A DNA stretch of 64,000 bases from Alistipes sp. (GTDB lineage: Bacteria > Bacteroidota > Bacteroidia > Bacteroidales > Rikenellaceae): assembly GCA_021201825.1 (NCBI GenBank), contig JAJQED010000004.1:62001-126000 (forward strand), written 5' to 3'. The notes under the pieces were generated by a model. That model saw nothing but the letters and a program-made list of their open reading frames with translations, was not told the DNA's origin and did not search any database. This document shows, one piece after another, positions 1-64,000 of the stretch (position 1 is its first letter; the number at the start of each line of letters is the position of its first letter). The translations under genes and the position numbers were made by a program.

Positions 1-266
1 GAGCAGGCAAAAAATAATTGGTGAAAACGTCGCAAGTGTTCTTTTGCTTCGACGGGTCTGTTTTGATTTAGGTCCTGTGACAGCGCAACCATAAGAGATT
101 TGCCTTCATCGAGGACGTATATTTTTTGTCTCTGTGACTCGGCAAAACTTAGAGCTTGCCACATACTCCAGCACGAAATTACTACCGCCGCACCGATTGC
201 GATCCCTACGAATATTTTAAGTCCTTTAACGGTATCGGTAATGTTCTTTAAGCTTTTGAATTCCAT
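1..266 (-). CDS. traK: Conjugative transposon protein TraK (5' part only)
   Basis: Not in the ORF track because it runs off the left edge; read from the reverse strand. The visible 88 residues start MEFKSLKNITDT, have one membrane segment at about residues 19-40 and then the motif QRQKIYVLDEGKSLMVALSQ, which is characteristic of Bacteroides TraK. TraK is a VirB8-like inner-membrane protein of the mating-pair channel: a short cytoplasmic tail, one TM helix and a periplasmic domain. It starts 11 bp after the traJ stop in the same operon. The rest of the gene lies outside the window. Confidence 0.88.
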   Translation of the reverse strand, partial: MEFKSLKNITDTVKGLKIFVGIAIGAAVVISCWSMWQALSFAESQRQKIYVLDEGKSLMVALSQDLNQNRPVEAKEHLRRFHQLFFAC

Positions 267-277
267 AAATGAGTTAG

Positions 278-1369
278 TTAAGTTTGCGAATTACGTCCTC
301 TGTTATTGGGCTGCCTTCGTTGACGTGAGTTATCCAATTTAGGCCGGGAACTGTTTACAGTATGACCGGCTGCCCGACCTGAATAACCGCCAAGATTTGC
401 GGCAATCCTATTGCCGACAAAAAGAGTGGCCAAATTCATTCCTCTTGTATAATTACCCATACCACCCGTCTGTACTATCCAGGTCGATACAGTGGGGATC
501 ATAAATATTCCTATGGTTCCGATTATAAGGAATATCAAATAAATGAGACCAGATGAATTAAACACATAAAATCCGTAATCATACATTATATCCATCTCCT
601 TTTGTAATGCCATTATCTCCAGGCGATTGATAAGGGCAGTAAAAATATTGCAAATGGGCAACCAGAGGAAGACCGATATATATTTAGATAACCATTGTAT
701 AAGGCTGTTTTGGAAGCCGTCATAGATGGAGATTGCGAAAGCGATTGGCCCGAGTATGGTTAATATGATAAGGAAGAAAGTTCGCAAGCAATCTATACCG
801 ATGGTTGCGGTCTTAAAGAACAAGTCAAATAACCACCGCATTATTTTTCTTAATGTAGCTTCCAACAGAGAATCGTTTGCGACCGCTTTTAACGTATAAG
901 TGATCTGCTTTCCAGCATGACTGTACCATGGAATTTCCTCTAACTCGCTTTCCATCTCTTCGTCTTCTATGAATTCATAGCCATAACGTATTCCTGAATA
1001 GCCGGCCCGGAGTTGATCCTTCTTCTTTTGTAGGATTTTCTTGTTATAGTTCTGTGAATCGACCATTTGATTGGTACCATCTACAAGTGGATTGAGAATG
1101 CCATCGATGGAGCCTATTACAAGGGTATTAAACGTAAGAATACATATGCCGATGGCGAACGGCCGTAGAAGAGGAAAAACATCTATCGGTTCATTGCGGG
1201 CCAAAGACTGCCACACACGATAGGATATGTATAGCAAAGCACCAATCCCACCTATGGCCATCGAAATATCAATGAGATCTTTACCTATATCCATCATATC
1301 GGCACGCACCACCTCCAGCATTGAATGTATCGAACCTGTTGACATTGGTATAGTCATAAACCTAATCAC
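278..1369 (-). CDS. traJ: Conjugative transposon protein TraJ (VirB6-like membrane protein)
   Basis: A 363-aa polytopic membrane protein with several long hydrophobic stretches (for example near residues 38-52, 75-92, 195-225 and 280-305). The order traI-traJ-traK and the sequence (SMLEVVRADMMDIGKDL near the start) match the TraJ family of Bacteroides conjugative transposons, functionally like VirB6 in the inner-membrane channel. It overlaps the traI stop by 8 bp; a second Met five codons in is an alternative start. The C-terminal tail is polar and basic. Confidence 0.88.
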   Translation of the reverse strand: MIRFMTIPMSTGSIHSMLEVVRADMMDIGKDLIDISMAIGGIGALLYISYRVWQSLARNEPIDVFPLLRPFAIGICILTFNTLVIGSIDGILNPLVDGTNQMVDSQNYNKKILQKKKDQLRAGYSGIRYGYEFIEDEEMESELEEIPWYSHAGKQITYTLKAVANDSLLEATLRKIMRWLFDLFFKTATIGIDCLRTFFLIILTILGPIAFAISIYDGFQNSLIQWLSKYISVFLWLPICNIFTALINRLEIMALQKEMDIMYDYGFYVFNSSGLIYLIFLIIGTIGIFMIPTVSTWIVQTGGMGNYTRGMNLATLFVGNRIAANLGGYSGRAAGHTVNSSRPKLDNSRQRRQPNNRGRNSQT

Positions 1370-1994
1370 CTAATGAGTCTATGGTCATACCAGTGAGATC
1401 CTCGAATAATTCAGACTCATATTTAACTGCTCGACGTTGCTGTGCGATGGCATTGTACTTATCCGAATAGTAGTTAATCAGTCTGTAATCCGTAGAAAGC
1501 TCCCGGTGTAAACGGCTTATCATGTCAAGTCTTTCCTTATCGGAAAGGGAGAGATCGGACGGGGATATGAGTTTTTTTAAGTCTCCCAACCGATCTCCGC
1601 TACGTTCGAGAATATATGTATACCCGTATCCAATCGTGGACAGTTCGTCGTACGAAAACTGATTGCTTGAAAGTATGGAGTTATAGCCGTTAATGTAAGT
1701 TCGCGAAATGTCATTTACAAGATGAATACACTGGGCAACCTGCCGGGAATTTTTTACCGAAGCTGTGACGTTTAGTAGGCGATCATAGTAGGCTTTTGAC
1801 TGCTCATAGATCTTTACGGTTTCCTGGAAATTATTAAGCATATGCGAGGATGTGGTGGAAATCTGTAATATCTCCTTCGACGAATTAATAATATTCTGGG
1901 TGATATGCGTAGGATCGATAACGGCCATTTGTGCCCGAAGCTGCATGGTAGTGATCCCTGCCATCACCATGCAAACGATTAACATTTTTTTCAT
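1362..1994 (-). CDS. traI: TraI, DUF4141 periplasmic conjugation protein
   Basis: 210 aa with a signal peptide (hydrophobic residues 4-20, cleavage likely after LRA). The mature part is mostly helical and probably coiled-coil (many Q/K/E-rich heptad-like stretches at about residues 35-110). This matches the DUF4141/TraI family found between traG and traJ in Bacteroides transposons, a probable VirB5-like component. It starts 2 bp downstream of the preceding small gene's stop in the tra operon. Family from memory; the role as a VirB5 analogue is inferred. Confidence 0.82.
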   Translation of the reverse strand: MKKMLIVCMVMAGITTMQLRAQMAVIDPTHITQNIINSSKEILQISTTSSHMLNNFQETVKIYEQSKAYYDRLLNVTASVKNSRQVAQCIHLVNDISRTYINGYNSILSSNQFSYDELSTIGYGYTYILERSGDRLGDLKKLISPSDLSLSDKERLDMISRLHRELSTDYRLINYYSDKYNAIAQQRRAVKYESELFEDLTGMTIDSLGD

Positions 1995-1996
1995 AA

Positions 1997-2449
1997 CTAA
2001 TTGAAAGGCAAATCAAGTTCCTGGTCTTGTCCAGCAATAGACTGAAGATGATATTCTTCGATTAACTGGGTGCATTCGGGTACGAACGCACCCATGTGTC
2101 CGAAATACAGAATGTCTTTAGCCTGGTCATATTCTGCGTACTCCCCGGTAGGTACACCGGCCGCATGAGTTAGGACCAATTTATTTTTGCGGAATTCGAT
2201 ACCGAGTGTTTTTTCTACCACCTTGTAATTTTTTGAAGTATTACACACAACGGCCTGAAACCCCTTACTACTTTTACGGATGAGTAAATTAATTTGCCCG
2301 TCTTCGGCTATCCAACTTCCGCATATACTGTCGAAGAAACTCTCTGAAATGTATTCACCAATCCCGTTCAGTGTGTTTGAAATAAGCTGGGCCGTTTCTT
2401 TTAAATTATTGAAATCGGCAATAGATTGGTTTTTTTGTGGCTTTTTCAT
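1997..2449 (-). CDS. Small tra-operon protein, DUF3876-like
   Basis: 150 aa, no signal peptide or membrane segment. The central part (CGSWIAEDGQINLLIRKSSK) has the G-x-W beta-strand start that also occurs in the next upstream gene (TGTWQDSSGKRLTVQF), so the two are probably diverged relatives. Small proteins of this kind, often annotated DUF3876, occur between traG and traI in Bacteroides conjugative transposons. Separated by 3 bp from the upstream gene and 2 bp from traI. Function unknown; family assignment is tentative. Confidence 0.6.
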   Translation of the reverse strand: MKKPQKNQSIADFNNLKETAQLISNTLNGIGEYISESFFDSICGSWIAEDGQINLLIRKSSKGFQAVVCNTSKNYKVVEKTLGIEFRKNKLVLTHAAGVPTGEYAEYDQAKDILYFGHMGAFVPECTQLIEEYHLQSIAGQDQELDLPFN

Positions 2450-2452
2450 TTT

Positions 2453-2821
2453 CTAAATTTTAGGTTTTTTGTTTATTCGAGTGAATGTGGCTCCTCCGGG
2501 AAGCATGGTCAATTTGTCCCCGTGGCGAACGAGCATTCGTAACTGACCATTATCGTCAAACATGAGACTGTAGTTACTCTTATGGCCTTCGAATCGTTCG
2601 GTGTTAGAACTTCCGTCTTTGGCGATTAACAACAGCGGTCGATTTTCATTGAATTGCACTGTTAAACGCTTCCCCGAGGAATCCTGCCAGGTTCCCGTAT
2701 AGGGTTTTTCGCTAAAATCGAAAAGTGGGAAAAGCAGATACCTCATAAAAAGAAGCGTTGCAATGATTGAGATAAGTCCGCAAACGGTTGTTGCGATTAT
2801 TTCTATTACTCTACTATTCAT
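2453..2821 (-). CDS. Small membrane-anchored tra-operon protein, DUF3876-like
   Basis: 122 aa with one N-terminal membrane segment (about residues 8-32) followed by a small beta-rich domain beginning TGTWQDSSGKRL. Overlaps the 3' end of traG by 8 bp, so translation is probably coupled. It resembles the downstream 150-aa protein in its beta domain, and both resemble DUF3876 proteins seen at this position in other Bacteroides elements. No catalytic motif is visible; it could be an accessory of the TraG/TraI part of the channel (inference). Confidence 0.6.
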   Translation of the reverse strand: MNSRVIEIIATTVCGLISIIATLLFMRYLLFPLFDFSEKPYTGTWQDSSGKRLTVQFNENRPLLLIAKDGSSNTERFEGHKSNYSLMFDDNGQLRMLVRHGDKLTMLPGGATFTRINKKPKI

Positions 2822-5315
2822 TATTTTTTGTTTTATTTGTGGTTATCTCTCTTAAAGCTCTTTCGATGTCTCCATCATGTTTTTCGATGGCATTCTGTAC
2901 TTCCATCTTTTCGTTCTGTTCGGTAGTGTACATGCAGTATTCTTGCGGACTTACCTCGGTGGCGTACACCGCTGAATGGGTACCGCCTAATCCAATCCAA
3001 ACCTCCTTGTAAATTCGATTGGGGTCGTTTGCCTGGTTGATCGACATTATTTGAGATTTTTGCTTATCGGTAATACCAAGCAAAGATTGGATTGCATCGA
3101 ATTTATTCATATACTTTCTCTGGTCGAGCAGTATCTTACAGTCCGCATTGTTTATAATTGTCTCCTTTACTATGGGGCTATCAACAATATCATCAACTTC
3201 TTGTGTCACAATAACAGCCTCTCCGAAATGCTTACGGACGGTTTTATATAAGTACCGAATGAATTCACTCATCCCTGCACTGGTTATAGCTTTCCAACAC
3301 TCCTCAATCAGTATCATTTTACGGACACCTTTAAGTGTATGTAGCTTTTCTATGAAAGTTTCCATGATAACCAGTGTAACAACAGGTAGCAGGATACTAT
3401 GTTCACCTATCTCATCGAGTTCAAACACAATAAACCTTTTGTTAATAAGGTCTGTCTCTGACATGTTGTTTAGCAGATAGTCGTATTGACCGCCTTTGTA
3501 ATATGGCTCCAGAACATTAATGAGAGTTTCAATATCGAAGTCTTTCTGTCTGACTTTTTTCCTCTTCAGAACGATACGGAAATCGTTAGATAAAAACTCA
3601 TAAAATGTATTGAAACATGGATGAACCGAGCGGTCATTCTGAAGGTAGTTTAGATACATATTTACTGCATTTGCCAAGTTAACTTCCTCGGCTCGTGTTG
3701 GCGGTTCGTCCTCCCTCTTCCATAGTGTCATTAACAGAGCTACAATAGTTTCCCGTTTATTAATCGAATAGATCCGTTGGTCCGAATAGAATGGATTGAA
3801 TGAGATGGGATTTTCTTCGGTATAAGTCATGTAAATTCCGTCTTTCCCCTTTGTACGACGGTTAATGAAATCGCAAAGGCCACGATAGGAATTTCCTCTG
3901 TCAACTATAAGGATGTGCGATCCCTGGTCATAATATTGTCGGGAGAGGTGATTTGTAAAAAAGGATTTACCAGATCCCGAAGGACCGAATATTACCTTAT
4001 TTCTGTTTGTTGTAAGCCCCATTTTCATGGGTAAATCCGAAATGTCAAGATGCAAGGGAATACCGGTGATACGGTCAACCATTTTTATACCGAAAGGAGA
4101 GGGGGAACTACGATAATTCGTCTCTCCCGTAAAGAAACATGCTCCCTGTTCGAGAAAGGTGTAAAATGAATCTTCGTAAGGGTAGTCACCTGCATTGCCT
4201 GGTATTCCCGCCCAGAAATGAGTCGGCAAATCCACTGTGTTGTGGCGAGGGGTACAGCCCATAGCCGCCAGTTGTGACCCTACATCATTTTTTATTTTCT
4301 TAAGTTTTACCGGATCGTCCGACCATGCTAAAACTCCGAAATAACTACGCACGGACAATTTATTGCTTGTATGGGCTTCATCCAGATACAAGTCTATCCA
4401 TTCGCGGTTTACGCTGTTGGCTCGGCTGTAATTGGAAAGCGAATTCATGTTCCGAGCCCTTTTTTCGAACATCTTGAGCGTTTGTTCATGGTCGTCGATG
4501 AATATGACCTGATTATAGATGTGATTGCATGAGAGCAGCAACCCCACCGGCGAGGCGAATGAAAGACGGCAATCGCTCCGATCCGTAGAAAGCTTTTCAA
4601 ATCGACTGTCGGTATATACCACCTCCGGTAAATCATCGACGTCGGTGAGCGTGTGCAGAGATAGAATGTTGTCACCCACGCGCATACTTCCCGGATCGAT
4701 ACGAACATCCTTTAGGGTTCTATTTGTCTTACCAGAAAGAGAAAAATACTTATCTATAATACCTGTGCCTGGTTCGCCTATTATATCATTTTCATTCAAG
4801 CGATGGAGCTTCAAATGGCCACTATCGTTAAGTATTGATTCGAACTGGCCGACGGCATCCATGAATGCATCGATTATGTCTTGGTCCGGAAGACTTTTAT
4901 GGAGTATGTAAGAGTGGCAAAGGGAATTATTTATACTCTTACCGCGTGACCGTTCTTTTGTAGTTTTAGTTACGAAAAGGTAGCACTCGTGACTTAAGAA
5001 CGGTCGCTCGGAAAAATTTAACTCAAAAGACCGTGTTAGGTAATTCGCGTCCCCTTTAAGGTTAGGTTCATAGTTGTCTGCTGTAAACCAATCCTGTTTT
5101 GCCACGATTGTATAATGTGGCAATAGCCGTATAGCCTTACACCATACTGCGTGTAAGGCTTCAAAATCGTCATGGTCTTTGGTAAAGATCTCCGCAAGAT
5201 CCACTTTAAATGCCACAGTTATTTCCCCCTGTTTACTTACAATGCATCCGTTTTCCACTGCCAGAAGAGGGAAATTCCTTTCCATTTTTACGGTCTTAAA
5301 CTTACTTACCATCAC
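2814..5315 (-). CDS. traG: Conjugation system ATPase TraG (VirB4 family)
   Basis: 833 aa, the usual length for Bacteroides TraG. Walker A GPSGSGKS at about residue 443 and Walker B KMILIEECWKAI at about residue 668 are intact. The N-terminal half is the VirB4-type membrane-associating domain. It is the hexameric ATPase that powers channel assembly and DNA transfer at the inner membrane. It overlaps traF by 14 bp and the downstream small gene by 8 bp, typical of a tightly coupled tra operon. The start could be either of the two adjacent Met codons. Confidence 0.95.
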   Translation of the reverse strand: MMVSKFKTVKMERNFPLLAVENGCIVSKQGEITVAFKVDLAEIFTKDHDDFEALHAVWCKAIRLLPHYTIVAKQDWFTADNYEPNLKGDANYLTRSFELNFSERPFLSHECYLFVTKTTKERSRGKSINNSLCHSYILHKSLPDQDIIDAFMDAVGQFESILNDSGHLKLHRLNENDIIGEPGTGIIDKYFSLSGKTNRTLKDVRIDPGSMRVGDNILSLHTLTDVDDLPEVVYTDSRFEKLSTDRSDCRLSFASPVGLLLSCNHIYNQVIFIDDHEQTLKMFEKRARNMNSLSNYSRANSVNREWIDLYLDEAHTSNKLSVRSYFGVLAWSDDPVKLKKIKNDVGSQLAAMGCTPRHNTVDLPTHFWAGIPGNAGDYPYEDSFYTFLEQGACFFTGETNYRSSPSPFGIKMVDRITGIPLHLDISDLPMKMGLTTNRNKVIFGPSGSGKSFFTNHLSRQYYDQGSHILIVDRGNSYRGLCDFINRRTKGKDGIYMTYTEENPISFNPFYSDQRIYSINKRETIVALLMTLWKREDEPPTRAEEVNLANAVNMYLNYLQNDRSVHPCFNTFYEFLSNDFRIVLKRKKVRQKDFDIETLINVLEPYYKGGQYDYLLNNMSETDLINKRFIVFELDEIGEHSILLPVVTLVIMETFIEKLHTLKGVRKMILIEECWKAITSAGMSEFIRYLYKTVRKHFGEAVIVTQEVDDIVDSPIVKETIINNADCKILLDQRKYMNKFDAIQSLLGITDKQKSQIMSINQANDPNRIYKEVWIGLGGTHSAVYATEVSPQEYCMYTTEQNEKMEVQNAIEKHDGDIERALREITTNKTKNNE

Positions 5316-5628
5316 CTATACTTTTCAGAAGTTTGTGAAAGGGTATACGGCTGGTGATCCGACGGGGTATTATCCGTCCGACAAACATTTTTCCCAAGCC
5401 TTTTGGTCCGTATTTATTATTGAGATAATATGTGCCATAAAGCATTACAAGGGCTACTATGCCAGCACTTGCCATACACGCTATATGCCCGAACCCGATA
5501 AGATACATTACCAGGTAGAGGAAAATCACGCAGGCAATACCGATTGCGAAAATGAATAGATATTGGGCCTTGAGACCCTTAAGTTCAATGTCTCTGCCTA
5601 TCCCTTTATTTATTTCGTACTGTGCCAT
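5302..5628 (-). CDS. traF: Conjugative transposon protein TraF (DUF4133, VirB3-like)
   Basis: The ORF track begins this at 5703, but the family start is MAQYEINKGIG, giving 108 aa from 5628; the extra 25 residues overlap traE and look like shadow. Two closely spaced hydrophobic helices (about residues 27-45 and 48-66) follow the conserved N-terminal YEINKGIGR motif. TraF/DUF4133 is a small VirB3-like inner-membrane protein that lies before the TraG ATPase. Overlaps traG by 14 bp. Confidence 0.88.
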   Translation of the reverse strand: MAQYEINKGIGRDIELKGLKAQYLFIFAIGIACVIFLYLVMYLIGFGHIACMASAGIVALVMLYGTYYLNNKYGPKGLGKMFVGRIIPRRITSRIPFHKLLKSIGDGK

Positions 5629-5639
5629 TTGATCATGAT

Positions 5640-5942
5640 TTAGAAAAAGAATGATGAGAGTATAGTTGCAGCCACGATAAGGAATATACAAGCTCCCATC
5701 CAAGCGGCGGCTGTCTTAGCGGTTTCAGGGTCCCCGGAGGAAAATTTCTGATAGACTTTGATGCCGCCAATTAAGCCAATGACGGCTCCTACGCTGTATG
5801 TCAGGGTTTTAAGTGGCGCAAAGTAGCTTTTTACCATACTGGAGGCTTGAGTAATTCCTACGGTTCCATCGCTTTGTGCGTAGAGCGAATAGCCAGTAAG
5901 AAGTACCCCGATTATTATAAATGCGATCTTTTTTTTATTCAT
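5640..5942 (-). CDS. traE: Conjugative transposon protein TraE (DUF4134, VirB2-like)
   Basis: 100 aa: signal-peptide-like N-terminus, then two hydrophobic helices, with the conserved stretch FSSGDPETAKTAAAWMGAC between them. This is the DUF4134/TraE family, thought to be the VirB2-like pilin of Bacteroides conjugation systems. First gene after a 160-bp gap and an intrinsic-terminator-like hairpin, so it may be the first gene of a separately controlled transcript traE-F-G-...-K. Confidence 0.88.
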   Translation of the reverse strand: MNKKKIAFIIIGVLLTGYSLYAQSDGTVGITQASSMVKSYFAPLKTLTYSVGAVIGLIGGIKVYQKFSSGDPETAKTAAAWMGACIFLIVAATILSSFFF

Positions 5943-5954
5943 TATTGCTGTGAT

Positions 5955-6002
5955 TTAAAAGAAATAAAAAGCCCTTGTGACCATACCAGGCACAAGGGCT
6001 TT
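5955..6002 (-). terminator. Terminator-like hairpin just upstream of traE
   Basis: Perfect 12-bp stem AAAGCCCTTGTG / CACAAGGGCTTT (5968-5979 with 5991-6002, 11-nt loop), followed on the minus strand by TTATTTCTTTT. It lies between the upstream genes (6104-7873) and the traE start at 5942, so it would end the traA-B-D transcript or act as a leader attenuator for traE. Confidence 0.7.
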
Positions 6003-6103
6003 AAACCGATATATTTTATTATAAGGGTTTATCCGTAATCATTGAAGACGGGCCATGCCATAGCAGAGATTTTTTAGTTTTGGTGATTAATTAATACTCA
6101 TGG

Positions 6104-6703
6104 TTAGAAATACGCCTCTTCATCCGGGTATAAATCACTGCCCGTTGGTATATAATTTTCGTCAGTAGAACTCAATATTGCTCCCATCAACGAGGATACA
6201 TTCTGCTTTGTAGCACTGTATTCTTCGAGGGGCATCCTCCCCGTGAATACTTCATCGACATTGATGTCGGTGCTGTGAGCTTTAGAGGAAATTGGTTCAT
6301 TTACAATTTGTTCATATTCCTCTTTTTGGCGTAGATAACCACTATAAGAAAGTGTCGATTGAGCATTTTCCCGGTAGTTTCCCTCGGTCATTACTGATGG
6401 GCCGGGTTCTGCTTCGTTGGTAAAATTATCAGTTTGTATTTTCATTGATTCCACTATTTCCGCAAGTTCCTTTTTATTCACTTTTATTCCTTCACCATAG
6501 TGCTTTAGCGTTATAAGGCTATCATTCGGCATGGGCATATCAAAAGGTTGTGCAGTTGGTTTAGCGGTGGGTAAAAGAATATTGCTTGTTCCAAGTATTT
6601 GCTTCCAACCATCAACAAAAAGCCGTGGCAGTTGCCAGTCTAACAAATAATTAAGGGCGAGAAAATAAAATGTGGATACGGTCAAAACGCATAATAATTC
6701 CAT
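6104..6703 (-). CDS. TraD-like conjugation protein (uncertain)
   Basis: 199 aa: one N-terminal membrane segment (residues 2-20), then a long polar, acidic, low-complexity region ending DLYPDEEAYF. Position between the DUF3408 gene and traE matches traD (often annotated DUF4122) of CTnDOT-like elements, and the composition fits, but no strong motif confirms it. It starts 1 bp after the DUF3408 stop. Confidence 0.5.
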   Translation of the reverse strand: MELLCVLTVSTFYFLALNYLLDWQLPRLFVDGWKQILGTSNILLPTAKPTAQPFDMPMPNDSLITLKHYGEGIKVNKKELAEIVESMKIQTDNFTNEAEPGPSVMTEGNYRENAQSTLSYSGYLRQKEEYEQIVNEPISSKAHSTDINVDEVFTGRMPLEEYSATKQNVSSLMGAILSSTDENYIPTGSDLYPDEEAYF

Positions 6704-6704
6704 G

Positions 6705-7109
6705 CTATTCGATTTTAGTATTAAGAATAAAAAGTTCGTTCAAACTCTCTTTATAGTTGTCAAGATGATGCTGTAATACATTCTCTATGAATTGGTTTAC
6801 GGTCAACTCTTTTTCCGTGATTATTGGAATGTATTTGTCCAATTTCTTCTTGACTTTCTCACTGATATATACACACCTCCTGTTATTAATTTTTCCGCTT
6901 CTAAGAAATTTCTCTGTGTATGCTGCTGCGGCGGATTTCCTTGTTCGGTTTTCAGCAATTACGAGTACCCCGGGGTTTGGTTCAACTGACTGCAACTGAT
7001 CCTTAACTGGTTGTTGCCGATTTGCAATAGAACCGTCGACATGAGAATTCACAGAAAACTCACGTAGCATATTCTCATCGATATTTGCTATTTTTCTATC
7101 TCGCGCCAT
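6705..7109 (-). CDS. DUF3408 protein (TraB/TraC-like)
   Basis: 134 aa. The C-terminal half has the pattern RRCVYISEKVKKKLDKYIP ... FIENVLQHHLDNYKESLN, which matches DUF3408, a small probable DNA-binding protein encoded next to the ParA homologue in Bacteroides transposons. The N-terminal half is polar and probably disordered. Encoded 2 bp downstream of traA, as a ParA partner protein would be (the partitioning or regulatory role is inferred). Confidence 0.75.
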   Translation of the reverse strand: MARDRKIANIDENMLREFSVNSHVDGSIANRQQPVKDQLQSVEPNPGVLVIAENRTRKSAAAAYTEKFLRSGKINNRRCVYISEKVKKKLDKYIPIITEKELTVNQFIENVLQHHLDNYKESLNELFILNTKIE

Positions 7110-7111
7110 TT

Positions 7112-7873
7112 TCAGATATTCATAATTTTCAGCATTTCTTCGACAAATTCATCAATACATGCATCTCTAAGGAACTTCTTTTCAGGTGGAAGAATAGTCG
7201 TGCGGTAAGCCGGTTCATCGCCTGTAAATACTTCTTTCGAGAATTTTATCCTTTGTGGAATGTGTACTTCCATTCGAGGGAGACCCAGTGCGTCCACAAC
7301 TTTTTCGTACTGGTCATAAAGATGGGTACGTTCTCTTTTGTCTATCATATTCCAAAACATGTACAGGCCGCGTAGATAGACTCCCGTTTTGTTTAAAACA
7401 TGCTCATTTATGGTACTTGCAAATGCCAGTGTACTTTCCATAAAGATCCTATCTGCTTTCATAGGGACAAATATGTAATCCAGACGGGCAAGAGTTTTAT
7501 AGATTCCCTCACTTGAGGTAGTACCTGGCATATCGAAGAAAACTATATCGTATGCTATTCCCGATTTTTTAATGAAAGTATCGACATCCTTAATCGCATC
7601 TTTTATCGACGTTCGAATTATAGGGAATATACCGAACCCGGTCGTTGAATAATTCTGTGTTGCGCGGGCTTTTAGCTGATCGCTGCTTTTAAGCAGATTT
7701 AGTTCTCGTACACGGGTCTCATACGAACTGCATTGCGGATAGTCCATATCTGCAAAGAGTACCTTATACCCCAGAACATAGTTAAGGTAACTGGCAGCGA
7801 TCAGACTAAGGGTTGATTTACCGGTTCCACCTTTTTGGTTTGCGATGGATACATAAACAGTTTTGTTTTCCAT
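7112..7873 (-). CDS. traA: ParA-family ATPase TraA
   Basis: 253 aa with the deviant Walker A motif KGGTGKST at residues 14-21, the Walker A' aspartate in FADMDYPQ and the Walker B-like DIVFFDMPGT. This is the ParA/MinD-type ATPase that starts the tra operon of Bacteroides conjugative transposons. The start is supported by the conserved VSIANQKGG context. Upstream lies a block of TAATGCATTA palindromes that could be its operator or partner-binding site. Confidence 0.9.
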   Translation of the reverse strand: MENKTVYVSIANQKGGTGKSTLSLIAASYLNYVLGYKVLFADMDYPQCSSYETRVRELNLLKSSDQLKARATQNYSTTGFGIFPIIRTSIKDAIKDVDTFIKKSGIAYDIVFFDMPGTTSSEGIYKTLARLDYIFVPMKADRIFMESTLAFASTINEHVLNKTGVYLRGLYMFWNMIDKRERTHLYDQYEKVVDALGLPRMEVHIPQRIKFSKEVFTGDEPAYRTTILPPEKKFLRDACIDEFVEEMLKIMNI

Positions 7874-7933
7874 AGAGCTTCACTTAGTATTACAGTTTAT
7901 TAAGGCATTCTTGTACTTGAGAACTACTTCATG

Positions 7934-8030
7934 AATGCATTAATGCATTATGTGGAGAGTAAATTAATGCATCGGAGATTTAATGAATGAATTCATTAAG
8001 TCATGCTTTCATTACGTCATTAATGCATTA
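7934..8030. promoter_or_regulatory. Cluster of ATGCAT-centred palindromes
   Basis: TAATGCATTA occurs at 7941-7950 and 8021-8030, AATGCAT at 7934-7940, TTAATGCAT at 7964-7972, and a related palindrome AATGAATTCATT at 7986-7997. They are all in the 240-bp gap before traA. Such iterated palindromes suggest binding sites for a dimeric DNA-binding protein, for example an operator of the tra operon or a ParA/DUF3408 partner site. Function is inferred. Confidence 0.5.
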
Positions 8031-8099
8031 TTGCACTTATTCCTTATTGCATTTCTGCATCGATTCAGTCTGTCATTCAGATGCGAATATAGTTAGCGC

Positions 8100-8421
8100 A
8101 AGGGTCGGTATTACAGGACTTTAGTCGTGTTCCGCGCCTTTCCCTTCTATTCAGTCCCCGGGTCACTGCGCCCCTGTACCATCACAGGTATTTTGTCGTT
8201 AAACTTGCAACGGCTGTTCTTTTCGCAGCCCGACGCTACGGCGCCAGTGGCCAGCGCACAGTCCAACCCCGCACCTGGGTGCGGGGTTAATTCGCGCCCG
8301 CGAATAGCAAGCTGTACTTTCGTGTTACAAAAACTCACGTTTTTGCTCTACGAAAGTGCTTGCCCCGCATATGCGGGGAGTGGTCGAACTCCGAAGTCGT
8401 TCAACCTTTTTAGGTAATATT
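8100..8421. other. Candidate oriT: palindrome-rich region before the mobilization genes
   Basis: No credible gene; ORFs here are short and in conflict with the start of the next gene. Perfect inverted repeats are packed together: AACCCCGCACC-TG-GGTGCGGGGTT (8265-8288), TTCGCG-CC-CGCGAA (8291-8304), a nested pair ACTTTCGT/ACGAAAGT (8316-8357) enclosing CAAAAAC/GTTTTTG (8328-8345), and CCCCGCATATGCGGGG (8363-8378). Origins of transfer in Bacteroides elements lie just upstream of the relaxosome genes and carry such repeats. The nic site cannot be placed. Confidence 0.55.
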
Positions 8422-8829
8422 ATGGGAAAACAGAAGACAGGCAGGCCAAAGGCTAAAGACGGAAAAAATTATCACTATCAGTTCCGAATGAATGAGAGAG
8501 AGAATATGGTTTTTATGGAGAAACTAAAGCAGGCTGGATACCAGAAAAACCGCTCAAAATTCATTGTAAAACTAATTCTTGACGGAGGGATCAGCGTAGT
8601 GAATTCAGAGAAAAGCGAGGGTAATTATCCGTCTGTTTTAAATGATTTTAGTTTGCAAATACGAAAGATAGGTGTGAATTATAATCAGGTTGTAAGAAAA
8701 CTTCACAGCGAAACAAGAGATGATAAGATCATGAAATATCTTAGTGAGTTGATAAATCTTACCCGAAGGTTAAGTCATTTTTCAGGGATTATTCAACGGA
8801 TTTTGGAGGGCGCAAGGAATGATAGCTAA
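8422..8829 (+). CDS. Mobilization accessory protein (relaxosome, MobC/MobA-like)
   Basis: 135 aa from the ATG at 8422 (MGKQKTGRPKAKDG); the ORF-track start at a GTG 22 codons earlier lies within the palindromic region and is less likely. A basic N-terminus and ribbon-helix-helix-like segment are followed by IRKIGVNYNQVVRKLH, a motif shared by MobC-like relaxosome accessory proteins that bind oriT and recruit the relaxase. It overlaps the relaxase gene by 11 bp, so the two are translationally coupled. Confidence 0.8.
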   Translation: MGKQKTGRPKAKDGKNYHYQFRMNERENMVFMEKLKQAGYQKNRSKFIVKLILDGGISVVNSEKSEGNYPSVLNDFSLQIRKIGVNYNQVVRKLHSETRDDKIMKYLSELINLTRRLSHFSGIIQRILEGARNDS

Positions 8830-10225
8830 GGTCACTTCCGGCTCGTCATTGTACGGAGTTATGGCTTACAATCAGATGAAGATTGACACGGGATGTGGAG
8901 AAATTATCCATTCCAATTCGGTTTATGGAACCGATGGAACCATAGAGTCGATAAGATTATCGGATATTCAAAATGCCTTTGATAAGCGTTTGGATTTAAA
9001 TAAAAACACCCGGAAAAACTTTATTTTCCATGCGTCCATAAATCCCCATCCGCAGGATATAGTTTCCGATCTTGACATGGGATATATTGCCGATTATTAT
9101 ATGGACCAGATGGGATATGGAAACCAACCTTACGTGGTTTATAAACATACAGACATCGACCGTACCCATATACATATCATTGCGCCGAGGATCGATGAGA
9201 ATGGTAATAAGATCGACCACAATAATGAGGGTAAACGTTCCAAACCAATAATGAGAGACCTTGAAAATAAATATAACCTTATACCTTATCAACCAGGGCA
9301 GGTATACGCTATTGATGGAAAACCGAGAATAATTAATTACGCCAATGGCAATCTGCGCCAACAACTCACTTCAGTTGTGCGCTATATAGTTGATAGGTAT
9401 GATTTCCCATCATTAAGGGAGATGAATTCTCTACTAAAGCTGTTCAATATTGCTGGTGAAGATATAAAAGGGGAAGTAGACGGCAGGCAATATCGCGGTT
9501 TACTTTATCACGCACTTGACCAGGATGGTATTCGTGTCGGTCAGGCAGTGAAGTCGAGCAGGATAGGGAAAGACGTAGGTTTGAAAGCACTCGAAAAGAA
9601 ATTCAATAAGACTGAAAAATTATTTAAAGGTGAAATAATTAAGCAAAATAAAGATTACACTTCAATCACACCAAGGATTGACCAAGCTATGGACAGCGCG
9701 AAAAGCTTTTATGAGTTTGAGAATCTATTGCGACAATCACAGATCTGGCCTATTTTCAAAATTAATGAGGATGGACGTATAACCGGAGCGGTATTCCTTG
9801 ACCAAGAAAATCGTGTTGTTTTCAACGGTTCACGGATTGGAAAGAAATATAGTGCCAATGTCTTCCATGAAAAATTCGGGCTTCAGAATAAAGATAGTAA
9901 CGAACCTATTCAACATGTTATTCGCTCTAACGAGAATACTAATAATGAATTGACACAGTACCTTGAACCTGCCGATGAAACGTTGGAAGATATATTAATG
10001 CCGCAAACTGATGATGTCCAAACCCGGGTGGAATATGAATTTGATGACATTCCTATTAGTTGGCTTGAATCAGTTTTGTGGGATGTATGGGACATTAATT
10101 ATGAACAACAGCAGACAAAACCCTATTACATTTCAAAGTCTGCTAACCCAAGACTTTCTCGTGCACCTGAACCACAATTCGAGGTATACAAAAAGAAGAG
10201 GAGAAAAAGAAAACCCAAGTTTTAA
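8819..10225 (+). CDS. mobB: Relaxase/mobilization nuclease MobB
   Basis: 468 aa with an N-terminal relaxase domain: MIAKVTSGSSLYGVMAYN (candidate catalytic Tyr near residues 12 and 17) and the metal-binding histidine motif HTDIDRTHIHII at about residues 115-126. This is the Pfam Relaxase (MOBP-like) type of Bacteroides elements. It nicks oriT and pilots the strand into the channel. The C-terminus ends in a strongly basic tail (KKKRRKRKPKF) likely to bind DNA. Overlaps the accessory gene. Confidence 0.9.
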   Translation: MIAKVTSGSSLYGVMAYNQMKIDTGCGEIIHSNSVYGTDGTIESIRLSDIQNAFDKRLDLNKNTRKNFIFHASINPHPQDIVSDLDMGYIADYYMDQMGYGNQPYVVYKHTDIDRTHIHIIAPRIDENGNKIDHNNEGKRSKPIMRDLENKYNLIPYQPGQVYAIDGKPRIINYANGNLRQQLTSVVRYIVDRYDFPSLREMNSLLKLFNIAGEDIKGEVDGRQYRGLLYHALDQDGIRVGQAVKSSRIGKDVGLKALEKKFNKTEKLFKGEIIKQNKDYTSITPRIDQAMDSAKSFYEFENLLRQSQIWPIFKINEDGRITGAVFLDQENRVVFNGSRIGKKYSANVFHEKFGLQNKDSNEPIQHVIRSNENTNNELTQYLEPADETLEDILMPQTDDVQTRVEYEFDDIPISWLESVLWDVWDINYEQQQTKPYYISKSANPRLSRAPEPQFEVYKKKRRKRKPKF

Positions 10226-10580
10226 AAGTGACACGTTCATTTAAATTACGTGATTATGCAATAGGTTAAACGCATTGCCGATAACATTTTCTGTAAAAAG
10301 AGAGAGGTGTGATTACTTGTTTAGATACTCCCTACGGACTGATAATGTCATATTTAGGTTTTTTTTTACGCAAGTCGATCACAGGTATTTAAAAAAATAA
10401 TTAATGTCATATTTTTGCCTTTAATTAATTCGCTTAATAATCCAAATAAAACCTTATTACTAACATCGAATTAAACCTCATATGTAATTTATGTAGATCC
10501 AAGGGTAATTATATTTCTAAGATATTTTGAAATTTCTTTCATCCGGCAACGCCTTTGTTGCCGTTCTATATAATCCCTAT
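10226..10580. other. Non-coding gap between relaxase and rteC-like gene
   Basis: About 300-350 AT-rich bases with no convincing gene. It contains a 12-bp direct repeat AATGTCATATTT (near 10344 and 10404). The second copy runs into TATTTTTG (10410-10417), which matches the Bacteroides -7 consensus TAnnTTTG. Probably the promoter region of the rteC-like gene. Confidence 0.45.
10410..10417 (+). promoter_or_regulatory. Putative -7 promoter element of the rteC-like gene
   Basis: TATTTTTG matches TAnnTTTG. No clear -33 TTTG at the expected distance. It lies 110-200 bp before the possible starts of the gene, leaving a sizeable leader. Confidence 0.35.
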
Positions 10581-11231
10581 ATGATGAAAGGTTGTGTTTA
10601 CCTAAAACTACATTACATGATCACTTCCTCTACAAAATTGTTCCGGACGCTGGCGACTGCCAAAACTCAAAAATTTTTTAAATTATCAGAGTCGTACATT
10701 GAGAGTGCATACAGCGAATTTGTCGATGAACTGGAACAGCTTGTAAGGCGAAAAGCCTATTATTTAGACACACTTAGAAATTTATACAACATTGATGTTG
10801 ATTTAGATTATAATATAGAATTGATATGCAAAGACGTTATGCATGAGCACCGTTTATTGCAAGCCATTATTAAGAGGCTAAAAAGTAAGGTTCAGTATGA
10901 GATTCAGATCGCTAATTTGCGGATGAACAATCCCGAATTGGATGATTTTTCTTCCAAAGATTATCAGTCACCTTTACATTGGGACACAACAGAGTATACC
11001 CAATCTGATCTTATGGAATTGATTAGTGGATTTTACGAGTTGAAAGTATTGCGCTGCATAAATGGTAAGCCTGCGAGTTTGAATATGTTGGTTCAAGAAT
11101 TCCAAAAGTTTGTAAATTTAAAAATCACTAACTCTGATGCAGCCCGCTGTTCTATACTGAACCGAAAAAAGGAGGTTGCCAAATTTACCGGTCGGATGGC
11201 TTCATGCCTTGTTGAACGGAGCCAACTTTGA
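10581..11231 (+). CDS. RteC-like regulatory protein
   Basis: About 216 aa from the ATG at 10581. The track start at 10527 is a TTG, and the ATG at 10617 (MITSSTKLF) is also possible. The C-terminal part (TQSDLMELISGFYELKVLRCINGK, then RCSILNRKKEVAKFTGRMAS) has the layout of RteC-family proteins, helical DNA-binding regulators that in CTnDOT activate excision. Unlike CTnDOT there is no tetQ-rteA-rteB nearby. The regulatory role is inferred from family. Confidence 0.75.
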   Translation: MMKGCVYLKLHYMITSSTKLFRTLATAKTQKFFKLSESYIESAYSEFVDELEQLVRRKAYYLDTLRNLYNIDVDLDYNIELICKDVMHEHRLLQAIIKRLKSKVQYEIQIANLRMNNPELDDFSSKDYQSPLHWDTTEYTQSDLMELISGFYELKVLRCINGKPASLNMLVQEFQKFVNLKITNSDAARCSILNRKKEVAKFTGRMASCLVERSQL

Positions 11232-11280
11232 CGGAATGTAAATGAACTAACAGGAACACTTAATTATTATTAGTAAGGCA

Positions 11281-11324
11281 ATTAGGTGAGCGAATATTTT
11301 TACCGAAATATTCATTCACCTAAT
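11281..11324 (+). promoter_or_regulatory. Long hairpin covering the leader of the coupling-protein gene
   Basis: Inverted repeat ATTAGGTGAGCGAATATTT / AAATATTCATTCACCTAAT (19-nt arms, two adjacent mismatches, 6-nt loop), ending only 8 nt before the ATG at 11333. It would sequester the ribosome-binding region, or, with the TTTTATATT that follows, act as a weak terminator. A translational or attenuation control of the coupling protein is inferred. Confidence 0.55.
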
Positions 11325-11332
11325 TTTATATT

Positions 11333-13339
11333 ATGCAATTTGAAGATGATGTAGCTGGTTTAGCCAGCACAATGCACTTTTTAAGGGCAATCAGCATCAT
11401 AGTATTACTCACACACTTTTATTGGTACTGCTACCAGTGGTTTGTCGATATAAATTTAACTCTGGAATTCATTGACAAACTTTTTGTAAACCTTAACCAA
11501 AACGTTGGTTTTTTCAGGCATCCTGTTATCTCAAAATTTTTTTCCATCATTTTTCTATCCCTTTCACTGATAGGAACAAAGAGTGTAAAGACAGAAAGTA
11601 TCACTAACAGGCAAATACTTTGGTCAGGACTTTTAGGATGCTTGTTTTACTTTCCCAATTCCTGGTTATTGTCTTTGTCCGGCTCTATAACATTTAACGC
11701 AGTTGCTTACATTACTGTAAATTCTTTCGGATATCTACTTTTAATATTAAGTGGAGTGTGGATCGGTCGTAAACTTAATTTTAAGTTGGCCGAAGATGTT
11801 TTTAACGATGAAAATGAAAGTTTTTTGCAAGAGGTACAGCCTGTTTACAACGAATATTCGGTTAATCTCCCAACCCAATTTTATTACAAGAAAAAGTGGA
11901 ACAAAGGGACTATAAGTGTGGTTGCTCCGTTTCGCGGCTCAATCGTGATGGGCACACCTGGCTCCGGCAAAACTCATAGTGTTATAAATAACTATATAAA
12001 GCAACACATTGAGAAAGGTTTTGCCATGTACATTTACGACTTCAAATTTGATAACCTTAGTACCATCGCATACAACCATCTATTAAGGCATACAGACAAA
12101 TATAAGGTAAAGCCGTCTTTTTATGTAATAAACTTCGACGATCCCCGTAAGAGTAACCGTTGTAATCCGCTTAATCCGGCACACATGACGGATATAACGG
12201 ATGCCTATGAGTCGGCCTATACGATTATGCTCAACCTTAATAAATCCTGGGTGGAGAAAGCCGGTGACTTTTTTGTAGACAGTCCGATTATTCTTCTGGC
12301 AGCTATAATATGGTATCTTAAAATTTACAAAGAGGGGAAGTATTGCACTTTCCCTCATGCCATTGAATTTCTTAATAAAAAGTACGGAGACATATTCTCT
12401 ATTCTTTCTGCTTATCCGGAACTTGAAAACTATATGAGTCCTTTCCGTGACGCTATGATTGCCGGTGCTAACGAGCAGTTACAAGGGCAAATTGCATCGG
12501 CAAAAATTCCTCTCTCGCGAATGATATCTCCACAGCTTTATTGGGTGATGAGCGGCGATGATTTCACTTTGGACCTTAATAATCCCGAAGAACCAAAAAT
12601 ACTCTGTGTGGGTAATAACCCTGATCGGCAGAGCATATATTCCGCCGCGTTAGGTTTATATAACTCAAGAATAGTAAGGATTATCAATAAAAAAGGAAGA
12701 TTAAAGAGTTCTATTATTATCGATGAGTTGCCTACCATATATTTCAGGGGTCTGGATAATTTGATAGCGACCGCGAGAAGTAATAAAGTTTCTGTTTGTT
12801 TGGGTATTCAGGATTATTCACAGCTTAAAAGAGATTACGGCGAAAATGAAAGCAATGTGATAATGAACACCGTCGGAAATATCTTCAGTGGCCAGGTGGT
12901 GGGTGAGACTGCACGAATGCTATCTGACCGGTTTGGTAGAAATGTACAGAAGAGAGAATCCATATCAGTCGCTACCGATAGCACTACAACATCAATAAAT
13001 ACTCAAATGGACGTGCTTATACCACAATCGAAGATTAGCACTCTACCTCAAGGTATGTTCGTAGGAGCAGTTGCGGATAACTTCGGCGAAAATCTATCAC
13101 AGAAGATGTTTCATTGCAAGATTTTAGTTGATAGTAAGGTTTTGAAAAATCAAACGGAAAAATATGTTCCAATACCACAAATGTCAACATTCTACAATGA
13201 AAATGGGGAGGATGTAATGGAACAAACAATACAGCTTAATTATATGCGTATCCGGGAAGAGGTGAATAATATAATTAAGGATGAAAAGGAGAGGATTTCA
13301 AAAAACCCGAAGTTATCACATTTGTTAAGCGTGAAGTAG
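11333..13339 (+). CDS. mobC: Type IV coupling protein (TraG/VirD4 family, Bacteroides MobC)
   Basis: 668 aa. N-terminal membrane helices (about residues 17-32, 65-83, 100-150), Walker A GTPGSGKTHS at about residue 206 and Walker B SIIIDELPT at about residue 462. The N-terminal MQFEDDVAGLASTMHFLRA is typical of the Bacteroides coupling protein called MobC. It links the relaxosome to the TraG/TraJ channel and pumps DNA. A long hairpin lies immediately upstream of its start codon. Confidence 0.93.
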   Translation: MQFEDDVAGLASTMHFLRAISIIVLLTHFYWYCYQWFVDINLTLEFIDKLFVNLNQNVGFFRHPVISKFFSIIFLSLSLIGTKSVKTESITNRQILWSGLLGCLFYFPNSWLLSLSGSITFNAVAYITVNSFGYLLLILSGVWIGRKLNFKLAEDVFNDENESFLQEVQPVYNEYSVNLPTQFYYKKKWNKGTISVVAPFRGSIVMGTPGSGKTHSVINNYIKQHIEKGFAMYIYDFKFDNLSTIAYNHLLRHTDKYKVKPSFYVINFDDPRKSNRCNPLNPAHMTDITDAYESAYTIMLNLNKSWVEKAGDFFVDSPIILLAAIIWYLKIYKEGKYCTFPHAIEFLNKKYGDIFSILSAYPELENYMSPFRDAMIAGANEQLQGQIASAKIPLSRMISPQLYWVMSGDDFTLDLNNPEEPKILCVGNNPDRQSIYSAALGLYNSRIVRIINKKGRLKSSIIIDELPTIYFRGLDNLIATARSNKVSVCLGIQDYSQLKRDYGENESNVIMNTVGNIFSGQVVGETARMLSDRFGRNVQKRESISVATDSTTTSINTQMDVLIPQSKISTLPQGMFVGAVADNFGENLSQKMFHCKILVDSKVLKNQTEKYVPIPQMSTFYNENGEDVMEQTIQLNYMRIREEVNNIIKDEKERISKNPKLSHLLSVK

Positions 13340-13352
13340 TTGAAAATATGGT

Positions 13353-13383
13353 AAAAACCGGGGATAACGCCCGGTTTTTTTCA
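13353..13383 (+). terminator. Rho-independent terminator after the coupling-protein gene
   Basis: Stem AAAAACCGGG / CCCGGTTTTT with a 7-nt loop, then a T run (GGTTTTTTTCATTT), 14 bp after the coupling-protein stop. Confidence 0.85.
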
Positions 13384-13514
13384 TTTGAAATAGCAAACTT
13401 AGATACAGTTAACGGAATAGTTATGAATAGGGCGGAACAGGTTGAAAACCAATGATTGGAGTTAATATATTGCGGACGCATATGAGTCAACCATACTCAA
13501 AATCAATTTCAATT

Positions 13515-14936
13515 ATGGCAAAAAAAACAGATGAAGTAAACAACGAAAAACAGCATCAAAAATTAAGTCCCGACAAAGAGGTTCTTCTTATGTATGATGA
13601 GTCGACAGGTGCAATTAATATGGTGTCGGATATCGATGTTAAAAAAGGTCGACCGACTACCGTAACGCCTCTGGCCGAAAATTCTCACTCTTTTTTCGAA
13701 GCTAAAGAAAGCAGCGTACTTGCGAATTTTCTTAGCGCATCCCGGCAGGGCTGGATGGAGACACAGAACAAAAACAAGTCCCTGCCCCGAGATCAACATC
13801 AAAAACACCAAAGTGAAGTTACCCATTATTTCCGTATTCCTGAATCGATGATGCCGGAAATGGTTGAAGCTGTGAATAAGGTTCATAAAAAAGTTGACGA
13901 TCCGGATAGCAGGAACCTTATGAATAAATACCGGATAAGCGAGAAACAACTTAACCGTATTAAATTCGACATGAAAGATATTCCCTGGCCGGAGCTTGCC
14001 ACGATGGGCATTACCAAAGCCGAAGTTATGGGTGACAAACCGACCCTTGACGGAATGCGTGAGGGACGCGAAATAGTATTGAACAGATCCATGAATCTCT
14101 CCCCGTCTAACAATATGAATATTGATATTCCCGCCAGCAGTCTACAACTTGCCCAAAATAGGGACGGGGATGTTGCGGTAAAACTTCGCGCAGCTTTACC
14201 AGTCGCGGAATTCCTTACACAAGAATTCGAAGAAAAGCATTCGCTATCCAATGATGAGAAGAAAGCTATGATAGCAGGCGAAACCCTCCAGCGCCAACTC
14301 AAGGAATATATCCCGGAGCTCCAGAGAGAAGAGTGGTGCTATGCCGGTTTCTCCAAAGAAACTAACAGAATGGTACTGGTACCCAGATGTGACGTAACAG
14401 TACCCCAGTACCTGATGGGTGGATTTGTAGCTCCTGAAAACAGCGAAGTTTTAAGTAAAGCCGGTCGTACAGAAATACAGAATTGTAAACTTAACGATCA
14501 GGAACGAACACCGTTTACCGGAACATTCCAATATAACGTGCACACCCAAAATTGGGACACCGTTGAAAGGAAATTTCAATCCGTCTATATATATCCTTCT
14601 CTTGCACGTCAACTGGATGAGGGACGACTGAAAGATCTCAAAGAAGGGCTTACAATTCCAGGCAATGGTCTTAAGGGCAGCAATGGTAAAGATTACGACC
14701 ATTTATGCATAAAAATCAATAACCGTACAAACACCCCGGACTATATGTTAAAATCAAGAATGTCAGCGCATGATATTGCAAGTGTTGAAAGCCGATATCC
14801 GGGATCTTTTGATAAGACAGTGAAAATAAATATCGCCGATAAGCCGGCCGAAGAACAAAATAACAACAAAACCCAGGACATCGTTCAAATCCCCCAAGAA
14901 AATAACAATCAGAAGTCTCAAGGACCAAGGAGGTAG
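13515..14936 (+). CDS. DUF4099/DUF3945 domain protein of conjugative elements
   Basis: 473 aa from the ATG at 13515 (MAKKTDEVNN); the ORF-track start 21 codons earlier adds an unlikely hydrophobic-poor leader. Residues near 145-200 (LMNKYRISEKQLNRI..DIPWPELATMGIT) resemble DUF4099, and a later part (ERTPFTGTFQYNVHTQNWD) resembles DUF3945. Such proteins are regular companions of the large methylase/helicase gene in Bacteroides ICEs. Function unknown; sometimes linked to DNA topology proteins because DUF4099 occurs with topoisomerases. Confidence 0.75.
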   Translation: MAKKTDEVNNEKQHQKLSPDKEVLLMYDESTGAINMVSDIDVKKGRPTTVTPLAENSHSFFEAKESSVLANFLSASRQGWMETQNKNKSLPRDQHQKHQSEVTHYFRIPESMMPEMVEAVNKVHKKVDDPDSRNLMNKYRISEKQLNRIKFDMKDIPWPELATMGITKAEVMGDKPTLDGMREGREIVLNRSMNLSPSNNMNIDIPASSLQLAQNRDGDVAVKLRAALPVAEFLTQEFEEKHSLSNDEKKAMIAGETLQRQLKEYIPELQREEWCYAGFSKETNRMVLVPRCDVTVPQYLMGGFVAPENSEVLSKAGRTEIQNCKLNDQERTPFTGTFQYNVHTQNWDTVERKFQSVYIYPSLARQLDEGRLKDLKEGLTIPGNGLKGSNGKDYDHLCIKINNRTNTPDYMLKSRMSAHDIASVESRYPGSFDKTVKINIADKPAEEQNNNKTQDIVQIPQENNNQKSQGPRR

Positions 14937-14945
14937 CAGGGTAAA

Positions 14946-15389
14946 ATGTCTTTTAATATTAAGTATACCAAAGGTGTATCATACTTCGCAGAAAAACTTC
15001 GCTCATTTATAGCAGAGTTCCATCCAGAAAAAGTTACCCGCGTGAAGATGGTTGAGCGCAGAAGTTACGAGGCAGAACGCGTATATGAGCAGTCAATAAA
15101 AAAAGGGGATGGTGTAGCTAATGCCATTGAAAAGGCAGAAGCGGTTCTTTATCGGGATCTCATTTTCTCGAAGTATGATACCCTTAAAAGAATCCTTACC
15201 GACGAACTCCCGCGGCATGGAAGAAGTTCTATTAACACTCTCATAAAAGAACTGGGTCCCGTTTGTGAGCCTATTTTTCGGCAACATGTCCTTTCGGATG
15301 ATTTTTATAACGAGCCCGAATATAACCGCATGATAACCGAACTTCATTTAGAAGTTCGGGAATTTCTCGACAGACATGGCATTTTTTAA
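14946..15389 (+). CDS. DUF1896 family protein
   Basis: 147 aa, soluble, helical. Features matching DUF1896 as remembered: E-x-x-R-S-Y-E-A-E-x-V-Y-E-Q-S, F-S-K-Y-D-T-L and the C-terminal LSDDFYNEPEYNRMITEL. It overlaps the start of the 1700-aa methylase/helicase by 14 bp. The two genes commonly occur together in Bacteroides conjugative transposons. No enzymatic motif; unknown role. Confidence 0.75.
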   Translation: MSFNIKYTKGVSYFAEKLRSFIAEFHPEKVTRVKMVERRSYEAERVYEQSIKKGDGVANAIEKAEAVLYRDLIFSKYDTLKRILTDELPRHGRSSINTLIKELGPVCEPIFRQHVLSDDFYNEPEYNRMITELHLEVREFLDRHGIF

Positions 15390-18300
15390 TTCCAAACAAC
15401 ACCTTTCAGATAATCTTGAAGCCATTGGCACAGCTTTCGAATTAAAAAATTCGGGTGCTGTGGCCAATGAGCGTCAACTTCATATCCTGTCTAAATACTC
15501 GGGTTTCGGTGGTCTGCCCTATATATTATACCCGGTGGATACCAACATGCAGAAAAAGGAATTTATCGACGATCCCAATCTGATTCCAATACTTGAAATT
15601 CTTTACAAAACTATTGAGGAAAATAGCTCCGATCACTTACAATACCGTAAGATTGTTGACAACCTTCGGGCATCAGTCCTCACATCCTTTTATACTCCAG
15701 GGCCAATAGTGTCGGCTATGATTGATGCTGTTAAATCAACCGGAATTCAGGTAAATGACTTTCTCGATCCTGCCGCCGGTACAGGCATCTTTTCAAAATA
15801 TGTACAGACCATTTATCCGGCATCTACCCGCTTAAATATAGAGCAGGATATCTTAACTTCTCTAATCCTAAGCCACCTGCGACCTGATGATTTCAACCGA
15901 ATGGGGATATATGAAAACCTGGAGCCGCAGTTTAATGATCATTTTGATTTTGTAGCCTCAAATATACCATTCGGCAATCATCGTGTATTCGATGGATCCT
16001 TTACAAATATTAAAGATAAAGCCAAAAACAAGTCTCTCGAACGGATACATAATTATTATTTTATCAAGGCGATTGATAGCGTAAGGGATGGAGGACTTAT
16101 AGCATTCCTTACCACAAGGGCAGTGCTCGATACGCCGGGGAACGACCTAATAAGGAAGTACATTGCCGAGAAATGTAACTTTATAAGTGCCGTTCGTATG
16201 CCGGATAATTTGTTTACTGCTCATAGCGGTACATCAGCGGGTACGGACATAGTAATTCTACAAAAGAATTCTGGAAAGAAGTATAATGCCCAACGCGACA
16301 AAAAGATAACACAGCTCTTATCATACAAAAACCAGACTTATTACAATCGGCATTTTTGGGAATCACAAAACGTTATTTACACTTCCCGCCAAGAGGGGAC
16401 GAATCAATATGGGAAACCAGCGATAAAATATTTACACGCGGGTACCTATGAAGAAATCGCATCCGAAACAAAACGAATGTTGGTGGCCGATCTGAATCAA
16501 TACTTCGATAAGGAACTCTACACTTCCATACAAAAGGAACCAAATAGCCTGATTGCCGATTTTCATAAAGCTAAAGATCAAATTGTAGTCGAAGAAAAAG
16601 TTAGAATTTCAAAACAGAGTGATTCTTTTCTGGTGCGTATGGGTCTTGTCGATTCCCAAACGGATTCCGTCAATGAGTTGATACCATTCACTGGAGATTT
16701 ACCGGTTTATCCCAAAGAGGGTATGATGGTAAATTATAATGGTGAAATCGGGGTTATCACAAACCTGAAATCATCTACTAAGCAATTTACACCGCTTAAA
16801 TTATCCAATATGCAGAAGATTCAGGCCGAGATCTACCTGGATTTGAGGGATGCTTATCGTAACTTATTTTTCGATGAAGCCGATAATGAGAAAGAGAACG
16901 AGGGGCTGCGCAAAGAATTAAACAACAGCTACAATACATTTCACAAGCATTTCGGCAATCTCAATGACCGTGATAATGTTAAGATGATACTTTTCGATAC
17001 GTGCGGACGTGAGGTTCTATCGCTTGAAAGATTCAAAGACGGAGAGAAAAAGCTTGCCGACATATTCCATCATCCAGTTAACTTTAAAGTAGAAGAAATC
17101 ATCCATACGGATAATACAGTCGACGCATTTGCCCTTTGCCTGGACAAGTTCGCAGACTTTAACCTTTCCTACATCACTGATCTCACGGGAAAAAGCGAGG
17201 CTACTGTTATCGATGAGTTGCGGGGTAGAATCTTCTTCGACCCATCGAAAAATAAATGGGAAATATCGGAGCGATTCCTTGCAGGTAATATTTATGAAAA
17301 GATAGAACAGCTCAATGCGGTTAAGGACCAGTATACGGCGGATAGCCCTTTTGATGATTCAATGCAGGCATTGATAAATGCTATCCCTAAGCCTATTCCG
17401 TTCAATCAATTAGATATTAACTTCGGGGAAAGGTGGTTGCCCATGAGCATTTATAATGAATTTGCCTCCGAATTATTTCAGGTAACAACACGCATTGAAT
17501 ATAATCAGCTTACCGATCAATTTTACATACTCCCGGAAAAAGAAAACGCATTAATCAATGAGAAGTTGGCGGTTAAAGCTTCTTCTGGAACTATCGACGG
17601 TGTAGCAATTATGGGCTATGCTTTTAATGACACAATTCCAGACCTTACCAAAACCATTCTTATTGACGGTAAGCAGCAAAAGGTTACTGACTTTGAAAAA
17701 ATGGATGCATGTCTGAATAAGGTCACCCAAATGCGGGAAGCTTTTGAGGCGTGGCATCTTAAAAGACCGGGAGAGGTTAAGCAAAATATAGTAGATATAT
17801 ACAACCGTAAATTCAATGCCCAGGCCATACCAGAATATGATGGCTCGCATCTAAGTCTTTCTGATCTTAATCTTGAAAATTTAGGATATGATGAAATACG
17901 ACCGAATCAGAAAAATGCTGTTTGGATGTGTCTGCTCAATCAGGGAGGAATTATTGACCATAAAGTCGGCGGAGGGAAAACTTTAATCGGGTGTATCGCG
18001 GCTCATGAAATGAACCGGCTGAAATTGAGAAATAAAGTCGTCATGCTGTGCCTGAAAGCCAATGTAGATAAGGTAGCTACCGAATATATGCTTGCATATC
18101 CAAATGATAGACTGCTTTATCCCTCGGAGGATGATTTTAAACCGGAGAATCGCGAAAGGCTCTTCTACGATATGATGAATAATGACTGGTCTGCTATAAT
18201 AATGACCCATGAACAGTTTGGTAAGATTCGTCAGCCATTAGATGTACAGTATGCCGTACTAATGGATGAACTGGACAGTGTTGATCGCAACCTTCAGCAG

Positions 18301-20478
18301 TGGGAAGAGGATAATCAGTCAGAAGCGTCTCCCAAAATGGTTAAAGGACTTCAGATAAGAAAGAAGAATCTTATATCAAAGATAGCCGATGTCAATTATC
18401 AAATGGAAAAGAGGAGAGATGATACAGTTGATTTTGACAAAATGGGAATAGACCATATAATAGTAGACGAATCACATATTTTTAAAAATTGCCCTTTTAA
18501 TACACGCCACACTATGGTGTCCGGCTTGGGTAATCCCACCGGCAGCCAACGTGCTTTAAATATGCTTTACAGCATCCGATACTTGCAGGACAAATACGAC
18601 TGCGATCTTCAGGCAACCTTCATGTCGGGTACGACCATATCAAACTCTCTTTCGGAGAAATATATACTTCATAAATATCTCCGTCCGCGAGCCCTTGAAA
18701 AACAAGGTCTAAAATCTTTCGATGCATGGATAGCAACTTATGCCCGTAAAAGCAGAGAATTTGAAGTGGACGTAACGGGCCGTATTGTTCTGAAGGAACG
18801 TTTTAGGTATTTCATTAAAGTACCAGAATTGTCTCGTTTTTACCGTGAAATCACCAATTATTTCGGGAACGAAAATAAAGAGATAGCAGAGCCGGATATC
18901 GAATATAAAGTCCACCTTCTGGAGCCTACACCGGAGCAGTTATCATTTCGAGATGATTTGATAAAGTTTGCTGTCACTGGCGATGCTAAGTATCTGGGAC
19001 TGGATGAAATTTCAGACTCGCAGCATAAAGCAAAAATGCTAATAGCCACCAGTTACGCTAATAAGATGGCTGTTGATATGAGATTAATCGACGCCGGATT
19101 ATACCATGATCATCCAAATAATAAAGCAACGGTGTGTGCTCAAAATATTGCAGAGAGTTACCATCGGCATCAAGGCAAAGCAAATCAACTCCTTTTTTGC
19201 GATTTAGGTACTTACAAAAAAGACGAGTGGAATGTATACTCGGAGATTAAACGTAAACTAATCCAAGACCACGGCTTTAAGCCAACTCAAATAAGATTCA
19301 TTCAGGAGACAAGCGATGCGGTGTCTAAATCCAATATGGTCGATGCCTTCAATCAACGCCAGATACAAATCCTTATGGGTTCTACCAGCACCCTCGGAAC
19401 GGGAGTAAATGGACAGGTACATACCTCTGATGTGCATAATCTTGATATACCATGGAGATTTACAGATCTCGAACAACGGGACGCACGGGGAGCCAGACCC
19501 GGAAATAAATTCGCGCCAATGTATTCTGACAATAAGGTGATTTCTCATATATACGCTTCTAAATTATCGCTCGATTCCTATAAATTCAATCTGGTCCACT
19601 TAAAAAAGATGTTGGTGCGTCAATTAAAAGACGGAACTATAACCGATAGGACTATTGATGAGGGAGCGATAAGTGGTGCGTACGGTGTGGATTTCGACCA
19701 TTTCATTGGAGAACTTACGGAAAATCCGGATTTGATTGAAAAATCAAAGGTTGAAGCAAGGATAAAAAGACTACTCAACGAAAGGTCCACTTTCCACATG
19801 GATCGATATTCTGCCGAAATCAAACTTGAAGCTACCGTAGAAGACATAAATAGGAAAGAGGGATTAATTGGGGATATGAAATCAGACCTGGAGCTTTTTA
19901 GTAAAGAGACCCAAAGTGTGGTGCAAAACTTTGGTTTAAAAGTTAAGGATGAGAATTGTCAAAACCCACATCAACTCTCGAAAGAACTTAATCGCTTGTC
20001 TCGCGAAACAGATACCAAAGGCCAATACTTTGTTGTTGGTTCTGTCTATGGATTTGATGTTGTACTGCATACTCGGAGAAATATCGTAGACGATTCAAAA
20101 CAAAACAGATTCTTTGTCCGTAGCAGGGGAAATTCAGGTTACATGTATTCATATAATCATGGCCAGATAGCGACCAGCGATCCGATACTAACTATATCAA
20201 ATTTTCATAAAGCTTTAGAGACCATTCCACAACTTATTGATAACAATAAACGGAAACTTAATGATATGATTTCCGACCGAAAAATACTTCAGGCAATAGT
20301 TGACAACTCGGACTGGCTTAAAGAAGAGCAATATAAGCAAGAGAAAGAAAACTTGGCAGCTCTCGATAAACGCTTAAAAGAGGCGATTGAAAAAAGAGAA
20401 AAATCAATTCTAAAGGAGGAAAATACCGTAGGGAAAACAACTACGGAAACCAAACAAATATCATTAACCAGCCGGTGA
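15376..20478 (+). CDS. Giant N6-DNA-methylase / SNF2-type helicase fusion
   Basis: 1700 aa. The N-terminal methylase-like domain has SAM motif I FLDPAAGTGIFS (about residues 131-142) and a degenerate catalytic motif SNIPFG at about 194 instead of NPPY/F. The C-terminal half is a superfamily 2 helicase: motif I HKVGGGKT (about 863), DEAH-like DESH (about 1031), SGTTIS (about 1080) and motif VI QRDARGARPG (about 1366), followed by a coiled-coil tail. Such proteins are conserved in Bacteroides ICEs; a role in protecting or remodelling incoming element DNA is plausible but unproven. Overlaps the DUF1896 gene. Confidence 0.88.
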   Translation: MAFFNSKQHLSDNLEAIGTAFELKNSGAVANERQLHILSKYSGFGGLPYILYPVDTNMQKKEFIDDPNLIPILEILYKTIEENSSDHLQYRKIVDNLRASVLTSFYTPGPIVSAMIDAVKSTGIQVNDFLDPAAGTGIFSKYVQTIYPASTRLNIEQDILTSLILSHLRPDDFNRMGIYENLEPQFNDHFDFVASNIPFGNHRVFDGSFTNIKDKAKNKSLERIHNYYFIKAIDSVRDGGLIAFLTTRAVLDTPGNDLIRKYIAEKCNFISAVRMPDNLFTAHSGTSAGTDIVILQKNSGKKYNAQRDKKITQLLSYKNQTYYNRHFWESQNVIYTSRQEGTNQYGKPAIKYLHAGTYEEIASETKRMLVADLNQYFDKELYTSIQKEPNSLIADFHKAKDQIVVEEKVRISKQSDSFLVRMGLVDSQTDSVNELIPFTGDLPVYPKEGMMVNYNGEIGVITNLKSSTKQFTPLKLSNMQKIQAEIYLDLRDAYRNLFFDEADNEKENEGLRKELNNSYNTFHKHFGNLNDRDNVKMILFDTCGREVLSLERFKDGEKKLADIFHHPVNFKVEEIIHTDNTVDAFALCLDKFADFNLSYITDLTGKSEATVIDELRGRIFFDPSKNKWEISERFLAGNIYEKIEQLNAVKDQYTADSPFDDSMQALINAIPKPIPFNQLDINFGERWLPMSIYNEFASELFQVTTRIEYNQLTDQFYILPEKENALINEKLAVKASSGTIDGVAIMGYAFNDTIPDLTKTILIDGKQQKVTDFEKMDACLNKVTQMREAFEAWHLKRPGEVKQNIVDIYNRKFNAQAIPEYDGSHLSLSDLNLENLGYDEIRPNQKNAVWMCLLNQGGIIDHKVGGGKTLIGCIAAHEMNRLKLRNKVVMLCLKANVDKVATEYMLAYPNDRLLYPSEDDFKPENRERLFYDMMNNDWSAIIMTHEQFGKIRQPLDVQYAVLMDELDSVDRNLQQWEEDNQSEASPKMVKGLQIRKKNLISKIADVNYQMEKRRDDTVDFDKMGIDHIIVDESHIFKNCPFNTRHTMVSGLGNPTGSQRALNMLYSIRYLQDKYDCDLQATFMSGTTISNSLSEKYILHKYLRPRALEKQGLKSFDAWIATYARKSREFEVDVTGRIVLKERFRYFIKVPELSRFYREITNYFGNENKEIAEPDIEYKVHLLEPTPEQLSFRDDLIKFAVTGDAKYLGLDEISDSQHKAKMLIATSYANKMAVDMRLIDAGLYHDHPNNKATVCAQNIAESYHRHQGKANQLLFCDLGTYKKDEWNVYSEIKRKLIQDHGFKPTQIRFIQETSDAVSKSNMVDAFNQRQIQILMGSTSTLGTGVNGQVHTSDVHNLDIPWRFTDLEQRDARGARPGNKFAPMYSDNKVISHIYASKLSLDSYKFNLVHLKKMLVRQLKDGTITDRTIDEGAISGAYGVDFDHFIGELTENPDLIEKSKVEARIKRLLNERSTFHMDRYSAEIKLEATVEDINRKEGLIGDMKSDLELFSKETQSVVQNFGLKVKDENCQNPHQLSKELNRLSRETDTKGQYFVVGSVYGFDVVLHTRRNIVDDSKQNRFFVRSRGNSGYMYSYNHGQIATSDPILTISNFHKALETIPQLIDNNKRKLNDMISDRKILQAIVDNSDWLKEEQYKQEKENLAALDKRLKEAIEKREKSILKEENTVGKTTTETKQISLTSR

Positions 20479-20504
20479 TCACCGGCTAAAATCAATTAAT
20501 CATT

Positions 20505-21524
20505 ATGAAATACTTTTTTATCTGCCTGTCGGCAGTAGGGCTACTTTTTGCCTGCGACAAAGCAACCGAAAGCAACCACTTACATGATGGCCTGCCTGTC
20601 TCGATCACATTCGATGATGCATCGGATGCTCCAGATACAAGGGCATTTTTCCAAACGAGCGCCAATGCGGAAACATGGGAAAAGAACCTAACCAGTCTTG
20701 TAGTGTATGTTTTCAATCCAACGGGAGGGATCGTGGTTGAACGTAATTTTACCAGCGCAGAAATTACAGCTAAAAAAGCTGATTTTTTTGTACCACGTTC
20801 GGCAGCAGGGTTAGCATGCGAATTTTACGCAGTGGCTAACATTCATCCCGGAAGCGTCACTACCAAAACAGAGTTATTGGCGAAAGTGGAAAATATTGCT
20901 CAACAGTATAACGGGACGTTTGATGACGTAAATACAAAATCGGTTCGAACTGCCGGATTTACAATGTCGGGTAATACTTCTAAGACAGTCGGTAACTCCG
21001 ACACTAAAACCAGTGTGGCAATAACGCTAAAACGTACCGTGGCTAAAATTGCTATTCAAACTTCACTGCATTCTGATTTCTCATCCAAATACCCCGGTAA
21101 CGTAAAAGTTAATTCCGTAGTGATTTCAAAAGGTGCCATGCAATCTTCCATAGTTAAAAAAGGCAGTAATGTTAGTACAGGAACTATGACCTTTAATCAC
21201 ACCCAGTCACCTGAAGAGCAAAGCGGTAAATTCAACAACCTGTTTTATGTTTATGAAAATGGAGAATTACCTGCCGGAGACCGTGTTTTTGTAACAATGG
21301 AAGCTATATATGACCATGATGGTGATTTTGCCACCACCACAGATCAGACTCCTATTACATACACATTCGAATTGGACGGCAGTAGCGGAGGTAAAATCGA
21401 CCGTAATGGTTATTACCGTATAGCAGTTTCACTTAACGGTCTCACAGGTTCTGAAATATCTTCAGCCATAACAGTGGCCGAATGGGAAACACCCGCAACT
21501 CAAAATTTAACACTCGGCTCTTAA
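20505..21524 (+). CDS. FimA/Mfa1-like fimbrillin lipoprotein
   Basis: 339 aa with a lipoprotein signal (LLFAC, Cys at residue 17). The N-terminal domain contains SLVVYVFNPTGGIVVE and FFVPRSAAGLACEFYAVANI, matching the FimA-type fimbrial subunit family (PF06321) of Bacteroidales; such subunits are exported as lipoproteins and polymerized by donor-strand exchange after Arg cleavage. First gene of a five-gene cluster; its stop overlaps the next start (TAATG). Confidence 0.82.
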   Translation: MKYFFICLSAVGLLFACDKATESNHLHDGLPVSITFDDASDAPDTRAFFQTSANAETWEKNLTSLVVYVFNPTGGIVVERNFTSAEITAKKADFFVPRSAAGLACEFYAVANIHPGSVTTKTELLAKVENIAQQYNGTFDDVNTKSVRTAGFTMSGNTSKTVGNSDTKTSVAITLKRTVAKIAIQTSLHSDFSSKYPGNVKVNSVVISKGAMQSSIVKKGSNVSTGTMTFNHTQSPEEQSGKFNNLFYVYENGELPAGDRVFVTMEAIYDHDGDFATTTDQTPITYTFELDGSSGGKIDRNGYYRIAVSLNGLTGSEISSAITVAEWETPATQNLTLGS

Positions 21525-24325
21525 TGAACTCATTAAGAAATATATTCATAAGCTGCGTTTTGATCTTGCTCTTTGGTTTATTTTCATGCCAAAGCGTGAG
21601 TCTAACGATGCCGGATGAGCTCATTCCTGTCAGATTCGAAATAAATCCATCGAGCGAGTTAATAATCACAAGGAGCACTAATGAGATGATGATTAGGGAT
21701 GTTAACATTTTTTTCTTCGGCAGGAACAGTGGCGTTACTTACAGTTACTACCTTTTCAAGACCTCGTTTACCGCCAATCTGGTTCCCGATACATACGATG
21801 TATTCATCGTCGCCAACCACGGCCAGGAAATACCATCGATGAGCAAAGATCAGATAGAAGCTTTTGAGGTTAATTTTCGAAACTTTTCTGAAACTGATTA
21901 TCTACCAATGTCTGTGTCGACTCGGTTGGAAATAACCCCTGAAAAGAATCAAAGTGTCTCAACGATATTTTTGGAAAGATGCGTGGCACGGTTGGACTAT
22001 AATATAAATATCGATGCACAAGCATCGAATATCAAATTGCTCTCGGTCCAATTCAAAAATAATCCGTGTAAATCTACTCCGTTTGGAGATGCGTTAGTTT
22101 CTCCCGATAAAAATCACTACACAGATGGTTCTCTGAAAGACATATCATCAACTCCTTCTAATTTCTCCGGCAGGGTTTATCTGCTGGAGAATTTACAGGG
22201 AACGGTGAATTCGATTAAATCGGAAAAAGACAAGAATCTAAATTCTGCGCCTGGTCATGCCACGTATATGCAAATACGCGCAACCGACGGGCGTGAGGTG
22301 TATGATTATATGATTATGCTCGGGGAGAATACCATTAGCGATTTCAACGTTCGACGTAATACAGCCTTAACGCTAAATGTCTTAATTAAAGGGAAAGATG
22401 AACTGGACTCCCGAATTCATAATTATATAGTTGAGATCGTAGAGACAGAATTAAAATTGACCGACCTGAACAACATTCCAGACGTTAAACTGGAAGTTCT
22501 GGTCAACAGTAAAAGCGGTATATATGACTTAACCTGCCGTATCGAAGTCGATTGCATGGATAATAGTATGGTTATGATTGATGAGAATCGTACTAATAAC
22601 CATCAATTCCCTCTGCCGGTTAACAATATCAGGGAGGTGAATATTTTTACTTCATACGATGTAATAACGTCGGTAAATAATAATCTCATATATAGGGTTA
22701 TTATTGAGGATAATTTCGGCTTCAAACAGATACATACACAACAAGTTACTTTATATAACCATGTTGTTGTTACCTCGAATAATACCGATATATTTCCAGA
22801 TGCGGGGGGTATAAGGAATATTATAGGCTGTGATTATGTAACGTTCCCAGAAAGTGTCTCAACAGGGACATATCTTGTCATGGTCCCACATGGTGGAGTC
22901 TTTAGTTGTGATATTCAAGTAAATCGAGGTTATAGGTTCAAAGGATGGTATGAACATTCTTTAAATGACGGTTACATAACCCAGATAAGTGATATAGATT
23001 GGGATGATGCCGGTACACGTTTACGGAGTATTTGCTATGATATTGAAAAAGCAGCAATATTTATTTCCGTCGATCTCTCGATGATTAATTTAACCACACA
23101 AAACGAATTCGAGATAATACCGGAAGAAAATCAGATACTAATTTATGGTACGGAGAAATGTAGTATCAGGTTTACCCGAACTGGCATTCCTTTTAATGCA
23201 TGGCTTGACAAGGAGGGTAATATTCTTTCGACAAGCCAAATTTACTATTTTGAGCCGCAGGAGGATTTGCATCTAATAATGGACTATGAACAACCCCAAA
23301 GACTTGATGTAAACCAAACTGCAAACTGCTACATTATAGATATAAATAGCATTGATCCGGGTAAACCATATTGCTTCGACGGATCGGTAAAGGGAATAAA
23401 TAAAACTGTCGGCGACTTAAAAGCAACACCACATGTTGTGCATAGTGCTACCAGACTATGGGAAGATTATTATTATACCGGAGACCTGGTCACCCGCTGT
23501 GGAGTTTACGGAAACGATGTTGAATTTACTTTAACGGGTACTGCGGGAAATGCACTTATCGGTGTACTGGATGAGAACCGTAATATCGTGTGGTCATACC
23601 ATATCTGGATTGCCGACACCCAGCAAGTTGTAAACCCATCCAAGATGGTTGGACATAACGCAGAGTTTATGGCAGCCAATTTAGGTGCTCTAACCGTTAC
23701 CTCTCCCGGACTATATTATCAGTGGGGCCGAAAAGATCCATTCCCTGAAGCCTCGGATTCTCCAAGAAAGGTATACTATTATATAGATTATTATAAACAG
23801 TTTGTTAGTGCAGCAGATTTCGGTACAATACAATACGCAATCGCTAATCCGACTCACTTTATTTTAGGACGTGCCCAAACAAAATATGGATGGATGTTGA
23901 ACCATGACCCTACACTTTGGGGTAGTATTTATAATGGCAACGAATTTAATACCAAAACCATATATGATCCCTGTCCTCCCGGATACAGAGTTCCATACGG
24001 TCATATATTCGATTGCGTTACGATACCTTTTGAAAAAGTTATACATGAACAGGGCTACATTCACTATGACGCATCAGGTCCTTTGGGTCCTCCATCTTAT
24101 GTTTATCTGCCTTTAGGTGGTTCTTATTCATATTTGTGGGGAGAACATAAGTTTGTAAATCTAAAAGGTTCAATTATTTCAGCTTACGCTCCCTTAAATA
24201 CAGGTGCTACCGTCTCCTCACAAGGTCATAACATCGAAGTGCGAAATGATGGTTCCGTTGGAATGGATTTTAATACTGCGAATCTTACTTCGGCAGGTTC
24301 GAATGTAAGGTGTATAAAAGAATAA
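21524..24325 (+). CDS. Large fimbria-associated lipoprotein, DUF4906-like, C-terminal FISUMP-type domain
   Basis: 933 aa when started at the ATG overlapping the previous stop (MNSLRNIFIS); the longer track ORF overlaps the fimbrillin. Lipobox LFGLFSC at about residue 20. A FimA-like N-terminal fold is suggested by RFEINPSSELIITRS and the IRATDGREVYDYMI stretch. The C-terminus (LGALTVTSPGLYYQWGRKDP, YDPCPPGYRVP, VRCIKE) is a FISUMP-like lectin-fold domain. Likely a minor or tip fimbrial component. Paralogue of the gene at 28297. Confidence 0.75.
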   Translation: MNSLRNIFISCVLILLFGLFSCQSVSLTMPDELIPVRFEINPSSELIITRSTNEMMIRDVNIFFFGRNSGVTYSYYLFKTSFTANLVPDTYDVFIVANHGQEIPSMSKDQIEAFEVNFRNFSETDYLPMSVSTRLEITPEKNQSVSTIFLERCVARLDYNINIDAQASNIKLLSVQFKNNPCKSTPFGDALVSPDKNHYTDGSLKDISSTPSNFSGRVYLLENLQGTVNSIKSEKDKNLNSAPGHATYMQIRATDGREVYDYMIMLGENTISDFNVRRNTALTLNVLIKGKDELDSRIHNYIVEIVETELKLTDLNNIPDVKLEVLVNSKSGIYDLTCRIEVDCMDNSMVMIDENRTNNHQFPLPVNNIREVNIFTSYDVITSVNNNLIYRVIIEDNFGFKQIHTQQVTLYNHVVVTSNNTDIFPDAGGIRNIIGCDYVTFPESVSTGTYLVMVPHGGVFSCDIQVNRGYRFKGWYEHSLNDGYITQISDIDWDDAGTRLRSICYDIEKAAIFISVDLSMINLTTQNEFEIIPEENQILIYGTEKCSIRFTRTGIPFNAWLDKEGNILSTSQIYYFEPQEDLHLIMDYEQPQRLDVNQTANCYIIDINSIDPGKPYCFDGSVKGINKTVGDLKATPHVVHSATRLWEDYYYTGDLVTRCGVYGNDVEFTLTGTAGNALIGVLDENRNIVWSYHIWIADTQQVVNPSKMVGHNAEFMAANLGALTVTSPGLYYQWGRKDPFPEASDSPRKVYYYIDYYKQFVSAADFGTIQYAIANPTHFILGRAQTKYGWMLNHDPTLWGSIYNGNEFNTKTIYDPCPPGYRVPYGHIFDCVTIPFEKVIHEQGYIHYDASGPLGPPSYVYLPLGGSYSYLWGEHKFVNLKGSIISAYAPLNTGATVSSQGHNIEVRNDGSVGMDFNTANLTSAGSNVRCIKE

Positions 24326-24329
24326 GGCC

Positions 24330-24866
24330 ATGAAATATATAACATCATTCGCATTGCTTTTAATAATAGCGTTACCATTAAAAGCACAGTTTTACACGGT
24401 CAGGGCTGATGCCCTGACCGTTGCAACGGGAACCATTAAAACAGGTGTGGATATTTCAATAAACCAGAAATGGACCCTCGGAGCCGATATATCCTATAAT
24501 CCACTCAAACTTAAAAACTTTTCAATCAACCATGCAGCTTTAACTCTTAATGCAAAAAGATGGTTTTATGAAAGTTTCGTAGGATGGTATTACGGTCCTC
24601 ATATTTCTCTCTTCACTTACGACTTAAAACAAAAGGGTGATCATTACAAGGGAAATAGCATTGCGGCAGGTTGCACAGTGGGTTACCAGTGGGTGCTGTC
24701 TAACAGATGGAGCTTATATGCCGAAGCCGGATTAGGATTTATGTATTTGAAATATAACAGACGGCAAATTCATGTACCGGACGAAGAACATTTAACCTTT
24801 AAAAATGTCCGCAAAATAATATTATCTCCAACCATTGCAGGTGTCGGATTCTCTTATCTTTTCTAA
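24330..24866 (+). CDS. DUF3575 outer-membrane beta-barrel protein
   Basis: 178 aa with a cleavable signal peptide (ALPLKAQ). Alternating aromatic and hydrophobic strands (RWFYESFVGWYYGPHISLF, RWSLYAEAGLGFMYLKY) indicate a small 8-strand barrel. Matches DUF3575, which regularly accompanies the OmpA-like DUF3868 protein and fimbrillin genes in Bacteroides. Probably part of the fimbrial anchoring unit. It lies 4 bp after the previous gene and 2 bp before the next. Confidence 0.8.
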   Translation: MKYITSFALLLIIALPLKAQFYTVRADALTVATGTIKTGVDISINQKWTLGADISYNPLKLKNFSINHAALTLNAKRWFYESFVGWYYGPHISLFTYDLKQKGDHYKGNSIAAGCTVGYQWVLSNRWSLYAEAGLGFMYLKYNRRQIHVPDEEHLTFKNVRKIILSPTIAGVGFSYLF

Positions 24867-24868
24867 CT

Positions 24869-26518
24869 ATGGGTAGTATACGCATTTTAAGGTTTATAAT
24901 AACCTCTTGCATTGTATGTTTAATCTTGTCTTGCTCCGTAACAGGAGGTTTGGAAAGGAGGCAAAGCAAGGCATTTGCTTCACATCTGACAAAAGAGGAC
25001 AACACGGTAATAAGACAAGAATTGTCGGAGCAACTTTGGAAGGTCGAAAGTGACAGCACGTCATTTTACCTGGTTCCTTCAACGGTCAACCAAGATGGAG
25101 CCCCTGTTGGAATTATCCAAATGGAAAAAATAACAGTGTATTCAAAATCCAAAATGATACCGGAAAGGGAGGGTAACATCAGAATCGATTTTGTTGTCGA
25201 AATCCCTAAAAATTTACAGGGCACTTGTCGCAGTGTCACTCTGCAACCCTGTATAATCCAGGGAGACGAATTCATTAGATTGCAGGAATTAGTGATACGT
25301 GGTGCATTATTCAATAAGGTACAAAACCGGAACTACTGGCAGTTCAACCACTTTGCAGCGACAAAAAGCGATAGTATTGCACTTGAAAAGGCTTTTAATC
25401 GATTCATTAAATATCCATATCCCGAGCATGTCCGCGTGGACAGCATAATTAACAATCCGGCTTCAATCACCTTTCATTATTCTCAACAAATACCCACCGA
25501 TGGAATTTCCCCAAATGTAAAGATCGTCATGGAAGGAAGCGTCGCGGGCCTCGACGGAAGTTCGTATAAGATGCCAGTAACCGATACTTTGCAATACAAT
25601 ATTTCCTCAATGATAAATTTTATTGATACTACTGCACGTCATAAATTAAGAATCATTGACAAACATGTTGTAGCTACCGACCGGACATACCTCCAATTCT
25701 ACGCGAACGATAGCCAACTTATCGACACCCTGGGAGATAATAAACTGGAATTGGATAAAATAAAGAGTTTACTGGAACGGGTAATCGAACTTGACGAATT
25801 CCACGTAGACAGTATAATCATCACTGCGGCTGCTTCACCCGAGGGACATTACCACATAAATGAAAGGATAGCTAAAGAAAGGGCATTGTCCGTTCGTAAT
25901 TATATGGCGGAGCTTTATCCTGCATTGGAGGAGGGTTTGGTTGTTCAATGGATAGCCGAAGATTGGGATCACTTACGCCGACTTATTATCAATAGTGAGG
26001 CACTTTCCAATAAAGAGGCTATTATAACCATCATTGACACGGAAGAAGATGCCGATAAGCGGGAACGAAAAATACAAACAAACTACCCCATAGATTATAA
26101 ATATCTCCGCAGTGAGTTTTATCCCTTTTTAAGAACTGTGGATATTAAATGTAGTTTGCGCCGAAAGGATATGGTAAAAGACACCATTGTGACACGGGAA
26201 GTTGACTTGAATTATGCCCGCGGGGTTGATTTTTTAAGAAAACGAAAATATGGAGATGCTATAAGCATACTTTATGAATATCGCGACCGTAACACTGTTA
26301 TAGCTCTTATGTCCATGGGCAATAATGAGGCAGCTTTGGAGATACTGAATAAGATGGAGACCACTGCTATCCATGAATACTTGAAAGCTATATTAATGTT
26401 AAGGCTGGGGCGAAGAAAAGAGGGGTTTCAATGTTTTATCAATTCATGCAACCTCGACGAAAATATGCAGTTCAGGGCGAAGCTTGACCCGGAGATAAAC
26501 GAATTAATTACAAATTAA
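24869..26518 (+). CDS. DUF3868 / OmpA-like lipoprotein
   Basis: 549 aa. N-terminal lipobox LILSCS near residue 22. The N-terminal half resembles DUF3868. Residues about 300-360 carry an OmpA-like peptidoglycan-binding motif (SIIITAAASPEGHYHINERIAKERALSVRNYM). The C-terminus ends in TPR-like helices. With the DUF3575 barrel this forms the usual wall-anchored partner pair of FimA-type clusters. Confidence 0.78.
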   Translation: MGSIRILRFIITSCIVCLILSCSVTGGLERRQSKAFASHLTKEDNTVIRQELSEQLWKVESDSTSFYLVPSTVNQDGAPVGIIQMEKITVYSKSKMIPEREGNIRIDFVVEIPKNLQGTCRSVTLQPCIIQGDEFIRLQELVIRGALFNKVQNRNYWQFNHFAATKSDSIALEKAFNRFIKYPYPEHVRVDSIINNPASITFHYSQQIPTDGISPNVKIVMEGSVAGLDGSSYKMPVTDTLQYNISSMINFIDTTARHKLRIIDKHVVATDRTYLQFYANDSQLIDTLGDNKLELDKIKSLLERVIELDEFHVDSIIITAAASPEGHYHINERIAKERALSVRNYMAELYPALEEGLVVQWIAEDWDHLRRLIINSEALSNKEAIITIIDTEEDADKRERKIQTNYPIDYKYLRSEFYPFLRTVDIKCSLRRKDMVKDTIVTREVDLNYARGVDFLRKRKYGDAISILYEYRDRNTVIALMSMGNNEAALEILNKMETTAIHEYLKAILMLRLGRRKEGFQCFINSCNLDENMQFRAKLDPEINELITN

Positions 26519-26528
26519 TCTTTACATA

Positions 26529-26651
26529 ATGATAGAGGAAATGAATTTGATAGCCATAGTGCTAACACATGATCGCATATTAATAAACTATCATAGCCCA
26601 ATCAGTTCAGGAAGATTCAGAATCGGTTCAGGGGAAAACTTTCGGATTTAA
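26529..26651 (+). CDS. Possible 40-aa small protein
   Basis: Not in the ORF track (too short). ATG at 26529, 40 codons, starting MIEEMNLIAIVLTHDR and ending RIGSGENFRI. It fills the gap between the OmpA-like gene and the next CDS, whose ribosome-binding site AAAGGAG lies just after its stop. No family recognised; could be a chance ORF. Confidence 0.35.
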   Translation: MIEEMNLIAIVLTHDRILINYHSPISSGRFRIGSGENFRI

Positions 26652-26665
26652 AAGGAGTAATCTTT

Positions 26666-27865
26666 ATGGGAATCAGAATACCGAAAAAGGCCATCGCCGC
26701 TTATGATCCACAGGGATATGTAGTTGGGTTCGGAAGAGCGGCAAAAGAGTCAGAGTTAAAAGCGCAAAACGGTGATTTTATTATAGATCTTTGCCGTTCT
26801 ACCGAAAACTTCTCAGATTTTCCAAACCTCGAAATTGGTGAGGTGGAATTTCCTGATGAACAAGTTGGCTGGAATGTAACAAAGGACAGGCTTTCTGAAC
26901 TAATTGAATCTAATCCCAATAAGATTTCCTTACTTACAATGCCAGCCGCAGTATTGGAGGGAAATAAAAGTTCCATTTATAAGGAACAATATAAGCGGCC
27001 ATATCTGTTTTCTATATATGATTTTGAGAATCCGAAAAACCGCTCTAAACTCCGGGATATGGGATTTAAAGATGCACGTGGGGATATTAAACCTAATGAA
27101 CATGTAATAGCCAGGGGATGGCAGTTGGATGTTGTGCCAGCAGAAGCTTTTTTTGCGGAGTCGCGCAGGCTTCAAATCTTATATGGTATCAAAGAAATTC
27201 CTTGTCTTAGCGTGGAAAGACTACATCAACAATTTAATTATCAACAAGAGGCGGATATGGAAACTTATTATAGCGCCGGTTTACACGGGTCTATTAAGGA
27301 ACTTCCTTATCATAGACGTACTGGTATCATATGCGAAAAAATGTTGCCGGATATGACCACCGAGCAGTTACAATACATCCCGGGTTCGGTGCTTAATGAT
27401 AAATTAACGAGTAAAATTCTTAAAAATCATCCCGATGCCCTGGATTGGTTGGATAGAAGCTTGTTCACGGAAAAGCAAATACACACAGCTTTCTGTAATA
27501 GTAATTCACCACGGTCAGTCATAAAGTTTATGCATCCCAATATGCGTATCGATGAAAAAGAATGGAGCTCTGCCGTGAAAAAAGACCCTATTGTTCTCCT
27601 ATATGTTCCCGCACATCTGAAGAATGAAAAAATGTGTAGAAACATTTTATCATCTAATGTACCCATCCCGTCTTTGGTACTTGAAAAAATACCTTACCCG
27701 CAAGTAATTGTCGACTCGGTAAAGCATAATTCAAATATCGGTTATACTTCTACAATTGATGGTCTTTCGCCAGTAATTAAACAAGAGGTGGACCAATTAC
27801 TTATTAACGAAAGCAGGTTTCATAATGAACTTGATACTAACAAGAATAGGGGCATTACATTGTAG
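26666..27865 (+). CDS. Hypothetical protein with DUF4116-like repeats
   Basis: 399 aa, preceded by AAAGGAG 9 bp before the ATG. No signal peptide. The N-terminal 190 residues show no known motif. The C-terminal half has degenerate helical repeats of about 20-25 residues (ILKNHPDALDWLDRSLFTEK, AVKKDPIVLLYVPAHLKNEK, ILSSNVPIPSLVLEKIPYPQ) resembling DUF4116 helical repeats. It lies inside the fimbrial cargo block but lacks export signals, so it is probably cytoplasmic. Function unknown. Confidence 0.7.
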   Translation: MGIRIPKKAIAAYDPQGYVVGFGRAAKESELKAQNGDFIIDLCRSTENFSDFPNLEIGEVEFPDEQVGWNVTKDRLSELIESNPNKISLLTMPAAVLEGNKSSIYKEQYKRPYLFSIYDFENPKNRSKLRDMGFKDARGDIKPNEHVIARGWQLDVVPAEAFFAESRRLQILYGIKEIPCLSVERLHQQFNYQQEADMETYYSAGLHGSIKELPYHRRTGIICEKMLPDMTTEQLQYIPGSVLNDKLTSKILKNHPDALDWLDRSLFTEKQIHTAFCNSNSPRSVIKFMHPNMRIDEKEWSSAVKKDPIVLLYVPAHLKNEKMCRNILSSNVPIPSLVLEKIPYPQVIVDSVKHNSNIGYTSTIDGLSPVIKQEVDQLLINESRFHNELDTNKNRGITL

Positions 27866-27889
27866 TCACACCTTTAAAACTTAATAAAT

Positions 27890-28069
27890 ATGAAAAGACC
27901 AATAGTTATTATATACATTATCGCGCTAATTGGAGGATTACTATTTACCGGTTGTAGTTTGTATGAGAATACAGAGTATAAGGTTATCGAGCGTCCAGCG
28001 TTAAATACAGATGCGGATCCAGAAGATTGGGATGGCCACCATCCCGATATACCACAAATCGGGAATTAA
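27890..28069 (+). CDS. Small lipoprotein, 59 aa
   Basis: Too short for the ORF track. MKRPIVIIYIIALIGGLLF then the lipobox LLFTGCS (Cys at residue 22), followed by an acidic tail ending HHPDIPQIGN. Preceded by ACTTAATAAAT and 24 bp after the previous stop. Clear signal peptide and lipobox make it a credible gene. No family recognised; possibly a small surface or periplasmic accessory of the fimbrial cluster. Confidence 0.7.
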   Translation: MKRPIVIIYIIALIGGLLFTGCSLYENTEYKVIERPALNTDADPEDWDGHHPDIPQIGN

Positions 28070-28092
28070 TACGTCCTCCACGGTTTATAGTC

Positions 28093-28118
28093 GAAGCCGG
28101 GCATTTCTGCCCGGCTTC
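28093..28118 (+). terminator. Hairpin downstream of the small lipoprotein gene
   Basis: Perfect 11-bp stem GAAGCCGGGCA / TGCCCGGCTTC with loop TTTC, 23 bp after the stop. No T run follows, so termination on the plus strand would be weak. The next 180 bases up to 28296 hold no gene; a TATTTTCG (28262-28269) resembles a -7 element with one mismatch. Confidence 0.5.
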
Positions 28119-28296
28119 ACTGTTCGAGGGAAAACCATTTTGTTATGGTAAACACTATTGCTTACCTCTATGGCAAAGATATAAATAAATAGCAACGACG
28201 GAATAGCACCGAATAGATAGGAACGATTGCAATTGTCCTAAAAATCGGATCCAGGAGGAGATATTTTCGCTGGGTAATATAAAAACTTAGCCCTGA

Positions 28297-30960
28297 ATGA
28301 AAACATTAATTTTATTTACTGTCGTATTAATATTGGCAGGCTGTCAGAAAGTGAAGGTTCATGATACAAGTGAAAACCTTACACCTGTCAAATTTAAAGT
28401 GAGTGCATCCGCAAGTGTAGTGCAAAGCCGTAACACAGTGGAGTCCGACATCCAAATTATGTTGTTCGGAATAGACAATGTTGTAAACTATTGTATAAGT
28501 TCTGTAACCGGAGATATTTCTATTTCCGTAGTTCCGGGCAGGTATAACCTCTATGTTATTACCGGTGTTGAAACGCGGTTAAGTGGAATGAAAGAACATG
28601 AACTGAAAGATTTTGAGTTAACGGATGAATTGTTAGAGTTCCAGATACCGACCACCCATCACAGTGTAATTAATATACCGGACCAATCGGCCGTGTATAT
28701 AATACCAGAGATATTAACGTCCCGAACAGCTGCAAGATTAAACTGGAACGTGCAGGTGTCAAGCGAGGGTATTGAATTAGAGTCGGTATCTTTATGCAGC
28801 GTACCAAACTCATTTAATCCATTTGCAGTACAAAGTAATCCTGTATTTTCGGATGGAAAACCAACTCGGTTATCGGGTCAATCTGCTAACGGTATTTTCT
28901 ACCTGTTCGAGAATCTGGCCGGCATAAACACAAATATACTTAACCATCGGGACAAATCCCCTGAAAATGCTCCTGACAACGCAAGCTATTTACATATAAG
29001 AGCGACCGCCGATAATCGGATGATCGATTACTTTGTGTTCCTGGGAGGCAATAACACTACTGATTTTAACATTCATAGGAATACGACCTATACCTACCTG
29101 ATAGATATTAAAGGTCCTGATGAAATCGATACCAGGATTTACGATTATGCTATACACATCGTGGAGTCAGGCACACTATTACCCGGGTATATTGCGGCCG
29201 GGGATTCGATAAACGGAAGAATAGATATTGAGGGAAGAAACGCGATCTACAATCATTCATATGAATTGGAATTTTACGGCAATATACCTTCTGGCATTAC
29301 ACTGAACGGTGCTGCCGTTACAACGGACCCGGTACCGATTTCGAATGAGTACATTATCGGGTTCAACCCTCACTCTGTCGTTGTAGATAACACTATGTTG
29401 TCCTACACTATATATGTCACAGATAATTATGGCTATAAATGGTCATTTGAACAAGATTATCTATGCATGAATCTACTTGAAATCGAGTATTCCGGGTTGG
29501 CTGAAAAGGAGAACGTTATAGTTTCTATTGATAAAGGATATGTAAAAAAACAATCGGGTTCTAAAGACCTGATACTTTGCCCCGGCAACATCCTGTTGAA
29601 TTTTGAGACCGACGGGTATTCTATTTTAAAGGGGCTTTATACCGAACCGCTACGGCTAACATCCATAACCAGCGATAATACTTATAATTATCTTGCCACT
29701 AAACCGGCCGAGAAATATTATGCCGATTTCCATACTGGTTTCGTTGATATTAACACAGACCCGGACAGGGTTGCTGTGGAATCCGAAGTTGAAGTAATAA
29801 GACATGAGCATGGTTATACATTACCTCGTCACTCCGTTGTTAGACTAACTCCAATAACAAAGGGACAGAATTTCGAGAAATGGATTACTGACGAGAAATA
29901 CAATCCGGTGAATGGAAATACAATACAATTAACCATTGAAGATAATATCGAAATTCAAGCCGTTTTCCAGGAACCTTTAAATCTATCAATCGCAACTACT
30001 TCAAATTCCTATGTTACTTCCAAACGTAACCATTCATATCGATTTAACGGTCTGATTAAAGGTAATGGGGTAACTAACGGTATCGACGTAAACCCTGCCA
30101 ACGATTTTAAATATGCCGAAGTGCTTTGGGAAACAGGAAATACCCGAGGGGAGGTAATCAGCGAGGTGTTTTCTGATGGAAAGGATATAACGTTCACCAC
30201 AGGTGACCTTATAGGAAATGCCGTAATTGCTGCGTTCAACGGTAATGATGAAATCGTATGGAGTTGGCATATATGGTCTATCGATGGTGAATTGACTTCT
30301 GTTCATCTGACGGACGGACATCAGATAATGGATCGCAATCTTGGTGCGTTGTCTCTGAAAGCTCCCGAAAGTTATGGGTTGTACTACCAATGGGGACGCA
30401 AGGACCCTTTTATGGGTCCCAATAATGCAGCTACAACAGTAAACCTTGATAATCACTACTGGACGCAAACTATTGGCACTGTTGTGTTATCTAAATCATT
30501 TGAAATGCCCATGAGGATCCTAAATGGCAATGGCAGCGGTAGTACGCATGATTGGCTTGAACCACAGGATTACCGGTTATGGGGTTTAAGGGAGGGTGCA
30601 ACGGTTTCCTCCGAAGTAATTAAAACTTTGTTTGACCCTTGTCCGGTCGGGTGGAAAATTATGCATGTTCAGAGTTATTGGGAATCATTCTTTCTGGCGG
30701 CAAACAGATCTTATACTGCTAACTCCGTAAAATTCTCACACGGTGGTCAAACCCTTGAAATCCCATTCGGGGGTTTGTACGACACTTATGAACAAACATG
30801 GAACAATGTGGGAGAACATGCATATTTTTGGTTTGGTTCCACAAATTATAATTATACCATTTCGATGGGTTTCATGGATTACCTCGGTTGCTCGAATCAG
30901 ATTTCATCTAACATATGGAGGGCAAATACAGCACCGGTACGATGTATTAAAGATAAATAG
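28297..30960 (+). CDS. Second large fimbria-associated lipoprotein, DUF4906-like, FISUMP-type C-terminus
   Basis: 887 aa; lipobox LILAGC at residue 16. Same architecture as the gene at 21524: a FimA-like N-terminal half (YLFENLAGINTNILNHRDKS; LHIRATADNRMIDYFVFLGG) and a C-terminal domain with MDRNLGALSLKAPESYGLYY, WGRKDPF, FDPCPVGWKI and VRCIKDK. Conserved cysteines and the WGRKDP motif are shared. An alternative tip or adhesin subunit is likely; having two paralogues in one cluster could allow different tip proteins. Confidence 0.75.
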   Translation: MKTLILFTVVLILAGCQKVKVHDTSENLTPVKFKVSASASVVQSRNTVESDIQIMLFGIDNVVNYCISSVTGDISISVVPGRYNLYVITGVETRLSGMKEHELKDFELTDELLEFQIPTTHHSVINIPDQSAVYIIPEILTSRTAARLNWNVQVSSEGIELESVSLCSVPNSFNPFAVQSNPVFSDGKPTRLSGQSANGIFYLFENLAGINTNILNHRDKSPENAPDNASYLHIRATADNRMIDYFVFLGGNNTTDFNIHRNTTYTYLIDIKGPDEIDTRIYDYAIHIVESGTLLPGYIAAGDSINGRIDIEGRNAIYNHSYELEFYGNIPSGITLNGAAVTTDPVPISNEYIIGFNPHSVVVDNTMLSYTIYVTDNYGYKWSFEQDYLCMNLLEIEYSGLAEKENVIVSIDKGYVKKQSGSKDLILCPGNILLNFETDGYSILKGLYTEPLRLTSITSDNTYNYLATKPAEKYYADFHTGFVDINTDPDRVAVESEVEVIRHEHGYTLPRHSVVRLTPITKGQNFEKWITDEKYNPVNGNTIQLTIEDNIEIQAVFQEPLNLSIATTSNSYVTSKRNHSYRFNGLIKGNGVTNGIDVNPANDFKYAEVLWETGNTRGEVISEVFSDGKDITFTTGDLIGNAVIAAFNGNDEIVWSWHIWSIDGELTSVHLTDGHQIMDRNLGALSLKAPESYGLYYQWGRKDPFMGPNNAATTVNLDNHYWTQTIGTVVLSKSFEMPMRILNGNGSGSTHDWLEPQDYRLWGLREGATVSSEVIKTLFDPCPVGWKIMHVQSYWESFFLAANRSYTANSVKFSHGGQTLEIPFGGLYDTYEQTWNNVGEHAYFWFGSTNYNYTISMGFMDYLGCSNQISSNIWRANTAPVRCIKDK

Positions 30961-31005
30961 TATCTTTTTAGAAAGGCGTATCAATTCATCCGCGTTCACA
31001 ATAAT

Positions 31006-31121
31006 AATGAGTCCGGACCACAGGCAAGGCTTTCCCTGTCCGGTGCCAATAAAAAAGTTCTGCTTATATAGCAGAACTTTTTTTATCTGGCAAGCCTTGC
31101 CAAGTGTTCCTGGGACTCATT
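31006..31121. repeat. 116-bp fold-back element with an embedded bidirectional terminator
   Basis: Outer arms AATGAGTCC / GGACTCATT, inner arms GGCAAGGCTT / AAGCCTTGCC, and a central stem AAAAAAGTTCTGCT / AGCAGAACTTTTTT (31051-31083, loop TATAT). The full left arm and the reverse complement of the right arm are nearly the same over about 33-35 bases. The central stem is an intrinsic terminator on either strand for the preceding lipoprotein gene. Confidence 0.75.
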
Positions 31122-31204
31122 TTAGCGTTACCGCAGAATAAAATGATAAAGAGTTAAATCATAATTATTTTTTTTGGAATTATAGTAATTGATACCTGAA
31201 GCTT

Positions 31205-31393
31205 ATGAGACGGTTTTTAAAAATTATGTTCGTCGCCATTTTAGTGGCGGTGATCTCAAGAGAAAACATAATTACGAACCTTGTTCTATTATGGTTCTTT
31301 AGCAATGTGCTTTACATCTTTCTAAGGTCACTTACAAAAGTGGCCTTCTTTGTTCTCAAAACAGTAGTAATATACGGTATAATCTTTCTTTAG
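31205..31393 (+). CDS. Small hydrophobic membrane protein, 62 aa
   Basis: 62 aa, almost entirely hydrophobic: two membrane segments (about residues 6-19 and 23-60 with a short break at LRSLTK). The ATG follows a weak AAGCTT leader. No family recognised. It sits between the fold-back terminator and the 113-bp repeat array, and its stop lies at the border of the array. Could be a genuine small membrane protein or chance. Confidence 0.45.
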   Translation: MRRFLKIMFVAILVAVISRENIITNLVLLWFFSNVLYIFLRSLTKVAFFVLKTVVIYGIIFL

Positions 31394-31400
31394 CTCAAAA

Positions 31401-31853
31401 TATAAAAACTTAATGTTAAGTGTGATCACGAAACCAAACAGCAATGTTAAAAAGCTCTAAAACGGCCATATCAATATAAACCTGAATGAAAAAATCGAAG
31501 TTAAATAGCTCATTATAAAAACTTAATGTCATGTGTGATCACGAAACCAAACAGCCGGTGTAAAACAGCTCTAAAATGGCCATATTAATATAAACCTGAA
31601 TGAAAAAATCGAAGTTAAAAGCTCGTTATAAAAACTTAATGTCATGTATGATCACGAAACCAAAAAGCCGGTGTAAAACAGCTCTAAAACGGCCATATCA
31701 ATATAAACCTGGATGAAAAAATCGAAGTTAAATATCTCATTATTAAATCTTAATGTTATGTGTGATCACGAAAACAAACAGGCTGTATTAAAACGAGCCG
31801 AAAACGGCTATACCAATATAACACTTATTGAAAAAGTCGGAGATAAATGGCTG
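31401..31853 (+). repeat. 113-bp tandem repeat array derived from the 5' end of the next gene
   Basis: Three degenerate direct repeats begin at 31401, 31514 and 31627 (113, 113 and 114 bp). A fourth copy begins at 31741 and is the intact start of the gene at 31758. Each unit shares TAAAAACTTAATGT, the palindrome GTGATCAC with GAAACCAAACAG (third copy TGATCAC), AACGGCCATATCAATATAAACC and GAAAAAATCGAAGTTAAA. In copies 2 and 3 the start codon is kept but a stop follows after about 10 codons (MCDHETKQPV). Confidence 0.85.
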
Positions 31854-31931
31854 GTAGAAATAAACGGAAGCGGCAACCAAACCGAAGTTTACGAAGATGA
31901 ATTCATTGTCGAAGATTATGAACTACGTTAA
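31758..31931 (+). CDS. Small acidic protein, 57 aa (parent of the repeat array)
   Basis: 57 aa from the ATG at 31758 (MCDHENKQAVLKRAENGYTN); the track ORF starts 15 codons earlier within repeat unit 3, but homology of the repeats starts at this ATG. Predicted small beta-rich protein (ITLIEKVGDKWLVEINGSGN) with an acidic end. No family recognised. Followed by a terminator hairpin. Its first ~95 bases are reproduced three times upstream as broken copies. Confidence 0.6.
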   Translation: MCDHENKQAVLKRAENGYTNITLIEKVGDKWLVEINGSGNQTEVYEDEFIVEDYELR

Positions 31932-31978
31932 TTAAGCCAGAAATACCTAAAACACAAAAAGTAAAAAATAATCGGATA

Positions 31979-32008
31979 CAGCGGCCATTTATGGCTGCTG
32001 TTTTCATT
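31979..32008 (+). terminator. Terminator after the 57-aa gene
   Basis: Stem CAGCGGCCAT / ATGGCTGCTG (one G-U pair, TT loop) at 31979-32000 followed by TTTTCATTT. Confidence 0.75.
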
Positions 32009-32023
32009 TAATAATATTTCAAT

Positions 32024-32458
32024 ATGAAAAGACAGAAACTTGCAATCGAGACAATCGCAGAGGAGCTTGCGATGATCGAACTGTGCAAACAGTACAGAAG
32101 TGAAAAGGGAATAGTAAGGATCGACGCTATTTACCGACACTTATTTCCACGGCCTGTGATGAAAAGTGAGCCGCAACAACTATTTGACAGCATATACCTG
32201 ACGACTTTGGAACGACTAATGGACCAAGAGGGAATACCTGCCGTCACACTGCCGCACATCCCGGGGGACAATTACTACGAAACCCGGAATGACTATATAA
32301 ATCATCTCGCAGCAGAAAACGGTGTTGATGCTTACACTGTTAAAATCTTCGCCGAGTTATATGGCCCTGACGAGGATTTCGGTGCGCTTCCGCTTGCAGT
32401 AAAACGTGAGAGCGCTATGCGTAAGTTTCCATCGGAATGTTGGCCGGGGGATATATAG
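32024..32458 (+). CDS. Hypothetical protein, 144 aa
   Basis: 144 aa, soluble, mixed alpha. The ATG at 32024 follows AATATTTCAAT. No family recognised with certainty. It ends 2 bp before the PP-loop gene, so the pair form an operon and may work together. The order (this gene, a PAPS-reductase-like protein, a DUF3560 protein) recurs in my memory of Bacteroides elements, but no function is known. Confidence 0.6.
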   Translation: MKRQKLAIETIAEELAMIELCKQYRSEKGIVRIDAIYRHLFPRPVMKSEPQQLFDSIYLTTLERLMDQEGIPAVTLPHIPGDNYYETRNDYINHLAAENGVDAYTVKIFAELYGPDEDFGALPLAVKRESAMRKFPSECWPGDI

Positions 32459-32460
32459 CG

Positions 32461-33294
32461 ATGAAGCGTAAAAAACTTGTTATATCGTTTTCAGGAGGTC
32501 TATCGTCGGCATATATGACAAAGCGCCTCTTGGAAATTACGAGCCGTGATGAATGGGAAATAGCCGTCGTGTTCGCTAATACCGGAAAAGAAAGGGAAGA
32601 GACATTACAATTTATTTCAGACTGCGATAACTATTTCGGATTCAATACGGCATGGGTCGAAGCAGTCATAAATCCGCAAGCCGGCAAAGGCACCCGCCAC
32701 AAAATAGTCAACTATGATACGGCTTATCGTAACGGGGAACCTTTCGAGCAGATGATTCGCAAGTACGGACTGCCTAATATCAGGTGCAAACAATGTACAC
32801 GAGAGTTAAAGGTAAATGCGATACGATCCTATGCGAAATATACACTCGGCTGGAAGAAGTTCTACACAGCTATCGGAATAAGAGCCGATGAAGCCCAAAG
32901 GATAAGTTCGAAACGTGATGAACTTCTCTACCTCTATCCGATGGTGCATGACTTCCCGACAATCAGGCAGGATGTAAATATTTTCTGGAGTGTTCAACCT
33001 TTCACCCTTAATCTTAAGAGTTATCAAGGAAACTGCGATCTATGTTTCGAAAAGTCAGAACGTAAACTTATAACTCTTTGCCATGAAAAACCGCATATGG
33101 CGAACTGGTGGCTGGAAATGGAACGTAGGTATTCACATTATATCTCACCGGGAAAGACAAAGCAACTTGAATTACCGCTTATGTTTTTCAGGCAAAAACG
33201 TAGTATAGCCTACTTCTTGGCAAAAGCAGAACGGGGTGATTTTATCCCTGCTGCCGACGAAAGTAAAATATTAAGCCATACAAGATCATTATAG
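32461..33294 (+). CDS. PP-loop ATPase, phosphoadenosine phosphosulfate reductase-like
   Basis: 277 aa from the ATG at 32461, 2 bp after the preceding stop; the longer track start overlaps that gene. PP-loop motif SFSGGLSSAYM at residues 8-18, then VVFANTGKEREET and paired cysteine motifs RCKQCTRELK and GNCDLCFEKSERK. This is the PAPS reductase/adenine nucleotide alpha-hydrolase superfamily as found on mobile elements, not the sulfate-assimilation enzyme. The Cys pairs could bind an Fe-S cluster or zinc. DndC-like DNA sulfur modification is not supported because no dnd partners are present. Confidence 0.75.
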   Translation: MKRKKLVISFSGGLSSAYMTKRLLEITSRDEWEIAVVFANTGKEREETLQFISDCDNYFGFNTAWVEAVINPQAGKGTRHKIVNYDTAYRNGEPFEQMIRKYGLPNIRCKQCTRELKVNAIRSYAKYTLGWKKFYTAIGIRADEAQRISSKRDELLYLYPMVHDFPTIRQDVNIFWSVQPFTLNLKSYQGNCDLCFEKSERKLITLCHEKPHMANWWLEMERRYSHYISPGKTKQLELPLMFFRQKRSIAYFLAKAERGDFIPAADESKILSHTRSL

Positions 33295-33332
33295 AAGAGA
33301 TTATTCAAGAGGATAGGTTATTTAGTTCACGG

Positions 33333-33360
33333 GCACCCGATAACGGGTGCTTTTTCATTT
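33333..33360 (+). terminator. Terminator after the PP-loop gene
   Basis: GCACCCG-ATAA-CGGGTGC followed by TTTTTCATTTT, 39 bp after the stop codon. Confidence 0.85.
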
Positions 33361-33378
33361 TAATTAAACTTCAAAATT

Positions 33379-34170
33379 ATGTCATACGAATCGAGAAAAA
33401 ACAGGGCGGAAAGGTTCCGCAACCTTGCTTACAAAGCAAAAGACAAATCAAATGCAGCTTATGAACAGTCCAATAAAGCGGTATCGGGGATTCCGATGGG
33501 CCAACCAATACTCGTGGGCCATCATTCGGAAAAGAGGCACAGGGCGGCCCTAAAACGCAGTCATAATGCAATGGACATATCTGTCGAAGAGGCAGGTAAG
33601 GCTGATTATTACGAAAGGAAGGCTCATGCCGCGGAAAACAATAAGGCAATTTACAATGATGATCCAGATGCAGTGAATAAGCTTAAAGAAAAACTTGCCA
33701 ACCTGGAAACATTACAAGAGCACATGAAAGCGGCAAATAAGATATTTAAAAACAGGAAACTATCCCGTGAAGAGAAGATCGAAAAAGTTGCGGCGCTGAA
33801 AATTTCACGGCCAGAAGCAGAGTCAATGCTGGAGGGTGATTCTTGCGGAAGTATTGGATATGCCAGTTTTGAACTCGCGAACAACAACGCTAATATTCAA
33901 ACAACCCGTAAACGGCTTGAAGAGGTTATGTCACTCGGGCAAAGGGAATACAAGGAGTATCAGATCAACGGATATAAAGTGTGCGAGGACCCAAAAGATG
34001 ACCGGTTTAGAATTTTCTTCGGATTTAAACCGGATGAGGAGATCCGCAAACAACTCAAATCATCCGGGTATCGGTGGTCGCCATCAAATCAGGCATGGCA
34101 GGCAAGCCTCAAACCACTATATATTGACATGGGTAAGGCTATACTCGAATCTATGCCTACAAAAGAATAG
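33379..34170 (+). CDS. DUF3560 family protein
   Basis: 263 aa. N-terminal coiled region with the family signature GIPMGQPILVGHHSEKRHR at about residues 38-56, then helical repeats. C-terminal 65 residues (FFGFKPDEEIRKQLKSSGYRWSPSNQAWQ) form a small domain also seen in antirestriction-like and N-terminal primase-like proteins. DUF3560 proteins are frequent on Bacteroides conjugative elements. Function unknown. Lies between two terminator-like hairpins, so probably transcribed alone. Confidence 0.8.
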   Translation: MSYESRKNRAERFRNLAYKAKDKSNAAYEQSNKAVSGIPMGQPILVGHHSEKRHRAALKRSHNAMDISVEEAGKADYYERKAHAAENNKAIYNDDPDAVNKLKEKLANLETLQEHMKAANKIFKNRKLSREEKIEKVAALKISRPEAESMLEGDSCGSIGYASFELANNNANIQTTRKRLEEVMSLGQREYKEYQINGYKVCEDPKDDRFRIFFGFKPDEEIRKQLKSSGYRWSPSNQAWQASLKPLYIDMGKAILESMPTKE

Positions 34171-34183
34171 TGAATAAAATAAC

Positions 34184-34220
34184 GGGCTGCACTGTTCGTG
34201 CAGCCCTTAAATTTAAATTT
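34184..34220 (+). terminator. Hairpin between the DUF3560 gene and the next gene
   Basis: GGGCTGCAC-TGTTC-GTGCAGCCC followed by TTAAATTTAAATTT, immediately upstream of the next ATG at 34221. It serves as a terminator or as a leader hairpin for that gene. Confidence 0.6.
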
Positions 34221-34757
34221 ATGGGGAGAATAAAGCAAATCGGAGACTTCGAACCCACAAATGAATTGGTGGCTCTGCATCGCAAGGCAATCGAAGCGAT
34301 ACGATTTCGCAAACTTATAGAGCCAATCGTGCGGCAGTACCAAACAACTGTACTGGCAAAAAACTGTTGGATGAATCACGGGGAAATTGAGCTGAGAAAA
34401 GAGTTTGGTGCAACCGTTAAACTCGAACCGGTATACGATCCCTTAGATATATTCAAACTATCTGATGAAGACCGTAATGAATATTTGCGGCAATGCAGAC
34501 AGGAGATGGAAATACATTTTCCGGGCAAATTCTCGAAAGACGAAGTTTGTGCATTGACTTATGCCAAACACGAGGAATCGATGGCCATCAAAGAACTAAC
34601 TGTAAAATTCTGTTCAGAGAGTTCAGAGTTTCAGTTCGTGAATTCGGATGTTTTGGAAGAAATGGACTTGATGGAATTTCAGGCACTCACCGATATAGTT
34701 TTTGATAAACTAAGATGCTGTTTTAAATATTACAAACCAGAATCGAATGGAAACTAA
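34221..34757 (+). CDS. Hypothetical protein, 178 aa
   Basis: 178 aa starting MGRIKQIGDFEPTNE at 34221. The track start 17 codons earlier overlaps the terminator hairpin and is unlikely. Soluble, helical, rich in charged residues, with four cysteines but no recognised metal motif. No family recognised. Last plus-strand gene before the convergent methyltransferase. Confidence 0.55.
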   Translation: MGRIKQIGDFEPTNELVALHRKAIEAIRFRKLIEPIVRQYQTTVLAKNCWMNHGEIELRKEFGATVKLEPVYDPLDIFKLSDEDRNEYLRQCRQEMEIHFPGKFSKDEVCALTYAKHEESMAIKELTVKFCSESSEFQFVNSDVLEEMDLMEFQALTDIVFDKLRCCFKYYKPESNGN

Positions 34758-34788
34758 AAAAATTAGGCGGAATTCTTAAAGAGTTGCT

Positions 34789-35688
34789 CTATTTGTGTTT
34801 ATCACTGAAAAAATCTTGTGGCATTTCAGATAACTTTGATTTTGTATGATCGTAAACAGGTGTCCCTATCTCTCTAAATTTTAATTCATTTTGTTCCAGT
34901 TTAGAAAGTCTATCCAAACCAATCTGCCGGTACTTTTCTATTTTCTCAATTCCCGTGACTCTTCTATCATTTTTTAAACTGGCTAACATTGTTGAACCCA
35001 CACCAGCATATGGATCCAAAACCCAATCAAATTTATCAGTTAGGGCTAATACACATCTTTCAACCAGTTCAATGGGATACTGGCAAGGGTGCTCCGTCTT
35101 TTCTATGTGATTTGCTTTAACATTAGGTATATCCCAAATCTCTTTTTCCCAATCATGCAGTAATATATTCCAAATATCAGAGGGGTTTTTACCCTTCGGG
35201 TTGCCGGAATATTTGCCTTTATGAGGTCCTTTGAAATGTTTTTTCCCAGGATACTTTGATGGTATCCTTACAGAATCCAGATTAAATGTATAATCATCAT
35301 TCTTCGTGAACCACAAAATAGTTTCATAACGACCAGAAAATTTTTTCGAAGAATGGAGACCGTGGCCAAACTGCCATATTATCCTGTTACGTAGTCGTAA
35401 TCCTCTTTTTTTGAATATATTATAAAATATTATATCTAACGGAAAAACCTCGCTGTCATCCACGAAATTTCCAACTTGCCAACAAATACTCTCTTGTGGA
35501 TGAAGCACCCGTATTAATTCGTCTATAACTTCTTCTTGAGTTTCCAAATAATGTTCAATCGACTCTTTTAACTCATATTCCTTACCGATATTGTAAGGCG
35601 GAGAAGTCATAATCAGTTTGTATGTATCTTTTTCGAATGTTTTGAGAATTTCCAAACAATCCCCTTCAAGATAACTGTGTTCTACCAT
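34789..35688 (-). CDS. DNA methyltransferase (TSPPY-type, probable N4-cytosine or N6-adenine), orphan
   Basis: 299 aa. Catalytic motif MTSPPYNIG at about residues 26-34 precedes the SAM-binding motif LDPYAGVGST at about 223, the order of beta-class methyltransferases. TSPPY often marks N4-cytosine enzymes, though adenine methylation is possible. No endonuclease gene adjoins it, so it looks like a solitary methylase that could protect the ICE against host restriction. It lies between the cargo genes and the HTH/integrase module, facing the latter. Confidence 0.88.
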   Translation of the reverse strand: MVEHSYLEGDCLEILKTFEKDTYKLIMTSPPYNIGKEYELKESIEHYLETQEEVIDELIRVLHPQESICWQVGNFVDDSEVFPLDIIFYNIFKKRGLRLRNRIIWQFGHGLHSSKKFSGRYETILWFTKNDDYTFNLDSVRIPSKYPGKKHFKGPHKGKYSGNPKGKNPSDIWNILLHDWEKEIWDIPNVKANHIEKTEHPCQYPIELVERCVLALTDKFDWVLDPYAGVGSTMLASLKNDRRVTGIEKIEKYRQIGLDRLSKLEQNELKFREIGTPVYDHTKSKLSEMPQDFFSDKHK

Positions 35689-35755
35689 TTATTATAAAGA
35701 TTGATTTAATTAGGTTGAGTAATTCCTATGGGTTTTAACTTTTACCAGATAGCTA

Positions 35756-36046
35756 TCAACGTGGTCCGTGGTAGTTTTTTTCAAGAACATTTTCAATCAA
35801 AGACAATGGATACAATATCTTACCGACAAGAATCGTATAGGGCAGTACGTTGTTATCGCGGTAGTTCTGTAAAGCTCTCGGGCTTATATGATAGCGATTC
35901 ATAACCTGTTCCGCTGTTAAATATATCTCTCCTGCTATATGGTGTGGCAAATTAGATTCAATATTTAGCAACGAAGCTTCTGCCTTTTCGATCCTCTCGA
36001 TTATATCCATATAGATAGGGGAGAACTTCCCTATAAAATCATCCAT
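35756..36046 (-). CDS. Small HTH protein, excisionase/regulator type (distal)
   Basis: 96 aa. C-terminal MerR-like helix-turn-helix: YLTAEQVMNRYHISPRALQNYRDNNVLPY then KILYPLSLIENVL. N-terminal 45 residues form a helix, perhaps for dimerization. Same fold and layout as its neighbour at 36039, overlapping it by 8 bp. Tandem HTH_17 genes next to an integrase commonly encode recombination directionality factors (Xis). Role inferred from position. Confidence 0.75.
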   Translation of the reverse strand: MDDFIGKFSPIYMDIIERIEKAEASLLNIESNLPHHIAGEIYLTAEQVMNRYHISPRALQNYRDNNVLPYTILVGKILYPLSLIENVLEKNYHGPR

Positions 36047-36356
36047 TACTATTTCGTTTTACGGTCAATTTATCAAGCCGAGCTTTAACGTCTTTTACTT
36101 TATATAATATCTTACCGTTTATATTTGAGAAAGGTATTACGCCTAACTCCCGATAATTTTGAAGAGTTCTCGGTGAGACATTAATTATCCGGCATATTGT
36201 TTTAGTATCGAGCCAACTATCCGGATCCAAATTGATTCTCTCTGCCAATTTTTGGCAACCATGTGAAAGTCGTACAACCCTAATGCATATATCATCTAAA
36301 ACTTTCTCATCGATAAGAACATATCCCATTTCTGATAAATTAAATTTACGCTGCAA
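36039..36356 (-). CDS. Small HTH protein, excisionase/regulator type (proximal)
   Basis: 105 aa. HTH_17/MerR-like: WLDTKTICRIINVSPRTLQN then YRELGVIPFSNINGKILYKVKDV. Paralogue of the next gene downstream. Lies just downstream of the integrase terminator, on the same strand as the integrase. Probable Xis or regulator of excision (inference). Confidence 0.75.
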   Translation of the reverse strand: MQRKFNLSEMGYVLIDEKVLDDICIRVVRLSHGCQKLAERINLDPDSWLDTKTICRIINVSPRTLQNYRELGVIPFSNINGKILYKVKDVKARLDKLTVKRNSNG

Positions 36357-36416
36357 ATAAACGATTTTAAATGGATGACAGAAAGGAACTTCCTATCTGT
36401 TCATATCTATTCATTA

Positions 36417-36444
36417 ATAAGTCGGACCCGAAGGCCCGACTTAT
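36417..36444. terminator. Hairpin between integrase and HTH genes
   Basis: ATAAGTCGGACC-CGAA-GGCCCGACTTAT (one mismatch). It lies 36 bp after the integrase stop on the minus strand. It lacks a strong T run on that strand, so strength is uncertain. Confidence 0.55.
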
Positions 36445-36479
36445 ATAAAAATCATCTTAGATAGAATATGTGTAAGATA

Positions 36480-37691
36480 TTAGGCAAAGAGTTTTTTAAG
36501 ACTATCCATGTCCCGTTTGATCCCATTATCCATGACTTTAGCGTAATGCTGCGTCATCCTAATATCGGAGTGCCCCAACATTCGTGCAACATTTTCCACC
36601 GAAACGCCGTTATTCAGACACACAACAGTCGCGTAGGTATGTCTGGCAGTATGAGTGGTCAGCTTCTTATTTATCTCACAGAAATCAGCTATCTCTTTTA
36701 GATAAGAATTCATCTTTTGATTACTCGTAACAGGCAGAAGTTTATCGGTTCCGCATATTTTAGGGTGGTTACGGTATTTCTCAAGTATTCTTTGCGGAAT
36801 CGGAAGCAGTGGAATGTCACACATATTTTTGGTTTTATCTCGGGTCTTCCTAATCCAAAGATCGCCTTGTCCGTCCTTAGTAATATGGTGGGCACGGAGG
36901 TTATCGACATCAGTGTAAGCTAAGCCAGTAAAGCAGCAGAAAATGAAGACATCCCTTACATATTCAAGCCGTTCGAGTTTCAAATCTTTATTGATAACTC
37001 TGTTTATTTCATCTATCGTTAAAACTTCCTTTATAACTTCATTCTGCTTAAATTTAATTCCGACAAAAGGATCTTTGCGCATCCAGTCATTTGCGAGTGC
37101 AAGATTGATTATCTTCTTGAAGCATTTCATATACCTGACAACGGTGTTTTGGGCGCACTTACGTTTAGTTTTCAGGAATAGTTCGAAATGCCTGACCAGT
37201 TCTCCATTTATTTCATTGAATGATATATCATCTTTCTTGTAATACTTGAGTATTACTTCCTGTAAATACTTACAAGTATTTCTGTATCTGCAAACTGTTA
37301 TCTTAACATAATCCTGTCCGATTAGCTGCTCCATCTTTTCTATTTCAGCTTTGAAAGTTGCAATGAATAGCCTTTGTTCTGTAAGATTAAAAAGAGATTC
37401 GAGTATCAAGCGGGCAGAGTAGTGAGAGCCACTTAGCTGATATTCCTTTTGTATCGTGAGAGCACGAAGCCTAAGGTCATTTAGGTAATCATTAAGCTCT
37501 TTACTTTGTTTGTCTTTCCCTTTGGATTGCTGTAATCGTGGGTCCCAGAGTTTTTCCGGGATACTTCTTTTGATTTTAGCTTCTGCTCGTATACCACCCA
37601 AAGTTAGCCTGATTACAATGGGTGCTTCTCCGTTTTTCAGTAATCTTGCTTTAATAATCAAAAACAGCACATTAAAATCATGTCGATTCAT
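36480..37691 (-). CDS. int: Tyrosine-type site-specific integrase of the ICE
   Basis: 403 aa from MNRHDFNVLF at 37691; the longer ORF adds 37 codons of non-conserved sequence. An arm-binding N-domain, core-binding domain and catalytic domain are present. Catalytic box II THTARHTYATVV, then LGHSDIRMTQHY with the Tyr nucleophile. The box I position reads CFTGLAYTDV, with Ala where most recombinases have Arg; a similar loss of the first Arg is known for IntDOT. Lies 250 bp from the 3' end of tRNA-Phe, its likely target. Confidence 0.92.
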   Translation of the reverse strand: MNRHDFNVLFLIIKARLLKNGEAPIVIRLTLGGIRAEAKIKRSIPEKLWDPRLQQSKGKDKQSKELNDYLNDLRLRALTIQKEYQLSGSHYSARLILESLFNLTEQRLFIATFKAEIEKMEQLIGQDYVKITVCRYRNTCKYLQEVILKYYKKDDISFNEINGELVRHFELFLKTKRKCAQNTVVRYMKCFKKIINLALANDWMRKDPFVGIKFKQNEVIKEVLTIDEINRVINKDLKLERLEYVRDVFIFCCFTGLAYTDVDNLRAHHITKDGQGDLWIRKTRDKTKNMCDIPLLPIPQRILEKYRNHPKICGTDKLLPVTSNQKMNSYLKEIADFCEINKKLTTHTARHTYATVVCLNNGVSVENVARMLGHSDIRMTQHYAKVMDNGIKRDMDSLKKLFA

Positions 37692-37875
37692 ACCGTTAAT
37701 TTTAGAGGTTAAAGATACATTTACGGCACTATTCGAAGCGTTTGTAAAGCACTGCATTTCAGAGCAAAACCCTCGTAAAAGGTTGCTTTTTTTGGGCCTC
37801 AAAAAAAAGCAACCGAATTTGCATTCTTTTAATGCTTAAAAATGCATTATTTCACGGGTGGGGTAAAAAGAAAAA

Positions 37876-37902
37876 TCCCTGAATTTGCTTGAAATTCAGG
37901 GA
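37876..37902 (-). terminator. Terminator downstream of tRNA-Phe copy 1
   Basis: TCCCTGAATTT-GCTTG-AAATTCAGGGA, followed on the minus strand by TTTTTCTTTTT. Lies 39 bp beyond the tRNA 3' end. Confidence 0.85.
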
Positions 37903-37938
37903 CTTTTGCGTTAAGATGCTTAATTTATCATCTGTAAA

Positions 37939-38013
<75 letters not shown>

Positions 38014-38057
38014 TGTGGGTATCTGTGGGTGCTTTTAAAGTTGATTTGGTATGGGGT

Positions 38058-38084
38058 GGTTTAAACGGTGGTTTAAACAAGTTG
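38058..38084. repeat. GGTTTAAAC repeats near the island's left end
   Basis: GGTTTAAAC occurs at 38058-38066 and again at 38070 as GGTTTAAACAAGTTG; a near-identical GGTTTAAACAACTTG is at 46584-46598, beside the integrase start. Candidate arm-type integrase sites (inference). Confidence 0.45.
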
Positions 38085-38204
38085 AATGATTAATATTAGG
38101 TTATCTATTTGATAATTATGTGAATGGGTTAAAATCGCCACTCAAAAAATCGCGCCATAAATTCTCGGCCCCCTTTACTTTTAAGATAATATACTGTCTT
38201 AATT

Positions 38205-38246
38205 AATAAAAGAAAAAAGAAACCCCGCCCATTTCGGAGCGAGGTT
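38205..38246 (-). terminator. Terminator after the lipoprotein gene
   Basis: Imperfect stem AACCTCGC / GCGGGGTT on the minus strand, followed by TTTCTTTTTTCTTTTA, 16 bp past the stop. Confidence 0.75.
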
Positions 38247-38261
38247 AGTAAGTGATTGAAT

Positions 38262-38723
38262 TTATTCATCTTGTGGTCTATAAGCCGTGGTATTATTAAC
38301 ACTCCAGTATCTACCGTAATATTTATCTATTTTATCTTCGTATATAAACATGTGCCCGATCTTTGTTGACACTTGCCGATAGATGCCAATTTCAAATTCT
38401 ACATATTCACTTTCTGCTACTATTCCGTAATCCTTAAACGTATAACTGTGTTTGTAAATCAAATCCGTAATGGGTATTTGAAATGTATTGCCTAACCATG
38501 AAAGGATTAAAAAATCATCATCGTTTGTCAGAGTTATCGTAGTCTCAACACCCTCAATAATCTCTTTATTTACTGCTTCCCATATAGTTGCATCATACAC
38601 GCCTAAAATGGCATATAAATTTTCCATTACGAGGTCTTTTTCTTCCTCCTGATTATCGCTATCATCTTTATTACACGATACGGCTAATATTGCTAATAGC
38701 AATACAATTAAATACTTTTTCAT
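38262..38723 (-). CDS. Lipoprotein of unknown function
   Basis: 153 aa with a clear lipoprotein signal (LLAILAVSC, Cys at residue 17) and an acidic linker (NKDDSDNQEEEKD) typical of Bacteroidetes surface-exported lipoproteins. The mature part is predicted beta-rich (TTITLTNDDDFLILSWLGNTF). No family recognised. It has a long leader (about 250 nt from the putative promoter) with complex secondary structure, and its own terminator. Confidence 0.75.
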   Translation of the reverse strand: MKKYLIVLLLAILAVSCNKDDSDNQEEEKDLVMENLYAILGVYDATIWEAVNKEIIEGVETTITLTNDDDFLILSWLGNTFQIPITDLIYKHSYTFKDYGIVAESEYVEFEIGIYRQVSTKIGHMFIYEDKIDKYYGRYWSVNNTTAYRPQDE

Positions 38724-38741
38724 TTAGTTATTGATTTTGTT

Positions 38742-39026
38742 TGCCGTTCAGTCCCTATACGGCAGTTACCAAAAAGAAAGCGTGGGACTGAAAGCTACTT
38801 TAGTTGATAAGGCTCTGACAAAGCCCTTGGTAATAAAATAGCAACAGCCCACGCCAAAGATATGACGTGAGAGAGGTCGCTTCTTCTCTTACCGTTTTAG
38901 GAATTGTCAGATTCTATCAACGAGAATTAGCTTCACACTTTCGTGTTCTTCCAAAATGTCTGTGCCTTTCGACACATGGCAAATATAGGAATAATATACG
39001 AGTGTTCCTCTCCTTTAGGCTGTTGC
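38742..39026 (-). ncRNA. Candidate structured RNA / long structured leader (strand uncertain)
   Basis: No gene. Long-range complementarity is unusually dense. A three-part helix: AAGCTA 38792-38797 with TAGCTT 38928-38933; GTTGATA 38803-38809 with TATCAAC 38915-38921; TCTGACAA 38814-38821 with TTGTCAGA 38904-38911. Inside it, hairpin GTGAGAGA/TCTCTTAC (38867-38892). Crossing pairs: TTACCAA 38766-38772 with TTGGTAA 38827-38833, and GCGTGGG 38780-38786 with CCCACGC 38848-38854. An alternative hairpin TTCAGTCCC 38747-38755 / GGGACTGAA 38784-38792 competes. A -7 box on the minus strand (38980-38987) would make it the lipoprotein leader; G-U pairs slightly favour the plus strand. Confidence 0.5.
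38980..38987 (-). promoter_or_regulatory. -7 promoter element upstream of the structured leader
   Basis: TATATTTG on the minus strand, exact match to TAnnTTTG. Transcription would start near 38973, about 250 nt before the lipoprotein start. No clear -33 element. Confidence 0.5.
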
Positions 39027-39119
39027 TAAAGCAAAAGTAGTGCTATCTTTCCAAAATTAATCTATTTCATATTTAGTATGTTAATAGCAATTTTGGGGTA
39101 TTGTCTTAATTGAATTTAG

Positions 39120-39176
39120 AGTGACACAATTTCTCAATATCTCATTCTATATACACCTCGTGAAATTATGTCACTC
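39120..39176. repeat. Inverted-repeat end module, left
   Basis: AGTGACACAATT (39120-39131) and AATTATGTCACT (39165-39176) form an imperfect inverted repeat. The whole 57-bp module recurs inverted at 44995-45049. It overlaps the stop codon of the frameshifted gene at 39171. Confidence 0.65.
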
Positions 39177-39454
39177 AAAAGAACGGACGATAAGCGACAT
39201 TACCTCGTCCAGATATATAGCCTGTCCTGTGGACTGCCGTCCCCACCAAAAGCAACCGCAATTCTCGATGATAACTTCGCATTTATCTTTAAGTAGTCGG
39301 GCAAGATAGGGTGTGACGAGCCACCACTCCATAACTTCAAACCACTGGCCATACAGCGATTCGTCAGGGATGAACCCGATTTTAAGAGTTCAGAAACGAC
39401 TGAACTTTGATTGTGCAAAACATAGTTCTCAACCAATTCACTTTCCTTTTTCAT
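39171..39454 (-). pseudogene. Small protein gene with a one-base frameshift
   Basis: The 84-aa track ORF (39200) keeps the reading frame only at the start (MKKESELVENYVLHNQSSVV). After TTAAAATCGGG near 39379 the coding signal moves one frame: FIPDESLYGQWFEVMEWWLV ... ending MSLIVRSFE at 39171, giving about 94 aa if one base were restored. The restored protein reads as a normal small acidic protein with many Trp; it resembles small Bacteroides element proteins from memory. The track ORF tail is out-of-frame. Either a real mutation or a sequence error. Confidence 0.7.
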
Positions 39455-39485
39455 AAGACATCTTTGTTGTGGTTAATAAAAGCGA

Positions 39486-39512
39486 AAAGCCTCTCCGATT
39501 TGGAAAGGCTTT
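39486..39512. terminator. Hairpin upstream of the frameshifted gene
   Basis: AAAGCCTCTCC-GATTT-GGAAAGGCTTT (one mismatch); T-rich sequence follows on both strands. It separates the methylase operon from the small gene. Confidence 0.6.
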
Positions 39513-39619
39513 AGTTTTTAAGAAATGAGACTTTGATTTATAATCCTCAGATATTTTTATCTGTCTTTAGTTTGTATTTTCTGAACAAATTATACGTCAT
39601 AGTATAAACTGTGATAGGC

Positions 39620-39654
39620 GAAATAAAAAATCCCCCCAGTAAATGGCGAGGGGG
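39620..39654 (-). terminator. Terminator after the methylase operon
   Basis: CCCCC / GGGGG stem (39633-39637 with 39650-39654), followed on the minus strand by ATTTTTTATTTCG, about 115 bp after the methylase stop. Confidence 0.65.
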
Positions 39655-39769
39655 TAGGAAATACTTATATACCTTAATTTGTATGAGTATAATGATCCAG
39701 ATAACTCTTGTGTCAAACCCGAAAATTAGAGTTAGGCTAATACCCGTTTGTGCGTAGTTAAGTATTAGG

Positions 39770-40627
39770 TTAAATAACGGTAGGGGAAGCTAAAGCAGAT
39801 AAAGATTCTTGGAAATTGAGATTTTCTGAAAATACTAAAACTTCATCTCCTACACGATTGGAAGCGCACTGGGAAAGTTTATAAAGTAATTTATTTTCAT
39901 CTGAATATAAATCGAGGATAAACTCATGATTGTCATAAGATATCATCCACTTTTTGCTTAGTTTTTTAACGTATTTTGATAATTCTTGATGATCTTTGTC
40001 TCGGTAGAAATTCATATATAGATCAGCACCTTTCCTATAATAAGGAGGGTCGAGATAAATGAATATGTCCTTTCGTTTCCGATCAATTTTATTTACGAAA
40101 TTAACTCCATCCTCATTGGAGATGATAATTCTATCTCGAAAAGCATGGATTTTTCGAATTTTCCGTATTAACTCCTCTTTGTTAAATCGAGCATCTATTT
40201 TATATTTTCCTAATTGTTTCTGCCCTCCAATAACCCCTCCTTTTATAACGCCTGAAATGTTCGTTCTATTCAAAAAGAATGTGGATTTGGCCAATTCAAA
40301 AGTTCCAACAGCATTTATATCCATTTGGATTGCTTTGTACTTTTGCCAATTTTCAATAGATATTTCTACATTAGTAATCCAATCACACAATCTGTCCACG
40401 TCATTTAATACAGTATTCCAGAAAGCATATATTGATGGATCGAAGTCATTTATATAGATTTGATTGACATATTCCTCAAAAAGTAATCTTAGTGCAAGAC
40501 CTGCTCCTCCCGCATAAGGTTCGGCATAGTTTATCCCCACTAAATTGTTCTCATAAAAGAATCTGGAAACAAAAGGGAAAATGCAATTTTTCCCTCCAGG
40601 ATATCTTAATGGAGAATAATGTTTCAT
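39770..40627 (-). CDS. D12-class DNA N6-adenine methyltransferase (Dam-like)
   Basis: 285 aa. LRYPGGK at residues 7-13, SAM-binding EPYAGGAG at about 36-43 and catalytic DPPYY at about 194-198, the order of alpha-class (D12/Dam) methylases that modify adenine. Starts 1 bp after the stop of the ParB-like gene, so the two are co-translated. No restriction endonuclease is recognisable next to it. The pair could be a modification or defence module, or guard the island against restriction. Confidence 0.9.
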   Translation of the reverse strand: MKHYSPLRYPGGKNCIFPFVSRFFYENNLVGINYAEPYAGGAGLALRLLFEEYVNQIYINDFDPSIYAFWNTVLNDVDRLCDWITNVEISIENWQKYKAIQMDINAVGTFELAKSTFFLNRTNISGVIKGGVIGGQKQLGKYKIDARFNKEELIRKIRKIHAFRDRIIISNEDGVNFVNKIDRKRKDIFIYLDPPYYRKGADLYMNFYRDKDHQELSKYVKKLSKKWMISYDNHEFILDLYSDENKLLYKLSQCASNRVGDEVLVFSENLNFQESLSALASPTVI

Positions 40628-40628
40628 A

Positions 40629-41885
40629 TCAATTTTTACCGTGTGTAATTTGGACCATTGCTCCTAATATTATTGATATTGCAATTGTCTGGTCATAATT
40701 TTTTGATGCTGTATAATTATGTGCTCCAATGTGCAAGTGTTGCAATAAAGACGATTCTGCAACATTATGAGAACTCAAATAAGTTTTAGCATCCTGATTT
40801 TCTTTTAACGTAGCTTTAGCTTTCTTAAAATTGGCCTTTATATATTTATCCATATCTCCTCCTGTCCTCTCTTGTGCCGCGGTTTCACAGAATAACCTCA
40901 TAGACATCCTGATCAAACAAGGGAATGAATTGGATAGAGTTTTTTTGTTCGCTTCGTAATACGAATTTAAATCGAGAATATCTCTATATAAATTACTAAC
41001 TTCTCCTGCCACTAAATATAACGGGCCACCAAATATAGTAAGTTTGTTCCCGCTTACTCGTTTAGTTTTCCTTTTTTTTACCTCTGGCTGAAATGTCTTT
41101 TCTGGAACCGATTTTAAATCAATAGGAACGAATTTATTTTTATAATTATCCTCGATGATACTTATTGTTGTTGGTTCTAAAGCTTTTTTTACTGTTCCGC
41201 GATTTTTTCGTGTGGTTATTTCTTTGTATTGAATTTTATGCGCTAAATCTGTCAATATTTCTGTTGCTTGTTCAGGAGTATATTTAGAATATAGTTGACC
41301 ATCCTTAAATTCAAAGCCTAAATCGTGCAATATGTGTTCTGTAAGCACCTCCTCTTTAACAAACCTTTGATTTAAAAAAGAATTATTACTTATCATGCCT
41401 CCTGTATTTTCATCAAAGAGTAGAAAAGTACTTTTGCCTTGGGACATAAATTTATCCACAAACATATCTCTTTCTAATGCAGACCATGAGCCAGAATCTG
41501 CATGTTTACGATAAACATTTTTTAGTGCTATATCTTCAGAGCAAACGTTACATGGAATCTCTTTGGGAATATTGGGCAAAGTATCAATATCGCTATCTTC
41601 TGCAATATCTACATATCCATGTTGAATTTTACCCAAAATTATACGCCTGTTACCATCGTAGACCACAGGTTTTTTTCCGTGGTACACAACTGTTGGGAGT
41701 TCGCTAAAATCATAATAATCTCCCATCTCTTTAGCTAACTTCTTTAAAGTCCACTTGTCATTATGATCTCTTATTGCTTTATCAACAATTTGCTGGTCTG
41801 TGGCATTTGGATTTATCGGGTCTCGCGGATTTTCTGTCCACAAAACCAAATCTTTCAATCGAATCGTCCTTACTTCTTGGCTCAT
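40629..41885 (-). CDS. ParB-like (ParB/Srx N-terminal domain) protein paired with the methylase
   Basis: 418 aa if started at MSQEVRTIRL (41885). The track start at 41906 would overlap the -7 promoter box TATGTTTG, so the inner Met is preferred. The N-terminal part has the ParB layout: IRLKDLVLWTENPRD, then VVYDGNRRIILG (equivalent of the GERR box). The C-terminal 150 residues are helical and unrecognised. ParB-fold domains bind or cut DNA or act as CTP switches. Immediately followed by an adenine methylase. Confidence 0.75.
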   Translation of the reverse strand: MSQEVRTIRLKDLVLWTENPRDPINPNATDQQIVDKAIRDHNDKWTLKKLAKEMGDYYDFSELPTVVYHGKKPVVYDGNRRIILGKIQHGYVDIAEDSDIDTLPNIPKEIPCNVCSEDIALKNVYRKHADSGSWSALERDMFVDKFMSQGKSTFLLFDENTGGMISNNSFLNQRFVKEEVLTEHILHDLGFEFKDGQLYSKYTPEQATEILTDLAHKIQYKEITTRKNRGTVKKALEPTTISIIEDNYKNKFVPIDLKSVPEKTFQPEVKKRKTKRVSGNKLTIFGGPLYLVAGEVSNLYRDILDLNSYYEANKKTLSNSFPCLIRMSMRLFCETAAQERTGGDMDKYIKANFKKAKATLKENQDAKTYLSSHNVAESSLLQHLHIGAHNYTASKNYDQTIAISIILGAMVQITHGKN

Positions 41886-41903
41886 AAATTGGGTTTGTTT
41901 ATG

Positions 41904-41911
41904 CAAACATA
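41904..41911 (-). promoter_or_regulatory. -7 promoter element of the ParB-methylase operon
   Basis: TATGTTTG on the minus strand matches TAnnTTTG. It lies just before the preferred start at 41885, giving a leader of about 12 nt. It overlaps a small inverted repeat GTTT-ATGC-AAAC (possible operator). Confidence 0.5.
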
Positions 41912-42007
41912 ATGATTATAAGTTTAATAACCAGAGGTAGTATATTTTTTATTGGCAGGGAAAGTGATGTAATTTTGAGAGGTTTTATAAAGAGAGATAT
42001 TTACAAT

Positions 42008-44371
42008 TTATATCACTTTTGGAAATTTCTTACCCAATAGCACCCACTTCCCTGCTCCTGCTGTTCCTCGCTTAAAATGCCCATAAAAATACAAGAGAAT
42101 ATCTCCTGCCGTTCCCCTACGATCATAACTTATCTTATACTTATTAAGAATTGGCTCCAAATACTTTTGAACGTCTGCTGTGGTATATGTAGTATTCGGA
42201 TTGAAAGCCTTATAGACATCCTTAATAACAGGCTTATTTCTTAGTTGGCTTAATCGTTTGGCTTTCTTCAATTCGGTCTTTACCGCTGAATCTTTAAACT
42301 CTAAATCTTTTATCTTAGCCAGTTTCAGATAAGGCATAGCCTCGATATATAATGAATATTCTTTTTTAAGTTCGGCTAAAAATTTGAGATCATATAAGTT
42401 ACTAAATTCCTCTATCTTTAAGAGAATGTCATATAAGAGGGTAATTCGCTTGGCTTTAGAATTATTCTTATTTAATAGGTAATTTCTTTCCTGTTCTGTA
42501 TAAACAGCATATTCTGAATCGGAATATACCATAAAAGCCTCAGAACGAATGTAAGATTTATAAAGAGTAGATGGGTATCTATAAATCATTTTCAACCGTT
42601 CATCCAGATAAGCATTGTTATATCGGAAATAGTTTATATCCCCATTTTTTTGATTTACATAACCCTCTTTCCAATATTCGGTATTCTCGATACCCTCTTT
42701 TATTATATCGCTCTCTCCTTGACTATCTGCCGCCTCATAGAGTTCAACCATTTTATGAAGTCCTGAATGTTGTTCTTTTAGATATTGCTCAAACTCTTCT
42801 CTTTCGTAATACTCCAGTTGTGGATTGGTGTCGGTTATATGTATTATTTTATCTATGCCGTTTCGGAATCTCCCTGCAATCTGTATGGCTTCTGTTTCTG
42901 GGTCTATAAGGGAATATGGTGTTTTGTCAGGTATGGTTTTATACACCCTCGAAATCATCATTACGGTAGGCTTATAATCTAATTCAATATCAACCGCAGA
43001 ATAAAATCTGCTCGTAAAGAAATTATATTTATTTAAGACGGCTTTACCGTTTTCAATCGCAATAGTGTCGAAAACATTATACCCGTCTTTCTTTATATTC
43101 TTTTTCGCGTCGCTACTGCAATATATATGTGTTTTTTCTCCAATTTTAAGCGCATCAATCATTTCTATAATACCTGACGGAGAGTTATAGAACACACAAA
43201 CAACCTCATCCTCATCTAATTGTTTAAGAGTTCTTTTAAACATTAGACTTACATTATTGGTGTGTTTTAGTTCCAATAACTGTATATGATCGTATAGAGG
43301 CTGTATCTTTATTACTTTAAAGCCCTGCTCCTCAAATCGAGAATCATTCACGACTATTGGAGTAGCCGAAACCATTGCCTTATTCTTAAACAGAAAGAAA
43401 TCATCAATCGGCAGAATGATATTCTGACGAAAGTCAATATCCGATACTATCTTATCGCACTCATCGAATAATAGAAACCAATCAGTCAAGTAATGGAATC
43501 TAAGCGCGTCTAAGGCCTTTCTTACTTTTGTCTAGCTGTCTGGGGTGGTCATTATCTTTATGGTTCCCGTTTGCTCCGAAATTCGCTCGGCTATATCTTT
43601 AGCTGTTATCTTTTCTCCGTAAACGCCAATTAGATTTGGATGTTTTAGTTGCTTGCCAATTATAACAGGCACATTAGTCTCAATTATAATCGAATTGCGG
43701 TTTTTGTTGGTTATCTCTAAATAAGTGGCCCCACAACCGCATATTGTCTTATTGATTATTGTGTTAGTTGGAATTTCAGGTAATACAGAATCAAGATGTT
43801 TCCCCTCTTTTAGATATATAATTTCTGTCGGGAGTGTGTGGGTATCTAAAACTGGAATATCCTGCTCTGGGCATGGCGAGGAATATGCCTCTATGCTTTC
43901 AAGTAAGTTATTCAATTCATCCCATGAATAGGGAAAGAAACCGTAGTCTATGCTCCCATACGGATAGTTTGCAGTGAAACGGATGCCCTTTATATCGTTA
44001 TGTATTTCTTCCTCATGTGTATACTTATCTCCGCCTCGCTTAATCTCTCTCTTTATATGCTTATATATATGATCTTCCTCTGCCCAATGGGGAATATCTT
44101 TATCTCCAATGTCAAACTTAGGCATGTCCTGAGTATTGCCCGTAAGCAAATAAGAGAATATAAACTTCTCAATGGCGGGTGTGAATAGTATTTCGTGATA
44201 ACCGAAAAAATCGTCTCCTATAGTGCCTGTTCGCAAAATAGGAACTCCTTTCAGCATTCCAATTCTACCCTCTAACCTTATGCCGTCCCTTAGAAAGCTT
44301 TGAAATTTTCTGTTTCTGCCTGAATATTTAAGGTCTTAACGGTTCGCCTTTTTGGGTTGATTGTTTGCCAT
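42008..44371 (-). pseudogene. SF2-type helicase gene with two in-frame stop codons
   Basis: The ORFs at 42008-43489 and 43532-44257 are one gene in the same frame. It starts at 44371 (ATG directly after the upstream stop; MANNQPKKANR). Codon 12 is TAA (44336-44338); reading continues DLKYSGRNRKFQSFLRDG; codon 280 is TAG (43532-43534), between KIMTTPDS and TKVRKALDALRFHYL. Restored length about 787 aa. Motifs: INKTICGCGATYLEI (P-loop-like), LLFDECDK (Walker B), SATPIVV (motif III), QIAGRFRNG (motif VI). ORF starts in the track are internal. Inactive unless stops are read through. Confidence 0.85.
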
Positions 44372-44911
44372 TTAAAGCAAGGAATTTAATTTGGCATCCA
44401 GTTCTTCGGTAGTATAGGGGAGTTTGCCGTAATTGATTGTAATACGATTATAGGTTGCCTTATATCCCGTTTCGGGGTCGTGGGTTAGTTTACTGTTTTG
44501 GCTGTCACGTTTCAGAAGATGAAAAAGATACGTTTCCTTTGCATTGGTTGCACCCACAAAATTACTCGGTATATGGGTATCTAAAATATAGTTTTCAAAA
44601 TGGTTGTATATGTAATTTAGAATGTCTTTGTTAAGATGCAGGTTCTTGGTTTCCGATGCAGAAACGGAAAAGAATTTATAGTAAGGACAATTTTTATTTA
44701 TTATAAATTCAGGGTCAATGGAAGTCCCCCATTCCATTTCCTCTTTTAACGTGTTAAATGCTCCCAGATTTTCAGTGCTTTTAAAATCCGAGAGAGATAT
44801 TTTTGTCATATTACCCTGTGAAGCCATATAATCATCATGAAGTGCATCTGCATCGAATGGGGTATTTTCTTCTACCATTAGCGTATCCTGTTCGTGGTTA
44901 TCATAGTTCAT
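44372..44911 (-). CDS. Hypothetical protein upstream of the helicase pseudogene
   Basis: 179 aa, acidic, no signal or membrane segment. The sequence has aromatic-rich helices (NYIYNHFENYILDTHIPSNF) but no recognised family. Its stop abuts the helicase ATG (TAA then ATG), so the two were an operon. Intact. Function unknown; may be a regulator or replication accessory of the helicase. Confidence 0.65.
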   Translation of the reverse strand: MNYDNHEQDTLMVEENTPFDADALHDDYMASQGNMTKISLSDFKSTENLGAFNTLKEEMEWGTSIDPEFIINKNCPYYKFFSVSASETKNLHLNKDILNYIYNHFENYILDTHIPSNFVGATNAKETYLFHLLKRDSQNSKLTHDPETGYKATYNRITINYGKLPYTTEELDAKLNSLL

Positions 44912-44953
44912 ATTTAGTTGGATTTTAGATTATTAATTCGATAAATATATGAA

Positions 44954-44989
44954 AAAAGAGGCTGTCCGCATAATTGGACAACCTCTTTT
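44954..44989. terminator. Bidirectional terminator downstream of the 105-aa gene
   Basis: AAAAGAGGCTGTCC / GGACAACCTCTTTT (one C-A mismatch, 8-nt loop). Minus strand continues TTTTTTC. Ends the transcript of the integrase and 105-aa gene. Confidence 0.8.
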
Positions 44990-44994
44990 AGTTT

Positions 44995-45049
44995 AGTGAC
45001 ATATTTTTGAACGGGTACATAAAAGAAGATTTGGCTGAATTGTGTCACT
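44995..45049. repeat. Inverted-repeat end module, right
   Basis: AGTGACATATTT (44995-45006) with AATTGTGTCACT (45038-45049); the reverse complement aligns with the left module at 39120-39176, sharing a perfect 12-bp end AGTGACACAATT. Confidence 0.65.
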
Positions 45050-45054
45050 TGTCA

Positions 45055-45372
45055 TTACTTTCTGAACATACGCCAGTCCTCGAATGAAGATGGCATAAAG
45101 CGGCCATACCCTCCTTTTGCCCATTTAATATATTCTTCATACTCAGCCTTGTCTCTTTCCAATTGTTGTGCTTCTGCTTGCCTCCTTTGTATTTCCTTTA
45201 CTGCGGACTTTGTGATTTCTCTTGCTCTTATTTCATCTTTTCTTACCCTTTTACGCTCATTATAATTACCTATGATAAGGAGTGCAATAGCTGCTATTAT
45301 AAGGATTAAAAGGAAAATCATATCATCATTATTAAGATTTATCAAATTTAATGTATTATCTTGATATGACAA
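45055..45372 (-). CDS. Small membrane protein with coiled coil, 105 aa
   Basis: 105 aa: membrane segment at about residues 18-36 (MIFLLILIIAAIALLIIGNY), then a charged coiled-coil region (EIQRRQAEAQQLERDKAEYE) and a C-terminal WAKGGYGRFMPSSFEDWRMF. Separated by only 3 bp from the integrase 3' end and on the same strand. No family recognised. Confidence 0.65.
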   Translation of the reverse strand: MSYQDNTLNLINLNNDDMIFLLILIIAAIALLIIGNYNERKRVRKDEIRAREITKSAVKEIQRRQAEAQQLERDKAEYEEYIKWAKGGYGRFMPSSFEDWRMFRK

Positions 45373-45375
45373 AGT

Positions 45376-46583
45376 TTACAGCAGATTCTTCATCGCCTCG
45401 TCAATCTGCGAGTTTTCAAAGCTGTCGAGGTAATATTGGGTGACTTTCTCGGAACTGTGGCCTAATGATTCACATATTATAGAAGTCGATACACCTGACC
45501 TTTTCAAAACGGTCGCGTAAGAGTGGCGAGCAACATAGGTAGTTAAGTCAATCGGTATTCCCAACTCTTTCCCGACTTCTTTTAGATATTTATTCACTTT
45601 AGTAATGACTTTGTGAATGCGGTTTCGCTGCTGTATCTCCGTCTTGTGAAATGAAGAAAGTATAGGAAAGATATAATCCTCATCATCGTAAAAGGGGCTT
45701 ATGTACCTTTCAATGATTTCTACTGCTCTAGGTTGCAACGGTAGGCGAATCAATTTACCAGTCTTTTGGCGAGGATAGACAAGTCGGTTATCCACGAGGT
45801 TTGCACCTCTCAAATGCGCCATATCCACGAAATTAATCCCTGCCATATAATAGGAGAAAGCAAACAGATCAATAGCAAGGCGAGTGTATTTATGTTCCGT
45901 TTCGTAGTTTACAATCTTTATAATATCATCTTTCGATACTGACCGCTTTGCTGTTGCTTGGCTCAATTTAGATACCTTGTAGGCCTTGAAAGGGTAGTAT
46001 TCTGCTTTGACAATGTTTTGCTCGATAGCCAAATTGAAAACTGCTCGAAGTGTGCGAAATCTTTTGCCTGTGGTATTCTCGGCAGAGCCACCCGACCGCA
46101 ACCAATTTTCATAGCGTTTTAGCCATGCTGTGTCAATATCGGAGAAATAAATATCCAGATGCCCGTTGAATTTTTTGAGTGAATTGTAGACCTCTAAATG
46201 CGACATTGCATATCCTGTCCGCTTTTGCTCTTTTAGGGATTTGATTTGAGCGAGAAATAAATCGCCGACGGTCTTTTTACGGACAGGGTTAATTAGTCGC
46301 TCATGCAGAGAAGTGGCGGTGAAATCCTTATTTTCGGCTTGCAATTCGATAATCTTTGACCGATACGCTTTGATTTTGTCGGCCATAATCCGTTCGATAT
46401 TTACCCGATTCGGGCAGTTTCTACGGGTTTGTTCTTCTCGAAATCCCAGAATGCGGGATTAACGGAAACTCCGATACTTGAATACTTTAGCTTACGGTCT
46501 TTTGTGATTCGGAGCATTAATGGGGATTCATTGTTTGCCAATACTTTAGACTTGTAACAAACGACTTCGATAGTTACGCTCAT
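45376..46583 (-). pseudogene. int: Tyrosine integrase of the second island, frameshifted
   Basis: The 60-aa ORF at 46401-46583 (MSVTIEVVCYKSKVLANNES) is the arm-binding N-terminus, and the 336-aa ORF at 45376-46386 is the rest. Restoring one base near 46415 joins ...FEKNKP to RNCPNRVNIERIMADK, the sequence expected for this family. Catalytic features remain: DLTTYVARHSYATVLKRSGV, ESLGHSSEKVTQYY and the Tyr. The gene lies 90 bp from the 3' end of tRNA-Phe copy 2. As it stands the full integrase cannot be made unless the ribosome shifts frame. Confidence 0.85.
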
Positions 46584-46598
46584 GGTTTAAACAACTTG
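46584..46598. repeat. GGTTTAAACAACTTG near the integrase start
   Basis: Differs in one base from GGTTTAAACAAGTTG at 38070-38084 at the other end of the island. Candidate integrase arm site. Confidence 0.4.
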
Positions 46599-46632
46599 CA
46601 TCGTCCACCATTAAAACCCACCCCACGCACAC

Positions 46633-46664
46633 AAAAAAAGACAGATACATTTCTATAACTGTCT
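46633..46664 (-). terminator. Terminator downstream of tRNA-Phe copy 2
   Basis: On the minus strand AGACAG ... CTGTCT (14-nt loop) followed by TTTTTTT, about 10 bp from the tRNA 3' end. Confidence 0.65.
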
Positions 46665-46671
46665 CATTTTT

Positions 46672-46746
<75 letters not shown>

Positions 46747-46874
46747 GTAGATAAGTCAAAATAAGGAGAACCGTAAATTTTGTCGCCAAAACATTACCTA
46801 CACTCATTTTGACGGGTGCAAATGTATGTAAAAAATAATTAACCCGCAAAAATCGTCTTAAAAAATTATTAACT

Positions 46875-46882
46875 TATCTTTG
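46875..46882 (+). promoter_or_regulatory. -7 promoter element of nadE
   Basis: TATCTTTG matches TAnnTTTG, about 65 bp before the start codon. Confidence 0.55.
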
Positions 46883-46948
46883 TGTAAGGGGGAATCCAAT
46901 AAGAACTGCGTTACTTTATATTTTATAATTTATCCGCTACAATACTCT

Positions 46949-48550
46949 ATGATGAAAGTCGCTGTAGCCCAGCTAAATTATACGGTTGGGGCTTTAAAGA
47001 GCAACAAGTTCAAGATCATCGAAAGCATCTACCAGGCCAGGGAACAGGGTGCGGAATTGGTGGTTTTTGCAGAACATTCCATTAGCGGTACCAACTGCTA
47101 CTACCTGACTAACAAGACCCAGTTCCTCGAGGCGTGCGAAGTGGCCCTGGTAGAGATCGCTTCACATTGCGAGGGTATAGCGGTCATTATCGGGTTGCCT
47201 ATCCTGGACGGAAACCTGCGGGTCAGCGCTGCCGTGCTGATCCAGGATCGGAAGATCGTCAAATATATCGGTAAGAAGAATATTACGGCTTTCGACGAGT
47301 TGAATTTTTTCGACAGTTCCACCGGGTGCGAGTTCATAACGGTTAACGGGACCAAACTTGCAGTCGTTGTCGGGGAGGATATACTGACCGAGGAGCGGTT
47401 CGGGGACAATACGGACATAATCGTTTGCATCCATTCCAACCCCTATTTCAGGCGCCACATCGAGATGCGCTACGATTATCTCAAGACCCTCTCGTTCCTC
47501 AAAAATAAAACGGTTGTTTTTGCAAACCACCTTGGTGGCCAGGCGGAAATAGTCTATGACGGTTCTTCGTGCATCTTCCGCAAAGGCGAGGGTATTGCGT
47601 TCCTGAAGAGTTTCGAAGAGGATATGCAGGTTGTAGATACCGAGGCGGCGCCGGGCATTCCCGTACCAGTACAGCACCATACAGAGAATATATACAAGGC
47701 CATGAAGATGGGCCTGCATGACTTTTTCGTTAAAAGCGACCTTAAAAAGGCATGCCTCGGCTTGTCGGGTGGTATCGATTCTGCCGTTGTACTGGCGGTT
47801 GCCGTGGATGCCTTGGGGGCTGAGAACATCCGGGTGCTTATGATGCCCTCGCAATTCTCTACGGAAGATTCGCTGCACGATGCCGTGGAAATGGCCGAGA
47901 ATCTCGGGGTAGCCTATGATGTGATTCCCATTACGGAATCCTACAACGCCATCCTGGACAGTATGAAGCCGGTGATAGGGGGTACACAGTTCGATAAGAC
48001 GGAAGAGAACATTCAGTCCCGGATCCGATGCACGATGCTTATGGCGCTGTCCAACAAGTTCGGATATGTGCTGTTAAACACTTCCAATAAGAGCGAGGCA
48101 TTGATGGGATACGGAACCTTATACGGTGATATCTCAGGGGCAATAAGCATTATGGGGGACCTCTACAAGACCGAGGTCTACTCCCTGGCCCGGCTGATCA
48201 ACCGCCGTATACGCATTATCCCCGAAAGCATAATGACCAAAGAGCCGTCCGCCGAGCTGCGGCATAACCAAAAAGACACCGATACACTTCCGTCATACGA
48301 CCTGCTGGATGCTATCCTTTATCGGCTTGTAGAGGAGAACCAAAGCATTTACGACATTGTCAATGCCGGGTTCGACGATGCGACCGTAACGTGGGTCGCC
48401 GAACGGATCAAGGCTTATGAGTTCAAACGGCGGCAGTTCTGCCCCATCCTGAGGCTTTCCGCCCGGCCCTGCGGTGCCGGGTACAACCTGCCGCTTATCA
48501 ACAAGTATATCCTCTACCCGCACGAAGTATTGTCCCGGACGGAGGAATGA
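46949..48550 (+). CDS. nadE: NAD+ synthetase, two-domain type with degenerate amidase domain
   Basis: 533 aa from MMKVAVAQLNYT (46949; 46952 also possible); the track start 23 codons earlier has no family support. An N-terminal nitrilase-fold domain (residues 1-250) keeps the Glu (VFAEHS) and Lys (GKKNITAFDE) of the triad, but the Cys nucleophile position reads VVVGEDIL where the family has ICED. The C-terminal synthetase domain has the PP-loop LSGGIDSA at about 275. It makes NAD from deamido-NAD. The missing Cys suggests use of free ammonia instead of glutamine. Confidence 0.9.
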   Translation: MMKVAVAQLNYTVGALKSNKFKIIESIYQAREQGAELVVFAEHSISGTNCYYLTNKTQFLEACEVALVEIASHCEGIAVIIGLPILDGNLRVSAAVLIQDRKIVKYIGKKNITAFDELNFFDSSTGCEFITVNGTKLAVVVGEDILTEERFGDNTDIIVCIHSNPYFRRHIEMRYDYLKTLSFLKNKTVVFANHLGGQAEIVYDGSSCIFRKGEGIAFLKSFEEDMQVVDTEAAPGIPVPVQHHTENIYKAMKMGLHDFFVKSDLKKACLGLSGGIDSAVVLAVAVDALGAENIRVLMMPSQFSTEDSLHDAVEMAENLGVAYDVIPITESYNAILDSMKPVIGGTQFDKTEENIQSRIRCTMLMALSNKFGYVLLNTSNKSEALMGYGTLYGDISGAISIMGDLYKTEVYSLARLINRRIRIIPESIMTKEPSAELRHNQKDTDTLPSYDLLDAILYRLVEENQSIYDIVNAGFDDATVTWVAERIKAYEFKRRQFCPILRLSARPCGAGYNLPLINKYILYPHEVLSRTEE

Positions 48551-48571
48551 CTTATATTATTCGACAAAATT

Positions 48572-48606
48572 AAGGCGGCACCTGAAAAAGTGTCGCCTTT
48601 TTCTTC
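48572..48606 (+). terminator. Terminator after nadE
   Basis: AAGGCGGCAC-CTGAAAAA-GTGTCGCCTT (one G-U pair), then TTTTTCTTC. Confidence 0.85.
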
Positions 48607-48648
48607 AAAAAGGTAATAATTAGGAAATAGCATCTACGCTGAAATTTG

Positions 48649-48656
48649 TATATTTG
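48649..48656 (+). promoter_or_regulatory. -7 promoter element of the rnf operon
   Basis: TATATTTG, exact match to the consensus, 24 bp before the RseC-like start codon. Confidence 0.6.
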
Positions 48657-48679
48657 CGCCGGACTCGCTGGCCTTACGA

Positions 48680-49102
48680 ATGAAGAACGAAATCACACAT
48701 ACGGGGTTGGTTTTCGATATTGTCGGCAAACGTATCGACGTTGCCGTAACTCCCCAGACGGAGTGCGCTTCCTGCAAAGCGGCTTCCCTTTGTGTGGCGG
48801 GCCAGTCCGGCGAAAAGATCGTCTCGGCAATTACGGAACATCCGGAATTTTTCAGCGTCGGGGAACAGGTAAGGGTATCCGCACAACGGGGTATGGGCAT
48901 TAAAGCCGTATTCCTGGCGTACATCCTGCCGTTCATAGTCCTCATGGCTGTTTTGATCATTCTTACGTCGGCCGGTTCCGATGAGGCCGTTGCGGGGCTT
49001 GCCGCTTTGGCGGCGGTGGCGGTATATTACATCTGTCTGTATTTTTTCCGCCACAGTATCGAAAGGGAAATAATCTTTAAAATAGATAAGGTCAATGACT
49101 GA
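48680..49102 (+). CDS. RseC/MucC-like protein (SoxR-reducing system family)
   Basis: 140 aa. N-terminal soluble part with a Cys cluster (ECASCKAASLC) and two membrane helices at about residues 75-95 and 100-120. This matches the RseC family (PF04246), encoded directly upstream of rnfB in Bacteroidetes. It overlaps rnfB by 8 bp. Likely an accessory for Rnf assembly or redox function; the exact role is not established. Confidence 0.85.
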   Translation: MKNEITHTGLVFDIVGKRIDVAVTPQTECASCKAASLCVAGQSGEKIVSAITEHPEFFSVGEQVRVSAQRGMGIKAVFLAYILPFIVLMAVLIILTSAGSDEAVAGLAALAAVAVYYICLYFFRHSIEREIIFKIDKVND

Positions 49103-50069
49103 CATACTCTTATATACCGTCCTCACGCTATGCCTGTTGGGTATTGTTGCGGCGGTGGTGTTATATTTCGTGGCCAGGAAGTTCCATGTGTTCGAGGATC
49201 CTCGTATAGACGATGTGGAGGCGATGCTGCCTTTGGCGAACTGCGGCGGGTGCGGTTACCCCGGTTGCCGTGGCTTTGCCGATGCCCTGGTCAAAGCAGA
49301 CGATATAACACCGATGTATTGTCCAGTGGGGGGTACGGATACCATGAACCGTGTGGCGTCGTTCTTGGGCAAGGCGGCTCCGGAAAAGGAGCCGCAGATC
49401 GCGGAGGTCCGTTGCGGGGGTACCTGCGAAAAGAGGCCTCGGGTCAGCATGTATGACGGTGCGTTGTCCTGCGCGGTCGAGAGTTCCCTGTACAGCGGGG
49501 AGACCGGATGCAACTACGGGTGTCTCGGCAAAGGGGACTGTGTTTTCGTATGTAATTTCGATGCGATAGAGGTAGATCCCGATACGGGTATCCCGGTGGT
49601 GGATGCGGAAAAATGTACTGCATGCGGAGCTTGCGTCAAGGCCTGCCCACGCAATATCATAGAGCTTCGAAAAAAAGGCCCGAAAAACAGGCGGGTATAT
49701 GTCAGTTGCGTCAACAGGGACAAAGGAGCCGTTTCGAGGAAAGTTTGCACGGTTTCGTGCATCGCTTGCGGCAAATGCGCCAAGATATGCCCGTTCGAGG
49801 CTATAACGGTGGAGAACAACCTGGCTTACATAGACCCATATAAGTGTAAACTATGCCGCAAATGTGTTCCCGAATGCCCTACGTGCGCCATTGCCGAAGT
49901 CAATTTCCCACCCAAAAAAGAGGCTCCGGCCGGTGGGGATAAGGCAGGCGGCGGCATACCGGTTAAAGTAAGGGAGCAGACCGCTCCCGCCGCAACGTCG
50001 GTCACCGAGGGTATTCCGGTCGGCCCGGCTGACGGGAACGGCGATAAACCGGCCGAAACCCAGGCTTAA
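49095..50069 (+). CDS. rnfB: Electron transport complex subunit RnfB
   Basis: 324 aa. N-terminal membrane anchor (residues 4-26), then the 4Fe-4S motif CGGCGYPGC at about residue 54, and several 4Fe-4S motifs in the C-terminal half (CTACGACVKAC, CIACGKCAKIC, CKLCRKCVPEC). The tail is Pro/Ala-rich. RnfB is the ferredoxin-facing entry subunit of the Rnf complex. First of the rnfBCDGEA series. Confidence 0.95.
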   Translation: MTDILLYTVLTLCLLGIVAAVVLYFVARKFHVFEDPRIDDVEAMLPLANCGGCGYPGCRGFADALVKADDITPMYCPVGGTDTMNRVASFLGKAAPEKEPQIAEVRCGGTCEKRPRVSMYDGALSCAVESSLYSGETGCNYGCLGKGDCVFVCNFDAIEVDPDTGIPVVDAEKCTACGACVKACPRNIIELRKKGPKNRRVYVSCVNRDKGAVSRKVCTVSCIACGKCAKICPFEAITVENNLAYIDPYKCKLCRKCVPECPTCAIAEVNFPPKKEAPAGGDKAGGGIPVKVREQTAPAATSVTEGIPVGPADGNGDKPAETQA

Positions 50070-50081
50070 AACTTCAGAGCT

Positions 50082-51413
50082 ATGTTAAGGACATTCAGAA
50101 AAGGGGGCGTTCATCCCCATGACAATAAAATAAGCAGATCCGCCGCTATCCAGGTCTTTCCTATGCCGGAAACCGTTGTAGTACCTTTGTCCCAGCATAT
50201 CGGCGCACCTGCAACAGCACAGGTGGCCAAAGGGGACAAGGTCAAAACAGGCCAGTTGATAGCTGCCGCTTCGGGTTTCGTTTCGGCAAATATCCATTCG
50301 CCGGTAAGCGGCACGGTAGTATCGGTAGACAATGTGGCCGATGCCGGGTTCATGCGTCGTCCTGCAATCACAATCAAGGTGGAGGGCAACCAGTGGGAAG
50401 ACGGCATAGACACGGACCCGACTTTCCGCAGGGCGGAAAAACTCGATCCTGCCGAGATCATAGCAAGGATATCTGCCGCCGGAATAGTGGGGATGGGCGG
50501 AGCGACTTTCCCGACCCAGGTTAAACTCTCCGTGCCCCCGAATAAAAAAGCACAGTACCTGGTTATCAACGGAGTGGAATGCGAGCCTTACCTTACGGCG
50601 GACCATAGGGTCATGCTCGAAAAAGGCGAGGAGCTTTTGGAGGGCATACGTCTGCTGGCCCGTGCCCTGGATGCGGAAAAATCATTAGTCGGTATAGAGA
50701 ACAATAAGCCGGACGCGATAGGCCATTTGACCGCCCTGGCTTCCGGTGATGCCGATATAGAGATAGTACCGTTAAAGGTAAAATATCCACAGGGCGGGGA
50801 AAAACAGTTGATCGATGCCGTAACGAGGCGCCAGGTTCCTCCCGGTGGCCTACCGTTGGACGTAGGCGTTGTTGTCCAGAACGTAGGAACGGCGGTTGCG
50901 GTATATGAGGCGGTCGTTAAGCGCAAGCCCCTTATCGAGAGAGTGGTAACGGTCACAGGCAAAGGAATTTCCAGCCCGGCCAACCTTATGGTGAGGGTAG
51001 GGACCCCGGTCAGCTCCCTGATCGAATATTGCGGTGGTTTGCCCGAGTCGGCCGGCAAGGTTATCGGTGGCGGCCCGATGATGGGCCGGGCCATGGCCAA
51101 TCTCGACAGCCCGGTTACCAAGGGGACATCGGGCATCATGGTCCTCGATGGCAAGGAAGCCACCAGGCAGAAGCCGGAAGCCTGTATCAAATGCGCCAAA
51201 TGCGTAGAGGTTTGTCCGATGGGGTTAGAGCCTTACCTGCTTTATAAGCTGGCTTCGAGGAATATGTTCCCGGATATGGAAGAGTATTATGCGACCGATT
51301 GTATCGAATGCGGTTCATGCTCGTTCACCTGTCCGGCCCATCTTCCTCTTTTAGATTATATAAGGCTTGGTAAAGGCGAGATAATGAAGATCATACGCGC
51401 CAGGAAAAGTTAG
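50082..51413 (+). CDS. rnfC: Electron transport complex subunit RnfC
   Basis: 443 aa. Nucleotide/FMN-binding core with GMGGATFPTQVKL and NGVECEPYLTADHR, a SLBB-like region, and two C-terminal 4Fe-4S motifs CIKCAKCVEVCP and CIECGSCSFTCP. RnfC is the peripheral subunit that exchanges electrons with NAD(H). Starts 12 bp after rnfB. Confidence 0.95.
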   Translation: MLRTFRKGGVHPHDNKISRSAAIQVFPMPETVVVPLSQHIGAPATAQVAKGDKVKTGQLIAAASGFVSANIHSPVSGTVVSVDNVADAGFMRRPAITIKVEGNQWEDGIDTDPTFRRAEKLDPAEIIARISAAGIVGMGGATFPTQVKLSVPPNKKAQYLVINGVECEPYLTADHRVMLEKGEELLEGIRLLARALDAEKSLVGIENNKPDAIGHLTALASGDADIEIVPLKVKYPQGGEKQLIDAVTRRQVPPGGLPLDVGVVVQNVGTAVAVYEAVVKRKPLIERVVTVTGKGISSPANLMVRVGTPVSSLIEYCGGLPESAGKVIGGGPMMGRAMANLDSPVTKGTSGIMVLDGKEATRQKPEACIKCAKCVEVCPMGLEPYLLYKLASRNMFPDMEEYYATDCIECGSCSFTCPAHLPLLDYIRLGKGEIMKIIRARKS

Positions 51414-51431
51414 AGAAAACAGACTTTATAA

Positions 51432-52412
51432 ATGGAGAAGAAACTTATAGTATCACCGTCTCCGCATATCCACGGGAGCGACAGTACGTCCAGGCTTATG
51501 CGGGACGTACTCATCGCGTTGGTCCCGGCCCTTGCGGTCTCCACGGTGATTTACGGCACAGGAGTATTGGTAGTGACGCTGGTGAGCGTCGCCGCCTGCG
51601 TACTGTTCGAATACCTTATCCAGCGTTTTATGCTGGGCGGTCGAAGTACGGTCGGTGATCTGTCGGCAGTGGTGACGGGAGTCCTGCTGGCGTTCAACCT
51701 GCCGGTTTGCCTGCCGTTATGGATGGTGGTAGTAGGCGCTTTGGTCGCCATAGGTGTCGGCAAAATGACGTTTGGGGGGATCGGCCGCAACCCGTTCAAT
51801 CCCGCCCTTGTGGGTAGGGTTTTCCTGCTGCTGTCGTTTCCCGCCGCTATGACGTCGTTTCCCGCGCCGGATGTTCCCGATGCGGTTTCCGGAGCGACTC
51901 CGCTGACCCTTATCAAGGAAGCTGTTAAGAACGGGCAGCCTTTGAGCGAAGTAATGCCCGGGATCGGTTACGATAACCTGCTCTACGGATTGCACGGCGG
52001 GTCCCTCGGGGAGATCGCGGCACTGGCCCTGCTGCTCGGCTTCGTATACCTGCTTCTCAGGAAAGTCATTACGTGGCATATTCCGGTTGCAATTCTCGGG
52101 GCGATGGCCGTTTTCAGCGCTCTTCTTTGGTGGGCGAATCCCGAAGTTTATACCGACCCGCTGTTCCAGATATTGACCGGTGGCGCGATATTGGGAGCGG
52201 TATATATGGCCACGGATTATGCCACAAGCCCAATGAGTAAAAGCGGAATGCTGGCCTATGGTATCGGGATCGGGGTAATTACGATCCTTATACGTACCTG
52301 GGGGTCATATCCGGAAGGCATATCTTTCGCTATCCTGATCATGAACGCAGTAGTTCCCATTATCAATAAATATATGAAGCCCAAGCGCTTCGGGGTTCCC
52401 GTTAAAGCCTGA
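51432..52412 (+). CDS. rnfD: Electron transport complex subunit RnfD
   Basis: 326 aa with about 8-10 membrane helices. Covalent-FMN motif DAVSGATPLT at about residues 150-159. RnfD with RnfG carries electrons through the membrane and contributes to ion translocation. Lies 18 bp after rnfC. Confidence 0.94.
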   Translation: MEKKLIVSPSPHIHGSDSTSRLMRDVLIALVPALAVSTVIYGTGVLVVTLVSVAACVLFEYLIQRFMLGGRSTVGDLSAVVTGVLLAFNLPVCLPLWMVVVGALVAIGVGKMTFGGIGRNPFNPALVGRVFLLLSFPAAMTSFPAPDVPDAVSGATPLTLIKEAVKNGQPLSEVMPGIGYDNLLYGLHGGSLGEIAALALLLGFVYLLLRKVITWHIPVAILGAMAVFSALLWWANPEVYTDPLFQILTGGAILGAVYMATDYATSPMSKSGMLAYGIGIGVITILIRTWGSYPEGISFAILIMNAVVPIINKYMKPKRFGVPVKA

Positions 52413-52417
52413 CGATC

Positions 52418-53461
52418 ATGGAGAGTAGTCTAAAAAATATGGTCCTGACCCTCGCGGCGATAACCCTCATATCTGCCGGTGCCCTCAGCGTTGTCTACAG
52501 TATGACAGAGGAGGCCATACAGTTGTCCAAAGCGGCCAAAACGCTCGATGCCCTCGGGAATGTTCTCCCGGATTTCGATAACGACCCGTCCGTGGATACG
52601 GTTACGGTTATGGCAAATAACCTCCCGGCTAAGGTATACACGGCGATGAACGGGTCCCTGCCGGCCGGATACGCAGTCGAAACCGTTACCCGGTTGGGTT
52701 ACAGCGGGGAAATACGGTTTATTGTAGGCTTCCTGCCCAACGGGGATATATATAATATTGAGGTGCTCGAGCATGCGGAAACCCCGGGCCTCGGCAGCAA
52801 GATCAAGGATGACGACAATCCGGTACTGCTTAGTTTTAAGGGCAAGAACCCTGCTGACCTGGTGATGAAAGTTACTAAGGACGGGGGTGATATCGATGTG
52901 ATAACCGCTTCCACTATCTCTTCACGGGCCTATACGGACGCCGTGGAGCGGGCTTATATAGCATTCAGGGAAGTGGCCCTTGGTGAAGAACAAACCCGGC
53001 CGGAAGCCATTAATTTCGTTGCCGCCGTCCTGCCCGCAGAAGATAACGGAGAAGAACTGTCCATTACGGCTTACAACGGGACTCACGGCGGAATATTCGT
53101 TGCATATACCACATCCGGAGATTTAGCCGGGAGTGCAGTAGAAAGTACAACAGAGGGTTATGGAGGCCCGATAAGGTTACTCGTAGGTTTCTCCCCCGGC
53201 GGAACTGTTTACGATATAGCGGTCATTGAACAGATGGAGACCCCGGGCTTCGGCGCCGAGATCGAAGAGCATGACAATCCACTGGCCGTAAGTTTCCGGG
53301 GACACGACCCCGGGAAGATGAAGATAGCGTTCCGTAGCGAAAACGGGGATGTGGACGGCATCAGCGGTTCGTCCATTACCTCGCAGGCTTATATGGACGC
53401 CGTAGCGAACGCTTACAGGGAAATGGTAAAATTCAAAGAACTCAACGAAAGAGATGAATAA
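52418..53461 (+). CDS. rnfG: Electron transport complex subunit RnfG with duplicated FMN-binding domain
   Basis: 347 aa, longer than the usual 200-220 aa. N-terminal membrane anchor (residues 8-29), then two clearly homologous FMN_bind domains: ETPGLGSKIKDDDNP and DVITASTISSRAYTDAV in the first, ETPGFGAEIEEHDNP and DGISGSSITSQAYMDAV in the second. The second keeps SGSSIT, with Thr at the usual flavin attachment point; the first has TASTIS. Two covalent flavins are possible, or only the second is loaded. Overlaps rnfE by 8 bp. Confidence 0.92.
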   Translation: MESSLKNMVLTLAAITLISAGALSVVYSMTEEAIQLSKAAKTLDALGNVLPDFDNDPSVDTVTVMANNLPAKVYTAMNGSLPAGYAVETVTRLGYSGEIRFIVGFLPNGDIYNIEVLEHAETPGLGSKIKDDDNPVLLSFKGKNPADLVMKVTKDGGDIDVITASTISSRAYTDAVERAYIAFREVALGEEQTRPEAINFVAAVLPAEDNGEELSITAYNGTHGGIFVAYTTSGDLAGSAVESTTEGYGGPIRLLVGFSPGGTVYDIAVIEQMETPGFGAEIEEHDNPLAVSFRGHDPGKMKIAFRSENGDVDGISGSSITSQAYMDAVANAYREMVKFKELNERDE

Positions 53462-54104
53462 ACTTGCCATATTTACAAGAGGTATAATAAAGGACAACCC
53501 GGTATTCGTCCTGCTGCTGGGAATGTGTCCTACGCTGGGTACGACCTCCTTGGCGGTGACGGGTTTCGGTATGGGAGCTGCGACGCTGTTCGTGCTGGTA
53601 CTGTCGAATATCGTAGTGTCGTCGGTGAAGAACCTGATACCGGCCAAGGTGAGGATACCGGCTTATATCGTGATAATCGCTTCCCTGGTCACTATCCTCA
53701 AACTCTGCATGGAGGCATATATGACCGAGCTTTACGAAGCGCTCGGGGTGTTCATCCCGTTGATCGTTGTAAACTGCATAATCCTCGGGCGGGCCGAGGC
53801 GTTCGCTTCCAAAAACAATATGGTCGATTCGGCCCTCGATGGAATGGGGATCGGGATCGGTTTCACGATGGCCCTTACGCTTCTCGGGGCTGTGCGGGAG
53901 ATACTGGGTACCGGGTCCGTTTTCGGCTATAACTTCGTTAAGGGCATCGGAGGCCTGCTCGAAAAGTGGGGCGCGAACGAAGCCGTCGTCAACAGTTTCA
54001 TGCAATGGGACGGGGTATTGCTGTTCGTGCTGGCTCCCGGAGCTTTCATCGCTCTGGGATACCTGCTGGTGATTTTCAACAAGGTAGCCGCTAAAAGTAA
54101 ATAG
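53454..54104 (+). CDS. rnfE: Electron transport complex subunit RnfE
   Basis: 216 aa, six membrane helices, RnfA/RnfE/NqrDE family: FTRGIIKDNPVFVLLLGMCP at the N-terminus and GVFIPLIVVNCIILGRAEAF. The conserved Cys near the start and in VNC help bind the intramembrane Fe-S centre shared with RnfA. Overlaps rnfG. Confidence 0.94.
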   Translation: MNKLAIFTRGIIKDNPVFVLLLGMCPTLGTTSLAVTGFGMGAATLFVLVLSNIVVSSVKNLIPAKVRIPAYIVIIASLVTILKLCMEAYMTELYEALGVFIPLIVVNCIILGRAEAFASKNNMVDSALDGMGIGIGFTMALTLLGAVREILGTGSVFGYNFVKGIGGLLEKWGANEAVVNSFMQWDGVLLFVLAPGAFIALGYLLVIFNKVAAKSK

Positions 54105-54107
54105 GAT

Positions 54108-54680
54108 ATGGAATATTTTATAATTATCATAGGGGCCGTATTCGTCAATAATATTATCCTCGCGCAGTTCCTGGGGATTTGCCCGTTCCTGGGGGTATCG
54201 AATAAAGTAGGGACGTCGCTGGGAATGGGGGCGGCCGTAACTTTCGTGATGGCCATAGCTTCACTGGCGGCATATCTTTTACAGTATTACGTACTGGTTC
54301 CACTGAACATAGAGTTCATGCAGACCATCGTGTTCATCCTTGTAATAGCGTCGCTGGTCCAGATGGTGGAGATCATCCTGAAGAAAGTCAGCCCGCCGCT
54401 GTATCAGGCCCTCGGGGTGTTCCTGCCCCTGATAACGACCAACTGCGCCGTTTTGGGTGTGGCAATACTGCTGGTGCAGAAAGAATATAATCTGCTCGAG
54501 TCGGTTGTTTTTTCGATCTCGAACGCAATAGGATTCACCCTTGCCATCGTTCTGTTTGCGGGACTGCGGGAGAAACTGGAACTGGAGGACCTGCCCGCCG
54601 CGATGCGGGGCGTTCCGGTGGCTTTGGTTGTGGCCGGGATACTCGCAATGGCCTTTATGGGATTCTCGGGATTGGTGTGA
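54108..54680 (+). CDS. rnfA: Electron transport complex subunit RnfA
   Basis: 190 aa, six membrane helices, paralogue of Rnf[21 protein letters not shown] and [18 protein letters not shown]. The two conserved Cys (GICPF and TTNC) match the shared Fe-S site. Last gene of the operon, followed by two hairpins. Confidence 0.94.
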
Positions 54681-54684
54681 GGCC

Positions 54685-54747
54685 TTGCAAAACGGCAGGT
54701 GTTTTGCAAACCATATAACGGGCGGCCGGATATTTCGGCCGCCCGTT
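54685..54747 (+). terminator. Two consecutive hairpins after rnfA
   Basis: TTGCAAAAC / GTTTTGCAA (54685-54709) and AACGGGCGGCCG / CGGCCGCCCGTT (54717-54747). No T run, so termination is likely but not certain. Confidence 0.6.
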
Positions 54748-54772
54748 CGGTATCGCGATTGCGGGAAAAACG

Positions 54773-54780
54773 TATCTTTG
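54773..54780 (+). promoter_or_regulatory. -7 promoter element at the outer membrane protein gene
   Basis: TATCTTTG, consensus match, only 6 bp before the ATG at 54787, implying a leaderless or nearly leaderless transcript if used. Confidence 0.5.
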
Positions 54781-54786
54781 GAGAGC

Positions 54787-56628
54787 ATGGCATTGAAGTT
54801 TTATATAACCCTTGCAGTATTTATTTTCATCGCCGTCACCCTGAATGCCCAGAATGACCGGCATGTCAGGGAGAGGCCCATGCCGTCGGATACGAACGTT
54901 GTGAACGTTCTGGTGGAGGAGGACCTGCGGGACTCCGAACGTACCGAACGGTTCTATGACAGCCTGCGCTCAAAGACAGGGAGGACCGGCTTCTCGCGGA
55001 TGCTGTACAGCAGTGTTTTTCGCCGTAAGCGCGACACTACGGCTACGGGACGCATAGTCGACGAGACCGAGCAACTCCGCCGGTACGAAGGCCGCACGAT
55101 AAGGGACATTATTCTCGACCGCCACGATATCTATGACCAGACCGATACCCGGATCAAACGGCTGCTTAACAATACACATGTGCAGACGCGCCGCAAAGTC
55201 ATAAATCGCGATCTGCTGTTCGGTTCAGGTGACCCGGTGGACCCGCAACAGCTCGTAACCAACAAGCAACTTCTTCTTTACAGGCCCTATATGGCCGAAG
55301 TATACTTTAATGTCGTTCCGGACGAGCTTGATTCTACTATCGTGGACATTGTTATTTACACGCGCGATAAGTGGAGTATCGGCGGCAAAGTAATATTCAA
55401 GAACAGGGGCCGGTCGATGCTCGAGCTCTATGACGACAACTTCCTGGGAACCGGTAACCATCTGGGAGTCAACACCAGCTTCGACCGCAAAGAAAAAAAA
55501 TATGAGGGCAACGGGGTCGAATACAATATCCCCAACCTTCTGGGGAGTTTTTACACGGCCGATATATATGCCGGTAAATTCTTTTTCGACGAAGTCCTCC
55601 AAGCTTCCCTCTACAAGAATTTCATTAACCCGACCGATTACGAACTCGGTATGGCCTTAGGGTGGGACCGTTTCGATTACTATATGCTCTATGCCGATTC
55701 GACCGATCTGGTCAAACGCAAATCCGCAGATGTCTGGGGCGGCAAATCGTTCCACCTCAAAAAGATAAATTCGAGCATCTACCTTACCGGCCGTTACTCT
55801 TATGCCACCCATCCGGTCCGGCCGCATACTACGGCCGACTTTAATCCCGCATTCCAGAACTACAATATGATGCTTTACGGACTTGGGCTTTACCGGGAAA
55901 AATTCTACGCCGCAAATATGATATACGGCTACGGCTTCCAGGAGTACCTGGCGGCCGGGTACCGGGCCGAGCTGGTCGGAGGCTACCGGTGGGGGGAGTT
56001 CAAAGACGGCTATTATATCGGATTCAGCGCCCATAAGGGAGGCTTTCATAACCTGGGGTTCTTCCGTGGAGGGGTAGACGTCGGAACGTTCGTCGACCGA
56101 CGGACCGGCAAGTTATGGCAAACGGCCATCGACGTAGAGTTCAAATGGTTCTCCAACCTGTTCCAGGTCGGCCGCAGCAATATGCGCCAGTTCATTACGC
56201 TCAACCATACCCGTGGCTGGCACCGGGGGCAGGGGAACAATGAAGTTATTAAGTTCACCCGTGAGAACGGTCCAAGGACCATAACCGAGTGGAATATCGG
56301 CACCGTGCGGTCAGTGTTGAATACCGAGACGGTTATCTTCACTCCCTTTAAACCTCTCGGGTTCCGTACGGCGATATTCGGGTGGGCCGACGTAGCCACA
56401 CTCGGTACGGAGACAAATATTTTCCGCAATAGTTTCTACTCGACGTTCGGAGTCGGCCTTAGACTGAAGAACGAACGCCTTACGTTCAGTGCTATAGAGA
56501 TAAGGATAGGTGCCGCTGTCGGCAAAGGCGGCTTCCTGAAGAACCAATGGTTCAAGGTCGGCACGGAGCAACGTGTGATGTCCGACAGGTTCCTTCCGAC
56601 GGCTCCCACAGTCGTGGCGTTCGAATAA
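54787..56628 (+). CDS. Outer membrane protein, POTRA plus beta-barrel (BamA/TamA-like)
   Basis: 613 aa from MALKFYITLA (54787); the track ORF adds 82 codons that overlap rnfA. Signal peptide ending LNAQ. Residues about 120-210 look like a POTRA domain (VYFNVVPDELDSTIVDIVIYTRDKWS), and the rest is rich in alternating aromatic strands ending in VVAFE, as in an outer-membrane barrel. Resembles the Omp85 superfamily; substrate unknown. Confidence 0.7.
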   Translation: MALKFYITLAVFIFIAVTLNAQNDRHVRERPMPSDTNVVNVLVEEDLRDSERTERFYDSLRSKTGRTGFSRMLYSSVFRRKRDTTATGRIVDETEQLRRYEGRTIRDIILDRHDIYDQTDTRIKRLLNNTHVQTRRKVINRDLLFGSGDPVDPQQLVTNKQLLLYRPYMAEVYFNVVPDELDSTIVDIVIYTRDKWSIGGKVIFKNRGRSMLELYDDNFLGTGNHLGVNTSFDRKEKKYEGNGVEYNIPNLLGSFYTADIYAGKFFFDEVLQASLYKNFINPTDYELGMALGWDRFDYYMLYADSTDLVKRKSADVWGGKSFHLKKINSSIYLTGRYSYATHPVRPHTTADFNPAFQNYNMMLYGLGLYREKFYAANMIYGYGFQEYLAAGYRAELVGGYRWGEFKDGYYIGFSAHKGGFHNLGFFRGGVDVGTFVDRRTGKLWQTAIDVEFKWFSNLFQVGRSNMRQFITLNHTRGWHRGQGNNEVIKFTRENGPRTITEWNIGTVRSVLNTETVIFTPFKPLGFRTAIFGWADVATLGTETNIFRNSFYSTFGVGLRLKNERLTFSAIEIRIGAAVGKGGFLKNQWFKVGTEQRVMSDRFLPTAPTVVAFE

Positions 56629-56640
56629 TTTCTTTAAATA

Positions 56641-57189
56641 TTATGGATTCCTTTTGCGGATGAGTTCCATCCCGGCCACAATGGCGGCTTCGTTGTCCGG
56701 CAGGGAGCGCCATGCCCGTTCGGGCAGGGATTTTTTGAGCCCCAGAAACGTATTTTCCATGGTAATGCCGGGTCTTACCTTAAGGTAGCCGCCTAACATC
56801 ATGGTATTGAACAGGCGTGTATTGCCGCGCCGGGCGCATTCTTCGGTTGCATTCAGGGTATATATGTCTATATCCATGCGGACGGGGTGACGTATTATAC
56901 CGTTGGTGTCGTAAATAAGCACTCCTCCGGGCTTGATCATCGGTTCGAACTTGTCCATGCTCTGCTGGTTGAGCAGGATGGCCGTGTCGAAATTGTGGGA
57001 AATGGGCGAACTGATCGGCCGGTCACTTAGTATCACGGTAACGTTTGCCGTACCCCCGCGCATTTCCGGGCCGTATGACGGCATCCAGCTAACTTCCAGG
57101 TCCTGCATAACGCCGGAATAGGCCAGGATCTTACCCATGGATAACACACCCTGTCCGCCGAACCCCGCAATGATTATCTCTTCTTTCAT
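56641..57189 (-). CDS. 2-oxoacid:ferredoxin oxidoreductase, gamma subunit
   Basis: 182 aa. N-terminal GFGGQGVLSMGKI and MPSYGPEMRGGTANVTV are typical of the gamma subunit of the pyruvate/2-oxoacid:ferredoxin family. Last gene of the four-gene operon, 15 bp after the beta subunit. Confidence 0.92.
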   Translation of the reverse strand: MKEEIIIAGFGGQGVLSMGKILAYSGVMQDLEVSWMPSYGPEMRGGTANVTVILSDRPISSPISHNFDTAILLNQQSMDKFEPMIKPGGVLIYDTNGIIRHPVRMDIDIYTLNATEECARRGNTRLFNTMMLGGYLKVRPGITMENTFLGLKKSLPERAWRSLPDNEAAIVAGMELIRKRNP

Positions 57190-57204
57190 AGTCGCAGGCT
57201 GGTT

Positions 57205-57963
57205 TTAAACGTTCTTGATATCCCCCAGCGGATAGGCCGGGATCAGGTTTTCCTCCATCCACCTATTGGCATCCACCGGGGAGAGTTTCCACCCGCTGCT
57301 GCAGGTCGCAACGAACTCCACAAGGGAAAGGCCCTTGCGGTTCATCGAATTCTCGAATGCGGTCCTCACAGCTTTTTTAGCTTTGCGGACGTTGGCCGGC
57401 GAATTTACAGCCTGCCGCGTCACGTAGCAAACCCCGTCCAACATGGCGACCATATCACCTATTTTGTACGGGTAGCCGTGAAGATTGACATCCCGGCCTC
57501 TCGGGGAGGTCGCCGTGACCATCCCGGTCAGGGTAGTGGGGGACATCTGCCCTCCGGTCATACCGTAAATGGCATTGTTGACATATATTACCGTTATGTT
57601 CTCTCCACGGTTGCAGGCGTGAATCGTTTCGCCCGTGCCAATGGCGGCAAGGTCGCCGTCGCCCTGGTACGTGAAAACCATCTTATCCGGATAAACCCTC
57701 TTGATACCGGTTGCGACCGCACAGGCGCGGCCATGTGCGGACTCCGCCCAATCGATATCGAGGTAATTATAGGCGAGGACGGAACATCCTACCGGGGATA
57801 CGCCGATACAATTGTCTTCGAGCCCCAATTCCGTAATAACCTCTCCGATTATCTTATGTATAGTGCCGTGGCTGCAACCCGGGCAATAGTGCATTACGTT
57901 GTCCGTAACCAGCCTGTTTTTAGCGTAAACGACCTGTTCGCCGGCCATACATTCCTGTGCCAT
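57205..57963 (-). CDS. 2-oxoacid:ferredoxin oxidoreductase, beta (TPP-binding) subunit
   Basis: 252 aa. GCSHGTIHKII near the N-terminus, TPP motif GDGDLAAIG...NITVIYVNNAIYGMTGGQ (GDG then NN about 30 residues on). Forms the active site with the alpha subunit. Starts 1 bp after the alpha subunit's stop. Confidence 0.93.
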   Translation of the reverse strand: MAQECMAGEQVVYAKNRLVTDNVMHYCPGCSHGTIHKIIGEVITELGLEDNCIGVSPVGCSVLAYNYLDIDWAESAHGRACAVATGIKRVYPDKMVFTYQGDGDLAAIGTGETIHACNRGENITVIYVNNAIYGMTGGQMSPTTLTGMVTATSPRGRDVNLHGYPYKIGDMVAMLDGVCYVTRQAVNSPANVRKAKKAVRTAFENSMNRKGLSLVEFVATCSSGWKLSPVDANRWMEENLIPAYPLGDIKNV

Positions 57964-57964
57964 A

Positions 57965-59059
57965 TTACGCCTGTTTGTCGATTAATAAATTTTTCAAAGC
58001 CCCGTAAACCTCGTCCGGGGTAGGGATCATTCCCCCGTACCTGCCGAAATATTCTACCGGTGCCTGGCATCCGGCGCTTAAGCGCACATCCTCCACCATC
58101 TGGCCCGTACTCATCTCCACGGTCAGGATACCCCTGACACGGCCTGCGAGCCTGTGAATGCGTTCCGCCGGGAAAGGATAGAGCGTTATGGGCCGCAGCA
58201 GACCGACCTTATGGCCCTCCTCGCGCGCCATCTCCACGGCTTTCGACGATATCCTTGCCGATGAACCGTAGGCCACGATCACATAATCCGCGTCTTCGCA
58301 GTTATTTTCCTCGTAGCGCACCTCTTCGCGCTCCGCCCGGCGGTATTTTGCCTGCAGGGTATTGTTGACGCCCTCCTGAACATGGGGATCCAACTGGACG
58401 CTGGTCACTATATTGCGGTCCCGGTGTTTCCTCCCGGTCAGTGCCCAGGAGCCGTACCGCTCGATTATTTCCTGGTCCGTCAGCCGGCTCACGGCGGGCG
58501 ACAGCACCACTTTTTCCATCATCTGCCCGATCACCCCGTCAGAAAGGATCATCACGGGATTACGGTATTTGAAAGCGAGTTCGAAAGCAAGGAATACATG
58601 GTCATACATCTCCTGCACCGAATTGGGCGCAAGCACCAACATCTTGAAGTCGCCGTGCCCCCCGGCTTTTACAGCCTGAAAATAATCGCTCTGGGACGGT
58701 TGGATGGTGCCCAGTCCCGGGCCGCCGCGCTGTACGTTCAATACTACGCAGGGCAATTCCGCCCCCGCCATATAGCTCAAACCCTCGCCCATAAGGCTGA
58801 TGCCCGGGCTGGAAGAGGATGTCATCACTTTTTTACCGCAGGCCGCAGCCCCGTAAACCATATTTATGGAGGCGATCTCGCTCTCGGCCTGGAGGACTAC
58901 CATGCCGGTGGTCTCCCACGGGGCCATCTCCATTAGCGTCTCGATCACCTCGGTCTGGGGGGTGATAGGGTAGCCGAAGTAAGCGTCGCACCCGGCTCTT
59001 ACCGCTGCATGGGCAATCACCTCGTTGCCTTTCATCAACCTGATTTCCGACTCGTTCAT
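57965..59059 (-). CDS. vorB: 2-oxoacid:ferredoxin oxidoreductase, alpha subunit (VorB/KorA type)
   Basis: 364 aa: LMKGNEVIAHAAVRAGCDAY, FGYPITPQTEV, then RGGPGLGTIQPSQSDYFQAV. Closest by memory to proteins annotated VorB (branched-chain 2-oxoacid) in Bacteroides; 2-oxoglutarate is also possible. With the beta, gamma and ferredoxin subunits it decarboxylates a 2-oxoacid to acyl-CoA, reducing ferredoxin that Rnf can oxidise. Overlaps the ferredoxin stop by 1 bp. Confidence 0.9.
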   Translation of the reverse strand: MNESEIRLMKGNEVIAHAAVRAGCDAYFGYPITPQTEVIETLMEMAPWETTGMVVLQAESEIASINMVYGAAACGKKVMTSSSSPGISLMGEGLSYMAGAELPCVVLNVQRGGPGLGTIQPSQSDYFQAVKAGGHGDFKMLVLAPNSVQEMYDHVFLAFELAFKYRNPVMILSDGVIGQMMEKVVLSPAVSRLTDQEIIERYGSWALTGRKHRDRNIVTSVQLDPHVQEGVNNTLQAKYRRAEREEVRYEENNCEDADYVIVAYGSSARISSKAVEMAREEGHKVGLLRPITLYPFPAERIHRLAGRVRGILTVEMSTGQMVEDVRLSAGCQAPVEYFGRYGGMIPTPDEVYGALKNLLIDKQA

Positions 59060-59295
59060 TACGCCTCCTGTTTTTTAAGCTGCCTGAAGACCGTGATGCA
59101 ACTGTCCGGACAGACCAGGGCACAACTGGCACACCCCGTACAATTCTCCGGCCGGGCCATAAACGAAAAATGGTATCCCTTGCCGTTGACCTCCCGGGCC
59201 ATGGCAAGAACGTCGAAAGGACATGCGGCCACACATACGGCGCAACCTTTGCACCTCTCGATGTCAACCACGACCCTCCCTTTTACAGCAGCCAT
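59059..59295 (-). CDS. Ferredoxin subunit of the 2-oxoacid oxidoreductase
   Basis: 78 aa with two 4Fe-4S motifs: [12 protein letters not shown] at about residue 15 and [12 protein letters not shown] at about residue 51. First gene of the operon (delta, alpha, beta, gamma). Promoter TATATTTG lies about 90 bp upstream. Confidence 0.93.
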
Positions 59296-59384
59296 ATTAC
59301 AGTTTATGTTTTTTCGGTTCGATATTAATGGAAAAAGAGAACTTTCCGGTTACGAATTGTTAACCTTTCGGTGTTCTTCTGCTA

Positions 59385-59392
59385 CAAATATA
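59385..59392 (-). promoter_or_regulatory. -7 promoter element of the 2-oxoacid oxidoreductase operon
   Basis: TATATTTG on the minus strand, exact consensus match, 90 bp before the ferredoxin subunit start. The 228-bp gap 59296-59523 otherwise shows no gene. Confidence 0.6.
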
Positions 59393-59523
59393 ACATTTTT
59401 TGCCTTTTAAACTAACAAATTCAACATTATTTTTTTACGATATCCAAACCGTACCATCTGCGTCCATGCCTGCAATTAACGGTACGCTATTTGTTAGGTC
59501 CATGCTGAAATCGAACCTGGGAA

Positions 59524-59946
59524 ATGAGATATTTTAAACTGGGAATCATAATCCTGCTGCCGCTCCTGTTTACAGGATGCGGCCAGGGCCGAACCGATAA
59601 AGGTACCGCTGAAAAGGCCACCCTGATCGGCTGTACAGGGACCTACCGGGGCATTATTCCCTGTGCCGATTGTGACGGCATAGAGGTTACCCTTACCCTG
59701 ACAGACCTCAATACTTATTCCCTCAAGACCCGCCATATAGTGAGTAACGAATCCCTGGGAGATATCCATTCGGCTTACAGCGGCCGATTCGATTGGAATC
59801 ACAATACGGGGCTCATCACCCTTCTCGATGCGGGTATGCAGCCTGACAAATACCTATGCACCGGAGACGGACTGGTTCAACTCGACTTAAATGGCAACCG
59901 TATCGCCGGTCCGCTGGCCGACAGGTATATCCTTAAAAAACAGTAA
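59524..59946 (+). CDS. NlpE-like lipoprotein
   Basis: 140 aa, lipobox LLFTGC (Cys at residue 19). Mature part has TYRGIIPCADCDGIEVTLTL, the CxxC-containing NlpE N-terminal motif (PF04170). In E. coli NlpE senses envelope stress and copper, but Bacteroidetes relatives have only this domain. Single gene with its own terminator. Confidence 0.85.
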   Translation: MRYFKLGIIILLPLLFTGCGQGRTDKGTAEKATLIGCTGTYRGIIPCADCDGIEVTLTLTDLNTYSLKTRHIVSNESLGDIHSAYSGRFDWNHNTGLITLLDAGMQPDKYLCTGDGLVQLDLNGNRIAGPLADRYILKKQ

Positions 59947-59990
59947 AGACACCAATCTTTTTATACATTATCGAATTATATGAATGTAGA

Positions 59991-60016
59991 AAGGCCCCGC
60001 CGTATGGCGGGGCCTT
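59991..60016. terminator. Bidirectional terminator between convergent genes
   Basis: AAGGCCCCGCC-GTAT-GGCGGGGCCTT, perfect 11-bp stem. The minus strand continues TTTCTAC and the plus strand TTGATTTAAG. Shared by the NlpE-like gene and tag. Confidence 0.85.
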
Positions 60017-60037
60017 GATTTAAGTTCACTTAAGTAT

Positions 60038-60619
60038 TCACTTCTTTTTCAAAGCGCAATGATTCTCATGGTCGTCGATAAATCCGGTTGCCTGTAAAAA
60101 GGAGTAGCATATCTTGGTGCCGCAGAACTTAAATCCCCTCTTTTTCATATCCTTGCTCATAGCATCCGACACGGCATCCCGGCAGGGGCCGCTCCAGCAA
60201 TCCGGGATATCGTTCACTACGGGCACTTCCCCGTCGAAAAACGAGAGGACATATTCGCGGAACGACCCGAACTGTTTTTGAACTTCGAGAAACAGCGCGG
60301 CATTTTTAACGGCACTGTTAATTTTCAAACGGTTACGGACTATCCCAGGATCGGTAAGAAGCCGCTCGATATCTTCTTCCCCGAATTTGGCGACCTCTTC
60401 CGGCACGAAACCTTTAAACGCCTTGCGGTAGGCTTCCCGTTTACGCAGGATCGTTATCCAGCTAAGGCCCGCCTGGGCACCCTCGAGTATGAGGAATTCG
60501 AATAATGTCCGGTCGTCTGCGACGGGCCGCCCCCATTCTTTATCGTGGTAAGCCACATATAACGGGTCGTCGCCGCACCACCTGCACCTTTTTAAATTGT
60601 TTTCGGGACTGTTTCCCAT
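60038..60619 (-). CDS. tag: DNA-3-methyladenine glycosylase I
   Basis: 193 aa, usual length. N-terminal RCRWCGDDPLYVAYHDKEWG, LFEFLILEGAQAGLSWITIL and the zinc-binding residues near both ends (C-x-W-C and H-x-N-H-C) are typical of Tag. Removes 3-methyladenine from alkylated DNA. Single gene. Confidence 0.94.
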   Translation of the reverse strand: MGNSPENNLKRCRWCGDDPLYVAYHDKEWGRPVADDRTLFEFLILEGAQAGLSWITILRKREAYRKAFKGFVPEEVAKFGEEDIERLLTDPGIVRNRLKINSAVKNAALFLEVQKQFGSFREYVLSFFDGEVPVVNDIPDCWSGPCRDAVSDAMSKDMKKRGFKFCGTKICYSFLQATGFIDDHENHCALKKK

Positions 60620-60726
60620 ACTGTTTATTTGGTAAATGACGGGCCGATATTACGATGCCCAAAAGTTACAAAAAATGAGGCGGGCAGGGTCGGCCCGCCC
60701 GCTTCCGTTATACTTACACTGAAGAG

Positions 60727-61968
60727 CTATTCGAAACTATGGATAACTACCCCCGAACGCAGTTTGGGTTCGAACCATGTGGTTTTCGGAGGCATTATGT
60801 TCCCGGTATCGGCAATGTCGATCAGTTGTTTCATCGAAACCGGATAGAGGGCGAACGCTACGGCCATCTCGCCGCTGTCGACCCTGCGCTCCAGTTCACT
60901 GAGCCCACGGATACCACCTACAAAATCGATACGCTTATCCCGGCGCAGGTCCTTAATGCCGAGAATTTCGTCCAGTACGAGATTCGACAGTATGGTTACG
61001 TCCAGCACACCGATAGGGTCGTTATCGTCATAGGTTCCTCCCTTGGCTTCGAGCGCATACCAGTTTCCATCCAGATACATCCCGAATGTATGAAGTTTAT
61101 CCGGTTTGAAAGCACCCGGGCCTTTATTCTCTACCGTGAAGTTTTTCCCGAGTGCGGCAAGGAACTGCTCTTTCGTAAGACCGTTCAGGTCTTTCACCAC
61201 ACGGTTGTAATCTATAATATGCAGCTGGTCGTCCGGGAACACCACGGCCAGGAAATAGCAGTATTCTTCCTCCCCGGTATGAGCCGGGTTCTGCGTAGCC
61301 GATTCCTGGCCTACACGGGCGGCTGCGGCTGTCCGGTGGTGGCCGTCGGCAACGTAAAGGGCAGGGATGCCGGCGAAAATTTCCGTTATACGGGCGTTTA
61401 TCCCCTCGTCGGCAATCTTCCAGAAAGTATGCCCGAACCCGTCTTCGGCGATAAAATCGAACTCCGGCGCCGCATTATTCACGATACCGCTTACGATAGC
61501 GTCTATATCCTTATGGGCCGGGTATGAAAAGAACACGGGTTCGATATTGGCTTTCTGGTTGCGGACATGGATCATCCGGTCCTCCTCCTTGTCCGGCCGT
61601 GTCAACTCGTGTTTCTTGATACGCCCGTCGAGGTAATCCTGGTAATGACAACAAACGGCAAGACCGTACTGCGTACGCCCGTCCATGGTCTGGGCATAGA
61701 TATAGTACATCGGCTTTTCGTCCTGTGCCAGCCAACCGCGTTGTTTCCACAACTGGAAATTCTCCACTCCTTTGCGGTATACCTGCTCACTGTGTTCGTC
61801 GGCTATAGGGTCGAAATCGATCTCAGGCTTGATTATATGGAGTAGCGACTTTTCTCCGGCCTCCTTTTTGGCTTCCTCCGAATTCAGCACGTCGTAAGGA
61901 CGGGAAGCTACTTCTTTGGCATATTTCGCCGGCGGGCAAATCCCCTGGAAAGGCTTGATCTTTACCAT
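60727..61968 (-). CDS. DUF1015 family protein
   Basis: 413 aa beginning MVKIKPFQGICPPAKYAKEV. Contains SRPYDVLNSEEAKKEA, YVADGHHRTAAA and the C-terminal KTTWFEPKLRSGVVIH, the DUF1015 signature including the GHHR motif. Encoded directly after serA, as in other Bacteroidetes, so a link with serine metabolism is often assumed but unproven. No signal peptide. Confidence 0.9.
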   Translation of the reverse strand: MVKIKPFQGICPPAKYAKEVASRPYDVLNSEEAKKEAGEKSLLHIIKPEIDFDPIADEHSEQVYRKGVENFQLWKQRGWLAQDEKPMYYIYAQTMDGRTQYGLAVCCHYQDYLDGRIKKHELTRPDKEEDRMIHVRNQKANIEPVFFSYPAHKDIDAIVSGIVNNAAPEFDFIAEDGFGHTFWKIADEGINARITEIFAGIPALYVADGHHRTAAAARVGQESATQNPAHTGEEEYCYFLAVVFPDDQLHIIDYNRVVKDLNGLTKEQFLAALGKNFTVENKGPGAFKPDKLHTFGMYLDGNWYALEAKGGTYDDNDPIGVLDVTILSNLVLDEILGIKDLRRDKRIDFVGGIRGLSELERRVDSGEMAVAFALYPVSMKQLIDIADTGNIMPPKTTWFEPKLRSGVVIHSFE

Positions 61969-61979
61969 AACGGTGCGGT

Positions 61980-62906
61980 TTAGAATTTATTTACCTGGAA
62001 CCGGGTGCATCCCGTAGCGAAAAATCCCACGATCTGGTTCGCGGCGGCAAGCCCGGCGTTTATATTGGCTTCGGCCGTTTCGGCGCCCATTTTCTTTGCA
62101 GTGCCGAACACCCTTTTGCCGAACTTCTCTTCCAGTTCGGCCTGATTACCGGCGGCAATATCGGTAGCGTATTTCAAATCGGGCCGCTCTTCAAGGGCTT
62201 GGGCCAGCCCCTGCTCGTCGATCACCTCCTTGCGGGCCGTATTTACAAGGGTTCCCCCTTTGGGCATACTGGTCAACAGGTCGTAACCGATGGAACCTTT
62301 GGTCTGCTCCGTAGCGGGAATATGCAGTGAAAGGTAGCGGCTCTTGGAATAGAGCTCCTCCACGGAGTCGACCGGGACGACCCCGTCGGCTTCGAATACG
62401 GCCTTGTCCGTTATGAACGGGTCGTAAGCGTAAACCTCCATTCCCATCGCCTTGCCGTAGCGGCCGACCAGCTTGCCGACGTTACCGTAGGCATGTATCC
62501 CGAGAGTCTTGCCGTGGATCTCGCTTCCGGTACCGGGCGAGAAACAGTTGCGGGCCATATAGATCATCATCCCGATAGCCAGCTCGGCCACTGCATTCGA
62601 GTTCTGCCCCGGAGTATTCATTACCACGATCCTGCGGGCTGAACAGGCGGCAAGGTCCACATTGTCGAAACCCGCCCCGGCGCGGACGACTATTTTAAGT
62701 TTCGGCGCGGCATCCACCACATCCTGCGTAACTTTATCGCTGCGCACGATAATAGCGTCAGCGTCCGCCACGGCTTCCAGCAACTGTGCCTTGTCCGTAT
62801 ATTTTTCCAGCAGGGCCATTTCGTGACCCGCATCCCGGATTATTTTACCGATCCCGTCCACGGCTTCCGCCGCGAAAGGTTTTTCGGTAGCTACCAATAT
62901 TTTCAT
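61980..62906 (-). CDS. serA: D-3-phosphoglycerate dehydrogenase, short form
   Basis: 308 aa, without the C-terminal ACT domain of long SerA. Rossmann motif GIHAYGNVGKLVG with YAYDPFI; active-site segments VVRAGAGFDNVD and LVNTARKEVID. Where most family members have a catalytic His (TPHIGAS), this reads TAKKMGAE, as I recall in Bacteroides SerA. Commits 3-phosphoglycerate to serine synthesis. Upstream of the DUF1015 gene by 11 bp in a common operon. Confidence 0.88.
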   Translation of the reverse strand: MKILVATEKPFAAEAVDGIGKIIRDAGHEMALLEKYTDKAQLLEAVADADAIIVRSDKVTQDVVDAAPKLKIVVRAGAGFDNVDLAACSARRIVVMNTPGQNSNAVAELAIGMMIYMARNCFSPGTGSEIHGKTLGIHAYGNVGKLVGRYGKAMGMEVYAYDPFITDKAVFEADGVVPVDSVEELYSKSRYLSLHIPATEQTKGSIGYDLLTSMPKGGTLVNTARKEVIDEQGLAQALEERPDLKYATDIAAGNQAELEEKFGKRVFGTAKKMGAETAEANINAGLAAANQIVGFFATGCTRFQVNKF

Positions 62907-62927
62907 ACCAAGATAATTTTATGGTTT

Positions 62928-64000
62928 TCAGTTTATTTGACGGTTGGTTTCTGTAACGGGATTCCATAACCGTTTGGCCTGCGGATCGTCGAACAACAGG
63001 AATAATTCCCCGTTCTCGACGGCAACTCCCCTCGACTTGCTTTCTTGACGGTTACGTGCATTATCAACATTTACATCGATGACCCGCCCGTCGAAAAAGG
63101 AACAGATTTCATCGAATATCGTGTGACCGACGAACAGCCTGTCTGCCGCGCAAATCGTAAGCACATCCGTTACCCCCTTTTCATCGATAGGTGTGTAATA
63201 CTCATTTTCGCCCGGCCTGACCATCCCTCTGTACCATAAAGGCCCTTCCATCCCGAAAAGCAGATCAACTATCGGATAGTCTTTCCGGGTTTCCATATCG
63301 TAATACAGGCAATCACGCATTACTTTTTCAATCCGGGGGTGTCCAGCCATAATTCGGGAGGTAATATTTTTACGTTCAGGCCGGCATGTGTAAAAACGTT
63401 CCTGCCGATATGTTCAATAAAATTACGGGTGGAGAGCCATTCTCCCAACACCCAATCCGGCGTCCAAAGTTCCTGGTATTCGATCCCTAATTTTTCGGCC
63501 AGGGAAGTATATTTCGGGAACGTATAGCGCAAGTCTCCTGTCAGGACCATGCTCTCATGGTTACCCGGAAGGAAATGGACCATTCCGCCCGCTTGTTCCG
63601 CATCTGCCGAAAGTTTATATACCAGCCAGAAAATGGGCAGCACATCCGGGCCCCGGTCGAAAATATCGCCGAGCAATACGAAATGGCCGTCTCCGTATAG
63701 CCAGTTATAGTCATTATCCATTATCCCCGCTGAAAGCAGTATGGAAACAAAAGCATCCATATTGCCGTGAGGATCGGAGAGGACCGTGATCTTTTCTTGT
63801 TCCGGGTAAAAACAATCGGGGACGGTAACTTTACGGAGAGAAACCTCGAAACGGTGAATGCCGTCGGAAGAGGTGACCTCGAAAGGTTCGTCGGGTAAAA
63901 GCGGACCTATTTCCGGCTCCCCGTCCAGCACCCGAATAATAGCTAAACCGTCGTCGTCATAATGAATATATGGCCCGTCCGAATAAACGGGCGGTACCGC
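62928..64000 (-). pseudogene. PPP-type metallophosphatase, frameshifted and cut by the window edge
   Basis: Track ORFs 63320-63931 and 62928-63350 are two parts of one gene. Part 1 has SDPHGN, LLGDIFDRG, LPGNHES and FTHAGLN; part 2 has LWYRGMV and VGHTIFDE, all motifs of one calcineurin-like phosphatase. The frames join at TTGAAAAAGTAATG: one extra A in the A5 run gives GLKK-VMRDCL. The frame is open upstream to the window edge (AVPPVYSDGPYIHYDDDG), so the true start is outside. It may be a real mutation, a homopolymer sequencing error or -1 slippage. Confidence 0.75.

Follow-up and report, generated by a model that had tools for sequence, protein, structure and literature searches.

Our analysis makes it very probable that a private partial duplication of a gene, since decayed neutrally, left behind the tandem array at positions 31401-31852. 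The array belongs to a mobile element from a Bacteroidales bacterium of gut type and was studied within a window of 64,000 nucleotides, the whole stretch of DNA analysed here. Its units run head-to-tail and are similar to the start of the adjacent intact gene, which encodes a protein of 57 amino acids and whose 5′ end forms the fourth and last unit. We regard the array as ordinary DNA wear and tear, and nothing that we found suggests that the copies do anything.

The array and the adjacent gene

Tandem Repeats Finder describes the array as 4.0 copies with a period of 113, 87% matches and a score of 648, which makes it the strongest tandem repeat of the window (the runner-up array scores 48). 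At a lag of 113, 107 of 113 positions are identical in the best 113-nt stretch, compared with 54-55 in block-shuffled windows, and successive units are spaced by about 113, 113 and 114 bases. The array is non-random, and these three measurements bear out the 113-bp period and the unit coordinates claimed in an earlier, sequence-only reading of this DNA. A sample of 206 kb, on which the background rate of arrays was gauged, holds three arrays with a period of at least 30, and this one is the largest. An assembly duplicate was considered as the source of the array and ruled out because the copies differ among themselves. Another repeat, of 61 bp in two copies, is present in the same genome (L074:10508-10627).

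All units lie on the forward strand, and their alignment shows a common stretch that extends from ~20 nt 5′ of the ATG to ~95 nt inside the coding sequence, in agreement with the ~95 coding bases that the sequence-only reading had attributed to the units and the gene start alike. Copy 1 (31391-31505) has AAG in the position of the ATG, and thus no start codon, along with small indels of its own. Copy 2 (31506-31618) retains an ATG at 31531, which opens a 10-codon mini-ORF encoding MCDHETKQPV and a stop (31531-31563), and copy 3 (31619-31732) retains one at 31644, where the mini-ORF encodes MYDHETKKPV and a stop (31644-31676). The earlier claim that both copies keep a start codon and the peptide MCDHETKQPV is therefore right about the start codons and about copy 2, but not about the peptide of copy 3. 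The fourth, intact unit (31733-31852) comprises the 5′ flank and the first ~95 nt of the small gene MCDHENKQAVLKRAENGYTNITLIEKVGDKWLVEINGSGNQTEVYEDEFIVEDYELR, which runs on the forward strand from the ATG at 31758 to a stop at 31931. An in-frame ATG at 31713, inside decayed copy 3, would lengthen this gene by 15 residues (31713-31757). Sequence comparison with the homologues argues against a start at this position; gene callers may pick it and so give the protein an artificial N-terminus of that length. By a consensus scan only, terminator-like hairpins were placed 3′ of the small gene (31978-32001) and 5′ of the array (31324-31347, within a doubtful 62-aa ORF at 31205-31393), both on the forward strand. 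After the DUF4906 gene, a perfect 14-bp hairpin with a T-rich tail (31051-31083) is nested in a 13-bp inverted repeat (31023-31101).

We found ~35 homologues of the 57-aa protein in Bacteroidales chromosomes, plasmids and phage-like contigs, all of them distant, at no more than about 62% protein identity. The nearest are L027, from an Alistipes MAG (60%), and L028, from Odoribacter (62% over the core). Members of this unnamed family, which includes the gene at 31758-31931 as well as L027, L028, L038 and L050, are 46-60 aa long with the core GYxxIELIEKxGYKWLVRICGSGxEIEVYEDEF. No Pfam or NCBIfam model describes the protein, its weak Pfam match being to the Myosin_N SH3-like domain, and a sequence search of the PDB returned nothing significant. 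AlphaFold2, run on an alignment of 20 homologues, predicts a five-stranded barrel with a pLDDT of 80, and the Foldseek matches of this model are SH3-like barrels (PWWP, KOW, Tudor and myosin N-terminal), none of them at E ≤ 0.001. The protein is thus predicted to be an SH3-like barrel. The repeated unit corresponds to residues 1 to ~32 and ends inside strand 3 of the five predicted strands; because it would cut the barrel at this point, we infer that no single unit could make a working protein.

Conservation among the copies

Alignment of the units revealed that copies 1-3 have in common a 1-bp frame-breaking deletion that leads to a TAA after codon 10, the same stops and 24 consensus substitutions relative to the gene. 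Compared pairwise, the three copies differ at only 7-12 sites, with copies 2 and 3 the closest pair and copy 1 standing furthest apart. Since the lesions are common to all three, decay of a single duplicate must have preceded its multiplication. A different source for the decayed units would be another homologue of the small gene, a diverged one that was recombined in and then amplified. Divergence from the gene is greater in the unit's 3′ part than in its 5′ part, as such a source would predict, but units and gene are nearly alike in the 5′ flank and at the poorly conserved N-terminal residues MCDHE.K, and these residues, which are not common to other homologues, point to the neighbouring gene. 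We give a diverged homologue only the slimmest of chances and favor a duplicate of the neighbouring gene that has decayed.

The copies are without coding constraint. Differences between the gene and the copy consensus are distributed 5/9/6 over the three codon positions, with no third-position excess, and 6 of the 20 are synonymous, compared with ~4 expected without constraint. Tyr18 and Trp31, both invariant in 23 homologues, have not been kept: Trp31 is replaced by a stop in copies 1 and 2, and its equivalent is lost in copy 3. The sequence-only reading had proposed comparing the conservation of the mini-ORFs with that of a palindrome in the unit, and neither turned out to be less changed than the rest among the copies; the 43-nt part that holds the start codon, mini-ORF and palindrome changes from copy to copy as often as the remainder does (Fisher p 0.37-1.0). 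A weak counter-signal comes from the comparison with the gene, from which the copies differ at 4 of the first 43 nt of the unit and at 21 of the remaining 70 (Fisher p = 0.011 for copy 2, 0.037 for copy 1 and 0.12 for copy 3). Local exchange between units would explain this low 5′ divergence, but so could chance or a constraint on the start region.

Leader-peptide and operator readings

The first of three options put forward in the sequence-only reading was that of repeated leader peptides, in which the mini-ORFs of copies 2 and 3 would be translated and, through attenuation or translational coupling, would regulate the gene that follows. In both copies an AT-rich stretch resembling that of the gene precedes the ATG, which opens a frame of ten codons up to a TAA, and in B. 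thetaiotaomicron long 5′ UTRs that contain short ORFs have been observed (PMC7366714). However, the ATG has been lost in copy 1, and 2 of the 10 mini-ORF codons differ between copies 2 and 3, both non-synonymously. Folding against shuffles revealed no stable or alternative RNA structure 5′ of the gene, the units and the array folding no better than the shuffled sequences (z-scores of +0.56, +1.37 and +0.64 for the units and +0.20 for the array). Rfam at permissive thresholds returned chance matches only, with no attenuator among them, and no array lies 5′ of any scanned homologue. Taken together, these data make leader peptides a very unlikely explanation. The Bacteroidales −7 motif, with the consensus TAnnTTTG (PMC7366714), does not occur in the array.

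The second option was a multi-site operator, in which GTGATCAC palindromes 113 bp apart would be recognized by a regulator. This regulator could be the 57-aa SH3-like protein itself, which would amount to autoregulation. The observation behind it was accurate: TGATCAC is intact in all four units and GTGATCAC is present in three, with copy 3 carrying ATGATCAC in its place. GTGATCAC is also over-represented in the window (4 occurrences versus 0.54 expected), although three of these four are the array itself. The palindrome, however, coincides with codons 2-4 of the small gene, and it is absent from L027 and L038/L048, the two homologues that can be aligned through the N-terminus and in which the corresponding codons differ. 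The invariant 11-nt run of the array, TGATCACGAAA, includes the palindrome, but when the invariant columns are permuted a longest run of at least 11 arises with P = 0.35, and the run is therefore unremarkable, at chance level for the divergence of the array. With the site also altered in copy 3, an operator strikes us as highly improbable, and a regulatory role of the units is unsupported. A further reading, to which we assign very little probability, is that the units have been retained because, by titration, they draw ribosomes or a regulator away from the downstream SH3-like gene, or towards it. Were this true, the array would be a regulatory one built by multiplying the gene's own start region.

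Distribution and genomic context

A search for the same array in related elements, also suggested by the sequence-only reading, did not recover it. Relatives of the element's integrase within the family (50-56% identity) have different cargo beside the integrase, with neither the small gene nor such an array, and no comparable tandem array is found near the gene at the homologous loci scanned among the ~35 distant homologues. DNA searches detected nothing array-like in 267 related genomes of the host family, in plasmids or in viral contigs, and no second copy of the array in its own genome. No relative of the small gene above about 62% identity, and hence no single-copy ancestor, emerged from our searches, and the 144-aa downstream protein, used as an anchor, had no relatives in the genome contigs searched. 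Our reading of the literature found no description of such an array.

Identical 75-bp stretches at 37939-38013 and 46672-46746, each with a complete tRNA-Phe gene, flank an 8.7-kb segment that contains a tyrosine recombinase of its own (45376-46386) as well as a Dam-like methylase and a ParB-like gene. The first of these tRNA-Phe copies marks the end of the conjugative element whose integrase lies at 36480-37802, and the locus resembles a pair of elements stacked at a single tRNA site. Element cargo at 32461-34170 includes a PAPS-reductase-like protein beside a DUF3560 protein; the former has no relative in the 267 genomes of the family.

Origin of the array

We favor a model that begins with the head-to-tail duplication of ~113 bp, from ~20 bp before the ATG to ~95 bp inside the 57-aa gene. 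Read off the alignment, the unit junction and the gene's own flank have only ~2 bases of homology, which suggests that replication slippage, or illegitimate exchange guided by very short homology, was probably responsible for this first step. Lacking the gene's second half and unable to make the protein, the upstream duplicate then decayed through the 1-bp deletion, the stops and the substitutions at conserved codons. Subsequent multiplication of the decayed unit gave three copies, presumably through slippage or unequal exchange between what were now long repeats, the later steps of amplification being able to draw on 113-bp homology, and the three decayed copies have since drifted apart. The intact downstream gene would be the sole functional part of the array region. 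Of the options raised by the sequence-only reading, the last, a duplication series under decay, is the one that our data uphold, through the common frameshift and stops, the lack of codon-position bias, the loss of conserved residues, the absence of an array from every homologous locus scanned and the lack of RNA structure.

The array matters little beyond annotation. It illustrates the decay and later expansion of a short tandem duplication within a mobile element. A small by-product is that an unnamed family of small proteins, predicted to be SH3-like, has been recognized across Bacteroidales plasmids, phage-like contigs and chromosomes.

Comparison with known systems

Leader-peptide attenuation involves upstream ORFs of the erm or tna type. 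The array is reminiscent of these systems in having short ORFs 5′ of a gene, but its start codon and codons have not been kept, alternative hairpins are lacking and relatives have no counterpart. Iteron or operator arrays are composed of repeats with palindromic sites, and each repeated unit here similarly holds a short palindrome. Unlike in those arrays, the palindrome is parental coding sequence, is altered in one copy, is conserved at chance level and is missing from alignable homologues. Partial tandem duplication through replication slippage or unequal exchange, with later decay into pseudogene fragments, corresponds to the array in its head-to-tail units of constant length, its truncated coding sequence, the common frameshift and stops, the lack of coding constraint and the intact parent at one end; the array departs from this pattern only in that here the decayed fragment has been amplified to three copies.
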